Shown here piece by piece: positions 1 to 64,000 of a DNA stretch of 64,000 bases. Both the position numbers and the translations under genes were made by a program. The DNA is from Prochlorococcus sp. scB243_495K23 (lineage in GTDB: Bacteria > Cyanobacteriota > Cyanobacteriia > PCC-6307 > Cyanobiaceae): positions 1 to 64,000 of the forward strand of contig JFLW01000001.1 in NCBI GenBank assembly GCA_000635495.1. Reading direction: 5' to 3'. A model generated the notes under the pieces. That model was not told the origin of the DNA. It was given only the letters and a program-made list of their open reading frames with translations, and searched no databases. Each line of letters opens with the position of its first letter. Position 1 is the first letter of the stretch.

Positions 1-149
1 ACAGGAGAAGAGCAAAAAAGCAAGAATTAGAAAAACAGGAAGAGCAAAAGCAAGAATTAGAAAAACAGGAAGAGCAAAAGCAAGAATTAGAAAAACAGGA
101 AGAGCAAAAGCAAGAATTAGAAAAACAGGAAGAGCAAAAGCAAGAATTG
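1..149 (+). repeat. 30-bp tandem repeat inside ftsY
   Basis: Units at 31-60, 61-90, 91-120 and 121-149 are identical except for the last base or two. The unit encodes the decapeptide EKQEEQKQEL. Positions 1-30 hold a more divergent copy with small length changes that alter the residues to RRAKK before rejoining the QEL phase. The array continues past the window edge, so total copy number is unknown. Near-perfect identity suggests recent slippage expansion or homogenisation in the charged A domain of FtsY. Confidence 0.95.
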
Positions 150-1226
150 AGTGATATTTCTAATAAAGAAAATATTGCTGGACAGTCAAAAACTACTGCT
201 GAGCCTGAATTAGGAGAATTTGATGATAATTTTACTTGGTCTGCAATGGTATTAGCTGCTCAAGGAAAAAAAATAAATCAAATATCGATTGATGAAATTG
301 ATTGGTTAACTAAATTAAGGAGAGGATTAGAAGAAACCCGAAAAGGATTTGTTACTGAATTATTGGATAAATTAGGAGATGATCCTCTTACTCCTGAATC
401 TCTTGATGATTTAGAGACTTTATTAATAAGAGCTGATGTAGGGATTGATTCAACCGATAAAGTTATAAGTTCTCTCAGAACAAAATTAAACGAGGAAGTC
501 GTGGGTGGAGAAGCAGGAATAAAATTCTTGAAGAAGGAATTAAAATTAATTATCGATAAACCAATAAAAAATTCGGGTTTTGATCTTTTAGTCCCACAAA
601 AGGGTAAGTTAAATGTCTGGTTATTAGTAGGAGTTAATGGTGTTGGTAAAACTACTACATTAGGAAAATTAGCATATTTGTCATCGAGAAGTAATTATAA
701 AACTTTGATTGCTGCTGCTGATACTTTTAGAGCGGCTGCAGTAGAACAACTTAAAGTGTGGGGAGATAGAAGTAATGTTGAGGTTATATCTAATCAATCA
801 AAAAATGCTGATCCAGCTGCTGTAGTTTTTGATGCAATTAATTCTGCAAAAAAAAGAAATGTTGATTTATTACTTGTTGATACGGCGGGTAGGTTACAAA
901 CAAAAAATAATCTGATGGATGAATTAGCAAAAATAAAAAAAATTATTGATAAAAAGGCCCCAGATGCAATTGTTGAATCATTATTAGTTTTAGATGCAAG
1001 TCAGGGTCAAAATGGGTTAAAGCAAGCAAAAAGTTTTGCTAAATCAGCAGATTTAAGTGGAGCAATTATTACTAAATTAGATGGTACTTCTAGAGGAGGA
1101 GTATCTTTAGCGGTATCTGAAGAAGTAAATTTGCCAATAAGGTTTATTGGAGCAGGAGAAGGTATAAAAGATTTGAGGCCATTTAATAGTTATGAATTTG
1201 TAGAGGCTTTGCTTGCAGATAAATAA
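1..1226 (+). CDS. ftsY: Signal recognition particle receptor FtsY, 5' end outside window
   Basis: GTPase that docks SRP-ribosome complexes at the membrane for co-translational insertion. The frame is open to the window's left edge (codons in phase with position 3), so the start is upstream; the TTG at 147 is an in-frame Leu codon, not a credible start. An E/K/Q-rich N-terminal segment made of a 30-bp tandem repeat is followed by the SRP54-type helical N domain and the NG GTPase domain: G1 GVNGVGKTT (near nt 630-656), DTFRAAAVEQL, G3 DTAGR, G4 TKLDG and the closing GAGEGIKDLRPF. The charged N-terminal region corresponds to the variable A domain of FtsY, which binds the membrane in other bacteria. 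The downstream phosphatase gene is on the same strand after 67 bp. Confidence 0.96.
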   Translation, partial: RRRAKKQELEKQEEQKQELEKQEEQKQELEKQEEQKQELEKQEEQKQELSDISNKENIAGQSKTTAEPELGEFDDNFTWSAMVLAAQGKKINQISIDEIDWLTKLRRGLEETRKGFVTELLDKLGDDPLTPESLDDLETLLIRADVGIDSTDKVISSLRTKLNEEVVGGEAGIKFLKKELKLIIDKPIKNSGFDLLVPQKGKLNVWLLVGVNGVGKTTTLGKLAYLSSRSNYKTLIAAADTFRAAAVEQLKVWGDRSNVEVISNQSKNADPAAVVFDAINSAKKRNVDLLLVDTAGRLQTKNNLMDELAKIKKIIDKKAPDAIVESLLVLDASQGQNGLKQAKSFAKSADLSGAIITKLDGTSRGGVSLAVSEEVNLPIRFIGAGEGIKDLRPFNSYEFVEALLADK

Positions 1227-1293
1227 ATATTTAATTAATTTTTTTTGAAAAATAAAATATAATGTTAAAACATATTTATCTATTAAATTTGTT

Positions 1294-2634
1294 TTGACAA
1301 ATAATCAAAGAGAAAAAATATTTTCGAACAAATTTATTCAAAATTTTTTAGAAAATGAACCTACAGTAATTCAAAATAAATATAAATTTGCTGAAATTGC
1401 GTCTTCCTTAGCCTATTATTTAAAATCATTTTCAAATATAAATAAATTATTGGATTATGTATCCTTAATTTTTAAACATATTTTTTCTAAGAATATAATT
1501 TTAATTATTCCTTTAAATTATGAGGGAGAGATATGGAATGAAAATATCAAAATTTCTGTTAATTATGAATATTTAACAGTTGAAGAAGAGATTAATTGTT
1601 TTTTGAATCAATTTCATTTTTCAAAAAATTTTAAAATAAAAGAAATTTTAACTTTTGAAAATGCTTTAAAAAATAAATTTAAAGAATATAAAATTGAATC
1701 AAAAAAAATAATATCTAGAGGGAAATGCAGGGGATTTATTTATATTTTTAGCGCAGATATTTCTAGACATTCAATTACTGAAGATAGTAATTTTAATTTT
1801 ATTGAAAATTGTCTAGCTGTTGGATTAGAAAATCACTACTTAATAAAAACAAAGAAAAAGCATGAAAATGTAGATAGAGAAATTTCTACTGGTGCTGAAA
1901 TTCAATCTCAATTGCTCCCGGATTATTGTCCAATTATCCATGGTATAGATATGGCTGCACATTGTAGACCAGCTCTTCAGCTAGGTGGAGATTACTATGA
2001 TTTTATGTGCTTAAAGACGAATATCTCTGAAAAAAGGAAAGAAAAATCAAGATGGGCCCTTGTTATAGGTGATGTTATGGGTAAAGGGATCCCAGCCGGT
2101 CTTTTAATGACAATGTTAAGAGGTATGTTACGTGCAGAGGTTCTTACTGGTCTGCCTCCAGATAGAATTTTGCATGATTTGAATCAACTAGCAATAAATG
2201 ATTTAGATCAATCGCATAGATTTGTGACATTATTTTACTCAGATTATGATCCCAGAACTAGAAAATTGAGATTCGCTAATGCAGCACATAATCCCCCTCT
2301 GCTTTGGAAAAGTTCTGATCAGAAAATTATTAAATTAGATTCAAAAGGATTTGTACTTGGACTACAAAAAGATGCTGAATATCATTGTGGCGAAATCAAG
2401 CTTAATCAAAATGATTTGGTTCTCTATTACACAGATGGAGTAATTGATACTTCTAATTCTTTAGGACAAAGATTTGATGAGGAAAGATTAATTAAAACTC
2501 TTGCAAAATTATGCAAGCAATCTTATACATCCCAAGAAATTTTAAATAAATTATTTAAAAAGTTAGATGATTTTACCGGGCAAAATAGACATCTTGAAGA
2601 TGATGCCTCGATGGTTATTTTTCAATTGACATAG
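1294..2634 (+). CDS. SpoIIE/RsbU-type serine phosphatase (PP2C superfamily)
   Basis: Predicted manganese- or magnesium-dependent serine/threonine phosphatase of the SpoIIE/RsbU group, which in other bacteria dephosphorylates anti-sigma antagonists. The 446-residue protein has an N-terminal region of about 190 residues that I cannot assign, possibly a GAF-like sensor. The catalytic domain follows: linker EIQSQLLPD, GGDYYDF (231-237), GDVMGKGIPAG (about 259-269), NAAHNPPLLW, YYTDGVID and DDASM near the C-terminus, which supply the metal-binding aspartates. The start is TTG at 1294; no ATG or GTG fits better. No anti-sigma or STAS partner gene is adjacent, so the target is unknown. Confidence 0.85.
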   Translation: MTNNQREKIFSNKFIQNFLENEPTVIQNKYKFAEIASSLAYYLKSFSNINKLLDYVSLIFKHIFSKNIILIIPLNYEGEIWNENIKISVNYEYLTVEEEINCFLNQFHFSKNFKIKEILTFENALKNKFKEYKIESKKIISRGKCRGFIYIFSADISRHSITEDSNFNFIENCLAVGLENHYLIKTKKKHENVDREISTGAEIQSQLLPDYCPIIHGIDMAAHCRPALQLGGDYYDFMCLKTNISEKRKEKSRWALVIGDVMGKGIPAGLLMTMLRGMLRAEVLTGLPPDRILHDLNQLAINDLDQSHRFVTLFYSDYDPRTRKLRFANAAHNPPLLWKSSDQKIIKLDSKGFVLGLQKDAEYHCGEIKLNQNDLVLYYTDGVIDTSNSLGQRFDEERLIKTLAKLCKQSYTSQEILNKLFKKLDDFTGQNRHLEDDASMVIFQLT

Positions 2635-2695
2635 ATATTTTTGTCACTTATATAAAAAAATGCTTTAGTAGAGATACTTAACATTACTAATTGAT

Positions 2696-4075
2696 ATGGC
2701 AAAAGTTTGGAGTAAAAGGTTTGATAATGCACTTGACCCTTTTATTGAAAAGTTTAATGCCTCAATTGGTTTTGATAGAAAGCTTATTTTAGAAGATTTA
2801 GATTGTTCGATTGCTCATGCGAAAATGCTTAGCAAAACAAAAGTTATATCCTCTTCCGAGGCGTACCAAATTATTAATGGTTTAGAATTAATAAAAGTTG
2901 AGTATTTGGAGGGTAAATTTTCTCCTAGTCCACCTTCTGAAGATATTCACTATTGTATAGAAGAAAAGCTGATAAGTTTAATTGGTGAAACTGGAAAAAA
3001 ATTACACACAGGTAGAAGTAGAAATGATCAAGTTGGTACAGATATAAGATTGTGGCTAAGAAAAGAGATTGACAATATTGAAATTTTAATAACTGAATTG
3101 CAAAAATCTTTCTTGAATCTTGCGAAATCTAATATTTATACCTTAATTCCTGGATATACCCACATGCAAAGAGCGCAACCATTATCTTTGGCTCATCATT
3201 TATTGGCTTACATAGAAATGCTCCAAAGAGACCGTGAAAGGTATAAAGAAGTACGCTCAAGAGTTAATATTTCTCCTTTGGGAGCTGCAGCATTAGCTGG
3301 AACAAAAATAAAAATAGATAGACATTTTACAGCTGCAGAATTGGGTTTTAAAAAGATATATAAAAACAGTATTGATGCAGTGAGTGATAGAGATTTTTGT
3401 ATAGAGTTTGTTTCTGCATCTGCTATATTGATGTCTCATTTAAGTAAAATTTCAGAGGAAATAATTTTATGGGTAACTGATGAATTTTCTTTTGCAAAAT
3501 TAACAGATAAATGTGCCACAGGAAGTAGCTTAATGCCGCAGAAAAAAAATCCTGACGTTCCAGAATTGATAAGAGGCAAGACAGGAAGAGTGTATGGTCA
3601 TCTTCAGGCATTGTTAACGATGGTTAAAGGGGTACCGCTTTCATATAATAAAGATTTTCAAGAGGACAAAGAGCCAATATTTGATACTGCAGAAACAATA
3701 TCTTCTTGTATTAAAGCAATGACTATTTTAATTAATGAGGGCATTGAATTTGATATTGAAAATCTATCTGATTCTGTAGAAAACGACTTTTCTAATGCTA
3801 CTGATTTGGCAGATTACTTAGTTGATAAAGACGTCCCTTTCAGGACCGCTTATCAAGTTGTTGGTCAAATGGTTAAATATTGCTTGGAGAGAAAAATGTT
3901 ATTTAAAAATCTTAAAATTGAAGAATTTAAAAAATTTCATCCCGAATTTGATGAGGATGTTTTTGTAGATCTTAAACCTCTTAATGTCGTTAAATCAAGA
4001 AATAGCGAAGGTGGTACAGGTTTTGTTCAAGTAGAAAAAGAGGTAAATAATTGGCAAAAAAGATTGTTACTTTGA
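2696..4075 (+). CDS. argH: Argininosuccinate lyase
   Basis: Last step of arginine synthesis: cleaves argininosuccinate to arginine and fumarate. The 459-residue length is normal for the family. Visible signatures are HTGRSRNDQ (104-112), [10 protein letters not shown] (153-162) and the fumarase/aspartase superfamily loop [12 protein letters not shown] (276-287), which carries the catalytic serine. The ATG start at 2696 begins MAKVWSKRF, as in other cyanobacterial ArgH proteins. argJ of the same pathway lies at 40.9 kb, so the arginine genes are scattered, as is usual in cyanobacteria. Confidence 0.97.
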
Positions 4076-4139
4076 ATCTCAATAATTTTTCTACAACAAG
4101 GGTATGCTTTGAAGTAGAATAATAAAGCAACGTTATGAG

Positions 4140-4160
4140 ACTACTCATTGTAGTTTTTTT
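4140..4160 (+). promoter_or_regulatory. Hairpin plus T-tract just upstream of the RNA-binding protein gene
   Basis: ACTAC, loop TCATT, GTAGT, then a run of seven Ts, with further A-U and G-U pairs possible below the stem. It ends only 27 bp before the GTG start of the RRM gene and 65 bp after the argH stop. It may be a weak intrinsic terminator for argH, or a leader hairpin or attenuator of the RNA-binding protein gene. The short spacing leaves no room for a promoter between hairpin and start codon, so an rbp transcript starting upstream would have to pass through it. Confidence 0.5.
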
Positions 4161-4187
4161 ATAAGGTAAATTTTTGTTGAGTTTAAA

Positions 4188-4796
4188 GTGAGCATTTTTG
4201 TTGGCAATTTGCCGTTCCGCGCAGAGCGTGAAGATGTTATACAGTTGTTTGCCCCTTTTGGTGAGGTTTTAAATTGTTCTCTTCCATTGGAGAGAGATAC
4301 TGGTAGGAAAAGGGGATTCGCATTTATTGAAATGGCAGATGAAGCGATTGAGTCAAAAGCTATTGATGGTTTGCAAGGAACGGAACTTATGGGTAGACCA
4401 TTAAGAATTAATAAAGCTGAACCTAGAGGTTCTGGTGGATCTCGTAGAGGAGGAAGAGGCGGCCATGGCGGCGGCAATAATGGCGGCTATGGAGGTGGCG
4501 GCTACGGCGGCGGAAATAATGGCGGCTATGGAGGTGGCGGCTACGGCGGCGGAAATAATGGCGGCTATGGAGGTGGCGGCTACGGCGGCGGCAATAATGG
4601 CGGCTATGGAGGTGGCGGCTACGGCGGCGGAAATAATGGATCTAATATCTCTAACGCTAATAAATCTTCTGGAGCAGAAGGTTGGGAAGACAGAAGTTAT
4701 GGAAATGCTTCTGACAACTCTGAATATGAAAATGGTAGGAGCAGAAGAAAAAGGGGAGTGTCCAATAAGAGCAATACTTCAAACGAGACAAATTAG
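4188..4796 (+). CDS. Glycine-rich RRM RNA-binding protein (cyanobacterial Rbp family)
   Basis: Single RNA recognition motif followed by a glycine-rich tail, the architecture of cyanobacterial Rbp proteins, several of which are cold-induced. RNP-2 is IFVGNLPF (3-10) and RNP-1 is KRGFAFIE (41-48). Residues about 83-150 are four 13-residue Gly/Tyr/Asn repeats, followed by a Ser/Asn-rich basic tail ending near residue 202. At 202 residues it is longer than the usual roughly 100-residue cyanobacterial Rbp because of the repeats. The start is GTG at 4188, giving MSIFVGNLPF directly. The repeat DNA is strikingly GC-rich against the AT-rich genome. A long alternative-frame ORF over the repeat is an artefact. 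Confidence 0.93.
   Translation: MSIFVGNLPFRAEREDVIQLFAPFGEVLNCSLPLERDTGRKRGFAFIEMADEAIESKAIDGLQGTELMGRPLRINKAEPRGSGGSRRGGRGGHGGGNNGGYGGGGYGGGNNGGYGGGGYGGGNNGGYGGGGYGGGNNGGYGGGGYGGGNNGSNISNANKSSGAEGWEDRSYGNASDNSEYENGRSRRKRGVSNKSNTSNETN
4476..4640 (+). repeat. 39-bp tandem repeat encoding a glycine-rich tail
   Basis: About four near-identical 39-bp units, each encoding GGYGGGGYGGGNN, run through the RNA-binding protein gene. Copies differ at only a few third positions (GGC or GGA before AATAAT). The block is GC-rich, with nearly every glycine codon GGC, unlike surrounding genes. The expansion is in frame (multiples of 13 residues). Confidence 0.92.
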
Positions 4797-5797
4797 TAAC
4801 CCATTTCTTCAAGAACTGTCGTTAATTTAAATAGATATTCAATATTTAATTCTTTTTTTAAAGATTTATTAGAAACTTGATTTCTCCAAATTTTTGCTTT
4901 TGGTATACCTTCAACTAAATTTATAAGATGTTTACAAATATCCCAAGATTTTCCTCCATTACTTAAATGCGCTTCTATGTATGGAATTAAGGAAAATATT
5001 ACACTGGAAGCAGATTTGGTTTTTTTATTAATTCCATAAATCCTCTGATCAATTTCAGACCATCTCAAGGGATGTTTATAAATTGACCGTCCAATCATGA
5101 CCCCATCAAAATCATTCAAGGCTTCTAATGATTCATCGATATTTGTTAAACCTCCATTGATTTCTATTAATAATTCTGGATTTGATTTTTTCAATTTTTT
5201 TACTACATCATAATTAAGTGGCGGTATGGTCCTATTTTGTTTTGGATTTAAACCTTTTAATATGGCTTTCCTTGCATGAACTGCAAATCTGTCTGCACCA
5301 GCATTTGCGATAATTCTTACGAAATTATTCAAATTAACGAAACTATCATCATTGTCTACACCGATTCTGTGTTTGATGGTAATCGGCAAATTGCAATTAT
5401 TTTTTAAGGATTCTATACATTTTGCTACTTTTTCAGGTTCTTTCATAAGTGAAGCGCCAAAATTTCCAGAACAGACCCTTGGACTCGGACAACCAACATT
5501 AAAGTTTATTTCGTCATAACCCCAATCCTGCGCCATTTTAGCTGCCTCTTTGAGGGTTTTAGGATCGTCTCCACCAAACTGAATCGATATCGGGTGTTCT
5601 TCATCATTAAAATCTAGAAAAATTTCTTTTTTATTCGTATAAACCAAACTCTGGGCCACAATCATTTCCGTATATAAAAGGGCCTCAGAACTTATTTTTC
5701 TCATTATCATCCTAAAGTGCCTATCAGTACAATCCATCATTGGAGCAATACTTAATTTATGAATATTTTTAATAGAATTAGATTGAATAATTTTCAT
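4793..5797 (-). CDS. dusA: tRNA-dihydrouridine synthase (DusA type)
   Basis: FMN enzyme that reduces uridine to dihydrouridine in tRNA D-loops. The 334 residues begin SIAPMMDCTDRHFR, the DusA-type start of the TIM barrel. The catalytic cysteine is C103 in NVGCPSPRV, followed by GASLM. IKHRIGVD, FAVHARKA, EINGG and GVMIGRSIYKHP carry the usual phosphate and FMN contacts. Its stop overlaps the end of the RNA-binding protein gene by 4 bp (convergent). It is divergent from msrB, with only about 20 bp between the two starts. Confidence 0.93.
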   Translation of the reverse strand: MKIIQSNSIKNIHKLSIAPMMDCTDRHFRMIMRKISSEALLYTEMIVAQSLVYTNKKEIFLDFNDEEHPISIQFGGDDPKTLKEAAKMAQDWGYDEINFNVGCPSPRVCSGNFGASLMKEPEKVAKCIESLKNNCNLPITIKHRIGVDNDDSFVNLNNFVRIIANAGADRFAVHARKAILKGLNPKQNRTIPPLNYDVVKKLKKSNPELLIEINGGLTNIDESLEALNDFDGVMIGRSIYKHPLRWSEIDQRIYGINKKTKSASSVIFSLIPYIEAHLSNGGKSWDICKHLINLVEGIPKAKIWRNQVSNKSLKKELNIEYLFKLTTVLEEMGY

Positions 5798-5817
5798 TGT
5801 TTTTTTGATTTAAATAT

Positions 5818-6312
5818 ATGAATCAATTCCTATCCAGAAGAGCTTTTATTCTAATTCCTACTATGTCAATCTTAAAAATAATCTTTAAGCCTATGAAAGT
5901 ATTAGCATCTTCACTTGCTTCTAAAGGTGAGTGGAATTTCTCAAAAGAGGAATGGAAAACTAGGCTTAGTCCAGAATCCTATTATATTTTGCGGGAGGAA
6001 GGGACAGAAAGAGCTTTCAGCAGCCAATTAAATAATGAAAAAAGAAAAGGGATTTTTTACTGTGCAGGATGCGATTTGCCACTTTTTTCCTCAGATAAAA
6101 AGTTCGATAGTGGTACAGGATGGCCAAGTTTTTGGGATTCAATTCCAGGGTCAGTAGAAACAAAAGTTGATTTTAAGTTAATTGTCCCTAGAACCGAATA
6201 TCATTGCTCTAGATGCGGTGGTCATCAAGGTCATGTCTTCAATGATGGGCCACTTCCCACTGGTAAAAGATACTGCAACAATGGATTAGCGTTACGATTT
6301 GTTCCTGACTAA
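5818..6312 (+). CDS. msrB: Peptide-methionine (R)-S-oxide reductase MsrB
   Basis: Repairs methionine R-sulfoxide in proteins. The domain has structural zinc pairs C82/C85 (YCAGC) and C130/C133 ([12 protein letters not shown]), and the catalytic cysteine C153 in [11 protein letters not shown]. The 164-residue protein carries about 35 extra N-terminal residues with [14 protein letters not shown], a sequence resembling a twin-arginine signal (S-R-R-x-F-I) followed by a hydrophobic stretch. This suggests export or membrane attachment, possibly to the periplasm or thylakoid lumen. The ATG at 5818 is the only start that includes it. If a later start is used (M26), the enzyme would be cytosolic. Confidence 0.93.
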
Positions 6313-6386
6313 ATATTTGTGCGGCCTTCCGCAACTTGTTTTGTGCTTCACTTTATTGGAAAATAGTTTTATTAAATTTTAGAAAA

Positions 6387-7106
6387 ATGATTGAAAATCA
6401 ATCAGACAATATTGGTAATAAAGGAAATGATGATTGTAATCAGGATAATTCTCCTGAAGATATATTATCTAGCCAAAATTCACCTACTGAAAATGATGAA
6501 TTACCTTCTCAAAAAACAGAAGAAATTAATACTGAAGAATTAAAAAATACTATTTCTAATAATGATGCAAGATTAGAACAATTAGAAAAAGAGCATGAAA
6601 CATTAAAAAATCAATATGTAAGGATTTCAGCAGATTTTGATAATTTCAGAAAAAGGCAGTCTAGGGATCAGGATGATTTAAAAATTCAACTTGTTTCCAA
6701 GACTTTAACTGCCATACTTCCTATTGTTGACAATTTTGAGAGAGCAAGACAACAACTTAAACCAGAAAATGAGGAAGCTCAAGCTCTTCATAGAAGTTAT
6801 CAAGGATTGTATAAACAACTAGTAGAAGTTTTAAAACAACAGGGAGTGTCACCCATGAGAGTTGTTGGTCAGCAATTTGATCCAAACTTGCATGAAGCTG
6901 TATTAAGAGAACCTAGTGAAGAGTTTGAAGAGGATTTTATTATTGAAGAATTGCAGCGAGGATATCATCTAGAAGGTAAGGTTTTGAGGCATGCATTGGT
7001 TAAGGTTTCTATGGGACCAGGTAAACAAAATTCACAACAGGAAGTAGAAAAGGATACAGTTGAAGGGGATGCTAATTCAGAGTTAAATACTTCTGAAGAT
7101 GTATAA
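6387..7106 (+). CDS. grpE: Heat-shock nucleotide exchange factor GrpE
   Basis: Exchanges ADP for ATP on DnaK. From the ATG at 6387 the protein has 239 residues: a low-complexity acidic, Asn-rich N-terminus, a coiled-coil region ([17 protein letters not shown]), the family motif [10 protein letters not shown], and the C-terminal beta domain with FDPNLHEAV and [18 protein letters not shown] longer frame reaches a TTG at 6336, but its extra 17 residues (MFCASLYW...) do not look like GrpE, so I chose the ATG. It lies directly upstream of dnaJ on the same strand with 29 bp between, as in many cyanobacteria, and is probably co-transcribed with it. Confidence 0.95.
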
Positions 7107-7135
7107 ATTCCAAATTCTTATTTGAGCATTATCTA

Positions 7136-8260
7136 ATGGCTGATTTTTACCAAATACTTGGAGTTTCAAGAGATGCTGATGCGGATACCTTAAAAAGGGC
7201 TTATAGAAAATTAGCAAGACAATACCATCCAGATGTTAATAAAGAACCTGGTGCGGAAGATAAATTTAAAGAAATTGGTAAGGCTTACGAAGCATTAGCT
7301 GATCCTGAAACTAGAGCAAGATATGACCAATTTGGAGAAGCTGGCCTTGGAGGTGCAGCTGGGATGCCTGATATGGGCGATATGGGTGGCTTTGCAGATT
7401 TATTTGAAACTTTTTTTAATGGCTTTGGTGGGCAAAATCCACAAGGAGGAAGAACACAAAGAAGAGGCCCTCAACAAGGAGATGATCTAAGGTATGATCT
7501 TAATGTTGACTTTAAAGATGCAATTTTTGGCCAACAAAGAGAAATTAAAATTCCTCATTTGGAGACATGTGAAGTCTGTAGGGGAACAGGTGCAAAACCA
7601 GGAACAGGACCCAAAACTTGTTCAACATGTGGTGGAAGTGGACAAGTTAGAAGAGCTACAAGAACACCTTTTGGTAATTTCACACAAGTAGCTGAATGTC
7701 CTTCATGTAATGGGGCTGGCCAGATAATTGCAGATCCATGTTTAACTTGTGGCGGTAATGGCGTGAAGCAAGTCAGAAAAAAATTAAGAATTAATATTCC
7801 TGCAGGAGTTGATACTGGCACTAAATTAAGAGTTTCCGGCGAGGGAAATGTTGGTTTGAAAGGGGGTCCACCTGGAGACCTTTATGTTTTTATAAAGGTT
7901 AAGAATGATTCAAAACTTAAAAGAGATGGTGTAACTATTTATTCAGAAATATCAGTGAGTTATTTACAGGCTATTTTAGGTGACACTGTAAAAATCACTA
8001 CAGTCGATGGAGATGTTAATTTAAAAATTCCAAATGGTACGCAGCCAAATACAACTCTTTCACTTGAGAATAAAGGCGTACCTAGACTTGGAAATCCGGT
8101 TGCGAGAGGAAATCATGAAGTTTTAGTAAAAGTAAAATTACCAACTCGTATAACCGACTCGGAACGAGAGCTTTTAGAGGGTTTAGCTTCTCAATATTCA
8201 GATAAAAATATTAATTCCAGTAGTGGACTGTTTAGTAAATTATTTGGTAAAGAATCTTAA
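7136..8260 (+). CDS. dnaJ: Chaperone DnaJ (Hsp40, type I)
   Basis: Co-chaperone that stimulates the DnaK ATPase. The 374 residues show all type I parts: J domain with HPD at 31-33, a Gly/Phe-rich linker, four zinc-binding CxxCxGxG repeats ([32 protein letters not shown]), and the C-terminal substrate-binding domain. The TAA stop shares a base with the ATG of the next gene (TAATG), indicating translational coupling in the run grpE-dnaJ-tusA-like-rsgA. Confidence 0.98.
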
Positions 8261-8490
8261 TGACTTCCTTAAAGCATTTGGATCTTAAATCTGTTCCATG
8301 TCCTTTAAATGTTGTCAAAATTAAATTGGCTTTGGAGAAGTTATCTAAAAATGAACAACTTATTGTTGAACTAGATAAAGGTGAACCAGAAGAAATGGTA
8401 TTAAATAATTTAAAAGAGATGGGATGTTTGTTTAAACAAATCAAAGAAAATGAAAAATTTATAAAAATAAAAATATTGAATGAAAACTAA
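8260..8490 (+). CDS. TusA/SirA-like sulfurtransferase family protein
   Basis: A 76-residue protein with the TusA-type fold signature: short beta strand, then VPCPLNVVKIKLALEKL and the later EPEEMVLNNLKEMGC. TusA proteins carry sulfur on the cysteine of CPxP; here the motif reads CPLN, keeping the cysteine but losing the second proline, so sulfur relay is plausible but unproven. Its start overlaps the dnaJ stop by one base and its end overlaps the rsgA start by 11 bp, so it sits in a tightly coupled operon. Confidence 0.75.
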   Translation: MTSLKHLDLKSVPCPLNVVKIKLALEKLSKNEQLIVELDKGEPEEMVLNNLKEMGCLFKQIKENEKFIKIKILNEN

Positions 8491-9397
8491 TAGTAAATAT
8501 TTAGGTTTAGTTACGAAAAAATTTAATGATTTTTTTTTAGTTGATTTAAAAAATCAAGAAAACTCTGGAAATAGCCAGAAATTTTTATGTAAGGTTAAGA
8601 AGTCTATAAATTTCAAGGATCAATTAATTTATGTTGGAGACGAAGTAGGGATTGAAAAAATTGACTTTAAAAGTAAACGTGCAGTAATAACAAGTCTAAA
8701 AAAAAGAAAAAATCTATTAGTTAGACCCTCAGTTGCAAATATTTCTAACATATACGTTACTTTTTCCGTTGAAGAACCAGAGTTAAATTTATCTCAAGTT
8801 AATAGGTTTTTGATATCAGCAGAATCAATGGGAGTTGAAGTCTCATTAGTTTTGACAAAGTGTGATTTAATTTCTGATAAAAGAAGATCATATCTAATTG
8901 ATAAATTTGAGAAATGGGGTTACCAAGTAATAACTTTAAATTTACAGAAATCTGATTGCTTTAAAAATTTATTAGCCGAACTAAAGCAAAAAGAATGTTC
9001 AATTTTTATGGGTCCATCTGGAGTTGGCAAAACTACTTTGTTAAATATGATTATTCCTGGTCTTCAAAATAGTACTGCTCCAGTTTCCAATAAAATTAAG
9101 AGGGGAAAAAATACTACTCGAAATGTTGAGTTATTTTCTATGTCGAATCAAAGTTACATTGTTGATACTCCTGGTTTTAATATGCAACCTTTAGAGGTTG
9201 ATATTAAGTTGTTACCAAATCTTTATTCAGAAATATATAAACAAGTAATCGAAGAAGGAATTAAGTGTAAATTTCGTAACTGCTTACACTTAAATGATGA
9301 GGGATGTAATTTAAATACATCTTTCGAAAGATATTCTTTTTATAAAGAAATGATTGAGTCTTCTAAGAGTCACTATTATCAAAACCAGGAAGATTAA
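8480..9397 (+). CDS. rsgA: Ribosome small-subunit-dependent GTPase RsgA
   Basis: Circularly permuted GTPase that checks late 30S subunit maturation. The N-terminal OB-fold region is followed by the permuted G motifs in the order TKCD (G4), [12 protein letters not shown] (G1) and DTPGF (G3), and then the C-terminal zinc finger [14 protein letters not shown]. The length of 305 residues is typical. The start ATG at 8480 lies inside the end of the TusA-like gene. The 3' end overlaps the convergent ybaB gene by 35 bp. Confidence 0.95.
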
Positions 9398-9713
9398 GAT
9401 TTAATCCACCAGTCAAATCATTCATCCTTTCTTTCATAGTTGTAGTTGATAATTCATGAGCTTTTTGAATAGCTTGTAGAATGTTTTGCTCTATTTGTTC
9501 TTTATTTGCATTTAAGATATTTTCTTGTACTTCAACCTTTAACGGAAGTTGGTTGCCACTTATCCAAACTTTTATCATCTCATCATCACTTTTGCCTTCA
9601 ATCTCCATATTTTCTAGTTCATCTTGCAATTTTTGAGCATCTTGCTGAATTTGTTTAGCTTTTTTAAAAGCTTCTGTAAGTTGTCCAAAGTTAGGAAGTC
9701 CAAAACCAGCCAT
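9363..9713 (-). CDS. YbaB/EbfC family nucleoid-associated protein
   Basis: Small dimeric DNA-binding protein of the YbaB/EbfC family. The 116 residues begin [42 protein letters not shown], the typical helical N-terminus, followed by the central [10 protein letters not shown] strand region and an amphipathic helix with [31 protein letters not shown]. The gene follows murB by 17 bp on the same strand (murC-murB-ybaB), so it may be co-transcribed with the cell-wall genes. Confidence 0.92.
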
Positions 9714-9730
9714 CTTGTAAAAACGTTTCT

Positions 9731-10624
9731 TTAGTTAGGATAGTCAAAACCAATCATTCTTACTTCTGGTTGCAAATAAATCCCTTTGTTTTGTAGTACT
9801 TTTTGTTGAATTACTGTTATTAATTCATAAATATCTTCTGAACTTGCTGAAGAAGTGTTAATTATAAAATTTGAATGCATTGTAGAAATTTCAGCACCGC
9901 CAATTTTAAATCCCTTTAAACCCATATCATCAATTAATTTTGCTGCATAATTATTTTCAGGATTTTTAAAAACACTACCAAAACTTGGTTGATGATATGG
10001 TTGTGTTTCTGTTTTTAATTTAAGGTTATTTTTGGTTGTTTGTATTAATTTTTCTAGATCTCCATTTGGTTCAAAATGTAATCTTGCACTAATAATTGTT
10101 AAATCATTTCTTTGAAAAGAGCTAAATCTATACTCAAAATCGATATCTTTTTTTTCAACTTCAATTTTTTCAAGAGTTTTATTGTTAATAACTTTTACGG
10201 AAATAAGATTTTTTGCTAGCGATAAATTACCTGTGCCAGCATTCATATAAATTGCTCCTCCTAATGTTCCTGGAATTCCTACAGCCCATTCCCCTCCTTG
10301 TAATCCATTTTTAGCAAGAGAATTAGATAATGTTGGAAGCATTACACCTGCTTCCGCTTCAACAATTCCTGAATATGGCTTTATCTCTAGTGATTTCAAT
10401 TTTTTTGTACAAACAACTAAGCCTTTTATGAAAATATTATTTATTAAAAGATTTGAACCTGCGCCAATTATTTGACATCTTTGTTTGTTTAAATTAGCCC
10501 ATTTTATTAGATATGAAAGTTCTTCAACACTTCTTGGTTCAGCAAAATATTCAGCCACTCCTCCTACTTTTATAGTTGTATAACTACTTAAATTACAGTT
10601 TTCAGAAAAATTTTTTTTATTCAT
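9731..10624 (-). CDS. murB: UDP-N-acetylenolpyruvoylglucosamine reductase MurB
   Basis: FAD enzyme making UDP-N-acetylmuramate. The 297-residue protein has the FAD-binding segment [10 protein letters not shown], the [17 protein letters not shown] loop, the serine-containing [10 protein letters not shown] segment (proton donor region), [19 protein letters not shown], and LQPEVRMIG at the C-terminus with the catalytic Glu. It lies 16 bp after murC on the same strand, forming a peptidoglycan precursor operon. Confidence 0.96.
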
Positions 10625-10640
10625 AAATTAGTTATTTATT

Positions 10641-12050
10641 TTAATAATTTTTTTTATTCAAAATTGACCATAAATTATGACAATCACCAGCTCCCATATT
10701 CAAAATTAAATCCCCTTTTTGAGTTAATTCGTAAAAATTCTTCGTAACTTCATAATAATTATTTATGTAACTAACATTTTTATTTTTTTTATAAATTAAA
10801 TCAGTGATAATTTTCGAAGTAATTTTATCTTCGTTTCCTTCTCCTGCTCCATAAATACTGGTTACATAAATTACATCTGCTTTTGATAATTCTTCAGCGA
10901 ATTCTTCAGTAAATTGCTTTACTCGAGAGTATCTATGAGGTTGAAATATAACTATTAATCTATTTTTTTGAAATTCATTATAATTATTTTGCTGAATCAA
11001 TAATCTTCCTAATTTAATCGTTTCTTTTATTTCGTTTGGGTGATGTGCATAATCATCATATAAACTTCTTTCATGTATTTGGCCTCTAAATTCAAATCTT
11101 TTTTTTGGGAGTTTCAGATATTTTATATTTTTCTTAATTTCTACAAAATCTACTCCTATCATTCTTGAGGCTGCTATTGCTGCGGTGATATTGGATAGAT
11201 TGTGTAATCCTGGAATTGGAATATTTAAACTACTAATTAAATTTTCATTTTCATAATAATTTCCAATTGTATACTTTGAATTAATTTCAGTCGGAATTAT
11301 TGCATAAGCTACGTTTTTAACCGTAGTGTTTGACCAATTACAATTAGAATAAAAATTATTTCTTGAGGTTTCACAATCAAAATTAAGTAGTAATTTTTTA
11401 GAGTTTTTAGCAAAACTTTTAAAAGAAGATATGACTTCACTTAAATTAGAAAAGTGATCGCAATGATCAAAATCAATGTTATTGATTATTCCGATATCAG
11501 ACTTATATTTGTTAATTGTCCCATCAGACTCATCAACTTCAGCCACTAAGAATTTTGTATTTTCTAAATGACAATTAGAGTTGTAAATAGGAATTATTCC
11601 TCCAGTAATTGAAGAAGAATTACGTGTACATAACTCAAGTATTGTAGATAGAAATGTACTGGTTGATGTTTTTCCGTGGCTGCCGGCTACCGCTAATGAT
11701 GTATAAGTGCGCATTAGCATTGCAAGTATTTCTGAACGATGTTTTATTGATAAATTTTTTTCTCTGCAGTACAAAAATTCTTCATTTTCTGGCTTGATCG
11801 CGGAGCTTACAACAAAATTAATCAATTTGTTGTTAAATTTTGAAATAACAAAATCAATATTTTGTCGAATTTGAGAAGTAAAGATTACTGCACCTGATTT
11901 CTCCAAATTTTGAGTTTCATCGTTTTTAACTAAATCAGATCCTGAAACTGAACAGCCTTTTTTAAGTAAACCTATTGCCAATGCTGACATCCCAATCCCT
12001 CCAATCCCAATAAAATGAAAATGACTTTTCAACAGTAATTTTTTATCCAA
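10641..12050 (-). CDS. murC: UDP-N-acetylmuramate-L-alanine ligase MurC
   Basis: Adds L-Ala to UDP-MurNAc, the first step of the peptide stem. The 469 residues include the N-terminal nucleotide-sugar fold GIGGIGMSALA, the ATP loop AVAGSHGKTSTS, DFDHCDHF, the DDYAHHPNEI motif and FQPHRYSR in the C-terminal domain. It is the first gene of the minus-strand run murC-murB-ybaB; the 193-bp gap upstream is shared with the divergent gap2 promoter. Confidence 0.97.
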   Translation of the reverse strand: MDKKLLLKSHFHFIGIGGIGMSALAIGLLKKGCSVSGSDLVKNDETQNLEKSGAVIFTSQIRQNIDFVISKFNNKLINFVVSSAIKPENEEFLYCREKNLSIKHRSEILAMLMRTYTSLAVAGSHGKTSTSTFLSTILELCTRNSSSITGGIIPIYNSNCHLENTKFLVAEVDESDGTINKYKSDIGIINNIDFDHCDHFSNLSEVISSFKSFAKNSKKLLLNFDCETSRNNFYSNCNWSNTTVKNVAYAIIPTEINSKYTIGNYYENENLISSLNIPIPGLHNLSNITAAIAASRMIGVDFVEIKKNIKYLKLPKKRFEFRGQIHERSLYDDYAHHPNEIKETIKLGRLLIQQNNYNEFQKNRLIVIFQPHRYSRVKQFTEEFAEELSKADVIYVTSIYGAGEGNEDKITSKIITDLIYKKNKNVSYINNYYEVTKNFYELTQKGDLILNMGAGDCHNLWSILNKKNY

Positions 12051-12154
12051 TGTTTGTCTTTTACTTAAATCAAAATAACTTCTAGGTAAAATTTTGCTAT
12101 TTTTTCTTAAAAAAAAATGTTTTTTTTTCTTGAATTAATACAAAACTAGACTTA

Positions 12155-12172
12155 TTTGCTTAATAAAGCAAA
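12155..12172. promoter_or_regulatory. Perfect 7-bp inverted repeat between murC and gap2
   Basis: TTTGCTT-AATA-AAGCAAA, a perfect dyad about 72 bp before the gap2 ATG and about 105 bp before the murC start. It is not followed by a T-run on either strand, so it is not a canonical intrinsic terminator. In a divergent promoter region it could be an operator or leader hairpin. AT-rich DNA makes chance dyads common. Confidence 0.3.
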
Positions 12173-12243
12173 AAAACCTTACGTTATTGCACAAAATTCA
12201 GTATGATCAGCAACTTAGGTTAATCATTTAGAAATTATTAGTT

Positions 12244-13266
12244 ATGACTTTGCGTGTTGCAATTAACGGCTTTGGCAGAATTGGTCGAAACTTTATGCGT
12301 TGTTGGCTTAGTAGAGGGGCTTACACCAATATTGAAGTAGTTGGAATTAACGTTACCTCTGATCCTAAGACTAATGCTCATCTATTGAAATATGACTCAG
12401 TTCTTGGTCAACTTGATGGTGTTGATATTCAATATACTGATGATACTTTTGTAATTAACAACAAGACAATTAAATGTTTCTCTGATAGAAACCCAATGAA
12501 TCTCCCTTGGAAAGACTGGGGTGTAGATTTGGTTATTGAATCTACTGGAGTATTTAATACAGATGTAGGTGCAAGTAAGCACTTAGAGGTAGGAGCTAAA
12601 AAAGTCATCTTGACTGCTCCAGGTAAAGGTGATGGAGTTGGTACTTATGTAGTTGGAGTCAATGCTGATACATATAAACATAAAGATTATGATATTTTAA
12701 GTAATGCTAGTTGTACAACGAACTGTTTAGCTCCAGTAGTTAAAGTTTTAGACCAAACTTTTGGGATTAATAAAGGATTGATGACTACAATTCATAGTTA
12801 TACAGGGGATCAAAGAATTTTAGACAATAGTCATAGAGATTTAAGAAGGGCTAGAGCCGCTGCTACAAACATCGTTCCTACTTCTACAGGAGCTGCAAAG
12901 GCAGTAGCTTTGGTGTACCCAGAAATGAAAGGCAAATTAACAGGAATTGCTATGAGAGTTCCAACCCCTAACGTTTCAGCAGTAGATTTTGTTTTTGAAT
13001 CTTCTAAATCTGTGACAGCTGAAGAAGTCAATAATGCTCTCAAGGAATCATCTCTAAGCTCAATGAAAGGCATTATTAAGTATGGAGATGAACCATTAGT
13101 ATCAAGCGATTATGCAGGTACCAATGAATCATCAATTGTAGATAGTGACCTCACTATGTGTATCGGAGATAATCTTGTAAAGGTGCTTGCATGGTATGAC
13201 AATGAATGGGGTTATAGTCAGAGAGTTGTAGATTTAGCAGAGATTGTTGCAAAAAATTGGGAATAA
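12244..13266 (+). CDS. gap2: Glyceraldehyde-3-phosphate dehydrogenase, Gap2 (Calvin cycle) type
   Basis: Reduces 1,3-bisphosphoglycerate in the Calvin cycle. The 340 residues contain the dinucleotide-binding [10 protein letters not shown], active-site NASCTTNC (C157), [12 protein letters not shown], and [14 protein letters not shown]. After the second beta strand the sequence is GINVTSD; the position that is an Asp in NAD-specific enzymes appears as Val, consistent with NADPH use, as expected for Gap2 and the plastid enzymes. The ATG at 12244 follows a 193-bp region that must hold its promoter. The stop abuts the convergent thiL stop with no spacer. Confidence 0.96.
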
Positions 13267-14253
13267 TTAAAAGTGCTTGAAAGGTGTGATTTCTAATAAT
13301 TTGTTTTTCTTACTATCTTTAAATTCTATTGATGGTTCACCATCAGTAAAAAAACCAATCTCGTTAATTTCTTTATCAAGTTTAGTTAGATTCTTTGCCC
13401 ACTTTTTGGGCAAGGAGAAAACTAATTCGTAATCTTCACCCCCAAAAAAATAATATTCGTCCCATTTATTTCCTCTTGGCCAATCCTTATCTTTGGGTAT
13501 TTTTTCATAATTAATAATTGCTTTGCATTTACTAGCACTTGCTAAATCTTGTAAAGCTTGAAATAGACCATCACTGCTATCAGTACATCCTATTCTCTTG
13601 ATTTTTTTATTTGAGCGAGTTTTTATAAGATTTTTTAGAAAATTTGGGTAAACTTTAGGACGACAAAAATGTTCAATAGATTTACTGATTAATCTTTTAT
13701 TAAGAGAAATATCATTATCAAAATAAATTTTATTTTTAATTAAAAATCCTAGTTTGCTAAGACCATGAATTCCTGTCGTTAAAATGATATCTCCTGACTT
13801 ACATGCGTTTCTTCGTAATTCAATTTCACCTTGAATCCCAAAGGCAGTAATTGATATAGCTTTTTGATTCCCTTTTGAGCAATCTCCTCCAAGAATTATG
13901 CCGCCATATTCTTTTAAAGCCTTATTTATTCCTCTATATAACTCTTCAACCCAAATCCACTCAGTTCTAGAAGGTAGAACTAGGCTTATTGTAATTCCTA
14001 TAGTTTTTTTGCTTCCACTTGATAATAAGTCAGAGATGTTGCTAACAACTGCTTTCCACCCAAGGTCCCCAGGAGAAATAATAATGTCATTGAAATGAAC
14101 ATTTTCTACCAAAGAATCAGTATTAACAAGTAAATTTTCATTTTTAGTTTTGATTAAAGCGCAATCATCTGAAATTTGGTTTTTAGGCATAAATTTTCCT
14201 AGCCTATTTATTAATTCTTTTTCGCCTATGTCTTCTAATATTTCTTTATGCAT
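13267..14253 (-). CDS. thiL: Thiamine-monophosphate kinase ThiL
   Basis: Phosphorylates thiamine monophosphate to the active diphosphate cofactor. The 328-residue protein shows the PurM-like fold motifs: ISDDCALI, NTDSLVENVHF, GWKAVVSNISDLLSSG, GGDCSKG, the GCTDSSDGLFQALQDLA segment and FFGGEDYELVFSLP. Its start overlaps the end of the upstream cyclophilin gene by 8 bp, so the two are likely co-transcribed. Confidence 0.95.
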   Translation of the reverse strand: MHKEILEDIGEKELINRLGKFMPKNQISDDCALIKTKNENLLVNTDSLVENVHFNDIIISPGDLGWKAVVSNISDLLSSGSKKTIGITISLVLPSRTEWIWVEELYRGINKALKEYGGIILGGDCSKGNQKAISITAFGIQGEIELRRNACKSGDIILTTGIHGLSKLGFLIKNKIYFDNDISLNKRLISKSIEHFCRPKVYPNFLKNLIKTRSNKKIKRIGCTDSSDGLFQALQDLASASKCKAIINYEKIPKDKDWPRGNKWDEYYFFGGEDYELVFSLPKKWAKNLTKLDKEINEIGFFTDGEPSIEFKDSKKNKLLEITPFKHF

Positions 14254-15337
14254 TTAACTTGAGGTTCTCAATTCCCTCTAAAACATCAATCGAAATTATT
14301 GTGTCATCTTTAGTAAGCTCTTCTAATACATCAAATCCATCTACAACGTAACCAAAGGCAGCATTTCTCCCGTCAATTAAATTGCGACCTGCTGGATTTA
14401 ATTCTGCTTCATATAAAAAGAAGAAAAATTGCGATGAGCCATCATCAACTGCGGTATTTGAATGGGACCATCCTAGAGTTCCAAGTGTTGCAAAAGGTAA
14501 TGTTGGCGTCTCTGTGTAAAGACCCAAATCTTCAAAAGTTTGATTATAAAAAGTATCTTTTTCATCAGGAATTCTTATTTCTAAGGGAACGTGACGTTCT
14601 TTGTTCGTTTCAGGATCTATGTAACCAATATCTTCACCAATTGGATCACCTGTTTGTAGTACAAAAAATTCTTCTGCTCTGTTGATAGGTAAATCTTTAT
14701 AGAAGTTTTTTGAAGATAAATCTACAAATGCCCCTGCTGTAAGTGGAGCGTTAAATCCATCTACAATAGCTTGCATATCTCCTTTGGAAGTTTTTATATT
14801 GACTTTTGCTCTGCCCATTAATCTTGGTAAATTATCAAATTCCTGGGGGATAGAATATGGAAATTCTTTTGGTAGAAAATATTCTTCTAATCCACCTATT
14901 TTCTCTAAAGCATCTCTTCGTGTTGCTATAAACGAATATTTATCCTTTGATTTAGAATAATCTAAAAGGGTATCAAAATTTTCTTTAAGCTCTAAAAATG
15001 TTTTTTCAGCAATTTTCTTTTTATCTTTTGGTAATTCTTCAATAATTTTACTCTGGTATTTTTTTAGTAAAGATTGACATTTTGTAACAGTTTTCGTAAG
15101 AGCGGGCCATCTTCCTCCTCTCACAAGGTCACTAGTCTCTTCTAATTTGTGTTGAAGTTCTTGTAACTCAACTTGTTTGATAGGGAGGGCGTTTCTGAGG
15201 ATTGCACTAGGGTCTTTTACTGCATTTCCAGTAGGCAAATCAGCTAGTACTTCAATCGGTTTTAAGAGCAAAACTTGAAAAATTACAATCGATATAATTA
15301 AGAAAAGTTTGTTCTGATTTGATAAGAATTTTTGCAT
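14246..15337 (-). CDS. Secreted or lumenal cyclophilin-type peptidyl-prolyl isomerase
   Basis: A 363-residue protein with an N-terminal hydrophobic signal-like segment (about 10-32, [22 protein letters not shown]), a helical region of about 150 residues, then a cyclophilin domain with [56 protein letters not shown] and [15 protein letters not shown]. This layout matches the cyanobacterial homologues of the plant thylakoid-lumen cyclophilin TLP40/CYP38, linked to photosystem II assembly. It is divergent from efp and overlaps thiL downstream. Confidence 0.88.
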
Positions 15338-15380
15338 AGCACTCTTGCAGGTTTATGATCCTTGGGGATGTAATACAGGA

Positions 15381-15941
15381 ATGATTTCCAGTAACGATTT
15401 TCGCACAGGTACTACCATCGAATTAGATGGACAAGTTTGGCGTGTTGTAGAATTTCTACATGTCAAGCCTGGCAAGGGTTCTGCTTTCGTGCGAACAAAA
15501 TTAAAATCAGTTCAAAGCGGCAACGTGGTTGAAAAAACTTTTCGAGCCGGAGAATCAGTACAGCAGGCTATCCTTGAGAAGTCTAACCTGCAGCATACTT
15601 ATGTGGAGTCTGGTGATTATGTTTTTATGGACATGACAAGTTTTGAAGAGACAAGACTCACCTCTGAACAAATCGGTAAAGGTGCAAAGTATTTGAAAGA
15701 GGGAATGGAGGTAAATGTAATTTTTCATAATGGTAAAATTCTAGAAGTCGAACTTCCAATATCTATCACTTTGAAAGTTACTGAAACTGATCCAGGAGTT
15801 AAAGGTGATACTGCAAGTGGCGGCACTAAACCAGCTATTCTAGAAACAGGTGCTCAAGTTATGGTTCCTTTATTTATTTCTGTGGGTGAAATGATTAAAG
15901 TTGATACTCGTAATGACAGTTATCTTGGACGTGAAAATTAA
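15381..15941 (+). CDS. efp: Elongation factor P
   Basis: Relieves ribosome stalling at polyproline. From the ATG at 15381 it has 186 residues beginning [17 protein letters not shown], the normal EF-P start, with ACAGGA just upstream as a candidate ribosome-binding site. A TTG 36 bp further upstream is in frame but adds residues absent from the family. [17 protein letters not shown] carries the modified-tip position (a Lys in PGKGSA). The TAA stop shares a base with the accB ATG (TAATG), and an efp-accB pair is common in cyanobacteria. Confidence 0.97.
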
Positions 15942-16447
15942 TGACTATGAAATTAGATCATGATGACTTAAATCGCTTAATAGAGAAAATCTCTAAGAGT
16001 GATATACAAGAGTTCTCGCTTGAGGGAGAGGATTTTAAACTCGAAATAAAAAGGAATGTATTTGATCAGAATCAAGTTGTTAATAATTTAGTTTCTAATT
16101 CTTCATTTGATCAGCAAACAATTGCTAATCAAAAAACTATTAATGAGAATATCTCAGTTGTTAATGAACCTGAGGCGCCTCAGGTGGCGCCCCCGGGGCG
16201 TTCTGATCTAACTGAAATTACTTCCCCTATGGTTGGTACCTTTTATAGGGCTGCAGCGCCTGGGGAGGAGCCATTCGTCGAAGTAGGGAATAACGTCAAG
16301 GTCGGTCAAACCATTTGTATTTTGGAAGCAATGAAGTTAATGAATGAAATTGAATCTGAATTTAATGCTGAAATAGTAGAGATCCTTGTTGAAAATGGAA
16401 CACCAGTTGAATTTGGTCAAGTTTTAATGCGTGTTAAGCAGTCTTGA
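15941..16447 (+). CDS. accB: Acetyl-CoA carboxylase biotin carboxyl carrier protein
   Basis: Carries biotin for the first committed step of fatty acid synthesis. The 168 residues comprise an N-terminal helical region (DHDDLNRLIEKISKSDIQEFSLEGEDFKLEIKR), a variable linker with a Pro/Ala-rich stretch (EAPQVAPPG), and the biotinyl domain with EAMKLMNEIE, where the Lys is biotinylated. The ATG at 15941 overlaps the efp stop; a second ATG two codons later is also possible. The last 24 bp overlap the convergent pdxA gene. The partner accC is at 55.5 kb. Confidence 0.97.
   Translation: MTMKLDHDDLNRLIEKISKSDIQEFSLEGEDFKLEIKRNVFDQNQVVNNLVSNSSFDQQTIANQKTINENISVVNEPEAPQVAPPGRSDLTEITSPMVGTFYRAAAPGEEPFVEVGNNVKVGQTICILEAMKLMNEIESEFNAEIVEILVENGTPVEFGQVLMRVKQS
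16169..16184. repeat. 16-bp perfect GC-rich palindrome within accB
   Basis: CCTGAGGCGCCTCAGG is a perfect palindrome located in the AccB linker codons, directly followed by another GC-rich run (GGCGCCCCCGGGGCG). Together they form a local GC island of about 35 bp inside an AT-rich genome. The mRNA could form a strong hairpin in the coding region. Confidence 0.8.
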
Positions 16448-17458
16448 ATTGTTAGTCATTTCTACGGCTGACTTAATAGCCTCAATCATGCTTTGAGATT
16501 GAGCAACTCCTTTGCCGGCAATATCAAATCCCGTTCCATGATCAGGAGATGTTCTTATAAAAGGTAAACCGATTGTGGTATTCACTGAGTAATTAAGAGC
16601 TATCACTTTCATTGGTATTAAACCTTGATCATGATACATAGCAAGAATGCCATCATGCTTTTCAGAATTTTTGTCATTCCAAGCTTTTACAGAAGTATTC
16701 CAGCAACTATCCGGTGATAAAGGGCCTAATAATTCAATATCTCTATTCTTTTCATTCCAGGTAATTAATGCATCATTGAGCCAATCTTTCTCTTCATGAC
16801 CTAAAATACCCTCTTCACCGGCGTGAGGGTTTAATCCTGCTACTTTTAAAGTAGGTTTATCAGTATAGGTAATACAAAAATCTTTGAAAAGATCCAATTT
16901 AGAGTGGATTAATTCTTTAGTTAATTTCTTAGGAACCTCAGAAAGGGCTATGTGGGTTGTAGCTAATAAAGTATTAAATCTCCAACCTGTAATTGGTGAT
17001 TTAGCTGTGAATAACATGCCAACGTTTTTTACACTACATGATTTTGCTAGTACTTCGGTTTGACCAGAGAAGTAATGCCCTGCTAGAGACCATGATTTTT
17101 TACATATTGGTCCTGTTACTAATGCTGCATTAGGATATTGTTTTACAATTTCTATTGCCTTTTTTAAATATTGGAAACTTGAATCACCGTAACTTGATTT
17201 AGGGTCATTATTTGATGGACAAATTTCGATATCCTGTATTTTTAAATTTTTGGGATTTGCAAGATTTTCTAATCCTAAGGATCTAAGGTTTTCATACGTA
17301 TTTTGTAGATTTTTTTTTGATCCAACCAATATATATTCAATATTTTCTGGTATCTCATTAGAATAGAGTGCTTTTAAGATTATTTCGGGTCCAATACCTG
17401 ATTCATCTCCTACGCTTAATACGACTTTTGACGGTTTATTTGTATTTTGAAAATTCAT
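16424..17458 (-). CDS. pdxA: 4-hydroxythreonine-4-phosphate dehydrogenase PdxA
   Basis: Oxidises 4-phosphohydroxy-L-threonine in vitamin B6 synthesis. The 344 residues begin VVLSVGDESGIGPEIILKAL (family start GDPAGIGPE) and include ALVTGPICKKSW, GHTE-type GQTEVLAKS, GLNPHAGEEGILG, AMYHDQGLIPMK and the C-terminal TSPDHGTGFDIAGKG with metal and phosphate ligands. It is followed upstream on the same strand by an SDR-like gene 22 bp away. Confidence 0.95.
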   Translation of the reverse strand: MNFQNTNKPSKVVLSVGDESGIGPEIILKALYSNEIPENIEYILVGSKKNLQNTYENLRSLGLENLANPKNLKIQDIEICPSNNDPKSSYGDSSFQYLKKAIEIVKQYPNAALVTGPICKKSWSLAGHYFSGQTEVLAKSCSVKNVGMLFTAKSPITGWRFNTLLATTHIALSEVPKKLTKELIHSKLDLFKDFCITYTDKPTLKVAGLNPHAGEEGILGHEEKDWLNDALITWNEKNRDIELLGPLSPDSCWNTSVKAWNDKNSEKHDGILAMYHDQGLIPMKVIALNYSVNTTIGLPFIRTSPDHGTGFDIAGKGVAQSQSMIEAIKSAVEMTNNSRLLNTH

Positions 17459-17480
17459 AAAAAGTTTCAGATTTATTTTT

Positions 17481-18359
17481 TTAACTATTTAGATAGCAAT
17501 TTTTTAAGCCTATTTTATAGTTTTTATAAATTAGTTTATATCCTAGTGTTTCGCATAAAAGTTTATTAGAAACTCTTCTATTTTCCATCCAAAAAGATTG
17601 AGCTATCGGAGATAATTCGTCTTTTGCATCCTCAAACAATATTGGCTTTGGCATTGTTAAACCAAGTAAATCGTAGCAATATTGAATAACCTCTATCTGA
17701 GAACAGGGTTCATCATCTGCAATATTAATGATTTGGTAAAACTTTAAGGAATCTTTGTTTTGCAATAGATAGATAATTGCATTAGCAATATCAGCGACAT
17801 GAATTCTCGAAAATACCTGTTTTTCTTTTGATATGACACGAATTTTTTTATTTTTTATTGCTTCAAAAGTGGATCTTCCAGGTCCATAAATACCGGGTAA
17901 CCTAAAAATTTGTACAGGTAAACCAGATTCAATCCATTCTTTTTCACAATTTAATCTTTTATAACTTCGTTTTTGAAAGGGGTTTGGTTCATTAATTTCA
18001 GAAACCCAATCACCCTTCGTGTTTCCATAAACTCCTGTTGTAGATAAGTAGCCAACCCACTCTAGTGATGAACTTTCTAGTTTATTTTTAAGACTTTTCA
18101 ATACTGGATCATTTCCATTTTCGTCGGGAGGTATGCAACTAAGAATATGCGTGACTCCATCAAAAATTTTTTTATCAGGAGTGACCTCGTGTTCACTGTT
18201 GAAAATAAAACTATTTGGATCTTTGCTTGCAGATCTTGAGCTTGTTAAAACAGTGCAACCGAATTTTCTAATAGTTTTTGCAAAAAAACTACCGCTGAAA
18301 CCACATCCTAAGATTAAAAATTTATTTTTATTTCCGAGTATACTTGCAGGTTTCTTCAT
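17481..18359 (-). CDS. NAD(P)-binding epimerase/dehydratase-like protein (extended SDR superfamily)
   Basis: Rossmann-fold protein of 292 residues. It has an N-terminal dinucleotide loop FLILGCGFSGSFFAK, GYLSTTGVYGNTKGDWVSE (STTGVYG, placing Ser/Tyr in the usual catalytic region but without a clear YxxxK), FRLPGIYGPGRS and VHVADI-type RIHVADIANAI. The pattern resembles YeeZ-like SDR proteins. The substrate cannot be deduced. It is 22 bp upstream of pdxA and probably co-transcribed with it. Confidence 0.8.
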   Translation of the reverse strand: MKKPASILGNKNKFLILGCGFSGSFFAKTIRKFGCTVLTSSRSASKDPNSFIFNSEHEVTPDKKIFDGVTHILSCIPPDENGNDPVLKSLKNKLESSSLEWVGYLSTTGVYGNTKGDWVSEINEPNPFQKRSYKRLNCEKEWIESGLPVQIFRLPGIYGPGRSTFEAIKNKKIRVISKEKQVFSRIHVADIANAIIYLLQNKDSLKFYQIINIADDEPCSQIEVIQYCYDLLGLTMPKPILFEDAKDELSPIAQSFWMENRRVSNKLLCETLGYKLIYKNYKIGLKNCYLNS

Positions 18360-18391
18360 GCTCGGTTAAGGTAGTACATATGTATTAATTA

Positions 18392-18622
18392 ATGATGAAG
18401 ATATCTTTTGAGTCCGATTTAAAATCAAAAACTTTCTGTAATTGCAAAAGTTACCCTCTTTTTGTAGAGAAAGAAATAAGTTTAGTTAGTTTTAAATTCT
18501 ACCAAAAGTTATTTGTCTTTCTTATTTCATTTTCGACAATTTTAATAATCCCAGAATCGCCAAAAGAATTGGAAAATATATGTGAGAATTATAACTCTAG
18601 AAAAATTTGTAATGTTTGGTAG
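18392..18622 (+). CDS. Small hypothetical membrane or exported protein
   Basis: A 76-residue ORF not recognised as a known family. It contains a CNCKSYPLFVEKE segment, then a hydrophobic helix (KLFVFLISFSTILIIP, about 40-55) followed by a short polar tail with two cysteines ending KICNVW. This could be a membrane anchor with a small outside tail or a late signal sequence. It is divergent from the SDR gene, and its stop directly abuts the stop of the convergent HNH gene. The start is ATG at 18392 with a second ATG one codon later. It is kept as likely real because of its composition and fit. Confidence 0.55.
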   Translation: MMKISFESDLKSKTFCNCKSYPLFVEKEISLVSFKFYQKLFVFLISFSTILIIPESPKELENICENYNSRKICNVW

Positions 18623-19024
18623 TCAAGCTGCTTTATATTCTGATTTATCTTTTATGTAATTTTTATTTTTTACCTTAGAATTTGGATTAGCCCATTGCAG
18701 TAATCTGATAGCTAATCTTAAATCTCCTTCTAACCAAGCTCTTATAGCCATTGCTCTTCGTGGATCATAAAATTTTTGCCTTCTATACCAATACAAAGCA
18801 TTTTCATCTGATTTATCCCCATTACATGAAAGACATGCAGGGACACAGTTTTCTGTTGTACTTAAGCCTCCCTGGCTTTGTGGTATTACATGGTCAATAG
18901 ATTCAGATGGTTTTCCGCAATATATACAACTTTTTCCTGTAAACTTATGAATGGATTTTCGCCATTGTCTTAATCTGAACTTAGGACATAAATCCTCTAA
19001 AAACACCGCATCATTAATATGCAT
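18623..19024 (-). CDS. HNH endonuclease family protein
   Basis: A 133-residue protein with a compact HNH/His-Me finger domain: zinc-binding CIYCGKPSESIDHVIPQSQGGLSTTENCVPACLSCNGDKSD, containing the two CxxC pairs, the DH of the first H motif and the N of the central motif. Such stand-alone HNH proteins are widespread in cyanobacteria with unknown targets. The C-terminal part (AIRAWLEGDLRLAIRLLQWA) is helical. No methyltransferase or phage gene is adjacent. Confidence 0.88.
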   Translation of the reverse strand: MHINDAVFLEDLCPKFRLRQWRKSIHKFTGKSCIYCGKPSESIDHVIPQSQGGLSTTENCVPACLSCNGDKSDENALYWYRRQKFYDPRRAMAIRAWLEGDLRLAIRLLQWANPNSKVKNKNYIKDKSEYKAA

Positions 19025-19189
19025 TCAGAATATTTAGTTAAATAAATAATCGCTTGAATATAATAAAAGTCAACATTATATTTTTGCTTTTTAGCCTAAA
19101 TTTGCCAGTAAAAATATGATTTAGTGTGTTTAGATACAAAAAAGTATTTATTGAATTTAGAAAAAATTATTATCTTTTGAAAACTTAAA

Positions 19190-19654
19190 TTAATAACTAT
19201 ATCTATCAAGTGTTTCATCAGTAAATTCTTCAGAAACTTCGTTATTAGTTTCTTCTAATTGTTTTTCTAATTCTTTTCTTTTCTTTTCTCTATCTTCTGC
19301 TTCTTTTTCTTTTCTTTTTGCTTCTTTTTCTAAATCTCGTATTAGTTTTCTATTGGGATGAAGCTTATCTAAATATTCAACGCAATAACTAAATTTTTCT
19401 TTTTCTCTGATAACTGTTTCAGTAATTTGCGCTGCAGCATTTTTAGGTGAAACTTTGAAAATTCCGCCTTTTTGTTTTTTTATATATGAATAAGCTGCAT
19501 CCCAACTGCTTTCATGGTCATTTCCTCCATCTCTCATAGAACAAAAAATCTCTGCTCCAAATGAACTTGCATTTACTTTTGACGTAGTAAGGATTAAAGG
19601 CGTGCAAATTCCATATGCTAAAATCATTATTTTTTTATTCTTTAATCTTGGCAT
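19190..19654 (-). CDS. Secreted hypothetical protein with charged C-terminal coiled coil
   Basis: A 154-residue protein. The N-terminus looks like a signal peptide (basic start, MILAYGICTPLILTTSKVNA, cleavage likely near residue 29). The middle (GAEIFCSMRDGGNDHESSWDAAYSYIKKQKGG) resembles a conserved cyanobacterial family of unknown function (possibly DUF6554, from memory). Residues about 100-140 are a highly charged K/E coiled coil. It is probably periplasmic. The function is unknown, and nothing in the neighbours points to one. Confidence 0.7.
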   Translation of the reverse strand: MPRLKNKKIMILAYGICTPLILTTSKVNASSFGAEIFCSMRDGGNDHESSWDAAYSYIKKQKGGIFKVSPKNAAAQITETVIREKEKFSYCVEYLDKLHPNRKLIRDLEKEAKRKEKEAEDREKKRKELEKQLEETNNEVSEEFTDETLDRYSY

Positions 19655-19710
19655 TAGGCTTTAGTCTTTTATTTAAAAATATCTTTTATTGTCGATATGT
19701 CTATATAAAT

Positions 19711-20223
19711 TTAAGATTTAATTACTCCAAATATATTCAAGCATTTCACAATTAAAGGGAGAATTAAAAGCACAGTAATTAATCTAACAGCGTGAAGAGT
19801 GGCTACTGCAGCTCCCACTCCGTACTCAGAACCTACAAGACTCATGCCGCTAATGCCTCCTGGTGCAGCCCCTAGAATTGTTGTTATCACATCTATATTA
19901 AGTAATCTGCTGGTCCATAATCCAATTGCTAATCCTGTAATAACTAAAGTAAAAGTTATTAAAATAGCGGGTCTCCATAAACTTTGAAGATCAACCATTG
20001 AGTCTTTAGTTAAAGATGTACCAATAACTGTTCCAATTCCAATTTCTAAAATTGTCCTTGTGCCAATTGGCCACTCTGCTATATCGACTTTACCACTGAT
20101 GCTTAATATGCTTGCGCCTATGAGAGCTCCTGCTAGAGGTGCCGCTGGAATTCCAGTTTTTAAAGCTAAAGCTCCAAAAATCCCACCTGCAATCAGATAA
20201 TAAATTAGGTTTATGTTTGGCAT
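19711..20223 (-). CDS. AbrB-type integral membrane protein, single-repeat length
   Basis: Membrane protein of the AbrB family (COG3180-like, sometimes named putative ammonia monooxygenase, not the DNA-binding AbrB). It has 170 residues with about five hydrophobic segments, GGIFGALALKTGIPAAPLAGALIGAS, and the loop GAAPGGISGMSLVGSEYGVGAAVATLHAVRL typical of the duplicated unit. Most family members are about 350 residues with two copies; this one has a single copy and may dimerise. The substrate is unknown. Confidence 0.75.
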   Translation of the reverse strand: MPNINLIYYLIAGGIFGALALKTGIPAAPLAGALIGASILSISGKVDIAEWPIGTRTILEIGIGTVIGTSLTKDSMVDLQSLWRPAILITFTLVITGLAIGLWTSRLLNIDVITTILGAAPGGISGMSLVGSEYGVGAAVATLHAVRLITVLLILPLIVKCLNIFGVIKS

Positions 20224-20356
20224 AAATTTGAGAGATGTTTGGACATAATATTAGAAAAATATTTTTTTGCTTGGGTTTATTTTCAAATTAGATTTTTGTT
20301 TTACTCCCGTAGTGTCCCCTTTTGTTGGCATAATATTAATTAAAGAATGTACTTTT

Positions 20357-20554
20357 ATGTCTTCACAAATTTCATACAAAGATAATAAAAACCGCATAAA
20401 GAAAAAATTATCTTTTTTTGAGGGTGGCCACCAACTCGAAAAATTAGAGTTTGCTCTTGCAATAGCTCAAACCAACGGTGATGAAAAAAAATCAATAGTT
20501 CTTAGAAAAAAGATTGTTGAATTAGGTGGAAATGTTGAAGAGCCAGGTACCTGA
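20357..20554 (+). CDS. Small conserved-type hypothetical protein, 65 aa
   Basis: From the ATG at 20357 the product is MSSQISYKDNKNRIKKKLSF onwards, 65 residues, soluble and helical, with ALAIAQTNGDEKKSIVLRKKIVELGGNVEEPGT. The frame extends to 20267, but the extra 30 hydrophobic residues begin at a weak TTG and look like intergenic sequence, so the ATG is preferred. No function is recognised. It ends 7 bp before the convergent aminotransferase stop. Confidence 0.65.
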   Translation: MSSQISYKDNKNRIKKKLSFFEGGHQLEKLEFALAIAQTNGDEKKSIVLRKKIVELGGNVEEPGT

Positions 20555-20561
20555 CTTAATT

Positions 20562-21719
20562 TCACTTTAAATATTTTGATGCAACAATTAATGCTTCACC
20601 AGCTTGTTGGGCTGAAATTTTACCGAGGGATAGAAGTGTATTACTTATAGCAGAAACTACTGAAATAATATCTCTATCATTGACATAACCTAAGTGTCCC
20701 ACTCTGAATATTTTCCCCTTCAAATGATCTTGACCACCGGCAAGTAAAATATCAAAATTATTCTTTATTGTTTTTCTAAATTCTTCAGCATCAATTTCTT
20801 CAGTTTTTATTGCAGTAATTGAAGGACTTAAATATTTTTCATCAGCAAATAATTTTAGATTTAAAGCCTTTACTGCATTGCTTATTGCTAATTTGTGTTT
20901 ATTGTGTCTTAGGAAAATGTTATCTAAGCCTTCTTCTCTCATCATTTTTAAAGCTTCATCTAAAGCAAAAACTAAATTAACTGCTGGAGTGTATGGATTA
21001 CTGTTACTTAAAAGACTTTTTCTATATGATTTTAAATTTAAATAAAATTTTGGTAAATTAGATTTTTCTACAGCTTCCCATGCTTTTTTGCTCATTGATA
21101 TAAAGCTAAGCCCTGGGGGTATCATATATCCCTTTTGTGATCCAGAAGCAACAATATCTAATTTCCATTCATCTACTGGTACATTACAAGCTCCAAGACT
21201 TGTAACGCAGTCAACAATTGATAAAGCTGTGTTGTGCGCGCGAATATATGAACTAATAGTTTCTAGATCATTAATTACACCTGTTGAAGTTTCAGAATGA
21301 GTCAAAATAACCGCCTTTATTTCTTTTTGTTTATCTTCATCTAATACCTTTTTGAATTCTTCTGGATTAAGTGGAGTACCCCATTCGGAATCAATTTTTA
21401 TTACTTCCAGACCAAATTCTTTAGCAACTTTGACCCATCTTTCGCCAAATTTTCCATTCTCTCCGCAAATTACTTTATCTCCTCTACTTAAGGTATTTAT
21501 TATTCCAGCCTCCATTGCGGCAGTCCCACTACCAGTGATTGTTAGAACATCATTTTTAGTTTGATGAAGCCACTGTAAATTTTTAGTTGTACTCTCTACA
21601 AGATCTTGAAATTCTTTACTGCGATGGCCAATTGGATGCTTACTTAATGCTTGTAAAACTTTTTCTGGAACTGGTGTAGGTCCAGGAATCATCAATGATA
21701 ATTTTTGTTGTATGGCCAC
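20562..21719 (-). CDS. Class V aminotransferase, serine/alanine-glyoxylate type
   Basis: PLP enzyme of 385 residues in the alanine-glyoxylate/serine-glyoxylate aminotransferase group, likely converting photorespiratory glyoxylate to glycine. Motifs: MIPGPTPVPEKVL at the N-terminus, TGSGTAAMEAG, HSETSTGVINDL, IVDCVTSLGA (PLP Asp) and SGSQKGYMIPPGLSF with the PLP lysine K196, then RVGHLGYVND near the C-terminus. The older cyanobacterial name is soluble hydrogenase small subunit. It is divergent from cbiD. Confidence 0.9.
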   Translation of the reverse strand: MAIQQKLSLMIPGPTPVPEKVLQALSKHPIGHRSKEFQDLVESTTKNLQWLHQTKNDVLTITGSGTAAMEAGIINTLSRGDKVICGENGKFGERWVKVAKEFGLEVIKIDSEWGTPLNPEEFKKVLDEDKQKEIKAVILTHSETSTGVINDLETISSYIRAHNTALSIVDCVTSLGACNVPVDEWKLDIVASGSQKGYMIPPGLSFISMSKKAWEAVEKSNLPKFYLNLKSYRKSLLSNSNPYTPAVNLVFALDEALKMMREEGLDNIFLRHNKHKLAISNAVKALNLKLFADEKYLSPSITAIKTEEIDAEEFRKTIKNNFDILLAGGQDHLKGKIFRVGHLGYVNDRDIISVVSAISNTLLSLGKISAQQAGEALIVASKYLK

Positions 21720-21779
21720 TTTTTATTAAATAGGTCATTCTTAGATTAGTTCTCATTATATATTTTTCAATTACTTGAT

Positions 21780-22892
21780 TTGAAAAAAGGATTTTCTTTA
21801 CCTTTGTGGGTTGCTGGAGCTGCTAGGGCAGCATTAAAAAAACTAGTAGGGTTACCATTTAAAAATTATGAACTGATAAAAATTCCTAATGAAAAAAAAG
21901 AAATAAAAATTGAGATTCATTCTGTTGGCTTACTTAAAGATGACTCGCATGCATTAGGAATTACCTTTGCAAAGTCTGGTTTAGATCTTGACATTACACA
22001 AAACTTAGAGATATGGACAATAGCCTCTTTAGAAAAAATTTCTTTTAATAATCCTGTTGAAAAAATTCCAATAAATATTATTGCAGGATCTGGTGTAGGC
22101 ATAAAAGAAGATACATCAGAGATATGCATTTCTAATTTTGCCAAAGAAGTTTTATATGAAAATTTATTAGATAGTATTCCTGCCGGCTTTAATTTGATAT
22201 TAGAAATTATTTTCCCAAATGGAGCGTTCTTAGCTGAAAGAACTAGTAATAAGTCATTTGGTATTGTTAATGGATTATCAATTATTGGTACTTCTGCTGA
22301 AACTTATTCGAGTGCTTCACCTGATCAATTAGAAGAGGCTAAAAATAATCTAGCAAAGTTAATTCAAAAAGACTTTAAAGGGGAAGTTTTATTTGTTATT
22401 GGGGAAAATGGGTTAAATTTGGCCAAAACTCATAATGTTAATTTGCCAATTATCAAAATTGGAAATTGGATAGGACCATTATTAGTTGATGCTGCAATAA
22501 AAAAAGTTAAAACTGTAATTCTTTTTGGTTATCACGGGAAATTAATTAAATTAGCAGGCGGTATTTTTCATACACATAATCATTTAGCTGATGCAAGAAT
22601 TGAGATTCTTGTTTATTTAGCTGTTCAAGAAAAGTTACCACCTGAAATAATAGTTGAATTATCTCAGTTAGATAATCTTGAGAATGCATTACAACTTCTT
22701 GAAAGATTTAATAAATCTTTAGCTGATAAATTATTTAAGAATTTATCAAATACGATCGAAAAGCGTTCATTTAATTATGTAAATAGGTATGTAAAAACTA
22801 ATATGGAAATCGCATCAATCATTTTTGATAGAAAAAGGAAAATTAGGTGGGCTGGAATAAATGGCAATAAGTATTTTTCTTATTTTCAATGA
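21780..22892 (+). CDS. cbiD: Cobalt-precorrin-5B C1-methyltransferase CbiD
   Basis: C1 methylation in anaerobic-type cobalamin synthesis, expected in Prochlorococcus, which makes pseudocobalamin. The 370 residues show PINIIAGSGVGI, the GIVNGLSIIGTSA segment, LFVIGENGLNLA, IKIGNWIGPLLVDA and ILFGYHGKLIKLAGGIFHTHNHLADARIE, typical of CbiD. The N-terminus reads KKGFSLPLWVAGAARAALKKL, where many CbiD proteins have GxTTGTCAAAAAKAA, so the glycine/threonine loop is altered. The start is TTG at 21780. guaA follows after 54 bp. Confidence 0.9.
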   Translation: MKKGFSLPLWVAGAARAALKKLVGLPFKNYELIKIPNEKKEIKIEIHSVGLLKDDSHALGITFAKSGLDLDITQNLEIWTIASLEKISFNNPVEKIPINIIAGSGVGIKEDTSEICISNFAKEVLYENLLDSIPAGFNLILEIIFPNGAFLAERTSNKSFGIVNGLSIIGTSAETYSSASPDQLEEAKNNLAKLIQKDFKGEVLFVIGENGLNLAKTHNVNLPIIKIGNWIGPLLVDAAIKKVKTVILFGYHGKLIKLAGGIFHTHNHLADARIEILVYLAVQEKLPPEIIVELSQLDNLENALQLLERFNKSLADKLFKNLSNTIEKRSFNYVNRYVKTNMEIASIIFDRKRKIRWAGINGNKYFSYFQ

Positions 22893-22946
22893 GATTAATT
22901 TGTGATTCATTATGCTTTTGTAATTAAATTGAGTTAACTTTTATAC

Positions 22947-24533
22947 ATGAGTCAAACAATTTTAAAAAAAGAACGAGACCCATCAATATTAATTTTGGAT
23001 TTCGGATCTCAATATTCTGAATTGATTGCAAGAAGAATTAGAGAAACTAATGTTTTTTCTCTTGTAGTAAGCAATTACATTTCAATTGAGGAAATTAAAA
23101 GTATTAACCCTAAAGGGATTATTTTGAGTGGAGGCCCAAATTCTGTATATGAACACAATGCGCCTAATTGTAATGAAAAAATTTTTCATTTAGGAATTCC
23201 TATTCTTGGCATATGCTATGGAATGCAATTAATGGTCAAAGAACTTGGAGGATCTGTTATTTCAGCAACCAAAAGAGCTGAATATGGTAGAGCACCAATA
23301 AATATAGACCAAGAATCTGACCTCCTTTCTGATGTAGAAGATAAATCTATTATGTGGATGAGTCATGGCGATTCTATTAATTGTTTGCCTGATGGATTTA
23401 ATAAAATTGCTCATACCGAGAATACACTCCATGCAGCAATTGCAAATGATGTAAAGAAATTATTTGGCGTACAATTTCATCCTGAAGTTATTCATTCAGA
23501 GTTTGGGATGACGGTAATTAAAAATTTCGTTTATAAAATTTCTAGTTGTGCGGCTGATTGGACAACTGAAACCTATATAGAGGAAACTATTCCCAGGATA
23601 AGAGAGAAAGTTGGTAATAAAAAAGTTTTGCTTGCCTTATCTGGAGGAGTTGATTCTTCAACTCTTGCATTTCTTCTCAATAAAGCTATTGGAAATCAGC
23701 TTACATGCATGTTTATAGACCAAGGTTTCATGAGAAAAGGTGAACCAGAATTTTTAATGGATTTTTTTGATAAGAAATTTCAGATAAAAGTTGAATATAT
23801 TAATGCAAGGGAAAGGTTTATTGCCAAATTAAAAGATATTACTGATCCAGAACAAAAAAGAAAAATTATAGGTGAAGAATTTATTAGAGTATTTGAGGAA
23901 GAGAGCAATAGATTGGGACCTTTTCAGTATTTAGCCCAAGGTACTCTTTATCCTGATGTTATTGAAAGTGCTGGGACTAATATTGATCCTAAAACTGGAG
24001 AAAGAATAGCTGTAAAAATAAAGAGTCATCATAATGTGGGTGGTTTGCCAAAAGATTTACAATTTAAATTAGTTGAGCCATTAAGAAAACTTTTTAAGGA
24101 TGAAGTCCGAAAAGTGGGAGCTGCTTTAGGTTTGCCGGATGAAATTATAAAAAGGCATCCATTCCCAGGACCAGGATTAGCTATAAGAATTTTGGGAGAG
24201 GTGAATAATGAAAAACTTGATTGTTTAAGAGATGCAGACTGGATAGTAAGAGATGAAATTAAAAAAGCAGGTCTTTACAATGATATTTGGCAAGCTTTTG
24301 CGGTATTGCTACCAGTAAAAACAGTAGGAGTTATGGGAGATAAAAGGACTTATGCCTGGCCAATAGTTTTGCGTTGTGTATCTAGTGAAGATGGTATGAC
24401 TGCAGATTGGTCAAAAATTCCTTTTCAGATTTTGGAGAGGATTGCAAATAGAATCGTAAACGAAGTAAGTTCAGTTAATAGAGTTGTTTATGATATTACA
24501 AGCAAACCTCCTGGAACCATCGAGTGGGAGTAA
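22947..24533 (+). CDS. guaA: GMP synthase (glutamine-hydrolysing)
   Basis: Converts XMP to GMP. The 528 residues form the glutaminase domain with nucleophile C90 (GICYGMQLM) and VQFHPEV (catalytic His/Glu), the ATP pyrophosphatase loop [10 protein letters not shown], and the C-terminal dimerisation domain [15 protein letters not shown] ending [10 protein letters not shown], the usual XMP-binding C-terminus. Full length and intact. Confidence 0.98.
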
Positions 24534-24600
24534 GTCTTCAAATTTTTCAAAAATATAAAGTTTTTTAAGCAAGAAATTTGTAAATGAGATTTAAAAATTA

Positions 24601-25314
24601 ATGCCCGATATTATTAAATTAAGTCGATCTACAGTTGAGCGATATATTAGTTGCCCAAGATGTTGCGTCCTAGACAAAAAATATAAAATAAAACCGCCAT
24701 CATTACCATTCACTTTAAATATAGCTGTAGATAATTTATGTAAAAATGAATTTGATTATTATAGAAAAATTCAGGAGCCGCATCCTTTATTTATTGAATA
24801 TGGAATTGATGCTGTGCCTTACAAACACAAAGATTTAGAACGTTGGAGAAGTAATTTTCAAGGAATAAGATATAAGTCAATCGAACACAACTATGACTTT
24901 GGTGGAGCTGTAGATGATATTTGGCAGAAAAAAAATGGTCAGCTTATTATCGTTGATGTAAAAGCAACATCTAGAAATAATTTTGATTGGCTTGAGACTT
25001 TTAATAAATACGAATATGCAAAAGCTTATAAAAGACAGTTAGAAATGTATCAGTGGTTGTTTAAAAAAAACGGTTTTCAAGTGGCTAAAGAAGCTTATCT
25101 TTTATATTTTAATGGCAAGAAAAATCAAGAGTTTTTTAATAACCAATTAAATTTTGACGTACATCTAATTAAATTAGATTGTTCTACTTCATGGGTAGAA
25201 AATAAGATAATTGATACGGTTAATTTATTACGTTCGGATGATTTCCCCAAACCCTCATTAAATTGCGAATACTGTAATTATTTAAAGAAGCGTTGGCAGT
25301 TGTCGATAAATTAA
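24601..25314 (+). CDS. PD-(D/E)XK nuclease-like protein with Cas4-like cysteines
   Basis: A 237-residue protein whose core fits the RecB/Cas4-like PD-(D/E)XK fold: FGGAVDDIWQ (Asp near 105-106), IIVDVKATS (D119-x-K121) and the helix KRQLEMYQWL (Q146, Y150), which matches the QxxxY motif of this group. Cysteines cluster at both ends (SCPRCC, 18-22, and NCEYC, 222-225), recalling the Fe-S cluster ligands of Cas4/AddB-type nucleases, though the spacing is not the canonical Cas4 1+3 pattern. No CRISPR array or cas genes are present in this window. Its role may be DNA repair or processing. Confidence 0.7.
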   Translation: MPDIIKLSRSTVERYISCPRCCVLDKKYKIKPPSLPFTLNIAVDNLCKNEFDYYRKIQEPHPLFIEYGIDAVPYKHKDLERWRSNFQGIRYKSIEHNYDFGGAVDDIWQKKNGQLIIVDVKATSRNNFDWLETFNKYEYAKAYKRQLEMYQWLFKKNGFQVAKEAYLLYFNGKKNQEFFNNQLNFDVHLIKLDCSTSWVENKIIDTVNLLRSDDFPKPSLNCEYCNYLKKRWQLSIN

Positions 25315-25394
25315 TGTTAATGGGATAACTTTTTATATTTCTGGAAAAATAGTGAATAAAAGATAATCTTTAATTAGATTATTAATTTAGACTT

Positions 25395-26003
25395 TTGATA
25401 AAATCGAAAAATTCTGAAAGAAAGATAACTAATCATCTGCAACAAGATGTAGTCAAGTTATCTGGTAAAACAATTTTTATTAATCCTTTTTTATATTGGC
25501 GGAGATTCGATGAAAACACTAACAGATGGCTTAGAGAACCTGGTCAAATGTCAGAGGATCAAATCTCACCAAACAGGAAACGTTTTTATCCAGAAATAGA
25601 GTGGGATGATTTAAGTCATGAGCAAAAGCTCATAAAAGATGCAACTGTTGAGATGTTTTTAAAAACTCTTGAATTGATAAGTACATTTCATCCCTATCTT
25701 AGTGCTGGACAATTATTAGAAGTGGAGAGAAAAATGGCGATCATTAAAAAGATTCCTTTCGAAAAGTGGGTAACAAAATCTTTCGCCAAAAAAGCGAGAT
25801 TGCTAGAAAATGAAAAAAGAAAATTCCAAAGAGAAAGATTTTATAGTAGCTGGAGGGAGTGGTTCAGTCTAGAAAATACTCAACAAGCCATTTTGCCGTT
25901 AATCGTCACGATATTTATTTCTTCATTTATTGGATGGTCTTTAGGGATTTCAAAGAATAGCTGTAATCCTTATTTTGAACAAAATATAGAACAATTAAAT
26001 TAA
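25395..26003 (+). CDS. Hypothetical protein with a C-terminal membrane anchor
   Basis: A 202-residue protein I cannot assign to a family. It is hydrophilic and rich in aromatic and basic residues (INPFLYWRRFDENTNRWLREPGQMS, IEWDDLSHEQKLIKDATVEMFLKTLELI, FHPYLSAGQLLEVERKMAIIKK), with one hydrophobic helix near the end (about 166-184, AILPLIVTIFISSFIGWSLGIS). It is likely anchored in the membrane with the bulk in the cytoplasm. The start is TTG at 25395. It precedes a small ORF and PBP2 on the same strand. Confidence 0.7.
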   Translation: MIKSKNSERKITNHLQQDVVKLSGKTIFINPFLYWRRFDENTNRWLREPGQMSEDQISPNRKRFYPEIEWDDLSHEQKLIKDATVEMFLKTLELISTFHPYLSAGQLLEVERKMAIIKKIPFEKWVTKSFAKKARLLENEKRKFQRERFYSSWREWFSLENTQQAILPLIVTIFISSFIGWSLGISKNSCNPYFEQNIEQLN

Positions 26004-26110
26004 TTTCTTTTTGATCTTTTTAAGTATCTAAGTAAATAAAATTTTGAAAAAATAATTTTATTATTTAGAATTCTATTAATTGAAATAATTACTTAAAAAG
26101 TAAAAGTTTT

Positions 26111-26254
26111 ATGAGTGAAAATTTAAATTCAAATAATATTGAAAATGATGACTTTCATCCTATTAATGAAGATAGTGATTATAAAGATTTAATAAATAGA
26201 CTTAATGAGATAAAGTCAACCATCGCTTCAATAGAAAAAACAATATTTAAATAA
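26111..26254 (+). CDS. Small acidic hypothetical protein, 47 aa
   Basis: An ATG-initiated ORF of 47 residues, starting MSENLNSNNIENDDFHPINE and ending in a short amphipathic helix (LINRLNEIKSTIASIEKTIFK). It fills the gap between the membrane-anchored hypothetical gene and the PBP2 gene, all on the plus strand, ending 10 bp before the PBP2 start. Its biased composition and C-terminal heptad-like pattern suggest a real small protein, but no function can be given. Confidence 0.55.
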   Translation: MSENLNSNNIENDDFHPINEDSDYKDLINRLNEIKSTIASIEKTIFK

Positions 26255-26264
26255 ATCTATATCT

Positions 26265-28055
26265 TTGATAAAAACAAGTCCTAATAAAAAACTTATTTCA
26301 TTAAAGAGACAACCTTTAGTCTTACTTATTTTTTCTTCCATATCATTTTTATTGATTCTATTTAGGTTAATTTTTTTACAACTTTTAAATTATGAATCTT
26401 TTAAGAAGATGTCAGATGAGAATAGGATCAGACTTATTGCGTCTCAGCCAATACGTGGAAGAATACTAGACAAAAATGGTTATGTTTTAGCAGATAGTAG
26501 AGTTAAATATTCTTTGATAATAAAGCCTCAATCTGTTAATAAAACCAATTGGGAAAAACATAAATCAAGTATTTCTAACTTGTTAAATATTGATACTAAT
26601 GCAATTCAAAAAAAATACTCTGATGGTCTAAAAAATCAGAAACTTTCAGTAATTATTCTTGATGATTTAAATGTGGATCAATTAATAAAATTTAAGGAGA
26701 ATGAAGGTAATTTAATTAGTTTTGAAATAGCTACAAAATTAATTAGAAATTATCCTTATAAATCCCTTGCTGCCCATGTAATTGGTTATACTCAGCCAAT
26801 TACTCAATTAGAATATAAATTCTTATCTAAGAAAGGTTATAAATTAAATGATTTAATTGGTAGAACTGGAATTGAATATGTTTACGAAGATTTTATAAGA
26901 GGTGAATGGGGTGGAGAAATGGTTGAAGTTAATTCATTAGGAAAATTTCAAAGATCATTGGGTATAAGACCTCCAGTACAAGGTAAAGATATTGAACTAA
27001 CAATTGACCTTAAGCTGCAATTAGTTGCGGAGGAAGTTCTTAAAGATAAAAAAGCTGGAGCCATAATAGTAATGGATCCAAGAGATGGTGCAATAAGAGC
27101 AATGGCAAGTAAACCTACATTCGATTTAAATTTTTTCTCAAAGAATTTTAAACCTGAGAAAGAATATAATAAACTTTTTAATTCTCCTGAAAAACCTTTA
27201 TTTAATAGAGCATTAAATGCCTACGATCCAGGAAGCGTTTGGAAAATTGTAACTGCTTTAGCTGGCTTGGAAAGTGGAAAATTCCCTAGAGAAACCATGT
27301 TAGAAACGCAACCATGTATAACTTATGGGAGCCAATGTTTTAGAGAACATAATGATTTAGGTTTTGGGGTAATAGGTTATGAAGATGCTTTAAGAGTTTC
27401 AAGTAATACATTTTTTTATCAAGTAGGTTATGGAGCAGGAGTTGATGAAATTCATAAGGTCTCACGAAAGCTTGGTTTTAATTCTCTATCTGGAGTTGAA
27501 ATTTCTGAACAAGAAAATATAGGATTAGTAGCTAGTAGTGAATGGGCTAAAGAAGGTAGAGGATGGGGACAACCAGGAAGAACCCCTTGGGTGCCAGAAG
27601 ATATTGCGAGTATGTCTATTGGACAATTTGTTGTACAAGTTACCCCTATTCAAATAGCTAGAGCATATGCTGCAATTGCAAATGGTGGTTATCTAGTTAC
27701 TCCCTATTTAGTTAAAAAAGATGAAGAAAATCTTTCAGATAAAAAACGTATTCCAATTGACATTGATCCACAAAATATTCAATTAATAAAAAGTGGTCTC
27801 AGAAAAGTAGTAGAGTCCGGCACAGGAGTATCAATCAATTATGGAGTTTCAAATTTACCTCCAGTTTCAGGCAAAACTGGAACTGCTGAAGATGGTGAAG
27901 GTGGATTAGATCATGCTTGGTTCGTTTGTTTTACTCCCTCTGAAAAAAGTGAATTACTCGTAGTTGCTTTTGCACAAAATACTCCTGGTGGGGGATCTGT
28001 TCATGCACTGCCTATGGCTAGAGAAATTTTGAAAGTTTGGAATGAAAAAAAATGA
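26265..28055 (+). CDS. mrdA: Penicillin-binding protein 2 (peptidoglycan transpeptidase)
   Basis: Class B PBP for cell elongation. The 596 residues contain an N-terminal membrane anchor (about 17-40), the PBP dimer domain with RGRILDKNG, and a transpeptidase domain with SxxK at S324/K327 (DPGSVWKI), SxN at 379-381 (SSN) and KTG at 537-539 (SGKTGTAED). The start is TTG at 26265. Length and order are normal for PBP2 (MrdA); the RodA partner is not in the window. Confidence 0.93.
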   Translation: MIKTSPNKKLISLKRQPLVLLIFSSISFLLILFRLIFLQLLNYESFKKMSDENRIRLIASQPIRGRILDKNGYVLADSRVKYSLIIKPQSVNKTNWEKHKSSISNLLNIDTNAIQKKYSDGLKNQKLSVIILDDLNVDQLIKFKENEGNLISFEIATKLIRNYPYKSLAAHVIGYTQPITQLEYKFLSKKGYKLNDLIGRTGIEYVYEDFIRGEWGGEMVEVNSLGKFQRSLGIRPPVQGKDIELTIDLKLQLVAEEVLKDKKAGAIIVMDPRDGAIRAMASKPTFDLNFFSKNFKPEKEYNKLFNSPEKPLFNRALNAYDPGSVWKIVTALAGLESGKFPRETMLETQPCITYGSQCFREHNDLGFGVIGYEDALRVSSNTFFYQVGYGAGVDEIHKVSRKLGFNSLSGVEISEQENIGLVASSEWAKEGRGWGQPGRTPWVPEDIASMSIGQFVVQVTPIQIARAYAAIANGGYLVTPYLVKKDEENLSDKKRIPIDIDPQNIQLIKSGLRKVVESGTGVSINYGVSNLPPVSGKTGTAEDGEGGLDHAWFVCFTPSEKSELLVVAFAQNTPGGGSVHALPMAREILKVWNEKK

Positions 28056-28078
28056 AATTTTTTTTAGGTTTTAAATGT

Positions 28079-28603
28079 TTATGTTTTTAATTTTTTCATT
28101 TGTAAAAGTCTTTGAATAATATCTTCAATAGTTTTTGAATCTATAGGTTTACTATATGAGGATAAAAGTTGTCGCCCCAATACTTGACTTCCTAAATGTA
28201 CTAATTGAATGCGCAATGATGTCAGCAGTTCTAGCCCTATGCCACCTGAAAATGTTGCAATTGCAATCGGTTGACCATTAAATAAATTCCTAAAGTCATC
28301 TCCCGAAATAGAAAGCCATGCTATGAAGTTGGAGAGAATGGGAGGTATAGATCCATTATATTCAGGCGCACAAATCACCCATCTATCAATCTGGAAAAGC
28401 TTTTTTTTTAATTCTTTTATTTCATTTGGAATATTTTCTTTGCTGTGAATTCTTGGATTAAATAATGGAATATCAAGAGTAGTAAGATCTAAAATTTCAG
28501 AACTTATTTTAAGCTCATTACTTTTTTCAAGAAATTTTTCGGAAAGTTCTAGATTCTTACCACAACTAGCTGTAATGATTATCAGATCTTTTGTTTCAGT
28601 CAT
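28079..28603 (-). CDS. NADPH-dependent FMN reductase family protein
   Basis: A 174-residue flavodoxin-like reductase with the N-terminal phosphate loop region IIITASCGKNLELSEKF and CAPEYNGSIPPILSNFIAWLS, the signature PEYNGS(I/V)P of the FMN reductase family. It lies 17 bp after the flavodiiron protein gene on the same strand. A flv3-flv1-reductase transcription unit is suggested, so it may supply reduced flavin or share electron-sink duty, but that link is inferred from position only. Confidence 0.88.
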   Translation of the reverse strand: MTETKDLIIITASCGKNLELSEKFLEKSNELKISSEILDLTTLDIPLFNPRIHSKENIPNEIKELKKKLFQIDRWVICAPEYNGSIPPILSNFIAWLSISGDDFRNLFNGQPIAIATFSGGIGLELLTSLRIQLVHLGSQVLGRQLLSSYSKPIDSKTIEDIIQRLLQMKKLKT

Positions 28604-28620
28604 AAATTAGATAAATAAAT

Positions 28621-30423
28621 TTAATAGTTAGCGCCTGTTTTACGGTGATGAACTGCTGTTAGACTATCGGATTTTAGTATGTTACCGTGTAGTACTTCGG
28701 CGTAAATTACCCAATGATCTCCACATTCCATTCTCTCTTTTACAGAAGCATCTAACCATGCGAGCGATTCAGGAATGATTATTTGTTCATTAGGAGTTAA
28801 TTCAATATTTATTCCTTCAAATCTATCTTCTCCAGGTGCAAAGGGCTTTGTGAATCTTTTCAAAGGTTCTTTAAAATCTTTTTCACTAAGAATATTTAAT
28901 GCGAATGAATCGCCTATTTGCAGAAGAGACTCTACCGATCTATCTTTTGCTACTGCAATACTTAACCCGGGTGGAGAAAAACTTGCTTGACTAACCCAAG
29001 ATGCAAGCATGGCTCCTTTGATATTATTCTCATCTTTCCCTTTAGAGGCTGTTAGGACGCAAAGTGAACCAATTACTCTTCCAAGAGCCTGTAGCTTTGG
29101 ATCGGTTTTGCTTGTAATCATTCCAGTATCTGATTTTCTGGGTTTTTTCTTTGCTTTTTTTATAATTTTTCTTCCAAAATGAGTTCCTATTTCTTCTAAC
29201 TCTTTAATCTTTGGTTTATTTGGACTGAATTTAATCCTAATAGGGTCAAAACTAAACTTAAAACCACCGTCTTTCAATTTTGTTTCAAGTAAATCTATAG
29301 CTTCGCCGCTCCAGCCAAAACTGCCAAAAATTCCAACTGGCTTATCTCTATTACCCTCTGCTAACAATGTTCCTAGTGCACTAACTATTGGCGTCGGGGC
29401 GTGACCACCCAATGTGGGTGAGCCTATCAAATATCCATCAGCATTTTGGATGGATTTTACTAATAAATCATTAGGTGTAAATTCACAATTAATACTTTCA
29501 ACTTCTACAGAGGTTCTATTTATCCCTTTAGCCAAAGCATCGCCTATTGAGGCTGTGTTTCCATATGCACTTGCATATATCAGAGCTATCTTATGATTAT
29601 TGGTTGAGAGATTCTCTCCCCATCTAATATAGTCATTTAAAAAACTTTTTAAGCTATATTCGATCGCGGGACCATGTAATGGTGCAATAGTTTTAATGTC
29701 ATAATCTGCAATTTTTTCAGTTATTGATACTACTTGATTGGACATTGGTGCCATCAAACAATCATAAAAATGTTTCCTATCAATTTCTGTACTAACTCGA
29801 TTTGTTTCAGACCAATCAGCAGAAGCAATGTGAGCAGAGAAAATTTTTTCACTAAGAAGTATTTCGTTATTACGTTCATAAATTATCAGGCCCCCAGGCC
29901 AACGTGCTGTTGGAATAGGAATTAACTCTAGTGAAATGTTCTCTAATTCTAAATTAAGTTCTCTTTTGATTATGTTTATTTCAGGTAATTGAATTTCAAT
30001 AAAGTTTTTTAAGGTGGGATTTCTTTGATTCCAAAGTTCACTGATAAGTTTATAACCTGGATTAGAGCAAGTAATAGTAGTGTTTTGAAATTGGGTACTT
30101 ATATTCTTTATAGTTTCAATAATTTGGGGATTAATATGACCAGAAATCAAGTTGATTTTACCTAATTTAAATTGATCGCAAAACCTAGAAATTACTTTAT
30201 TAAACGAATCAAAATATTGTTTTTCTGGTGGATGAATAATAAAAAGTTCCTCATGACTTCTAATGAAAAAAGTATTAAAAGAGGTTCCTTTTTCAAGGTT
30301 AAATTCAAGTTCAAATCTTTCTTTATTTTGGTCTAAGAATCTTACACAAGAAAAATTTTCAGTAATTTCAAATTCTGATAAATCTTGATTTTCTGCAAGT
30401 ACGCCTATATTAATATCTGACAT
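28621..30423 (-). CDS. flv1: Flavodiiron protein, Flv1 type (non-canonical metal site)
   Basis: Class C flavodiiron protein with three domains: lactamase-like (about 1-260), flavodoxin-like (IALIYASAYGNTASIGDALAKGI), and flavin reductase-like (ASWVSQASFSPPGLSIAVAKDRSVESLL). The diiron ligands are mostly lost: the HxExDH motif of its partner reads HINPQI here (H96 kept, Glu to Asn, Asp to Gln, last His to Ile), and the later His is Arg in TARWPGG. This pattern fits Flv1, which works as a heterodimer with Flv3 in light-driven O2 reduction (Mehler-like) at photosystem I in cyanobacteria. It lies 16 bp after the Flv3-type gene. Confidence 0.9.
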   Translation of the reverse strand: MSDINIGVLAENQDLSEFEITENFSCVRFLDQNKERFELEFNLEKGTSFNTFFIRSHEELFIIHPPEKQYFDSFNKVISRFCDQFKLGKINLISGHINPQIIETIKNISTQFQNTTITCSNPGYKLISELWNQRNPTLKNFIEIQLPEINIIKRELNLELENISLELIPIPTARWPGGLIIYERNNEILLSEKIFSAHIASADWSETNRVSTEIDRKHFYDCLMAPMSNQVVSITEKIADYDIKTIAPLHGPAIEYSLKSFLNDYIRWGENLSTNNHKIALIYASAYGNTASIGDALAKGINRTSVEVESINCEFTPNDLLVKSIQNADGYLIGSPTLGGHAPTPIVSALGTLLAEGNRDKPVGIFGSFGWSGEAIDLLETKLKDGGFKFSFDPIRIKFSPNKPKIKELEEIGTHFGRKIIKKAKKKPRKSDTGMITSKTDPKLQALGRVIGSLCVLTASKGKDENNIKGAMLASWVSQASFSPPGLSIAVAKDRSVESLLQIGDSFALNILSEKDFKEPLKRFTKPFAPGEDRFEGINIELTPNEQIIIPESLAWLDASVKERMECGDHWVIYAEVLHGNILKSDSLTAVHHRKTGANY

Positions 30424-30439
30424 TTTAAAGACTTATTTT

Positions 30440-32215
30440 TTAATAGTGATTAGCAACTTTTCTATGATGAACAGCTGTCTTGCATGATAAGTCAGAAACA
30501 TTACCATTTTCAACAATTCCGTAAATTATCCAATGGTCTGGAGTCTCTAGCCTGGAACTAACTTTACAATCTAAAAAGGCGAGTGAATCTGAAAGAACTG
30601 GTCCTCCTTCAGCGATGTTGCTAATTACATCTACATCTGCAAATCTATCAGCTCCAGGGGCAAATCTTTTTAAAAAATGTCTGAACATTTTTTGATAGTT
30701 ATCTTCTCTCAGAATATTCACAACAAAACCTTTCCCAACTTGCATATATGATTCAATAGCTCTGTCTTTTGCTACTGCAACTGTAATACCTGGTGGAGAA
30801 AAGCTTGCTTGACTAACCCAACTTGCTACCATTGCACTTTGTCTAAATGTAGAACCTTCGCCTTGGCTAGCTGTAACTACATATAATCCACCACTTAATC
30901 TCCCTAACGCTTTATCTAAATTTGAATCAAGGCTCTTCATAGAGGCAATATTCTTCTTTTTATTGATCAATTGACCCAAGTCAGTTCCAGCTTCTTCGAA
31001 TTGTTGATAAACAATGGGATCTGGAATATTTTTAACTCTTAAGGGAGAGAAAGCTTCTTTTTGACCAAGTTCTCTTAATTTATTTGCTAAGGAATCTATA
31101 GGTTCATCATTTCCACCAAATGCATCATAAACTGCAGTAAATTGTTTTGGTTTTAGTGCTGCAAATAAAGTGCCGAGAGATTCTTTTAATTCATTATCTG
31201 AGTCCACTGGCCATGTGGGAATGACTACTGCTTTTGATTCGGAAATTAAACTTGTTAATTCTTGTGGGTCAGAAGATCTTAAATCAATTAACTGAACCTG
31301 AGCGTCTGCTTTACTTATTCCATGAGATATCGCTTGACTTAGTCGATCACAATAACCATAGTCGCTTATGTAGCAGACTGACACAAAATCATTGCCTTTG
31401 CTTTTATTACTACTCCATTCTAGATATTTTCCTTTCCAAAAATTGACCTGATTATGGAGCAAGGGCCCATGACCAACTGCTATTGTTTTTAATTCAGGTA
31501 GCTTATCTATTCTTTTAATTGCCTGTATAACGCTTCTAGCGTTTGGACCCATAAGGCAATCGTAATAAAAACGGAAATCATCGTATATTTCTTTTTGATC
31601 AGTATCAAAAAATTCGTCAGAACAATAATGGAGTCCAAATGCATCGCACGTATAGAGAACATTTGTGCTGTGATCATACGAAAATATGGTATCTGGCCAA
31701 TGTAAATTTGGCGCACTTATAAATTCGATATTATGTTCTAAACCACTATTAGGATTAGTCCCGAGATTTAAAAACTCTCCACTCTTAATCTCTAAACGTT
31801 TAAACGGAATATGTATTTGGTCTTCAATAAATTTAAGTGCTAATTTTGATCCAACTACTGTGATGTTTTGGTTTAATTCTAAAAGATTACCTATTAAACC
31901 AGAATGATCAGGTTCTGTATGGCTAGTAATTAGATAATCAACTTCTTGCGGATTTACCTTTTTCAGTAATTCTTCAAACCATAATTCTTCGAACTTTGCG
32001 TGACTAGTATCAATAATTGCTAGTTTCTCGCCTTTAATAATAAAACTATTGTAAGTAGTTCCATTTCTTAAACCAAATTCAATATCAAATCTACTACGAT
32101 CCCAATCCAAAGATCTTATGGCACAAGAATCATCAGCAAAGTTTTGAGATTGCACCGTCAACTTGTTATTAGTTTGTGCCAATTTAGAATTACTTGTCTG
32201 GGCAGAGGCTATCAT
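30440..32215 (-). CDS. flv3: Flavodiiron protein, Flv3 type (intact diiron site)
   Basis: The 591-residue partner of Flv1. Diiron ligands are complete: H99, E101, D103, H104 (SHTEPDHSG), H172 (NLHWPDT), D191 (CDAFG) and H249 (GHGP). These are followed by a flavodoxin domain (VCYISDYGYCDRLSQAISHGI) and the C-terminal flavin reductase domain (ASWVSQASFSPPGITVAVAKDRAIES). Retained ligands identify it as the Flv3-type subunit. It is first in the minus-strand unit with flv1 and the FMN reductase gene. It acts as an electron sink from photosystem I to O2. Confidence 0.92.
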   Translation of the reverse strand: MIASAQTSNSKLAQTNNKLTVQSQNFADDSCAIRSLDWDRSRFDIEFGLRNGTTYNSFIIKGEKLAIIDTSHAKFEELWFEELLKKVNPQEVDYLITSHTEPDHSGLIGNLLELNQNITVVGSKLALKFIEDQIHIPFKRLEIKSGEFLNLGTNPNSGLEHNIEFISAPNLHWPDTIFSYDHSTNVLYTCDAFGLHYCSDEFFDTDQKEIYDDFRFYYDCLMGPNARSVIQAIKRIDKLPELKTIAVGHGPLLHNQVNFWKGKYLEWSSNKSKGNDFVSVCYISDYGYCDRLSQAISHGISKADAQVQLIDLRSSDPQELTSLISESKAVVIPTWPVDSDNELKESLGTLFAALKPKQFTAVYDAFGGNDEPIDSLANKLRELGQKEAFSPLRVKNIPDPIVYQQFEEAGTDLGQLINKKKNIASMKSLDSNLDKALGRLSGGLYVVTASQGEGSTFRQSAMVASWVSQASFSPPGITVAVAKDRAIESYMQVGKGFVVNILREDNYQKMFRHFLKRFAPGADRFADVDVISNIAEGGPVLSDSLAFLDCKVSSRLETPDHWIIYGIVENGNVSDLSCKTAVHHRKVANHY

Positions 32216-32334
32216 AGAATAATTAGCTTTATAAATTAACTTTAGTTATATAGAATATAAATTCGCGTGATTATTTTTGGGAAAAAACCGAAATTACGCT
32301 TTTCTTTAATTTTTAATCTTCTTATTCTGGATAA

Positions 32335-34995
32335 ATGACATCTCAACTAATTAAAAAAATAGTTACTGGAGATGAGATAAGAAACGCTTTTTTAAAATTT
32401 TACAGTGAAAAATCGCATAAAATCATTCCAAGTGCATCTTTAATTCCAGATGACCCTACGGTTATGCTCACAATTGCTGGAATGCTACCATTTAAACCAG
32501 TTTTTTTAGGTTTAAAAGAAAGACCTTCAAAAAGGGCTACATCTAGCCAAAAGTGCATCAGAACAAACGATATAGAAAACGTTGGAATTACAGCCAGACA
32601 CCATACTTTTTTTGAAATGCTTGGTAATTTTTCTTTTGGAGATTATTTCAAACGAGAGGCTATTCAATGGGCTTGGGAATTAGTTACTAATATTTATCAA
32701 CTTTCTGTTGAAAATATAATTGTGAGTGTTTTTCACGAAGACGAAGAGTCTGCAAAAATTTGGAGAGATGAAATTGGTATTCATTCAGATAGGATAGTGA
32801 AACTAGGGGAGGAAGATAATTTTTGGTCATCTGGCAAAACTGGTCCATGTGGACCTTGTTCAGAACTTTATTATGATTTTCATCCTGAAAAGGGTCTGCA
32901 AAATATTGATTTAGAAGATGGAGATCGTTTTATTGAATTTTATAATCTTGTTTTTATGCAATATAATCGTGATCCTAATGGGAAATTGACAGATTTAAAA
33001 TTTAAAAATATTGATACAGGAATGGGTCTAGAAAGGATGGCTCAAATACTACAAAAAAAGCAAAACAATTATGAGACTGATTTAATTTTTCCTATCATTC
33101 AAAAAATTTGTGATATTGCAAATATTGATTATTCTTCTTCAGATGATAAAAACAAAATTTCTCTAAAAATAATTGGAGATCATACAAGAGCTGTTGTTCA
33201 TTTAATTTCTGATGGGGTAGCAGCAAGTAATCTCGGCAGGGGGTATATATTAAGAAGGCTTATTAGAAGAATGGTCAGACATGGGAGATTATTAGGCATA
33301 ACAAATGAATTTTTACCTCATATTGCTACTGTCGGGATCAAATTAATGCAAAATAATTATCCTGATTTAAGAAATAATAATGATTTAATTTTGAATGAGA
33401 TAAAGATTGAAGAAAAAAGATTTAGGGAAACTCTTGAAAGAGGAGAGAAATTGCTAGATGAGTTAATTTTTTCAGGGCAGAAATTAATTTCTGGTTTTGA
33501 AGCTTTTGAACTTTATGATACTTATGGATTTCCTCTAGAACTTACTGTAGAAATTGCTGAAGAAAATAGTATCAGTGTAGATGTAAAGGGTTTTGAAGAA
33601 GAAATGAATGCACAAAAAGAGAGAGCTAAAGCTGCTTCAAGTAATATTGATTTGACATTAGAGGGATCATTAGAGCGAGAAATAGATCTATTTAAGAAAA
33701 CTGTTTTTAATGGTTATAATTCACTTCTTTCGGAAGCTGAAATAAAGGGTATTTTCTTGGATTCAACATTAGTTAAGCAAGCAAGTGAAGGTCAGAAAGT
33801 CGTAATTGTTCTTGATAAGACAACTTTTTATGGAGAATCTGGCGGGCAAGTTGGTGATATTGGGACGATATTTTCAAAAGATGTAGAGGTCTTTGTTGAT
33901 AATGTTATGCGAAAGAAAAATGTTTTTTTACATTATGGAACGATCAAAAAAGGAATATTAACTATTGGACAAAAAGTTAAGACTAATGTTAACTCCTCTA
34001 ATAGAGCTAAGGCTGCTGCAAATCATACAGCTACTCATTTATTACAATCAGCACTTAAATCAGTTGTTAATGAAAGTGTTGGACAAAAAGGTTCATTAGT
34101 TGCCTTTAATAAATTACGATTTGACTTTAATTCCTCTAATCCTATTTCTAAAGATCAAATTTCTGAGATTGAGAATTTAGTTAACTCTTGGATTATTGAA
34201 AATCATGCCCTAGAAATAAAAAATATGTCTAAGAGTGAGGCATTTGAAAAGGGCGCAGTCGCTATGTTTGGAGAAAAATATGATGATGAAGTGCGCGTTG
34301 TTAATGTACCAGGAGTTTCAATGGAACTTTGTGGTGGCACACATGTTAAAACCACATCTGAATTGGGTTCTTTTAAAATAATTAGTGAGGAAGGAATCTC
34401 AGCTGGAGTCAGAAGAATCGAAGCATTATCAGGCCAATCAGCATTAGACTATTTCAGTGATAGAAATACTTTAGTAAATCAACTAAGTGATTTGTTAAAA
34501 GCAAATCCTAATCAACTTTTTGAAAGGGTAAATAATTTGCAAGCAGAGCTTTTTAATAAGAATAAAGAGATACAAAAAATGAAAGATGAAATCGCATATT
34601 TTAAATACTCTTCTATAAAATCATCCGCAGAAATAGTAAATTCTTTTTCAATTTTAGTAAATCAGATTGATGGCTTAGATGGGAATTCTTTGCAATCTGC
34701 AGCACTTAATTTAACTTCTCATTTGGGAAATAAAGCAATAGTGATTCTTGGGGGAATACCAAATCCAGAAAATAGAAAGTTGTTATTTGTAGTTTCTTTA
34801 GGTGATGATGCAGTAAAAATAGGATTGCATGCAGGTAAATTAATTAATGAGATTGCAAGAATTTGTTCAGGAGGTGGAGGAGGAAAGCCTAACTTTGCAC
34901 AAGCAGGTGCTAAAGATATTGATAAGTTAAGTGATGCTCTACATTATGCTAAAAATCATTTGCAAAAAACATTAGAAAGTCATTCTGACAAATAA
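32335..34995 (+). CDS. alaS: Alanyl-tRNA synthetase
   Basis: The 886 residues cover the catalytic core ([41 protein letters not shown]), tRNA recognition, editing domain with HTATHLL and CGGTHV (zinc and catalytic His/Cys), and the C-terminal oligomerisation domain ending with [16 protein letters not shown]. The ATG is at 32335. The last 16 bp overlap the convergent speA gene. Confidence 0.98.
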
Positions 34996-36926
34996 CTACT
35001 TTTTCTGAGACTAATTTCGATTTGATCCATTAATTTCCTTGCTTCTTTAATAGTTAATTGTTTTTGATCAATTGCTGCTTCAGTATTAATTCTTATAGAT
35101 TCAACCAAAGAAGCTGAACTATAATCTAATAATTGTAAAATTTCAGATTTACTGTCCTCTTTAATAATATTTTTGACCTTATATGAATTATCTTGATTTA
35201 TGTCTATATGAACAACGTTTGTACTACCAAATAAATTGTGCAAGTTTCCTAATGCTTCTTGATAGGCTCCAGTCATAAAAATTCCAATCAGATAATCTTT
35301 ATTTTTCTCAGGCTTATGTAAATTTAGTAATGATTTAATTTTTCCATTATCAAAAAAATTATTTAGTTTCCCATCTGAATCACAAGTTAAATCTGCAAAG
35401 TTGCCTTTGCAGAACGGCTCCTCTAAATGCCTATGTATTGGTACTATTGGAAAAATCTGATTTATTGCCCAGCTATCGGGAATAGATTTAAAGATAGATA
35501 AATTTGCATAATAAGTTGATGCAAGAGTTTCTGTAATTTCAGATAAATCAGGGTGATTGATTTCATCATTATTCAGGTTATTAGAAATTTCTTTTGCGCA
35601 AGCCCAAGTAAGTTCTTCGGCATAAGCTCTTTCTTCTAAACTTAAAAATCCTAATCTAAAAGCAACTAAGCAATCTTCTTTAAACTTTTTTGCATCATTC
35701 CATAGTTCAATTATTTGAGATAAATTTATTTTTTTATTTTTAAGTTTTTTTAATTCATAGAAAGTTTCAAGTAAATTTGAAATTATTAATTGTTGATTTT
35801 TTTTATCAAAAATTTGTAGTTTGGAACTGACATGACTTGTTCCTAAGACATTAAAAATTAAAACTGAACAATGACTAATTATTGCTCTTCCACTTTCTGA
35901 GATTATGGTTGGATGCTTGATATTATTTAATTCACATGAATCCTTAATAGTTGCAATTACATCGTTAGCATAATTTTGAAGAGAATAATTAGTAGAGGTG
36001 TTGGAGGAGGTTTTAGTTCCATCAAAATCTATTCCTAATCCTCCCCCAACGTCGATATATTGCATTGGGGCTCCTAGTTTGCATAGTTCAACATATATTT
36101 GACTCGCTTCTTGTAATGCGTCTTTGATCACAGCAATATCACTGATTTGACTGCCTATATGAAAATGGAGCAATTTCATTTCGTTGATAAGATTTGCTTC
36201 TTTTAGTTCTCTTATTGTCGACATAATTTCTGGGATTGATAATCCAAATTTGGAATTATCTCCAATAGATTTACCCCATCTACCACTACTTTTACTTGAT
36301 AATTTTGCTCTAATTCCTATCAATGGAGTTGCGTTAAGTTCTTGAACTGCTTGAATAATTCTTTTTACCTCATCTCGTTGTTCAATAACTATTATTGGAT
36401 TTTTGCCGAGTTTTCTGGCCAAAGTAGCAATCTCAATATATTTTTTATCTTTATATCCGTTGCATATTAATAATGAATTTTGGTTTTCAAGAAGTGAAAG
36501 GCCAATTAATAGTTCTGATTTACTTCCTACTTCTAAACCAAAATTCCATTGGCTACCAAACTCTATTATCTTTTCAAGGACATTTTTCTGTTGATTACAT
36601 TTGACAGGAAAAACTCCTTGATAAAAGTTCTTATAATTATAGGTTTTTATTGCTTTTAAAAAAGAGTCATGTAATGCATTTATTCGATCTTTCAAGATAT
36701 CATTAAATCTTATAATTAATGGAGGATTTATTTCTCTACTCTTAAGTTCTTCGACAAGCTTAAAAAGATCAATCTTATTTTCAGATTTTATATCTTTTGT
36801 TACTGATATATTTCCTTTGGAATTTATAGAAAAATATTTATCTCCCCATTTGTCTACGTTATAAGTCGAAATACTATCTTCAATAGTCCAAATATTCTTT
36901 AATTTTTTCGGCTCAAAATTGGTCAA
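34980..36926 (-). CDS. speA: Biosynthetic arginine decarboxylase SpeA
   Basis: PLP-dependent decarboxylase making agmatine for polyamines. The 648 residues carry the PLP lysine in [21 protein letters not shown], the HIGSQISD loop, the phosphate-binding [13 protein letters not shown] and the second active-site cysteine region in the C-terminal half ([16 protein letters not shown]). The size fits SpeA rather than the smaller LysA-type enzymes. Divergent from ndk, with about 120 bp of shared upstream DNA. Confidence 0.95.
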
Positions 36927-37048
36927 TTTATGTCTTAGTGATTAATAAATGTTTTTGAAAATAACTCAAAACAATATCTTTTATTTTAATGATTACTTGC
37001 CAAGTTACCACCTAAAAGTTGAATATACATAGAGTGATTATTAACTAA

Positions 37049-37507
37049 ATGACCAAAGAGAGAACCTTTATTGCAATTAAACCAGATGGAGTTCAAAGAG
37101 GATATATTTCTGAGATTATTGGCAGATTTGAAAAAAAAGGATTTAAATTGGTTGGATTAAAGCAATTAATTCCTTCAAAAGAACTTGCTCAAAATCATTA
37201 TGGAGTTCACAGAGAAAGACCCTTTTTTGGTGATTTAGTTGACTTTATTTCAAGTGGTCCCGTTGTAGCAATGGTGTGGGAAGGCGAAGGAGTTATTTTG
37301 AGTGCTAGAAAACTAATAGGTGCAACAAAACCTTTGGAAGCAGAGCCTGGAACAATTAGAGGTGATTTAGCTATTGATATTGGGAGGAATATTATTCATG
37401 GTTCTGATGGAGAAGATACAGCAAAATTTGAAATTGATCTATGGTTTAACGAAGAGGAATTATGTGAGTGGGAAACTTCTGATTCGAAATGGCGATCTGA
37501 AAATTAA
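37049..37507 (+). CDS. ndk: Nucleoside diphosphate kinase
   Basis: Equalises NTP pools by a phosphohistidine relay. The 152-residue length is normal; KPDGVQRG is the N-terminal signature and the phospho-histidine is H117 in NIIHGSD. The ATG at 37049 matches the family start ([13 protein letters not shown]). It ends 3 bp before the convergent thiO-like gene. Confidence 0.98.
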
Positions 37508-37510
37508 AAT

Positions 37511-38620
37511 TTAATTATCGAATCTATCTAAACTAAATTTTTCTAAAAAGCTTTTTTCTATTTCTTTGAGATTTTTATTTTGAACTATTTTCAAAAGAAG
37601 ATCACTTGTTATTGCAGAAAATAAAACTCCATTTCTGTAATGTCCTGTAGCTATAAAAAGATTTTCAATTTTTGATTTTCCAATTATTGGTTTTAGATCT
37701 GGTGTGCAAGGTCTGAATCCCCACCAATGTTCCATTTGCGGCCAATTAATAGCTTCTGGCAATAAAGAGAGAATGCCTTCTTGCAGTTGTTTTATTCCAA
37801 TAGGAGTATTACCTTGATTAAATTTTGAATCTTTTTCAACTGTCGCTCCAACTATAATAAGTCCATCATCACGGGGAACTAGATAAGTTTTTGGACCAAA
37901 AATAACCCTTTTAAAAAAATTTGTTGGACCTTGTATTGATAGCATTTGTCCCTTTACAGGAAAGACTGGAATCTTATTAAAAATTTTTTTACTCCAAGCA
38001 CCGCTGCATATAATTGCTTTTTCGCAGTTAATTTTTTTTAGTTCCCCAGTGGCACATAAAACTGTTGCACCAGTAATTTTGTTTTTTTCTAATGTCAAAT
38101 CCTCTACTTCTGATCCTTCTTGAAATTCGACTCCATGCAAGGAGCATGCTCTCTCAAGAGCACGCATCAGCCTTCTTCGGTTATCTATTTGACCATCTTG
38201 TTCAAAGAGTAAACCATGTTTCCAAATAGAATTCATTCCATTAATTTCTATTTGAAGGTCTTTCTGATTTAAATATTTTCCATAATCATAAGTGGGAAAT
38301 TTTTCAAGATCTTCTTTATTTTTAAAAGGAACTACTATGCCACATTTTTTTAAACCGCATTTAATATTACTATCTTGTTCAATACTTTTTATCCACTTTG
38401 GAATTAGACTTTGACTTTCTTGGCCAAATTTTAGTAATTCATCTTCGAGTCCTTCGGCATGAGTAGCTAACATTCCTGCAGCAACAAATCCAGCTGATTC
38501 ATTTCTGTTTTTGCTTAAAACTAAAACTTTGAAATTATTTCTAGCAAATTCATAAGCAATAGATAAACCAACAAGTCCACCGCCAATAATTAATATTGAA
38601 TTTTTTGTTTCTTGCGTCAT
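37511..38620 (-). CDS. thiO: FAD-dependent glycine oxidase-like protein (ThiO)
   Basis: A DAO-family flavoprotein of 369 residues, likely making the dehydroglycine used for thiazole synthesis. FAD-binding IIGGGLVGLSIAYEFARNNFKVLVLSK at the N-terminus, GFVAAGMLA, IICSGAWSKKI, VPVKGQML-type FPVKGQMLS, and WWGFRPCTPDLKPIIG followed by ATGHYRNGVLFSAITS at the C-terminus. In some cyanobacteria ThiO is fused to ThiG; here it is stand-alone. ThiL is also in the window (13.3 kb). Confidence 0.88.
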   Translation of the reverse strand: MTQETKNSILIIGGGLVGLSIAYEFARNNFKVLVLSKNRNESAGFVAAGMLATHAEGLEDELLKFGQESQSLIPKWIKSIEQDSNIKCGLKKCGIVVPFKNKEDLEKFPTYDYGKYLNQKDLQIEINGMNSIWKHGLLFEQDGQIDNRRRLMRALERACSLHGVEFQEGSEVEDLTLEKNKITGATVLCATGELKKINCEKAIICSGAWSKKIFNKIPVFPVKGQMLSIQGPTNFFKRVIFGPKTYLVPRDDGLIIVGATVEKDSKFNQGNTPIGIKQLQEGILSLLPEAINWPQMEHWWGFRPCTPDLKPIIGKSKIENLFIATGHYRNGVLFSAITSDLLLKIVQNKNLKEIEKSFLEKFSLDRFDN

Positions 38621-38699
38621 TTAATAATTAATATTTTTATTTGTGTTTTGGTCCTCTTTTCCTTTATATCCAATAATATTAATAAAGAGACTTTTGATA

Positions 38700-40172
38700 A
38701 TGAAAAATTTGGAATCTTGGGAAGCTGTGATTGGTTTGGAAACCCATGTACAGCTTAATACGAAAAGTAAAATATTTACATCTGCGTCAACAGCTTTTGG
38801 TGATGCACCTAATACACATATAGACCCTGTAGTTTGTGGGTTACCAGGAACTCTTCCAGTTTTGAATGAGACTGTTCTTGAGTATGCTGTAAAAACTTCG
38901 TTAGCATTAAATTTAAATGTTGCAGAACATTGTAAATTTGATAGAAAACAATATTTTTATCCTGACCTCCCTAAAAATTATCAAATTTCACAATTTGATG
39001 AGCCACTAGCTGAAAATGGTTGGTTAGAGGTTGAAATAATTGAAAAGGACAAAGAACCTTATATCAAAAAAATTGGTATAGAAAGGCTTCATATGGAAGA
39101 AGACGCCGGAAAACTAGTCCATGCAGGAAGTGATAGATTAGCTGGCTCTAAGTATTCTTTAGTTGATTATAATCGTGCCGGAATAGCACTTTGTGAGATT
39201 GTAAGTAAACCAGATATTAGATCAGGTAAAGAGGCATCTGAATATGCTTCAGAGATTAGAAGAACAGTTAGATATCTAGGGGTATCAGACGGAAATATGC
39301 AAGAGGGTTCATTACGCTGTGATGTCAATATTTCAGTTAGAAAAGGACCTAATGCTCCTTTTGGTACCAAAGTGGAAATAAAAAATATGAATTCATTTTC
39401 TGCAATTCAAAAGGCTTGTGATTATGAAATAGCAAGACAAATAGAAGTTTATGAAAATGGAGGAAAAATTTTCCAAGAAACAAGGTTATGGGATGAAGCT
39501 AAGCAATTAACGAAAAGTATGAGATTAAAAGAAGGTAGCAGTGACTATAGATATTTTCCTGATCCTGACTTAGGTCCAATTGAAATAACAAAAGCCCAAC
39601 AAGAAATATGGTTTAAAGAACTACCAGAATTACCTTCAAAGAAAAGAAATAAATACGTAAGTCAATTTGGGTTGTCTGCATATGATGCAAGGGTAATTTC
39701 TGATGAAATAAGCATGGCAAACTTTTTTGAAGAAACAGTAGCAAATGGTGCCGAGGCCAAACTAGCTTCAAATTGGGTAACCAGTGATATTGTGGGCTAT
39801 TTAAAATCAAACAAATTAAGTTTTAGTGAATTACAGCTTAGTCCTAAAAATCTTGCTGAAATGATTAATATGATTTCAAAAAATATAATTAGTGGAAAAA
39901 TTGCAAAAGAAATTTTACCTGAACTTATTCAAAAAAATATTTCTCCGAAAAAATTAGTTGAAGAAAAAGGGTTGGCAATGATATCTGATTCTTCAAGTAT
40001 TTTGCCAATAATTGATGAACTTATAAATGAACACCCAAATGAAGTTCAAGCATTTAAAAATGGCAAAACTAAGTTACTTGGTTTTTTTGTTGGTCAACTT
40101 ATGAAAAGAACAAAAGGTAAAGCTGATCCTAAACTTGCAAATAAACTTCTTATGGAAAAATTAAATAGCTAA
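38700..40172 (+). CDS. gatB: Aspartyl/glutamyl-tRNA amidotransferase subunit B
   Basis: Part of GatCAB, which forms Gln-tRNA and Asn-tRNA by transamidation. From the ATG at 38700 it has 490 residues starting MKNLESWEAVIGLETHVQL, the family start. A longer frame to a TTG at 38643 adds residues not in the family. Signatures: LPGTLPVLN, FDRKQYFYPDLPKNYQISQ, LHMEEDAGKLVH, VDYNRAGIALCEIVSKPD and the C-terminal YqeY-like tail ending GQLMKRTKGKADPKLANKLL. Confidence 0.97.
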   Translation: MKNLESWEAVIGLETHVQLNTKSKIFTSASTAFGDAPNTHIDPVVCGLPGTLPVLNETVLEYAVKTSLALNLNVAEHCKFDRKQYFYPDLPKNYQISQFDEPLAENGWLEVEIIEKDKEPYIKKIGIERLHMEEDAGKLVHAGSDRLAGSKYSLVDYNRAGIALCEIVSKPDIRSGKEASEYASEIRRTVRYLGVSDGNMQEGSLRCDVNISVRKGPNAPFGTKVEIKNMNSFSAIQKACDYEIARQIEVYENGGKIFQETRLWDEAKQLTKSMRLKEGSSDYRYFPDPDLGPIEITKAQQEIWFKELPELPSKKRNKYVSQFGLSAYDARVISDEISMANFFEETVANGAEAKLASNWVTSDIVGYLKSNKLSFSELQLSPKNLAEMINMISKNIISGKIAKEILPELIQKNISPKKLVEEKGLAMISDSSSILPIIDELINEHPNEVQAFKNGKTKLLGFFVGQLMKRTKGKADPKLANKLLMEKLNS

Positions 40173-40175
40173 AGC

Positions 40176-40793
40176 TTAAAGAAGCTCTTTTATCGTATTG
40201 ATCCATTTATTTTGATCATCCGAATTATCTAAAATAATATCTGAGAATTTTCTTTTTTCTTCAAAACTTAATTGAAAATTTATCAATTCATCTGCCTCTT
40301 GCTCGCTTATTTTATCTCTTGTGATAAGTCTATTTTTTTGTAGTTCTCTAGGACATTTAACTAACCATATTTCATTGCATATATCTTCAAATTTTGCTTC
40401 AAACAATAATGGAATAACTAATATTATAGTTTGATTATTTCTGTATTGACTGCATTCTTCTATCATTCTTTCTTTAATTAAGGGGTGAAGTAGTTTTTCA
40501 ATCCATTCCTTGCTTGCTGAATGTTTAAAAATAATATTTCTTAAAAGTTTTCTGTTTATTTCCCTTTCTGAATTGCTTTTATTATCAATAATTTTATTTC
40601 CAAAATAATCTAAAATTTTCTTATATCCATATGTATTTGGTTTGATTAATTCTCTTGAAAAATGATCTGCATCTAATATTGGTATGTTTTTATGTTTTCT
40701 AATGTAATTAGTTATGGTTGTCTTCCCACTTGCAATACCTCCTGTTAAACCAATCCTTCTTTGGTCGTTTTTTAATTTTTGAAGAATATCCAT
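40176..40793 (-). CDS. coaE: Dephospho-CoA kinase
   Basis: Last step of coenzyme A synthesis. The 205-residue protein has the P-loop GLTGGIASGKTTITNYI, LDADHFSREL, LHPLIKERM and VIPLLFEAKFEDI with the usual LRxR-type region. The start ATG at 40793 follows normal family length; the stop lies 3 bp from the gatB stop (convergent). Confidence 0.95.
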   Translation of the reverse strand: MDILQKLKNDQRRIGLTGGIASGKTTITNYIRKHKNIPILDADHFSRELIKPNTYGYKKILDYFGNKIIDNKSNSEREINRKLLRNIIFKHSASKEWIEKLLHPLIKERMIEECSQYRNNQTIILVIPLLFEAKFEDICNEIWLVKCPRELQKNRLITRDKISEQEADELINFQLSFEEKRKFSDIILDNSDDQNKWINTIKELL

Positions 40794-40869
40794 ATAGTTT
40801 ATAATAATCTAATTACTTAGTTTCTTTAGTATTAAAGAGTAGTTAGTATGAATTAAAATACCAAAAAGT

Positions 40870-42108
40870 TTGAGCCAGTTAGATTCCAATTGGTCGTTTG
40901 TTGATGACAGTAAGGTAACACCTAAGGGGTTTCTTTTTGCTGGGATATCTGCTGGTTTAAAAGCTTCTAATAAAAAGGATTTAGCACTAATACTTGCTCC
41001 AGAAGGCAGTGTTTTTAGTGGGATGTTTACCCAATCAATAGTTCGAGCTTGTTGTGTGGATATTTGTGAGGAAAGGATTAAAACAACTTCAGGTTTTGTA
41101 AGAGCAATACTAATTAATTCTGGTCAAGCAAATGCCTGTACAGGAAATCTTGGCATTCAACATTTTAAAATTGCTACAGGAAAGATTGCGGAACTTTTAT
41201 CAATAAAAGAAGAAGAAGTTTTAATGTGCTCAACTGGTGTAATTGGTGTTCCAATACCAATAAATGATTTAGTAAAAAATTTACCGAATTTAGTTAGTGA
41301 TTTAAAGGGTAATAATTTTGAAAATGCAGCAGAAGCAATTTTAACTACTGATTTGACTTTGAAAAAAGTGTCAATAGAGACGATTATTCAAGGTAGAAAA
41401 ATAAAAATAGCAGGATTTGCAAAAGGTTCAGGAATGATTTACCCCAATATGGCTACAATGCTTGCTTTTCTAACCTGTGATGCAGGTATTCAAAAAGAAG
41501 AATGGGACAAAATGATTGCTATTGCGGTGCAAAAATCTTTTAATGCAATATCAGTTGATGGAGAGACAAGCACAAATGATTCTTTTGTTGGAATAAATAC
41601 AGGAGATAAAATTGAAAAAAGGTTTTTCCCAATCATCCAACAAGGGATTGATATTGTATGTCAGAACTTGGCAAAAAATATTGCAAGGGATGGAGAGGGA
41701 GCAAATTGTTTATTAGAAGTTTTGGTTCAAGGAGCAAAAAATACAGATGATGCAATTATGCTCGCGAAATCTATTTGTAATTCTGCTTTGGTAAAAACTG
41801 CGATACATGGTTGTGATCCAAATTGGGGACGAATCATTTCTGCTGCAGGTAATTCTGGAGTTAAATTTAATTTAAATGACGTTGACTTGTATATAGGAAA
41901 CGCCCACATTTTGGAAAAAGGCCAGTTAAATAAATATGATCCACAAAAAGTCACAGACTATATTAAGTCCAGAATGAAAGGTAGATATTTGGTAGATGAT
42001 ATTGTAAAAATTATGATTAATCTAAATTCTGGAGAATCGAAAGGCACAGCTTGGGGGTGCGATCTTTCTAAAAAATATGTTGAAATAAATAGTGAATATA
42101 CGACGTAG
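40870..42108 (+). CDS. argJ: Bifunctional glutamate N-acetyltransferase ArgJ
   Basis: Ornithine acetyltransferase/N-acetylglutamate synthase of the cyclic arginine pathway, autocleaved into two chains before T196 in NMATMLAF. The 412 residues include NSGQANACTG, STGVIGVPIP, VSVDGETSTNDS-type ISVDGETSTNDS, ARDGEGANCLLEV and CDPNWGRII. The start is TTG at 40870. The C-terminal codons YVEINSEYTT are intact, but a second diverged copy of VEINSEYTT plus stop occurs 1,679 bp downstream, suggesting that an insertion has replaced the original 3' end. Confidence 0.96.
   Translation: MSQLDSNWSFVDDSKVTPKGFLFAGISAGLKASNKKDLALILAPEGSVFSGMFTQSIVRACCVDICEERIKTTSGFVRAILINSGQANACTGNLGIQHFKIATGKIAELLSIKEEEVLMCSTGVIGVPIPINDLVKNLPNLVSDLKGNNFENAAEAILTTDLTLKKVSIETIIQGRKIKIAGFAKGSGMIYPNMATMLAFLTCDAGIQKEEWDKMIAIAVQKSFNAISVDGETSTNDSFVGINTGDKIEKRFFPIIQQGIDIVCQNLAKNIARDGEGANCLLEVLVQGAKNTDDAIMLAKSICNSALVKTAIHGCDPNWGRIISAAGNSGVKFNLNDVDLYIGNAHILEKGQLNKYDPQKVTDYIKSRMKGRYLVDDIVKIMINLNSGESKGTAWGCDLSKKYVEINSEYTT
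42082..42108 (+). repeat. Left copy of argJ 3'-end direct repeat (att-like)
   Basis: The last codons of argJ (EINSEYTT and stop). Its first 20 bases match 43761-43780 at 18 of 20 positions. With the preceding valine codon, both copies encode VEINSEYTT, and all six codon differences (including TAG/TGA) are synonymous. The pair brackets the YadA-like gene at a spacing of 1,679 bp. Confidence 0.8.
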
Positions 42109-42169
42109 TTTTTGTGATTTCTGGCATCGCTTAATATGACAATAAAAAATCTCTAAAAGAATACACACC

Positions 42170-42203
42170 TTTTGCGACTGTGATAATACTGTGATTATTA
42201 TTT
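42170..42203 (+). repeat. Left iteron-like block
   Basis: Contains two GTGAT(A/T)AT units at 42180 and 42191, 11 bp apart, within a stretch that aligns with 43663-43697 at about 30 of 34 positions with one gap. The right side also carries an exact copy of ACTGTGATTATTATTT. It lies between the argJ stop and the convergent YadA-like gene end. Confidence 0.75.
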
Positions 42204-42211
42204 CTACTCAA

Positions 42212-43393
42212 TTATGGCAATTTTATAGTCGCTAAATCTTTTGATCCGACTTTACCTAATGCTACTTTTTCAAGTCTCTCTAATCTTGCTAAAAGTTCTT
42301 GGTTCTTTTCTTCAAGTGAGACAATTTTCGTTTGGAATTCTTTTTCTTTCATACTTATAAGTTCTGAATTTACTGGTTTTCCTAATTTCCAAACAAATCC
42401 TGCTCTTGCAGAGAAAGTATCTTCGAAATCACCAGCATAATCTTGACCTGGAATAGTCATAGATGCCGCATAGTTAATTGATAATTTATTATTGACTTTA
42501 GAAGCGCACCCACCTGATAATGCAAAATTTCCTCCGTGAGTTCCACTTCCTAAACCGCAAGCAAGAGTTGTATCTGTAGGAACTGTTGGTAATCCAGTTA
42601 AAGCAGCACTTAATGCTCCTACATTATTAATTGATTGCTCTACATCTCTTCCATTAATCAGTAATTTAGTTCCGTTAGTGTAATCGATTGGAATTGGGTT
42701 ACCTGCAGCATCTTTTGCATATACTTTCTGCCTCCCATTTTCTTCTTTTGTAATCCATGAGTTTTGTCCAATATGTAATTCATCTCCAACATATTTAACT
42801 AAACTTTTTCCGGAAGTTCCTCCAGTGCTTATTCCATTTGCATCAACTTTCATTAATTCGTCCGTGCCAGTTCCTCCAAGCGTTATTTCATTTGAATTTG
42901 CGTTACAAGTAGTTCCATTATCAGATTCACACTGTTTATTAATTTGATCTTTTGTAGCAGTAGGCATAGTAACGAATATAGGCATTGCTCCATCTGGCAT
43001 TCCAGTAATAGTTATCCAATCATCTGCTAGAGTTTCTGTTTTAATATCAAAGACTCTTGCCCGTAATGGAAGGTCGCCACCCCTAGGCGGTTCTCTAAAG
43101 TAAATCTTTCCTTCAGCAGAATCTATTGCATATTGATCTGCACTAAAAGTTCCTGGTCCTCCATCTGGGTAAAGATTTTCAACTACTAATGATGCTGCAC
43201 CAGTGCTATCAATTTTATAAATATTGATTTGGGAACCCCCACCACTAATTGTTTTAGTTGGATCTTCTGCAACTGCATATGAAAATGCTCTCGTAATAGT
43301 GTCGATTGTATCTGCTTTTGTTGAGGTAAAAGGTGAGAAAATTATAGATGATGCAATAAAAGTATGAAAAAGATTTTTTGTTAATTTCTTCAT
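42212..43393 (-). CDS. Secreted protein with YadA-like anchor region and C-terminal coiled coil
   Basis: A 393-residue protein not recognised as a standard cyanobacterial gene. Signal peptide at about 1-27 (basic start, then hydrophobic FIASSIIFSPF, ending TKA). The middle is Gly/Thr/Asp-rich with few charged helices. Residues about 250-338 (NNVGALSAALTGLP, then GLGSGTHGGNFALSGGCASK, NNKLSINYAASM and FSARAGFVWKLGK) resemble the YadA-type membrane anchor of trimeric autotransporters. Unlike those, which end at the barrel, it continues with a heptad-like coiled coil (about 345-378, MKEKEFQTKIVSLEEKNQEL). Base composition looks less AT-rich than its neighbours. It is the only complete gene between the two argJ 3' ends. 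A role in surface display, adhesion or phage interaction is inference. Confidence 0.7.
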   Translation of the reverse strand: MKKLTKNLFHTFIASSIIFSPFTSTKADTIDTITRAFSYAVAEDPTKTISGGGSQINIYKIDSTGAASLVVENLYPDGGPGTFSADQYAIDSAEGKIYFREPPRGGDLPLRARVFDIKTETLADDWITITGMPDGAMPIFVTMPTATKDQINKQCESDNGTTCNANSNEITLGGTGTDELMKVDANGISTGGTSGKSLVKYVGDELHIGQNSWITKEENGRQKVYAKDAAGNPIPIDYTNGTKLLINGRDVEQSINNVGALSAALTGLPTVPTDTTLACGLGSGTHGGNFALSGGCASKVNNKLSINYAASMTIPGQDYAGDFEDTFSARAGFVWKLGKPVNSELISMKEKEFQTKIVSLEEKNQELLARLERLEKVALGKVGSKDLATIKLP

Positions 43394-43560
43394 TTTAAAA
43401 AAGTTTTATTCAAAGGATCATATGAAAATACTTGTATTAGTAAGTATATTTACTTACAAAATTCTAAAAATCTTAATTATTTGTTGCTTTATCTAGGAAA
43501 AAAGTAGAAGGTAATTTTTATCTCCCCTCTCAATGCTGAATACTCACCATTTGTAGAAAT

Positions 43561-43604
43561 GTGATTATTCTGTGATTATTCTGTGATTACGTATAAGATC
43601 ACAG
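43561..43604 (+). repeat. Tandem 11-bp direct repeat with an inverted copy
   Basis: GTGATTATTCT is repeated twice and a half (starts 43561, 43572, 43583). The third copy forms one arm of a dyad: CTGTGAT at 43581-43587 and ATCACAG at 43598-43604, a perfect 7-bp inverted repeat separated by 10 bp. Spacing of one helical turn suggests cooperative protein binding. The arm TGTGA recalls CRP-family sites, but the half-site spacing (12 bp instead of 6) does not fit. Confidence 0.75.
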
Positions 43605-43649
43605 AAATTAATCCTAATAATTTCAATGGTTTTTATATAAAAGTTAAAA

Positions 43650-43697
43650 ACTGTGATTATTATTTTGCCGACTGTGATTATGGTGTGATTATTTTTT
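43650..43697 (+). repeat. Right iteron-like block
   Basis: GTGATTAT units begin at 43653, 43674 and 43685 (spacings 21 and 11). The stretch 43663-43697 aligns with 42170-42203 at the other end of the segment, in the same orientation. Confidence 0.75.
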
Positions 43698-43757
43698 CGA
43701 AAACTGCTTTAGTGATAGCAATGGATTACAGCAAGGTGTATATACTATTTGCCCTAG

Positions 43758-43787
43758 GTAGAAATTAATAGCGAATATACTACTTGA
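43758..43787 (+). pseudogene. Remnant of a second argJ 3' end (right att-like repeat)
   Basis: Reads VEINSEYTT and stop (TGA) in one frame, the same residues as the argJ C-terminus, with synonymous substitutions in gtt/gta, ata/att, agt/agc and acg/act (twice). Immediately upstream the reading frame is closed (TAG at 43755), so no larger argJ fragment remains. It overlaps the last codons of the minus-strand small membrane protein gene, which suggests the original argJ ended here, convergently overlapping that gene, before the insertion. High confidence in the match, moderate in the interpretation. Confidence 0.75.
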
Positions 43788-44022
43788 GTTTTAGTAAATC
43801 TAATGGTAGATATTCATTAATATAGAGAAACAGTATTGTTAAAGTTCCAATTACAGAGCCTATAAAACCTCCAAAAAAATTAACTAATAATCCAGATTGT
43901 CTAATTATTGCTTCTTCTTTTTTTTCTTCTTCAAAATTAGGAGAATCAACTACTTTTAAGCGCTTATTGGTTGTTGGTTGTTTAAGTTGTTGGTGTCGGA
44001 TGAGGGCTTCGAAATCAGGCAT
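43780..44022 (-). CDS. Small single-span membrane protein overlapping parA-like gene
   Basis: From M at 44022 the product has 80 residues, MPDFEALIRHQQLKQPTTNK onwards; an alternative start at 44046 adds 8. A soluble, charged N-terminal half (SPNFEEEKKEEAIIRQ) is followed by one hydrophobic helix (LLVNFFGGFIGSVIGTLTILFLYI) and a short tail. Its 5' end overlaps the 3' end of the ParA-like gene by about 67 bp in another frame, so expression is probably coupled. It could be a membrane anchor or partner for the ATPase. Function unknown. Confidence 0.6.
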   Translation of the reverse strand: MPDFEALIRHQQLKQPTTNKRLKVVDSPNFEEEKKEEAIIRQSGLLVNFFGGFIGSVIGTLTILFLYINEYLPLDLLKLK

Positions 44023-44627
44023 GGAATTTGTGAGGCAATTGAACAATAAGCAGACCAGCCCGTCATTCGACGAGGATCTGATCTGCCTAAATCGTCTACA
44101 GCTTCAAATACAGCATTGCCGGAGGCTTCTGCTTTATCAAATGCTGAGAGTAAGGGTATAAATGTATCAAAAACATATAAACCAAAATTTTCTAGAGCTG
44201 CTTTAGCTTGTTGCGCTGCTTTTTGCTGTCTAAAATCAACTTTTACTATTACTACAGCATGGTTAACTTTTAAGTTGCTTAGTAAATTAGCTAGTTCAGC
44301 AGTTAATTCTACTGATCTTGCTTTTGCAGTTGTAGGTAAGATAACTAAATCTGAACCATACGCTAAGTGTTTAAGTTCTTCTTGATCACTGCTAGCTTGG
44401 CCATCAGTTATTACAATTTCTGATGATCTTGATGCTTTAGCAGCTGAATTGACGGGGAAAACTGGAAATGGAAGATTGCCTCTTGATGCGTATGCTAAAG
44501 CAGATCTATTCTTGTCGGCATCGACTATGCAAACTTTTTTACCTTTAGAATGCCAAACACTTGCAAGGTGAATACTTGTACAGGTCTTGGCCACCCCCCC
44601 TTTTTGTCCGCAAACGGTAATGAACAA
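43956..44627 (-). CDS. ParA/MinD-like P-loop ATPase (orphan)
   Basis: A 223-residue ATPase with the deviant Walker A motif GQKGGVAKTCTSIHLA (K-G-G-x-A-K-T), IVDADKNRSALAYA (switch/Asp), IVITDGQASS and LVILPTTAKARSVELTAELANLL. Small size and the absence of a ParB or DNA-binding gene nearby point to an orphan ParA-like protein rather than a classic chromosome partition system. The overlapping downstream membrane protein gene could supply localisation. The tail (after about 200) is Asn/Ser/Pro-rich. Confidence 0.88.
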   Translation of the reverse strand: MFITVCGQKGGVAKTCTSIHLASVWHSKGKKVCIVDADKNRSALAYASRGNLPFPVFPVNSAAKASRSSEIVITDGQASSDQEELKHLAYGSDLVILPTTAKARSVELTAELANLLSNLKVNHAVVIVKVDFRQQKAAQQAKAALENFGLYVFDTFIPLLSAFDKAEASGNAVFEAVDDLGRSDPRRMTGWSAYCSIASQIPCLISKPSSDTNNLNNQQPISA

Positions 44628-44777
44628 TTTTTTATTTTTATTTCTCTTACTTTGGAGAATAATTTCTTAATGTCAAGAGAAATTGATTTTTAATGCTTTA
44701 AAACTTATTTTTTGAAATATTTTAAAGAAGTTAATATTTTTAGATAACCTTATAAAGTTCCTTATTTAAATTGGCTA

Positions 44778-45740
44778 GTGGAGAAAAGAATTGGATTAGG
44801 TACGTGGTCTTGGGGGAATAAGCTTTTCTGGAATTACCAATCTACAAATGACGATGATTTACGTGAGACATATGATGAAGCGTTACGAAGAGGTTTCGAT
44901 CTAATTGATACTGCAGATTCTTACGGTACTGGGAATCTTCAGGGCAGAAGTGAATTGTTGATAGGAAAATTTTTACTAAATACTCCTTCAGCAAAGAAAA
45001 AAAGAATTCAAATAGCAACCAAACTTGCACCTTATCCCTGGAGAGTAGGTAACAGAGGCTTCAATAAACCTTTTTTGAAAAGTTTAGAGAGACTTAATAA
45101 CAAATTAGATATAGTGCAATTACATTGGTCAACTGCAAAATACAATCCTTGGCAGGAATTAGGGCTGTTGAATAATCTTTGCGATTTAAAAGATGAAGGC
45201 TTTGATTTTCAAATAGGTTTATCAAATATAGGCCCTAAAAGATTGATGAAATTAATTAATTTTTTAGCAAAAAGAGATCAGCACCTAAAGAGTGTTCAAA
45301 TACAGTTTTCTTTGCTTGCTCCCGATTTAGGAAAACAATATCAGGTAAAAAAAATTTGCGATGAAAATAATATTGATTTCTTTGCTTATAGTCCTTTGTC
45401 CTTTGGAATACTTTGTATTGATCCGGATAAAGAAGAAAATAAAGAAAAAAGTTTTATTCGTAATTCCTTATTTGAAAACTATAAAAAACCAACATATGAA
45501 TTGCGGAGGTGTCTAAAAAGAATTGCGTATCAAAGATCAGTTTCCCAAGCGCAAGTAGCAATTAATTGGTGTTGTTATCAAGGAACTATTCCACTAGTTG
45601 GAATGCGAAAAAAATCTCAAGTTATAGATGTATCTAATGTATTTAATTGGAATTTAAAAAAAAATGAGTTTAAAGTACTTCAGGAAGCTTCAAAAAAATG
45701 TTTAAAAAAAATGCCGAAAAATCCTTTTTCGAGTAATTAA
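44778..45740 (+). CDS. Aldo/keto reductase family protein
   Basis: NADPH-dependent oxidoreductase of 320 residues. GLGTWSWGN, FDLIDTADSYGTG (catalytic Asp and Tyr), KLAPYPW (catalytic Lys), LDIVQLHWS (catalytic His), IGLSNIGPKRL, FAYSPLSFGIL and the C-terminal AINWCCYQGTIPLVGMRKKSQV for cofactor binding. All four catalytic residues are present. The start is GTG at 44778. The substrate cannot be told. Confidence 0.92.
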   Translation: MEKRIGLGTWSWGNKLFWNYQSTNDDDLRETYDEALRRGFDLIDTADSYGTGNLQGRSELLIGKFLLNTPSAKKKRIQIATKLAPYPWRVGNRGFNKPFLKSLERLNNKLDIVQLHWSTAKYNPWQELGLLNNLCDLKDEGFDFQIGLSNIGPKRLMKLINFLAKRDQHLKSVQIQFSLLAPDLGKQYQVKKICDENNIDFFAYSPLSFGILCIDPDKEENKEKSFIRNSLFENYKKPTYELRRCLKRIAYQRSVSQAQVAINWCCYQGTIPLVGMRKKSQVIDVSNVFNWNLKKNEFKVLQEASKKCLKKMPKNPFSSN

Positions 45741-45748
45741 TTAAATTT

Positions 45749-45886
45749 TTAGCTAGATATGTTCTTATTTTTTTTGATTTGACAACCACTATTCCATAGT
45801 TCATTGGGAAATTTTTCACCAGTGAATCTAATAACTTTTGGTTTGAGATTTATTATCAAGTCATTTAGTTTTTTATTAGATTCCAT
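45749..45886 (-). CDS. Small hypothetical protein, 45 aa
   Basis: An ATG-initiated minus-strand ORF encoding MESNKKLNDLIINLKPKVIR and onward through FTGEKFPNELWNSGCQ to a basic end KKNKNISS. It lies between the aldo/keto reductase stop and the tmRNA gene. The composition (Trp, Cys, Pro and mixed charge) looks protein-like rather than random AT-rich noise, but I see no Shine-Dalgarno sequence and cannot assign a family. Confidence 0.45.
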   Translation of the reverse strand: MESNKKLNDLIINLKPKVIRFTGEKFPNELWNSGCQIKKNKNISS

Positions 45887-46041
45887 TTTGCAAGATTGGA
45901 TTTCTTAATAAGATAAATTAATTTAAAACTTATCTTCTCAGTATTTATACTTATAAAATTAAAAAAATTCTTTTTAATACAAGTAATTGCAGCAATATTT
46001 ACACACTCATAAATTATCTACTACAACTCCTTAGTTATTTA

Positions 46042-46068
46042 AAAAAGTGGAGCCCTTCCAGACTCCTC
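46042..46068 (-). terminator. Terminal hairpin of tmRNA gene
   Basis: On the minus strand GGAGTC-TGGAAG-GGCTCC forms a 6-bp stem (one G-U) followed by A, C and then six Ts. It fits an intrinsic terminator at the end of the coding piece, although the stem may also be part of the mature RNA. Confidence 0.6.
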
Positions 46069-46305
46069 GTATCATTTGGTTGATAAGGCTGATATAACCC
46101 CATCTCCTTTAGGATCAAGCAGCAACTGGTGCTGTTTGACGGGAGAAACTAACGATTTTGTTAGCATTTGTGTTTTTGCTCTAACCGAGCCGGCTTCAGT
46201 CACCTTCCTTATGCCCCGTCGAAACCATTACAACCCCAAATAGTGGAGTTGAGCGGAATCGAACCGCTGTCCGAAACATCGGTTGAGATCACCTAGTCCA
46301 ATTGG
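46042..46305 (-). ncRNA. ssrA: Permuted (two-piece) transfer-messenger RNA
   Basis: Rescues stalled ribosomes. Read on the minus strand, the acceptor piece comes first: T stem-loop AGCGG-TTCGATT-CCGCT, then acceptor strand CAACTCC and discriminator A at 46244. After only six bases (46238-46243) the coding piece begins at 46237 with GGGGTTG, pairing with CAACTCC (one G-U). Its tag frame at 46115-46165 encodes ANKIVSFSRQTAPVAA and stop, the cyanobacterial tag pattern. This order is the circularly permuted arrangement known for marine cyanobacteria, giving two RNA pieces after processing. CCA is not encoded in place (genome reads CTA). A hairpin GGAGTC/GGCTCC followed by a T-run ends the gene. 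Outer limits are approximate. Confidence 0.93.
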
Positions 46306-46367
46306 ACATTTATATTCTGACAGGCAAAATGGTTATTGAATAGTTTTTTTACTAAGTTTTATCGTAT

Positions 46368-47492
46368 ATGAATGTAGTGGCATCATCTCCAGCGGGATTA
46401 GAGAAATCTTTAGCAGAAGAAATTTCAAATTTAGGCGGCTTTAATATTAATACTTATAAAAGATTTATTAATTTTGAATGTGATTTTGAAACTTTTTATA
46501 GAGTTCATTTCTATTCCAGATTAGCTTTTCGTTTTTATAGAGAAATTGCAAGTTTTAATTGCTATGACAAGCAATCTTTATATGCGGGGGTTAGAGATTC
46601 ATTTGATTGGTTACATTGGTTGCACTTTGATAAAACGTTTAATGTTCAAGTGACTGGGAGAACATCTTCTTTAAGTCATACTCATTACACTGCTCTTGAA
46701 GTAAAAAATTCCATCACTGATTTGCAACAGGCAGTTTGGAATAAAAGATCAAATGTTTCTCTAGCTAATCCTGATTTTATAATTCATCTGCATTTAAATA
46801 ATAATAAAGCAATTCTCAGTCTTCAAAGCAGCGTTGAAAGCTTACACAAAAGAGGCTATAGACCCGCAATTGGAAATGCTCCATTAAAAGAAAATTTAGC
46901 TTCTGGATTGATAAATATGACTCAATGGAATGGCAAAGTTCCATTAATAGATTTTATGTGCGGTTCGGGAACTTTTTTAATTGAGGCAGTCAACCAATAC
47001 CTTGAAGTTCCCATAAATATTGATCAAGTATATCTTTTTGAGAATTGGTTGGACTTTAGGAAAGATATTTATCTTAATGAAAAAAATAAGGCAAAAAATA
47101 AAATTATAAATTATGAAAAATTGCCAACAATAATAGGATGTGAAATTAATAAAAAGGTTTTTGAGCAGGCGAATGTAAACATATCATTAGCTGGACTAGA
47201 AAATTATATTGAGCTTATAAATAATGATTTTTTAGCACTCCAATTAAGTTGTACACCTGGGATAATCATATGTAATCCTCCATACGGCAAAAAATTAGGC
47301 GATGAAAATGAATTGATTTATTTATATGAACAAATGGGAATCTTCCTAAAGAATAATTTTTCAGGTTGGGAATTTTGGCTGCTAAGTGGAAATCCAAAAC
47401 TAACAAAATATTTGAAAATGAAATCTTCATTGAAAATTCCTGTTAGTAATGGGGGAATAGATTGTAGATGGATAAAGTATTTAATAAGGTAA
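46368..47492 (+). CDS. THUMP-domain RNA methyltransferase (RlmL/Trm14-like)
   Basis: A 374-residue SAM-dependent methyltransferase. The N-terminal ferredoxin-like and THUMP region (VVASSPAGLEKSLAEEI through FNVQVTGRTSSLSHTHYTALEVKNSI) is followed by a Rossmann-type domain with SAM motif DFMCGSGTFLIEA and catalytic NPPYGKKLG. This resembles the N-terminal half of RlmL (23S rRNA m2G methylation) or archaeal Trm14. It starts about 60 bp from the 5' end of the tmRNA gene, divergently. Confidence 0.9.
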   Translation: MNVVASSPAGLEKSLAEEISNLGGFNINTYKRFINFECDFETFYRVHFYSRLAFRFYREIASFNCYDKQSLYAGVRDSFDWLHWLHFDKTFNVQVTGRTSSLSHTHYTALEVKNSITDLQQAVWNKRSNVSLANPDFIIHLHLNNNKAILSLQSSVESLHKRGYRPAIGNAPLKENLASGLINMTQWNGKVPLIDFMCGSGTFLIEAVNQYLEVPINIDQVYLFENWLDFRKDIYLNEKNKAKNKIINYEKLPTIIGCEINKKVFEQANVNISLAGLENYIELINNDFLALQLSCTPGIIICNPPYGKKLGDENELIYLYEQMGIFLKNNFSGWEFWLLSGNPKLTKYLKMKSSLKIPVSNGGIDCRWIKYLIR

Positions 47493-47493
47493 T

Positions 47494-47895
47494 TTATTTT
47501 TTGCCTAAAACGGCTTTTGTTGTCTTGCCTAAACCCTCTAATGTTTGAGGAAGATATGGTCCTTTGGCTAATTTTCCTCCAAGTTTTAAACTTAAGCCTG
47601 CAAGAACTAAATCGATAAATATTATTAGTAATAAATTATATTCAATATTCCAGTTATTATATTTTGTTAGAAAAAGGTAGAAAATAATATGGATGCAAAT
47701 TAGTACTAATAATAATAATGTGCTGCCAATTGCCAAAAATATTCCACCACTAATTAATCTTCTTTTTTCTCTATCTACTTCTTGAAGAGCTATTCTTACA
47801 TGCAAATCCATAACTGAACTTGCAATCGCTGAAATTCTGGAGGCGGTATTTGCAAAGTTTTTATTTTTTGGTTTTTCCATATTATTTTCTACCAC
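47494..47895 (-). CDS. Phage-holin-superfamily-like small membrane protein (Holin-X/DUF1469-like)
   Basis: A 133-residue protein with an N-terminal amphipathic segment (SRISAIASSVMDLHVRIALQEVDREKRRLISGG), two hydrophobic helices (IFLAIGSTLLLLVLICIHIIFYLFL and LLLIIFIDLVLAGLSLKLGGKLA) and a basic tail. This matches the putative Holin-X (YqjE/DUF1469) type, which is typically encoded next to a DUF883 protein, as here. The start could be M at 47895 or the M five codons later. It overlaps the upstream gene by 14 bp. Confidence 0.75.
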   Translation of the reverse strand: MVENNMEKPKNKNFANTASRISAIASSVMDLHVRIALQEVDREKRRLISGGIFLAIGSTLLLLVLICIHIIFYLFLTKYNNWNIEYNLLLIIFIDLVLAGLSLKLGGKLAKGPYLPQTLEGLGKTTKAVLGKK

Positions 47896-48343
47896 TGTTT
47901 AGGAGTGTTCCTATTAGTAAACCAATACCAGCCGCAATAGCAACAGATAATAATGGTTTTTTTCTTATAGGACTTTCTATTTTTGGTCTAAGTGTATCGT
48001 TAAGTTCTTCTAATAATTCTTCTAATTGACTTTCTATAGGCTCAATTTTTTCTGATATTTCCCAATTGTTTTCTCTTATTGAATCAATTATTTCAAATAG
48101 TTGGCTTTTTATTCTAATTGCTGAGGTTCCACTATGGCTTGCTATTACTTCAACTAAATCGTCAATACTCCCTTTTGTGGCTTCAAGGGTTTGTTGTGCA
48201 ATGTCAGGCCATTTTTCTTTTATTAAAGGTATTAAACTGTCAATTTTTTCGAGTAACCATTTTTCCGAGAGAAATTCTCTTTCGGGAAGATTAGAGTTAT
48301 CTTCTTTATCTTCTACTTCTTTGGGAGGATGGTAAGTCTCCAT
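47882..48343 (-). CDS. DUF883/ElaB-YqjD-like membrane-anchored protein
   Basis: A 153-residue protein: long helical, acidic N-terminal part (IDSLIPLIKEKWPDIAQQTLEATKGSIDDLVEVIASH and IEPIESQLEELLEELNDTLRPKIE) and a C-terminal glycine-containing membrane helix PLLSVAIAAGIGLLIGTLLNSGRK, the hallmark of ElaB/YqjD/DUF883 proteins, some of which tether ribosomes to the membrane in E. coli. Coupled by overlap to the Holin-X-like gene. The function here is inferred only from architecture. Confidence 0.72.
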   Translation of the reverse strand: METYHPPKEVEDKEDNSNLPEREFLSEKWLLEKIDSLIPLIKEKWPDIAQQTLEATKGSIDDLVEVIASHSGTSAIRIKSQLFEIIDSIRENNWEISEKIEPIESQLEELLEELNDTLRPKIESPIRKKPLLSVAIAAGIGLLIGTLLNSGRK

Positions 48344-48512
48344 TATTCAAACTTATTTATTTTAAGATTAAACCCATTTTCTTAATTTGGAACCCTTATC
48401 TAAATAATTGTGGGATTTATATAGAATAAAAACATATAAAAGTTTATTTACATTTTATTTATCTACTCTGTTCTGCAAGAAGCTTTTGTTAAGCTATTAC
48501 TGGAATTATTAA

Positions 48513-48668
48513 ATGAGTTTAAATTTCATCATGGATATTACATTTGCATCATTAATTTTTGCATCTCGCACAATCCCTACAGATTTTGGATTAGTAGCTG
48601 CAGCTATTGCTGGAGCTGGAAGTTTGCTATTCATCGCTTTAAGATTTGTTCCTGATGCAGGTAATTAA
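48513..48668 (+). CDS. Small one-helix membrane protein, 51 aa
   Basis: An ORF too short for most gene callers: MSLNFIMDITFASLIFASRT then IPTDFGLVAAAIAGAGSLLFIALRFVPDAGN. An internal ATG at 48531 gives a 45-residue version. The hydrophobic, glycine/alanine-rich helix resembles small photosystem or cytochrome subunits, but it matches none I know and lacks the ExxNxR motif of Hli proteins. It is flanked by its own upstream gap of about 170 bp, so it may be independently expressed. Confidence 0.6.
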   Translation: MSLNFIMDITFASLIFASRTIPTDFGLVAAAIAGAGSLLFIALRFVPDAGN

Positions 48669-48751
48669 ATAAAAGGGACCATCTTTAAGAAAAAATATCT
48701 TTATCTAAACTTTGTTTTGCAAAAAGATTTAATTTATTTATCAACTAAATA

Positions 48752-49114
48752 ATGGATAAATGGGTTTTGCTGGAACATGAAGTTTATAATGCTAACTCTA
48801 AAGATATTCATTATGATTTTCTTGTTGAAAATGGAATAGATTGTTTAACTTGGAAATTTTTAAAACTACCTTCATTAAATCAAGCTTCTGTAGAAATTTC
48901 TAAGCAGCCAAATCATAGACTTATATGGCTATCCAGGATAGAACATGAACTTTCTGATACTAGAGGTTTTGTAAAAAGAATTGACCATGGAATATTTAAA
49001 AACGTTTCTACAGACTTGGACTCTGAAAATTATCGATTCATTTTGGATGGTGAACTTCTTTCTGGTTTGTTTGAAATTTCCGCTAATTCTTGTAGATTGA
49101 GCAAAAATTTTTAA
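48752..49114 (+). CDS. LigD 3'-phosphoesterase-like small protein
   Basis: A 120-residue protein resembling the phosphoesterase module of bacterial DNA ligase D. Visible matches are IHYDFLVENGIDCLTWKFLKLPSLN (LigD: HYDFRLExxGVLxSWAxPKGPS) and HRLIWLSRIEHELSDTRGFV (LigD: xVEDHPLDYxDFEG), with H20, D22 and H65 in catalytic-like positions. The arginine that follows HYDF in LigD is Leu here (L24), which may alter activity. No Ku or ligase D gene is adjacent; smc follows 76 bp downstream. Similarity is by eye and moderate. Confidence 0.65.
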   Translation: MDKWVLLEHEVYNANSKDIHYDFLVENGIDCLTWKFLKLPSLNQASVEISKQPNHRLIWLSRIEHELSDTRGFVKRIDHGIFKNVSTDLDSENYRFILDGELLSGLFEISANSCRLSKNF

Positions 49115-49190
49115 TATTCATTTATAAATAAACGTAATATTTCTATTGAGAATTTTTGCAAATTAGTTATTCTTATTTAGCTATTGAGAC

Positions 49191-52100
49191 TTGAGATTGG
49201 TACATATCAATCAGGTCGAGTTTGAAAATTTTAAATCTTTTGGGGGAAATGTAAAAATTCCTCTTGAAGAAGGCTTCACAGTGGTTACGGGCCCCAACGG
49301 TTCTGGGAAAAGTAATATTTTAGATGGAATTTTATTCTGTTTAGGTTTAGCTAATAGTAGAGGGATGAGGGCTGAAAGATTACCAGATCTAATAAATAAC
49401 TCCAAAGTCAAAGAGGGTAAGTCATCAGAAACATCTGTATCAGTAAAATTTAATATTCAAGATTGGTCTCCAAGAGAGGATCTTCCGCCTTTGGAACTAG
49501 AAGAAGAAGAAATTGCCCTTAATAAAGGTCAAAAAGAATGGGTAGTTTCTAGAAAATTAAGGCTTATGCCAGGTGGTTCTTATGCTTCTACTTATACTTC
49601 TGATGGCAAACAATGTACTTTGCAACAAATACAGAGAATATTAAGAGATATTAGTGTTGATCCTGAGGGCAGCAATGTTGTTATGCAGGGTGATGTAACA
49701 AGAATAGTATCAATGAATAATAAGGAGAGGAGAAATCTTATTGATGAATTAGCAGGAGTCGCACTTTTTGATACAAGAATAGAACAAACTAATGCAAAAT
49801 TAAATGACGTTTTTGAAAGACAAGAAAGATGTGAAATTTTAGAAAATGAATTGCAATCTAGTAAAAATAAGCTTGAAAAAGAATGTGAAAAAGCAAAACG
49901 ATATAAAGAGTTAAAGGCAAAACTATTACAAATAATAGAATTAGAGAAAGTTCTTATTTTTGAAAAACAAGTTAAGCATGTTGAATCTATAGAAAAAAAA
50001 GAAAGTGAAATTGAAAAAAATAAAATTTTGTTTAATAAAGAAAAAGAATCTATTAGTAAAGAAATATCGGTTTTAGAAGATGCTTTGAAAATACTTGTTG
50101 ATGAGCTTAAGGAGAAAGGAGAGGATAACTTGATAAAAGTTAATTCTGATATTGGAAGTATTAATTCTAGCTTGAGAGAACTTGATAGGATATCAAGTCT
50201 GAATAAAGAAGAAGGTATTAAATTACAAAAACAGAGAGATGAAATTGCAATTTCTAAGAGGAATATCGAGTCAGAAAAGATGAGACAAGAAAATTTCGAT
50301 GATAATTTTTTAAATCAATTGAACTTGCAAATTGACGATCTCACTTTAAAACACAAACTATCAAGAAAAAAACTTTCTGATGCTGCTGGAGAATCTGGAG
50401 AATTCTCAAAACAAAGTATCAAATTAAATGCTGAGCTTGAAAGTATAAAAAATCAAATTAATCCTTTGGAAATAAAAAAAAGGAAAATTGAAGAAGAAAC
50501 TATTCAAAATAATATTCAAAAAGATGAGATATTGTCACAGATCGAATCCTTAGACTTAGAAAAGCAGAAACTTTTTCAGGGAAATCAAAGAAAAAAAGAG
50601 ACATCCGATACAAAGAATAAAAACTTGGCAAGTAATAGCGCAGAAATTAATTCTTTAAAAAATGAAATCGATTTATTAATTAAAACTAAATCAAGGCTAA
50701 ATAACGAGCAATTAAGGCTTGAAAAGGATTTATCTAGATTTGAAAGCAGGAAGGAAGCTTTAAATGAATCTAGAGGTTCATATGCTCTCAGAATTCTCTT
50801 AGAGGCAGGGTTAGAGGGTATACATGGTTATGTAGCTCAACTTGGAGAGGTCAGCGAGAAAAATAGATATGCATTAGAAATTGCTGCTGGAAATAGGTTA
50901 GGACAAATTGTTGTTGATAATGATCATATCGCTGCAAAAGCAATTGAAATTCTTAAAAAGAAAAAAGCGGGAAGATTAACTTTTTTACCTTTAAATAGGA
51001 TTAAAAGTCAAAAAAAGAATTATGCGATTTCAAGATTTGAAAATAACAGGGAGAATGGATTTATTGATAAAGCTATTAATCTAATTACTTTTGATGAAGT
51101 TTATTCGGATGTTTTTCGATATGTTTTTGGAGATACTTTGGTTTTTTCAGACTTATCCTCAGCAAGGTTATCTACACAAAAAAATAGGTTGGTTACCTTA
51201 AGTGGTGAATTATTAGAAGCAAGTGGTGCTATTACAGGAGGCAGTAAGTTAAATAAAGATTTGGCTTATAAGTTTGGAATTAATAATGAGATTGATGATT
51301 CCACTCCTATAAAAGAAAGATTATTAGTTATCGAAGAAGCTTTAAAAGAGTCAAATAATGATTTGATACTAAAAAATAATAGACTTAGTATATTAAATTC
51401 TAACCGCAGTCAAATAATTGAGGATTGCGCCTCATTTAATAAAGAAATTGAAGTAAATCAAGATTCTCTTAAAGCTGTCTCGCAAAGAATTGAGGATTGT
51501 AAATCGAGATTAAATAAACTTGATACTGCTAATAATTTATTAGTTAACGAGTTAGATCATTTAAAAAATCAATTGAAGCCTTATCACGATAAGTTTGATC
51601 AACTACAAACTATTCAAAAGGCAAATTATGAAAAAAATCAAAAATCATCATTAATAGCTTTTAATGACGATTTTAATAATCTTGATAAAAAACTTGAATT
51701 ACTTATTAAAGAGAGAAATACATTACTAGATAAAAAGAATCAATTTGCTTTAAATAAAGAGCGTATCAATAATTCATTAAAAATTACTTTACTACAAGAA
51801 AAAAACCTGCAGGAATCTATTAAACAACTCGCAATTGCTCATAGTGAATGGATAGAAAAAAGGGATCAATTTAAAAAAGAGCTTTCAGATCTCGATAATC
51901 AAAAAAATTCTCTAGAGAAGAATTTAGGTTTATTGAGAAGGAAAAGAGATGAATTAAACTCTTCAATTTCAAATAAAAGGCAAGAATTTAATAACTATCT
52001 GTTAAAGCTTGAATATCTTGAAAGGGATATGCATTCCCTTAAAGAAGAGATGAGGAGCGAGAAAATAAAATTAGAAAATTATAAAAAAGATCTACCTAAT

Positions 52101-52781
52101 CCTTCCCCGGAGTTTGGAGAATATGAAGGGAAGAGTCTTGAATCTTTGCAATCAGAAATTGCGATTATAAATGCAAAACTAGAAAGCTTAGAACCTGTCA
52201 ATATGTTAGCTCTTGATGAACTAGAAGAATTAATTGAGAGATTAAATGGTTTGCGAGAAAAATTAGAAATTCTATCTAATGAAAGATCTGAATTATTGCT
52301 GAGAATAGAAACTGTATCTACGATGCGTCAAGAAGCTTTTATGCAAGCATTTACAGAAGTTGATAGACATTTTAGAGAAATTTTTGCAAATTTATCTGAT
52401 GGAGATGGATTTCTTCAACTTGAAAATCCTAATTCTCCTTTAGAAGGAGGATTAACTTTAGTGGCTCATCCCAAGGGAAAAAATGTCAGAAGATTAGCGT
52501 CTATGTCAGGTGGTGAAAAATCGTTAACTGCTTTAAGTTTTTTATTTGCTTTGCAAAAGTATAAGCCTTCACCTTTTTATGCATTAGACGAGGTTGATAG
52601 TTTTTTAGATGGTATTAATGTTGAAAGGTTGTCAAAACTAATATCAAATCAGTCATCAAATGCTCAATTTATAGTCGTAAGTCATAGAAGGCCTATGATT
52701 AGTGCATCTGAACGAACAATTGGGGTTGCGCAAGCAAGAGGTGCTAATACTCAAGTTCTTGGGTTACCAAATGCTGCATAA
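49191..52781 (+). CDS. smc: Chromosome segregation ATPase SMC
   Basis: A 1,196-residue condensin. Walker A GPNGSGKSN (34-42), long coiled coils, hinge region (about 525-690, including GIHGYVAQLGEVS and GRLTFLPLNRI and SGAITGG), second coiled coil, then the ABC signature SGGEKSLTALSFLFALQ and Walker B FYALDEVDSFLD. Starts are TTG at 49191 or TTG at 49197 (VHINQVEFENF). It compacts and segregates the chromosome; ScpA/ScpB are not in the window. Confidence 0.97.
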   Translation: MRLVHINQVEFENFKSFGGNVKIPLEEGFTVVTGPNGSGKSNILDGILFCLGLANSRGMRAERLPDLINNSKVKEGKSSETSVSVKFNIQDWSPREDLPPLELEEEEIALNKGQKEWVVSRKLRLMPGGSYASTYTSDGKQCTLQQIQRILRDISVDPEGSNVVMQGDVTRIVSMNNKERRNLIDELAGVALFDTRIEQTNAKLNDVFERQERCEILENELQSSKNKLEKECEKAKRYKELKAKLLQIIELEKVLIFEKQVKHVESIEKKESEIEKNKILFNKEKESISKEISVLEDALKILVDELKEKGEDNLIKVNSDIGSINSSLRELDRISSLNKEEGIKLQKQRDEIAISKRNIESEKMRQENFDDNFLNQLNLQIDDLTLKHKLSRKKLSDAAGESGEFSKQSIKLNAELESIKNQINPLEIKKRKIEEETIQNNIQKDEILSQIESLDLEKQKLFQGNQRKKETSDTKNKNLASNSAEINSLKNEIDLLIKTKSRLNNEQLRLEKDLSRFESRKEALNESRGSYALRILLEAGLEGIHGYVAQLGEVSEKNRYALEIAAGNRLGQIVVDNDHIAAKAIEILKKKKAGRLTFLPLNRIKSQKKNYAISRFENNRENGFIDKAINLITFDEVYSDVFRYVFGDTLVFSDLSSARLSTQKNRLVTLSGELLEASGAITGGSKLNKDLAYKFGINNEIDDSTPIKERLLVIEEALKESNNDLILKNNRLSILNSNRSQIIEDCASFNKEIEVNQDSLKAVSQRIEDCKSRLNKLDTANNLLVNELDHLKNQLKPYHDKFDQLQTIQKANYEKNQKSSLIAFNDDFNNLDKKLELLIKERNTLLDKKNQFALNKERINNSLKITLLQEKNLQESIKQLAIAHSEWIEKRDQFKKELSDLDNQKNSLEKNLGLLRRKRDELNSSISNKRQEFNNYLLKLEYLERDMHSLKEEMRSEKIKLENYKKDLPNPSPEFGEYEGKSLESLQSEIAIINAKLESLEPVNMLALDELEELIERLNGLREKLEILSNERSELLLRIETVSTMRQEAFMQAFTEVDRHFREIFANLSDGDGFLQLENPNSPLEGGLTLVAHPKGKNVRRLASMSGGEKSLTALSFLFALQKYKPSPFYALDEVDSFLDGINVERLSKLISNQSSNAQFIVVSHRRPMISASERTIGVAQARGANTQVLGLPNAA

Positions 52782-52826
52782 ACACACTTTTTTAAATTTA
52801 TACGTCAGAATGATAAAAAGAAATTT

Positions 52827-53882
52827 ATGAGTTTGTCTAACACATCTGCTAATAAGAATCTCCCTAACTCGGTTCCTAGTGAACGTTTATGGTTAAGGTC
52901 AGAATTAATGGGAACACAAGTGATAACTACTGATACTGGAAGACGGCTAGGCGTAGTTGGCGAAGTTGTTGTTGATATTGATAGAAGAGAGGTGGTCGCT
53001 TTGGGACTAAGAGATAATCCACTTACAAGATTTTTACCAGGTTTGCCAAAATGGATGCCTTTAGAAAGTATTAAGCAAGTTGGAGATGTCATATTAGTTG
53101 ACTCCCTAGATTCTTTGAGTGAAAGTTTTTCTCCAGAAAGGTATGGGAAGGTAATAAATTGTCAAGTGATTACAGAATCCGGACAACTTCTGGGAAGAGT
53201 TCTTGGCTTTTCTTTTGATATTGAGACTGGGGATTTGATATCTCTTGTTATGGGTGCTGTTGGTGTGCCCCTTTTAGGCGAGGGAGTTTTAAGTACTTGG
53301 GAAATACCTGTTGAGGAAATTGTAAGTAGTGGTACTGATAGGATTATTGTTTATGAAGGTGCGGAAGAAAAACTGAAGCAACTAAGTAGTGGACTACTTG
53401 AGAAACTTGGAGTCGGGGGTTCTTCATGGGATGAAAGGGAAGTCAATGGATACTCAGCAAATCTTGTACCTGTTGAGAATCAGTTACTTTCAGGTTCTGA
53501 ATCAGAACAGCAAAACAATTTGGTCGAGGAATATGAAGAAGTTGTTGAACAAGATGATTATGAAGATGATTATGAAGATGATTATGAAGATGAACTTGAA
53601 TATGTTGAAATAAAGGGTTCTGAAGAAGAACTAAATAATAGAAAAAAGCTATACCTGGATAATGATGATTCTGATCAGATCCATAGTCAAAATAGTGTTA
53701 ATCAAATAGATGAAAAAAACAACATTGATTTTAAGCAAAAGAAACAATCAACTACTAATTTAGCTTCGAGAAGACCAATTCAAAATGCAACTGAAACTTT
53801 AGATATTGAACCACTAAATGAACAAAATTTAGTTCAAGATAATAAAAAATCAGAAAAGTTTGAAATTGATGATCCCTGGTAA
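52827..53882 (+). CDS. PRC-barrel domain protein with acidic tail
   Basis: A 351-residue protein with two PRC-barrel-like units: LRSELMGTQVITTDTGRRLGVVGEVVVDIDRREVVALGLRDNPLTRF and YGKVINCQVITESGQLLGRVLGFSFDIETGDLISLVMG. PRC barrels are protein- or RNA-contact modules, found for example in photosynthetic reaction centre subunit H and in RimM. The C-terminal 150 residues are acidic and low complexity, with a DDYE repeat. It follows smc by 45 bp on the same strand. Role unknown. Confidence 0.85.
   Translation: MSLSNTSANKNLPNSVPSERLWLRSELMGTQVITTDTGRRLGVVGEVVVDIDRREVVALGLRDNPLTRFLPGLPKWMPLESIKQVGDVILVDSLDSLSESFSPERYGKVINCQVITESGQLLGRVLGFSFDIETGDLISLVMGAVGVPLLGEGVLSTWEIPVEEIVSSGTDRIIVYEGAEEKLKQLSSGLLEKLGVGGSSWDEREVNGYSANLVPVENQLLSGSESEQQNNLVEEYEEVVEQDDYEDDYEDDYEDELEYVEIKGSEEELNNRKKLYLDNDDSDQIHSQNSVNQIDEKNNIDFKQKKQSTTNLASRRPIQNATETLDIEPLNEQNLVQDNKKSEKFEIDDPW
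53553..53588 (+). repeat. 12-bp tandem repeat in acidic tail
   Basis: GATGATTATGAA is repeated three times perfectly, encoding DDYE x3 in the PRC-barrel protein, followed by a degenerate copy. This is in-frame slippage-type repeat expansion in a disordered acidic tail. Confidence 0.9.
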
Positions 53883-53885
53883 TTG

Positions 53886-55151
53886 TTAAAGTTTTTTTAT
53901 TGAATTAACAATTATAGAAGCAAGTTTTTTTGCAGCACCTTTATCACCTCTTTCTTTGTTTAGATTATTCCTAATACTTTTTAATTGATCTCTATTTTTA
54001 ATAAGAAATAATACTTCTCTTGCAATTTTTATTGTCGAAATATTCCCTATCCTTTCAGGGACAATCATTCTTTTAGCTTTAATATTAGGCCAAGCAAAAA
54101 ACTTCTTCTTTTTAAAATAGAAATTTTTAATTATAAAAGTTAGGAATCTATTTATGAATGAAATTTTTCCAACTACTCCAAAAATACCATCCCAAGCGTT
54201 CATCATATTTAAATGTTGAGTTGGCAGAACAACTAACATTGGAAGACTAATTGCTGCTAATTCTGCAGTATTTGCTCCTACAGTTGTAATTGCAAGATCA
54301 CATTCTTTTAATATTTCATAGCAAGGATGTTTCTCGATTAGATAAATCTTTGTTTTTTTTGATGTTTCAATTACATAATCAAAACTAGAGTCTTTGAGAT
54401 TTTTAATTGTTTTGATTTTTGATGAGTAATATTTAGCAATTGGATTTTTGTCGCTTTGAAAAAATAAATATTCACTTGTATCAGTAGTTGGTGCAATGGG
54501 GATTATAAAATTTATATTTTGATTTTTTTTAGCGATATGATCTGCAACTTCTAAGAAGAAAGGAATTCCAATAGAAAGCTTTGCTTTCTTAGAACCAGGC
54601 AATAATGCAATGTAGTGTTTTTCTTTATTTCTTAGTGATATTTCGCTATTAAGTTTGATATCTGCCATCAAATCGCCAATTACTTTACATTTATATTTAT
54701 ATCTTTTAGGTATTAACTCTTTTACTTTTACATTCATAGCAGCAATTTCATTGGTCCATTTAGGCCATCGTGAAACCCATTCAGCATATGTGATATTTAA
54801 ATAACCTAGTCTTTTAGCTAATAAAATGCTCCAAAATTGATCCCCACCAAGGAAGATAACTATCCCTTTTTTTGGCCAATCAGCAAAAGAATGTGGCTTG
54901 ATTAATAATTTCCAAAAACTTTTGGATTTTGTAATTAATTCGAATTTATTCCATGAATTTGCAACTAAAAATTCTTTACCAGTGGCATTTGGGCAAGGAA
55001 CAAGGACTAATCTAAGATTGAAATCTTGTTTATCTTCATCACATAGTGATTTATTTACTTTGTTTATCTCATCCACTACAGGATTTACCCATGTAGTTAA
55101 TTCACCAGGACCATTGGAAATTATAACTACTGCAACTGTTTCTTTTTTCAT
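53886..55151 (-). CDS. Lipid-A-disaccharide synthase-related glycosyltransferase
   Basis: A 421-residue protein, from ATG at 55151, related to LpxB (cyanobacterial LpxB-like family, TIGR03492 type). VVIISNGPGELTTWVNPVVDEI, IVIFLGGDQFWSILLAKRLGYLNITYAEW, ALLPGSKKAKL (the GSR-like loop), LAITTVGANTAELAAISLPMLVVLPTQHLN and a final segment resembling the donor-binding half of LpxB. The open frame runs to 55214, but the added N-terminus would overlap the tRNA-Leu gene. It may glycosylate a lipid in the envelope. Confidence 0.82.
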   Translation of the reverse strand: MKKETVAVVIISNGPGELTTWVNPVVDEINKVNKSLCDEDKQDFNLRLVLVPCPNATGKEFLVANSWNKFELITKSKSFWKLLIKPHSFADWPKKGIVIFLGGDQFWSILLAKRLGYLNITYAEWVSRWPKWTNEIAAMNVKVKELIPKRYKYKCKVIGDLMADIKLNSEISLRNKEKHYIALLPGSKKAKLSIGIPFFLEVADHIAKKNQNINFIIPIAPTTDTSEYLFFQSDKNPIAKYYSSKIKTIKNLKDSSFDYVIETSKKTKIYLIEKHPCYEILKECDLAITTVGANTAELAAISLPMLVVLPTQHLNMMNAWDGIFGVVGKISFINRFLTFIIKNFYFKKKKFFAWPNIKAKRMIVPERIGNISTIKIAREVLFLIKNRDQLKSIRNNLNKERGDKGAAKKLASIIVNSIKKL

Positions 55152-55175
55152 TGCAGTTAAACCAGAATACATAAA

Positions 55176-55257
55176 TGCGGACGGCGAGACTTGAACTCGC
55201 AAGGCCGAAGCCACACGCTCCTTAGACGTGCGCGTCTACCAATTCCGCCACGTCCGC
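55176..55257 (-). tRNA. tRNA-Leu (anticodon AAG by my folding)
   Basis: An 82-nt type II tRNA. Acceptor stem GCGGACG/CGTCCGC with discriminator A, D stem GCG/CGC, anticodon stem CACGT/GCGTG, seven-base loop CTAAGGA, variable arm TGGCTTCGGCCTT with a GGC-TTCG-GCC hairpin, T stem GCGAG/CTCGC with loop TTCAAGT. CCA is not encoded. The long variable arm and A73 support leucine. The anticodon positions 34-36 read AAG, which would decode CUU (and CUC if A34 is deaminated to inosine). It sits just upstream of the LpxB-like gene. Confidence 0.9.
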
Positions 55258-55517
55258 AAAGGGTTTTCAGCAGCCGGGGGATGCTTAAACCTTGAAAATA
55301 TCATACATTATTGGCTGAATTAAGCATGTAGTTCGAAAAGAGTTTTTTTGAATATCTTGAATAATTTTTCTATTGCATAAAACAAATATTTATACATATA
55401 TAACGTTTTAGGTTGTATTGTAAAAAATGTCCTCTGATCACTAAAAAATTTTGTTGAATACTTTGGCAAATAATTTTTTATTTAAAGTCATTTCATTTCT
55501 TCAATTTTATTTTCATA

Positions 55518-56867
55518 ATGGTTGAAAAAGTTTTAATTGCTAATCGTGGAGAAATAGCTTTACGAATTGTCAGAAGTTGTAGAGAACTAGGTATTGCAAC
55601 CGTTGCAGTTTTTAGCACTGTAGATAAAAAAGCATTGCATGTTCAGCTTGCTGATGAGGCGGTTTGCGTAGGAGATTCATTAAGTAATAAGAGTTATTTA
55701 AATATTCCAAATATACTTGCTGCTGCTACATCGAGAGGAGTTGATGCTATTCATCCTGGTTATGGATTTCTTGCGGAAAATGATAAATTTGCTGAGATGT
55801 GTAATGATCACGGCATAGTTTTTATTGGCCCATCTCCTAAAGCTATTAGATCTATGGGAGATAAATCTACAGCTAAAGAAACTATGGAAGCAGTTGGAGT
55901 TCCAACAGTACCTGGTAGTAAAGGCTTGTTATCAAATGTTGATGAGGCTTATAAATTGGCAGATGATATTGGCTATCCGGTAATTATTAAAGCCACTGCT
56001 GGAGGAGGTGGAAGAGGTATGAGGTTGGTTGAAAACTCTGATAATCTAGAAAAAATGTTTAAAGCAGCTCAAGGAGAAGCAGAAGCAGCTTTTGGTAATG
56101 ATGGTTTATATATGGAGAAATTTATAAAGAAGCCAAGACATGTAGAAATTCAAATTTTGGCGGATAGGTCGGGAAATGTTGTTCATTTAGGAGAGCGAGA
56201 TTGTTCAGTTCAAAGAAGACATCAGAAGTTACTAGAGGAGTCTCCTAGTCCTGCGATTAATACTGAGCTAAGAAAAAAAATGGGGAATGCAGCTATTGCT
56301 GCGGCAAAAAGCATCGGCTACGAAGGGGCGGGGACAGTTGAATTTTTAGTTGATGATTATGATAATTTTTATTTTATGGAGATGAATACTAGGATTCAAG
56401 TTGAACATCCTGTTACTGAAATGGTTACAGGAGTTGATTTAATAGCTGAGCAAATTAAAATCGCAAGCGGAGCAAACTTGGAATTTAATCAGGATGATAT
56501 CCATTTAAACGGTCATGCCATTGAATGTAGAATCAATGCTGAAGATCCTTCTCACAATTTCCGACCATCACCCGGAAAAATAACTGGGTGGCTTCCTCCT
56601 GGTGGCCCTGGTGTAAGGGTGGATAGTCATGTCTATACAGGCTATGAAATCCCTCCTTTCTATGACTCATTAATTGGTAAATTAATAGTCTGGGGGAAGG
56701 ATCGTAATACTGCAATTAAGCGTATGAATAGGGCTTTAAATGAATGTGCAGTAACTGGTATTCCTACAACAATTAACTTTCATCTAACCTTACTGAATAA
56801 ATCTAAATTTAAGCAGGGTAAGATACATACTAAATATGTAGAGGAAGAATTATTGCCAAATTACTGA
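55518..56867 (+). CDS. accC: Acetyl-CoA carboxylase biotin carboxylase subunit
   Basis: Carboxylates biotin on AccB using ATP and bicarbonate. The 449 residues begin [18 protein letters not shown], with [10 protein letters not shown], the glycine loop [56 protein letters not shown] and ECRINAEDP. Its partner accB is at 15.9 kb, so the genes are unlinked as in other cyanobacteria. The 260 bp upstream (after the tRNA) is AT-rich with no clear feature. Confidence 0.98.
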
Positions 56868-56885
56868 GAAATAATTAAAAGGTTT

Positions 56886-57200
56886 CTATGAAATATGTGT
56901 ATGCAATGCAAGTTTTATAAGCCCTTGCTGACCAACTAATATTTCTCTTAAAAAGCTTATAAATCCGATCCAAATTACGGGTCCAACATCAACTCCTCCA
57001 ATAGGAGGAATTAGTTTTCTTGTTAAGTTAAGAATAGAGCTTGATGGTATTGAAACTAATAACCATAAACCTTTACTTAAATCAACTTTTGGGTACCAAG
57101 TAAGTATTAATCTTATTAGAAAAACTATAGTAAGGTATGAAAGAGAAATTCCTAAACTAATATCTAGAATTTGAAGAGAGTTTACAAGCAAGGAAATCAC
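56886..57200 (-). CDS. YGGT family membrane protein
   Basis: A 104-residue protein of the YGGT/Ycf19 family, whose cyanobacterial and plastid members affect thylakoid or nucleoid organisation. Two hydrophobic segments, one near ISLSYLTIVFLIRLILTWYP with the following LSIPSSSILNLTRKLIPPIGGVDVGPVIWIGFISFLRE, the conserved repeat-like signature of the family. It is convergent with accC and divergent from psbX. Confidence 0.9.
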   Translation of the reverse strand: MISLLVNSLQILDISLGISLSYLTIVFLIRLILTWYPKVDLSKGLWLLVSIPSSSILNLTRKLIPPIGGVDVGPVIWIGFISFLREILVGQQGLIKLALHTHIS

Positions 57201-57281
57201 AATTATTTAATTCATCTTAATAAATAACCCATTGAAACGTATTTAATTCGTATTATAAATTGAGAATTTAATATTTAAAAA

Positions 57282-57467
57282 GTGTTTCAAATCTCAAGTT
57301 TATTACTAGCTGCAGATTTTTCTGCTGAAGTTGCAAATAATTCCGCAGTGGGAATGATAGGTAGTTTTATTGCTGCTGCCTTACTTATCGTTATTCCAGC
57401 TTCTGCATTTTTGATTTTTGTCAGCCAGAAAGATTCCCTCGATCGTACTTCTACTGGAAGACGCTAG
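57282..57467 (+). CDS. psbX: Photosystem II protein PsbX
   Basis: A 61-residue single-helix photosystem II subunit. The helix [29 protein letters not shown] matches the PsbX pattern (hydrophobic helix then FVSQxDxxxR). The N-terminal extension before the helix is longer than in freshwater PsbX. The start is GTG at 57282. It lies immediately before ycf66, a pairing expected in Prochlorococcus. Confidence 0.9.
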
Positions 57468-57547
57468 TTTTTGTAGAAGTTTTAAGTACACTATATATAT
57501 AGGGGATATAAGTAACCCTTTAAAAAATAAATTTTTGGAGAAAGAAT

Positions 57548-58480
57548 GTGGTCAATGCTAGTCTCAATTGGGCCAGTATTGTTGGTATAGTTCTCGCGGT
57601 ATGTGGAGGAGGTCTCTATTTTTTGAGGTCCTTTAAGCCTGCCTTGGCGCGTGATTATGATGTTTTCTTCGCAGCAATTGGACTTTTGTGCGGAGGAATA
57701 TTATTTTTTCAAGGCTGGAGGTTAGATCCTATCCTTCAGTTTGGTCAGTTTTTATTAGCAGGAACTACAGTTTTTTTCGCATATGAAAGTGTGCGATTGA
57801 GGGGAGTTGCTACTGATCAAGCTAGAAGGTCATCTTATTTTGATGATGATCCTATTTCTGATGTTCCAAGAAATTCTAGAGGTCGATTTAATGACGATTA
57901 TGATAGGTTTGAAGAATCTGAAAGACCATCTAGAAGATTTAAACCTCAAGAAGATGAATTTGAAGAAGACTACAACACAATTGGGAGATCTCGTAGGAGG
58001 AATGTTTCAAGAGCCATACCATCTGCTGCAGCAAGTAGAAGTAGGCCATCTACAAGAGAAATAAGTCAATTTGAAAATAACGAACCTATAAGAAGGAGAA
58101 GACAGACTTCTGAAGATAGAAATAGTAAACAACCAGAAATAAATAACTTTGGTGAAAGAAGAAATTTATCTCGCGATGAAGTTAAAACAGGGTCAAGACC
58201 CAGAATGAATCGTGCAGTTTCTAGACAAGATAATATCTCTCCTCCTGCTGATTCTTCTACATTAAGAAAGAAACCTACTAGATCTCCTATTAGGCAGCAA
58301 ACTTCAACAGCTCAAGTAGAAGATGCTTCATTTAAAGATGCTAATCAAGCTAAAAAACCACGTGAATCTCGCAGAGTAAGCTCTTCAACTAGATCAAGTT
58401 CAAAAAATCAAAATAGTAGATATAACGTGGGAACAAGCAAGAAAAAACCTAGAGATAACAGTTCTAGATTTGATGATTAA
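57548..58480 (+). CDS. ycf66: Ycf66 family protein
   Basis: A 310-residue protein of the Ycf66 family. The N-terminal part has three hydrophobic segments (WASIVGIVLAVCGGGLYFLRSF, FAAIGLLCGGILFFQGW, ILQFGQFLLAGTTVFFAYESVRLRG) and the rest, about 210 residues, is a basic, Arg/Ser/Asn-rich disordered tail. The family is conserved in cyanobacteria and some plastids; function is unclear. The start is GTG at 57548. It is next to psbX and convergent with hli, with no spacer. Confidence 0.9.
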   Translation: MVNASLNWASIVGIVLAVCGGGLYFLRSFKPALARDYDVFFAAIGLLCGGILFFQGWRLDPILQFGQFLLAGTTVFFAYESVRLRGVATDQARRSSYFDDDPISDVPRNSRGRFNDDYDRFEESERPSRRFKPQEDEFEEDYNTIGRSRRRNVSRAIPSAAASRSRPSTREISQFENNEPIRRRRQTSEDRNSKQPEINNFGERRNLSRDEVKTGSRPRMNRAVSRQDNISPPADSSTLRKKPTRSPIRQQTSTAQVEDASFKDANQAKKPRESRRVSSSTRSSSKNQNSRYNVGTSKKKPRDNSSRFDD

Positions 58481-58756
58481 TTATAGGATTCCTGCCCATT
58501 TTAAAAACGATTGTTTACTAAATAGTTCAATCAATATTATTGAAAGAAAGCCAATCATTGCAAATCTTCCATTAGTTTTTTCAGAATAACTACTCCATCC
58601 AAATTTATATTCATCTTTAATTTCTATCGTTTTTTCATCTAATTGATTATCTCCAATTTGTTCATTGATATAATTTCGATCTTTTTGCTGTTCTATAAAA
58701 CTCTCATTCTCTAGATTATTGACTTCTGAGTTAGTTTGTTCTTCTTTCGAATTCAT
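58481..58756 (-). CDS. hli: High-light-inducible (one-helix chlorophyll-binding) protein
   Basis: A 91-residue Hlip/SCP. The C-terminal helix carries the chlorophyll-binding pattern SEKTNGRFAMIGFLSIILIE (ExxNGRxAMxGF). The N-terminal half is long, acidic and Gln/Asn-rich, unlike the shortest Prochlorococcus Hlips. Protects assembling photosystems by quenching. It lies 8 bp after the ABC transporter gene on the minus strand; whether it shares the transcript is unclear. Confidence 0.92.
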   Translation of the reverse strand: MNSKEEQTNSEVNNLENESFIEQQKDRNYINEQIGDNQLDEKTIEIKDEYKFGWSSYSEKTNGRFAMIGFLSIILIELFSKQSFLKWAGIL

Positions 58757-58764
58757 TTTTTTTG

Positions 58765-60747
58765 TTAATCCTTAAAATTATACTTATCAGAGGTCAATAA
58801 TTTCCAGTCTCCCTGTCCATTTAATTCTAAAATATTCTCATGAAAATCTTTTAAGCTAGGTCTATGTCCAACACTAATAAGAGAAAGTTCTCTTTCCTTA
58901 AGTAAACTATACAGTTTTTTTTCAGTGTTAATATCTAAAGCACTTGTTGCTTCATCAAGTACTGCGAATTTTGGAGAATTTAGTAAGAGTCTTGCAAAAG
59001 CCAATCTTTGTTGCTCGCCTAAGGAAAGAATTCGTGGCCAATCTTGTTTGATATCAAGATTAGGATACCGATCCAATAAGGTTTTTAAATTTACTTCATG
59101 AAGTACAGAAGTAAGATGTTCATCACTAAATTTCTTGACTTCTGTGGGATAACATAATTGTTCCCTTAAAGAACCAAGTAGCATGTATGGTTTTTGAGGT
59201 ATGAATAATAATTCCCCAATTTTTGGTTTTTTAATTATTCCCTGATCGGGTTCCCATAAACCACTAATCATTCTTAGTAAAGATGTTTTTCCGCACCCGG
59301 ATGGTCCTACTACCAAAAGTGATTGATTATTGTCGATGCTCAAATTTAAATTTTTAATTATTGTTTTATTTGATCCTGGTGGGCAAAGGTCAGCATTATT
59401 AATAAGAATTGAGGGATAATCTGAAATAACGTTTTGATTGCTTGTTGGGTTGGTTTGACTAATGGATTCAACTTTTGATTGGAATCCTTCTAATCTGCCA
59501 ATACCAGCAGTAAATTTTGCAAGTTCTTCGATTTGATTAACAATGAAAAATAACGAACCTTCAACCATTCCAAATGCAAAGCTTGCCTGGATAAAGCGTC
59601 CATAATCAATATCACCTTTAAAGTAAGGGATTGCCATTATTAAATATGGAAAGAAATTTCCAGCATAATTAATGGATCTTCTCATGACGTCTATTATTAC
59701 TCTCCATATAATCAGTAAATTAAAGTTTCTCACCACTTCTCCTAAGCGTCTTTCAGTTTCACTTCGCTCAGGATTCTCCCCAGAGTAAAAGGCTATTGAT
59801 TCAGCATTATCTCGAATATGTACTAAGCCATATCGAAAATCTGCTTCATATCTGAGTTGATCAAAGTCAATCTTTACAAGATTTTTTCCAGCAATTAAGA
59901 GGATAGAAGTTGCAAATGCGGCGTAACCAAATAAAGAAAAAGTAAGTGTTGTACTAATACTCCATAAAATAAGAATATTAAGTGAAAATGTTAGTAGGGC
60001 ATCAAAAATACCTAATGTGAAAGAGAGACTTTGCCCTGTAAAAGCTCGTGTATCATCTGTGATTCTCTGATCGGGATTATCTACATCGGTTTGCTCTTCA
60101 TCATTGGGATTTAACTGGTAATAAGCTTTATTAGTCATATAATCTTTGACTAGACTTTTTGAAAGCCATTCTCTCCAAATTATTCCTAACTTATATGTAA
60201 AAAATATTTGGGAAACCCGTATTGGTAGAGCCACTGCAAAACAACAAGCGTAAATCCCCAATATCCGATAAAATCCATCTTCTTGTTTTTCTACTAAAGC
60301 ATTTGTTAAATCTCTTGCAATGAATCCAATACCTGCGTTTATTCCGTTTACAGCTAAAAGCATTAATACAATTATCGCAAGGAATAACCAATGTAACCAT
60401 CTCCGGTTTTTTAATTGACGTCTTAAGCTAAAAAAGCTTCCTGATCCAATTAGAAATAATGCAGAGAAAAGCAATCCCCAACTCCCAGCCCAAATTGAAT
60501 TGACAGTACTTACTACACCTCCGAAATACTTTTCAAGAAAAATTGGTTGAAAGCTTTCAAAAAAACTTATTATTCCTGTAAGACCAACAAGTACTACTCC
60601 ACCAACACAAAATAAAAGGGAAATCAAAAGCCATATGAATTGGAATCCATTACATTGATCTATGGGAAGAAAAAACGGCTGAGATAGCTTCCTTAATTTT
60701 TGTAATTGCAATATAAATTTGGATTTATTATTAACTACTGTATTCAT
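58765..60747 (-). CDS. ABC transporter with fused membrane and ATPase domains (SbmA/ABCD-like)
   Basis: A 660-residue half-transporter. The membrane domain (about 25-420, multiple helices, WREWLSKSLVKDYM and the IRDNAESIAFYSGE motif) matches the SbmA/BacA and eukaryotic ABCD type. The ATPase has Walker A GPSGCGKTSL, signature LSLGEQQRLAFARLL, Walker B FAVLDEATSALD and an H-loop (SVGHR). The substrate may be a fatty acyl, peptide or vitamin derivative by family, and cannot be told from sequence. Confidence 0.9.
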   Translation of the reverse strand: MNTVVNNKSKFILQLQKLRKLSQPFFLPIDQCNGFQFIWLLISLLFCVGGVVLVGLTGIISFFESFQPIFLEKYFGGVVSTVNSIWAGSWGLLFSALFLIGSGSFFSLRRQLKNRRWLHWLFLAIIVLMLLAVNGINAGIGFIARDLTNALVEKQEDGFYRILGIYACCFAVALPIRVSQIFFTYKLGIIWREWLSKSLVKDYMTNKAYYQLNPNDEEQTDVDNPDQRITDDTRAFTGQSLSFTLGIFDALLTFSLNILILWSISTTLTFSLFGYAAFATSILLIAGKNLVKIDFDQLRYEADFRYGLVHIRDNAESIAFYSGENPERSETERRLGEVVRNFNLLIIWRVIIDVMRRSINYAGNFFPYLIMAIPYFKGDIDYGRFIQASFAFGMVEGSLFFIVNQIEELAKFTAGIGRLEGFQSKVESISQTNPTSNQNVISDYPSILINNADLCPPGSNKTIIKNLNLSIDNNQSLLVVGPSGCGKTSLLRMISGLWEPDQGIIKKPKIGELLFIPQKPYMLLGSLREQLCYPTEVKKFSDEHLTSVLHEVNLKTLLDRYPNLDIKQDWPRILSLGEQQRLAFARLLLNSPKFAVLDEATSALDINTEKKLYSLLKERELSLISVGHRPSLKDFHENILELNGQGDWKLLTSDKYNFKD

Positions 60748-60788
60748 TACTCAAAAGTTTTATAAGATAAATTGTAACTTTTACAAGT

Positions 60789-61067
60789 CTATTGACCAAA
60801 GCCAATAAAGGAAAGTGCCCAGTCAGGTAAATTCAAGTAGTTCAAGATTGTTGCATCAAATTCATGAACTTTTGGAAAAGATTTATCTAATGCCCACCAC
60901 AGTAGAAAAGGTAAATTAAATAAAATTTGTAGTTGCCATTTATAAGTTAAAACTTTCCAAATTTTTATTAACTTAGTTTTGAGTGAATCGTCTAACTCTT
61001 CCCAATTTTTTGAGATTAAATTGAATAAATTTTTGGATTCTGTATTTAAGGAATCTGGAGTATTCAT
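60789..61067 (-). CDS. Small hypothetical protein with a hydrophobic segment
   Basis: A 92-residue protein not assigned to a family. An acidic, helical N-terminal half (LFNLISKNWEELDDSLKTKLIKIWKVL) is followed by WQLQILFNLPFLLWWALDKSFPKVHEFDATILNYLNLPDWALSFIGFG, rich in tryptophan and membrane-interactive. It sits between the HIT gene and the ABC transporter on the same strand, about 40 bp from each, and may belong to that transcription unit. Confidence 0.7.
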   Translation of the reverse strand: MNTPDSLNTESKNLFNLISKNWEELDDSLKTKLIKIWKVLTYKWQLQILFNLPFLLWWALDKSFPKVHEFDATILNYLNLPDWALSFIGFGQ

Positions 61068-61114
61068 TTTTGTTTTTACTTATTTATAACCCATTAACAT
61101 TTCTTTCGAGAGTT

Positions 61115-61456
61115 TTAACCTGGAGGCCAATTCAATTTTCTTCCGGATAAAAAATGAATATGTAGATGAAAAACTGTTTGTCCTGATTCTGCTCCAGTAT
61201 TAATTACTGTTCTCCAATTAGTTAAATTTTTTGATTTAGCTATTTTGCTACCCACATAAAGTAAATGCCCTAATAAATTTACATCCTCTTCAACACAATC
61301 TAATAAACTAATAATTGGCTTTTTTGGAATCACTAAAAAATGAACTGGTGCTTGTGCCTGTATATCATTAAAAGCAATACAAAACTTATCTTCATAAAGC
61401 TTATCGCAGGGTATTTCTTCATTAATGATTTTTTGAAATATTGTTGTTTCAGTCAT
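61115..61456 (-). CDS. HIT family protein (HINT-like nucleotide-binding)
   Basis: A 113-residue histidine-triad hydrolase. FQKIINEEIPCDKLYEDKFCIAFNDIQAQAPVHFLVIPKKPI is the HINT core and the catalytic triad is TVFHLHIHFLSGR (HxHxH). Homologues hydrolyse AMP-lysine and related adducts. It is four bases downstream of def on the same strand. Confidence 0.95.
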   Translation of the reverse strand: MTETTIFQKIINEEIPCDKLYEDKFCIAFNDIQAQAPVHFLVIPKKPIISLLDCVEEDVNLLGHLLYVGSKIAKSKNLTNWRTVINTGAESGQTVFHLHIHFLSGRKLNWPPG

Positions 61457-61460
61457 TAAA

Positions 61461-62066
61461 TTAATTAATTGAGATAACGTCTTTTTCGTTAAACCCTTCT
61501 TTTAAAAGTTCTTTGTTCAAATCATCTTTTGATGTAACTCTATCTACAAATAATATTCCATTTAAGTGATCCATTTCGTGTTGAATACACCTCGCCAGAA
61601 GTCCATCTGCTTTCATTTTACGTGGTCGTCCCATTTCATCTCTAAATTTTAATTTTATAGTTGACGGTCTCACTACATTTAAATAGACACCAGGTATACT
61701 CAAGCAGCCTTCTTCATACGAATTAAGGGTTGTTCCAAAGTCTGTAATTTCTGGATTGATTAATATTAAAGGTTCTGCTGCTGAATCTTCAAAATTTACG
61801 TCTATGACAAGAAGCTCTTTGTTGATTCCAATTTGAGGTGCAGCAAGTCCAATTCCTTTAGCTGCATACATGCTTTGAAGCATTTCTCTAGCAAGTTTTC
61901 TAATCGATTCGTCGACTTTAATTATTCTTTTGGAATTTTGTCTTAATACATCATCACCAAGTTTATAAATGTCTAGAGATGGCTTACCTGGTTGTTCTTT
62001 TGCAATTTTTTCTGCGTTTCCATTTGTTCTTGACTTTTTTGCAAGTTGTGAAAAATGGTTTGCCAC
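61461..62066 (-). CDS. def: Peptide deformylase
   Basis: Removes the formyl group from new N-terminal methionines. The 201 residues show motif 1 GIGLAAPQIG, motif 2 EGCLSIPG (metal Cys) and motif 3 QHEMDHLNG (metal His and catalytic Glu). The N-terminus has about 25 extra basic residues (NHFSQLAKKSRTNGNAEKI). It is divergent from the S9 peptidase gene, with 80 bp between. Confidence 0.97.
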   Translation of the reverse strand: MANHFSQLAKKSRTNGNAEKIAKEQPGKPSLDIYKLGDDVLRQNSKRIIKVDESIRKLAREMLQSMYAAKGIGLAAPQIGINKELLVIDVNFEDSAAEPLILINPEITDFGTTLNSYEEGCLSIPGVYLNVVRPSTIKLKFRDEMGRPRKMKADGLLARCIQHEMDHLNGILFVDRVTSKDDLNKELLKEGFNEKDVISIN

Positions 62067-62146
62067 GTTAAAAAAAAGGTTTTTACTTCAGAGTTTAGCT
62101 ATAAAAATACTAGCACTTTAATTTGCATTCTCTATATTTTTTTTAA

Positions 62147-64000
62147 ATGAGTAATGATGATCAGTTAAAAGTTAGGCAAACTGTATCTAAAAAAAAATCT
62201 TTTAAAGAATTAACTATTGTTAGGAATATCATTTTTTGGGTTGATTTTGTTGGTGAAGATCAAAATGAAAATGCTATTTTTGCAAGACCATTTAATGAAA
62301 AAGAGGCTTTTCCGCAGAAATTAACAAGTAAAAAATATAATATTAAAAATAACTTTCATGGATATGGTGGTAAATCTTATAAATGTATATATTTAAAAAA
62401 TAATTTTTATTTGATATGGATAGATCAGATTACCAACGCAGTATGGTTTCAAATTTTTAAAGAGGAAGAATCAAATTATAGAATTCAAAAAAGATATCTC
62501 GATTCAGTTCAAGAACCGAGACAACTATCTAAATCAATTGATGGAAATTTCGATTCTTCATTTGTTATTTCTCAAAAAAATTTTTTGTATGGTATTTGTG
62601 AAATAAAAAATAGAGATTATTTATTTTCTTTAAACTTAAAAAAAACTAAACAAGATATTTACCGAATAAAAAAATTTAAAAATTTTGCTGGAGAATTATC
62701 TTCTAATACTTCTGTTAGCTTACTTTCTTGGGTCGAGTGGGATTATCCATACATGCCCTGGGAGAAAAATGATCTTTGTTTTGCTCAAATTGACTTAGAT
62801 GGAGAGATAACAAAAATAAAAAAATTCTCAGATAAGCTAATTAATGCCAAAAAAAAAGTTTCTTTTTTTCAACCTTATTGGATAAGTGAAACTCTTTTAG
62901 TATGTTCTGAAGATAGTTCTGGATGGTGGAACTTATTGTTTTTAGAAGCTAGTAAAATTGAGAATATTTTTATTAAAAAAAGAGTAGAGAGAAATTTTGT
63001 TGAATATGGAGTACCTCAGTGGGTCTCAGGAATAACATTTTTTTCAGGGGATATAAAAGATTTATTTTGTTTAGCAAAAAAAGAAAATAATTTAGTAGTT
63101 GAACAATATAAAGATCTTCAATTCGTTAAAGAATTTTCTACTCCTTTTACCTCAATAAGTGATTTTAGTGTTTTTGAGAAGAAAGTAGTTATGAAAGGCC
63201 ATGGATATGATTTTCTTGGAAATTTTCTTGAAATTGATTGTAAAAAGGAAGTTTTATCAAATGTTTTTGAGGAAATAAATGCTGAATATATAAAAGATTC
63301 TTCAAAACCCGAATCTTTTTGGTTTAAAGGTTTTGAAGCTCAATCAACCCATTCTTTTCTTTATAGGCCGCTTGTTGAAAATTTTAGAAAGCCACCGCTC
63401 CTTGTTAGAGCACATAGCGGACCAACTTCATGTTTTGACGGATCATATAATTCTGAAGTTCAATATTGGACGTCGAAGGGATTTTTTGTTGCTGAAGTCA
63501 ATTATGGAGGATCATCGGGATATGGCAAAGCATATAGAGAGAGATTGAATCATAAATGGGGTATTGTTGATTCTTATGATTGCAATGCATTAGCTCTTGA
63601 ATTGATTAAATCAAAGAAAGTTGATAGTGAAAAAGTAGTAATTTTTGGAAATAGTGCTGGTGGGTTAACTGCCCTGAATTGTTTATTATATGGGTCTATT
63701 TTTAAAGCAGCAATTTGTAAATATCCTGTTATTGATTTGAAGGATATGCACTACAACACTCATAGGTTTGAAAAAGATTATTTAAATTCTTTGGTAGGAG
63801 ATTATGCAAAAAATCACGATGATTATATAAATAGATCACCGATAAGTCATATTAACAATATAAAAAAACCTATCTTATTGTTTCATGGAAAAAAAGATAC
63901 AGTTATTTCTTATAAACAAACTTTAAGAATTCAAGAAACTTTGATTCAGAATAATAAATATTCAGAAGTTATTTTTTTTGATAATGAAGGGCATGGTTTT
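62147..64000 (+). CDS. Prolyl oligopeptidase-like S9 family serine peptidase, 3' end outside window
   Basis: An open frame from ATG at 62147 to the last base, 618 codons, so the C-terminus lies outside. The N-terminal 400 residues look like a beta-propeller domain (repeated short aromatic strands such as LSWVEWDYPYMPWEKNDLCFAQIDLDG, a pattern of dipeptidyl/acylaminoacyl-type S9 peptidases). The alpha/beta hydrolase part has AHSGPTSCFDGSY, VNYGGSSGYGKAYRE, the nucleophile GNSAGG, the aspartate HGKKDTVI and the catalytic His in EGHGF at the edge. It is probably a dipeptidase or acylaminoacyl-peptidase; the specific substrate is unknown. Confidence 0.9.
   Translation, partial: MSNDDQLKVRQTVSKKKSFKELTIVRNIIFWVDFVGEDQNENAIFARPFNEKEAFPQKLTSKKYNIKNNFHGYGGKSYKCIYLKNNFYLIWIDQITNAVWFQIFKEEESNYRIQKRYLDSVQEPRQLSKSIDGNFDSSFVISQKNFLYGICEIKNRDYLFSLNLKKTKQDIYRIKKFKNFAGELSSNTSVSLLSWVEWDYPYMPWEKNDLCFAQIDLDGEITKIKKFSDKLINAKKKVSFFQPYWISETLLVCSEDSSGWWNLLFLEASKIENIFIKKRVERNFVEYGVPQWVSGITFFSGDIKDLFCLAKKENNLVVEQYKDLQFVKEFSTPFTSISDFSVFEKKVVMKGHGYDFLGNFLEIDCKKEVLSNVFEEINAEYIKDSSKPESFWFKGFEAQSTHSFLYRPLVENFRKPPLLVRAHSGPTSCFDGSYNSEVQYWTSKGFFVAEVNYGGSSGYGKAYRERLNHKWGIVDSYDCNALALELIKSKKVDSEKVVIFGNSAGGLTALNCLLYGSIFKAAICKYPVIDLKDMHYNTHRFEKDYLNSLVGDYAKNHDDYINRSPISHINNIKKPILLFHGKKDTVISYKQTLRIQETLIQNNKYSEVIFFDNEGHGF

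Follow-up and report, generated by a model that had tools for sequence, protein, structure and literature searches.

A site at the 3' end of argJ in Prochlorococcus occupied by small gene cassettes, mostly without an integrase of their own

In a stretch of 64,000 nucleotides from Prochlorococcus sp. scB243_495K23 (contig JFLW01000001.1, positions 1 to 64,000; hereafter the window), the end of the arginine gene argJ is found twice, which raises the question of how a core metabolic gene came to have a second 3' end, and what lies between the two. The argJ tail VEINSEYTT and its stop codon are located at 42079-42108 and again at 43758-43787, on the same strand and offset by 1,679 bp, and all six differences between the copies are synonymous or between stop codons. 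The right copy overlaps the end of the minus-strand ORF 43780-44046. The repetition is more than chance, since the degenerate tail pattern AAYWSNGARTAYACNACNTR matches 226 of 266 same-genus genomes and its reversed control matches none. The initial annotation read this arrangement as site-specific integration at the 3' end of a coding gene rather than a tRNA gene, by what could be a non-autonomous cargo element, no integrase being seen inside, with the left copy brought in by the insert and the right copy being the original 3' end. The comparison with related genomes supports that reading, with one refinement. The V-E-I part of the right copy (GTAGAAATT) is not displaced argJ, but the conserved right end of this class of elements (consensus GTgGAAATT), and other classes have for example GTTTTTATC, ATATGTATC or ATAGAAATG at that place. 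The part shared by element and target is a 14-bp core, AATAGYGAATATAC. The locus is composed of the following features.

40870..42108 (+), argJ, the target gene, whose last 7 nt are supplied by the element (PF01960, E 8.5e-130)
42088..42101 (+), left core copy (attL core), AATAGTGAATATAC
42102..42108 (+), element-borne argJ cap GACGTAG (Thr-Thr-stop)
42109..42207 (+), conserved left end of the class-A element
42179..42198 (+), two arm-type direct repeats, TGTGATAAT and TGTGATTAT, 11 bp apart
42212..43393 (-), cargo gene for a 393-aa protein with a YadA-anchor-like region
43528..43766 (+), conserved right end of the class-A element, up to the core
43560..43590 (+), three arm-type direct repeats (TGTGATTAT, TGTGATTAT, TGTGATTAC) with a period of 11
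43652..43692 (+), three more arm-type repeats TGTGATTAT (43652, 43673, 43684)
43767..43780 (+), right core copy (attR core), AATAGCGAATATAC
43781..43787 (+), displaced chromosomal argJ 3' end TACTTGA
43780..44046 (-), small convergent ORF of the right flank, whose stop lies in the displaced argJ end and which overlaps the argJ end in empty alleles
43956..44627 (-), ParA-like ATPase (PF01656) of the chromosomal right flank, whose end is 169-175 bp from the argJ stop in empty alleles

Empty sites exist in relatives, and many different inserts occupy the same point. Empty and filled alleles were found in 25 and 29 of 54 genomes (the window's own included) and in 37 and 37 of 74 named loci with both flanks, six of 80 named loci being without a right flank. 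As 31 of the 80 named loci are genomes of the other collection, the two sets were merged, which gave 106 distinct alleles with both flanks read, of which 50 are empty and 56 carry inserts. In 59 filled genomes 104 elements were delimited, one to four per genome, with a median size of 1.7 kb, and argJ still ends with EYTT-stop in all 59. Two genomes (G059 and G247; handles of the form G plus number stand for genomes, and a number after the point for an element within one) were left out because the contigs fetched hold no argJ end. Some of the loci were chosen for extra cores or arm pairs, so the 59 filled of 84 is not a frequency. Of the 29 filled genomes of the first set, 11 hold two to four elements in tandem. 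The nearest RNA genes found in the window are a tmRNA at 46024 and a tRNA at 55175.

The crossover is confined to the core by comparison of the flanks. To the left of it argJ is chromosomal, and to the right of it the element supplies the cap. The window flanks match the empty allele of G048 at 97% (1,179 nt, left) and 98% (193 nt, right). The cap is TACTTAA in 48 of 50 distinct empty alleles, and the right-most copies of filled sites are TACTTAA or TACTTGA in 49 of 55, whereas the cap is GACGTAG in 21 of 24 elements of the left-end class to which the window element belongs. Core calling allowed 2 mismatches in 21 positions (7 at the expected right end), so that some cores may be spurious or missed, and the count of 102 of 104 caps reading NACNTRR is biased by that pattern.

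The elements fall into classes with matched ends. In 77 of the 104 elements both ends could be classed, and these gave 361 concordant pairs, against a mean of 122 and a maximum of 182 in 2,000 shuffles; left class l1 has right class r0 in 22 of 24. The remaining 27 elements have at least one end in no class and were left out of this test, and some elements have mixed end classes, pointing to deletion or homologous recombination. In 20 elements of the window's class (class A) the ends (141 nt from the core on at the left, 253 nt ending with the core at the right) are on average 85% identical, but the interiors only 36%. Repeated motifs that look like integrase arm sites are present at both ends. 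In the window the motif occurs 7 times against 1.01 expected, with 6 of the occurrences in this element, and two copies are present in the left end of 18 of 20 class-A elements and one in the other 2. Among 96 elements of 600 bp or more, 44 have an 8-mer at least four times over both ends, against a mean of 0.1 in randomised ends and 9.6 when right ends were swapped between elements; in 34 of the 96, however, no repeat shared by both ends was found even at three copies. The repeat motifs differ between classes (at least eight kinds; TGTGATTAT in the window's class, GTGTGATTT being another such repeat).

The cargo of the window element scores 20.3 bits against PF03895 (E 6e-4), below the cut-off of 22.7, and has relatives in other arrays. 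A structure model of the protein was poor (mean pLDDT 54.6); four strands followed by a helix near the C-terminus would fit a YadA anchor, but lie mostly in a low-confidence stretch, and no convincing PDB relative was found. Of the 20 class-A elements, 18 carry the YadA-like gene, while G034.1 and G215.1 carry unrelated ones. The usual cargo in this class is a presumed surface protein with a variable N-terminal part and a conserved YadA-anchor-like C-terminal part. Restriction-modification genes are carried by other classes.

The insert in the window has one ORF of cargo size, which is not a recombinase. Only three of the 104 elements (in G047, G106 and G191) carry a tyrosine recombinase beside the core, and two of these three score below Pfam's cut-off for PF00589; the other 101 show none. 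In G106 such an autonomous element sits directly next to a sister of the window element. No recombinase with TGTGATTAT arms was found. The class-A arm pair occurs in 23 of 266 genomes, and all 23 were read and lie at argJ, although in G247 (a 3.1-kb contig) only the right flank is present. The last 12 of these places were fetched specifically in search of an autonomous class-A element; 11 show the argJ end, and no recombinase was found in these 11 delimited arrays, nor in any other delimited class-A element. Viral carriers were also sought without success by the patterns and queries used. Peptide patterns of the G047 recombinase gave nothing in viral contigs. The core pattern gave 3 viral stretches and the class-A arm pair 10, but none of the 13 holds the 14-bp core or matches the G106 or G047 recombinase, the window cargo or the flank proteins. 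A class-A left-end pattern gave 8 stretches that match none of the 104 elements by blastn, and a right-end pattern gave none. In phage records there was no match for the G106 recombinase, the right end or the window cargo protein.

Some elements are far more alike than the argJ genes of their hosts, which indicates that they travel. The G025.1/G190.1 elements are 93.5% identical versus 77.4% for argJ, G010.1/G162.1 89.5% versus 76.2%, and G032.2/G106.2 86.9% versus 77.2%. However, of 22 element pairs alignable over 80%, 18 had an argJ identity for comparison and only 9 favour transfer, so much of the record also fits vertical descent and decay. G511, in another genus, has an insert at argJ with a different downstream gene.

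The 1.7-kb segment is best explained, with fairly high confidence, as an integrated non-autonomous tyrosine-recombinase element (CIME- or MITE-like). In the inferred mechanism, an element circle carries attP (right end, core, left end), and a tyrosine recombinase binds the repeated arm sites at both ends and the core and recombines attP with the argJ core (attB), which restores argJ. Because the element lacks a recombinase gene, it would be moved in trans by one from a related autonomous element, or in cis when an autonomous neighbour integrates beside it; no circular form or excision was seen, in the absence of read data. Each integration would leave functional cores, so that arrays can grow and shuffle like gene cassettes.

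An alternative that remains possible, though unlikely, is that the elements are scars only: decayed remnants of former integrase-bearing islands (true CIMEs by decay, a scenario described in PMC5704250) that spread today only by homologous exchange through argJ or through shared ends. The rarity of recombinases, the mixed-end composites, the pairs in which the element is no more similar than argJ, and the near-empty remnants (G029.1 and G196.4, 185 bp; G041.1, 154 bp) are in line with this view. Independent decay, however, would not give one class chassis carrying different cargo with the ends preserved; elements 87-94% alike sit in hosts whose argJ is only 76-77% alike, and the element-borne cap is class-specific and differs from the chromosomal one. 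It is more doubtful still that a host-encoded recombinase serves the site in an integron-like manner. A PF00589 protein in a frame of about 389 aa is listed for most of the 101 genomes searched, and is a full-length gene in G000, but there it is on another contig than argJ and nothing links it to the site, while the differing end repeats point to several recombinases. A transposon with a preference for gene ends, perhaps of the Tn7-like or IS605-like kind, is very improbable; insertion at a gene 3' end and subterminal repeats at both ends would fit, but the core is shared with the element, the gene end is restored, no transposase was noticed, and siblings carry a tyrosine recombinase instead. 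Partial duplication of argJ or a chance match, suggested by the two similar copies in one genome, is refuted by the empty alleles, and is also contradicted by the same architecture with many different inserts and by the pattern control.

Several known systems resemble this one in part. Like a CIME (PMC5704250), the window element keeps attL and attR cores, lacks recombinase and transfer genes (no conjugation genes were noticed, without a systematic search), and elements of this kind can sit in tandem with a recombinase-bearing element that uses the same gene end; they differ in their small size, in one chassis carrying many cargos, as in a proliferating family rather than one-off decay, and in arrays of up to four elements across a genus. 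Tycheposons of Prochlorococcus (PMC10872708) are likewise tyrosine-recombinase elements with variable cargo, apparently of 4-200 kb and bordered by a tRNA gene, whereas the target here is a coding gene and the window element has 1.7 kb and no recombinase; G047 (9 kb with recombinase) would fit in size and recombinase. As in integrons, small units with exchangeable cargo form a tandem array with a site at each junction, next to one anchor site. The G047 and G106 recombinases, the two scanned, do not match the integron integrase model TIGR02249, however, and the GTTRRRY core expected of attC sites was found in the 45 nt up to the end of the right core in 0 of 104 elements; several end classes share one target and cargo orientation varies. 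SGI1 at trmE (PMC8409611), and probably guaA islands and SCC at rlmH, likewise replace and restore a gene end, with tandem arrays known and a displaced copy marking the far end. The elements at argJ are much smaller and mostly without recombinase, and the recombinases found are of the tyrosine type and not, as would be expected of SCC, Ccr large serine recombinases, for which no search was made. No description of the argJ elements was found in the literature searched, which did not include the primary tycheposon paper.

A bolder reading, offered only tentatively, is that argJ in Prochlorococcus is the anchor of an integron-like gene-cassette system without an integron integrase, in which many classes of tiny cassettes, each with its own arm-site code and its own coding cap for argJ, dock in trans at one 14-bp core, stack in arrays, and shuffle surface-protein and restriction genes between clades.

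The cargo suggests that the site diversifies the cell surface and, through other classes, carries restriction-modification genes, which links it to phage interaction, although this link, and phage pressure as the reason, are inference. A fixed dock with cassettes of one or a few genes, filled in about half of the distinct alleles read, makes gain, loss and order of genes in Prochlorococcus directly countable in population data.

The argJ tail occurs twice in the window, as described in the initial annotation, on the same strand and with an offset of 1,679 bp, and all differences between the two copies are synonymous or between stop codons.

42079-42108, argJ-linked copy of the tail
43758-43787, second copy of the tail, same strand
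43780-44046, minus strand, small ORF at the right flank

In empty alleles the small minus-strand ORF and argJ overlap tail to tail, so the shared core sits at the 3' ends of two convergent genes; in the window the insertion separates them and both keep a stop. A pattern coding for the tail matches 226 of 266 genomes of the same genus, and its reversed control matches none. Counted by hand, about 90 of the 266 genomes have two or more exact copies, up to five. In the part of the positions that was inspected, copies of one genome share a contig and strand, with the exception of genome G042. Relative to the window, the 17.6 kb between the guaA and argJ 3' ends appear inverted in G042, with 5.8 kb of other DNA at the argJ breakpoint, and a further core copy lies 21 kb away in opposite orientation. 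In a first set of 54 same-genus genomes whose argJ 3' end could be read, that of the window included, the distance from the argJ stop to the ParA-like gene is 169-175 bp in 25 and larger in 28; in G042 the ParA-like gene was not reached and the site is filled. Inserts range from about 0.15 to 9 kb. Of 80 named Prochlorococcus loci retrieved separately, 74 have both flanks, 37 being empty and 37 filled, and all 80 argJ tails read [VI]EINSEYTT-stop. Merged without repeats, the two sets give 50 empty and 56 filled alleles. The flanks of the window match the empty allele of genome G048 at 97% (left, 1,179 nt) and 98% (right, 193 nt). Right of the shared 14 bp (AATAGYGAATATAC), distinct empty alleles read TACTTAA in 48 of 50, and right-most copies read TACTTAA or TACTTGA in 49 of 55. 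The argJ-linked copies of the 59 filled alleles are diverse (among them 13 GACGTAG, 6 TACATAG and 5 AACTTAG), while all 84 genomes keep EYTT-stop. Left of the core, right copies show element sequence that differs by class. Integration therefore occurs inside the core, and the element brings a seven-base cap that restores Thr-Thr-stop. In the end class of the window the cap is GACGTAG in 21 of 24 elements.

A total of 104 elements were delimited in the 59 filled of 84 genomes, 30 of the 84 having been added because they had extra cores or arm pairs. The median length is 1.70 kb. In the first set, 18 of 29 filled genomes hold one element and 11 hold two to four. Left and right ends cluster, and the clusters pair up: among 77 elements with both ends classed, 361 concordant pairs were found, versus 122 on average and 182 at most in 2,000 shuffles. 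Of 96 elements of 600 bp or more, 62 have an 8-mer at least three times over both ends and 44 at least four times; randomised ends give means of 5.1 and 0.1, and right ends swapped between elements 17.9 and 9.6, respectively. The motifs include TGTGATTAT in the class of the window (class A), GTGTGATTT, TTGCTTAC, TATGACAC, AATAAACCA, TATAACACTA, and TGTTCAC. In the window TGTGATTAT occurs 7 times against 1.01 expected, and 6 of these are in the element. Eleven-base spacing at both ends is what arm sites of tyrosine recombinases look like, although this identification is inferred. In the 20 class-A elements over 900 bp (of 22) the ends are 85% identical and the interiors align at 36%; 18 carry the YadA-like gene, while elements G034.1 and G215.1 carry unrelated genes. 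Two class-A elements of 185 bp (G029.1 and G196.4) consist of little more than ends and are either deletion products or minimal elements.

Among the hits of a search for PF00589 in 101 genomes, one lies in the argJ insert of genome G047, beside the right core, and another in that of genome G106. Searching with the G047 and G106 proteins in 266 genomes confirmed G106 and added genome G191, both next to the left core. A profile of tyrosine recombinases built for this study finds exactly these three in 457 reading frames of the 104 elements at E 0.01. The G047 protein passes the PF00589 cut-off (28.6 against 27.1 bits). The G106 protein passes PF13102 (27.4 against 22.3) but not PF00589 (18.0), and that of G191 is just below PF13102 (21.7) and well below PF00589 (17.2). 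The recombinase-bearing elements of G106 and G191 also carry a small serine recombinase each (PF00239 for G106, recognized by eye for G191), and that of G191 has in addition a ParB-like/methyltransferase-like ORF, named by eye. In G106 the order is argJ, autonomous element with GTGTGATTT repeats, core, a sister of the window element, core, chromosome. No recombinase of the class of the window was found in these searches. The genome of the window has two PF00589 genes elsewhere, a 389-aa gene with counterparts in most of the 101 genomes and a 191-aa gene in a phage- or satellite-like contig (C121), in which a terminase-small-subunit-like and an ATPase-like ORF were also named by eye.

For 18 element pairs alignable over 80% with a comparable argJ, 9 are more similar than argJ and 9 are not; three differ strongly (93.5 versus 77.4, 89.5 versus 76.2, and 86.9 versus 77.2%). 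In genome G511, which belongs to another genus, argJ is followed by an insert whose right end looks by eye like class D, and by a different downstream gene, so the target is argJ and not the neighbourhood. Among 300 genomes drawn from the family (24 of them from this genus), only three outside the genus match the tail pattern at all, although argJ tails differ there and this says little about inserts outside the genus. Of 165 ORFs of 90 aa or more, 49 form the YadA-like group, which was found in 44 of 104 elements and has a conserved C-terminal and a variable N-terminal part. The Pfam match is below the cut-off and the structure model is poor, so that the designation YadA-like is only a lead. 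Other cargo among the proteins scanned includes type II restriction-modification (TdeIII with C5 methylase), another C5 methylase, an Mrr/ResIII/helicase-associated protein, thiamine-binding protein, a DnaB-like helicase domain, trypsin-TPR-PD-(D/E)XK, and DUF4379 zinc fingers. Five scanned element proteins matched no Pfam family (from loci L116, 366 aa; L036, 286 aa; L056, 155 aa; L057, 435 aa; and L109, the G191 locus, 281 aa).

Precise insertion, cap replacement, paired ends, arrays, recombinase-bearing siblings at the same core, and transfer between diverged hosts are all documented by these comparisons. A circle intermediate, arm binding, and action in trans or by accretion in cis are inferred. 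The main alternative, considered unlikely, is that most elements are scars that move only by homologous exchange. The nearest described state is a CIME, in which recombinase and transfer genes are lost, att sites are kept, and tandem accretion occurs (PMC5704250); the element differs by its size, the presence of many cargos on one chassis, and the array system. Tycheposons are described to be tRNA-bordered and 4-200 kb in size (PMC10872708). The cyanophages studied in PMC8776855 integrate at tRNA-Leu. No report whose title or opening abstract lines describe such a system was found in the part of the open-licence PMC literature searched.

Tyrosine-recombinase elements of other genomes break synteny at two more gene 3' ends of the window, both genes being named by eye.

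30440-30463, 3' end of a minus-strand flavodiiron-like gene (30440-32215, ending VANHY-stop)
24532, 3' end of guaA
24601-25314, ORF just behind guaA, weakly Cas4-like

In genomes G054, G141, G264, and G285 synteny with the window breaks at the flavodiiron-like gene end, beside tyrosine recombinases in frames of 505-518 aa, and in G054 a 5.5-kb insert with a duplicated TAATAGTGATT core is resolved. The window is empty at this site. In genomes G027 and G021 synteny breaks right at the guaA stop, beside tyrosine recombinases in frames of 499 and 492 aa and repeated TCACACA motifs. The ORF just behind guaA matches TIGR00372 only weakly (32 bits, cut-off 65) and resembles by eye the PD-(D/E)XK cargo family of argJ arrays, so it may be cargo left at the guaA dock. 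With these two sites, argJ is one of at least three coding-gene docks within 18 kb.
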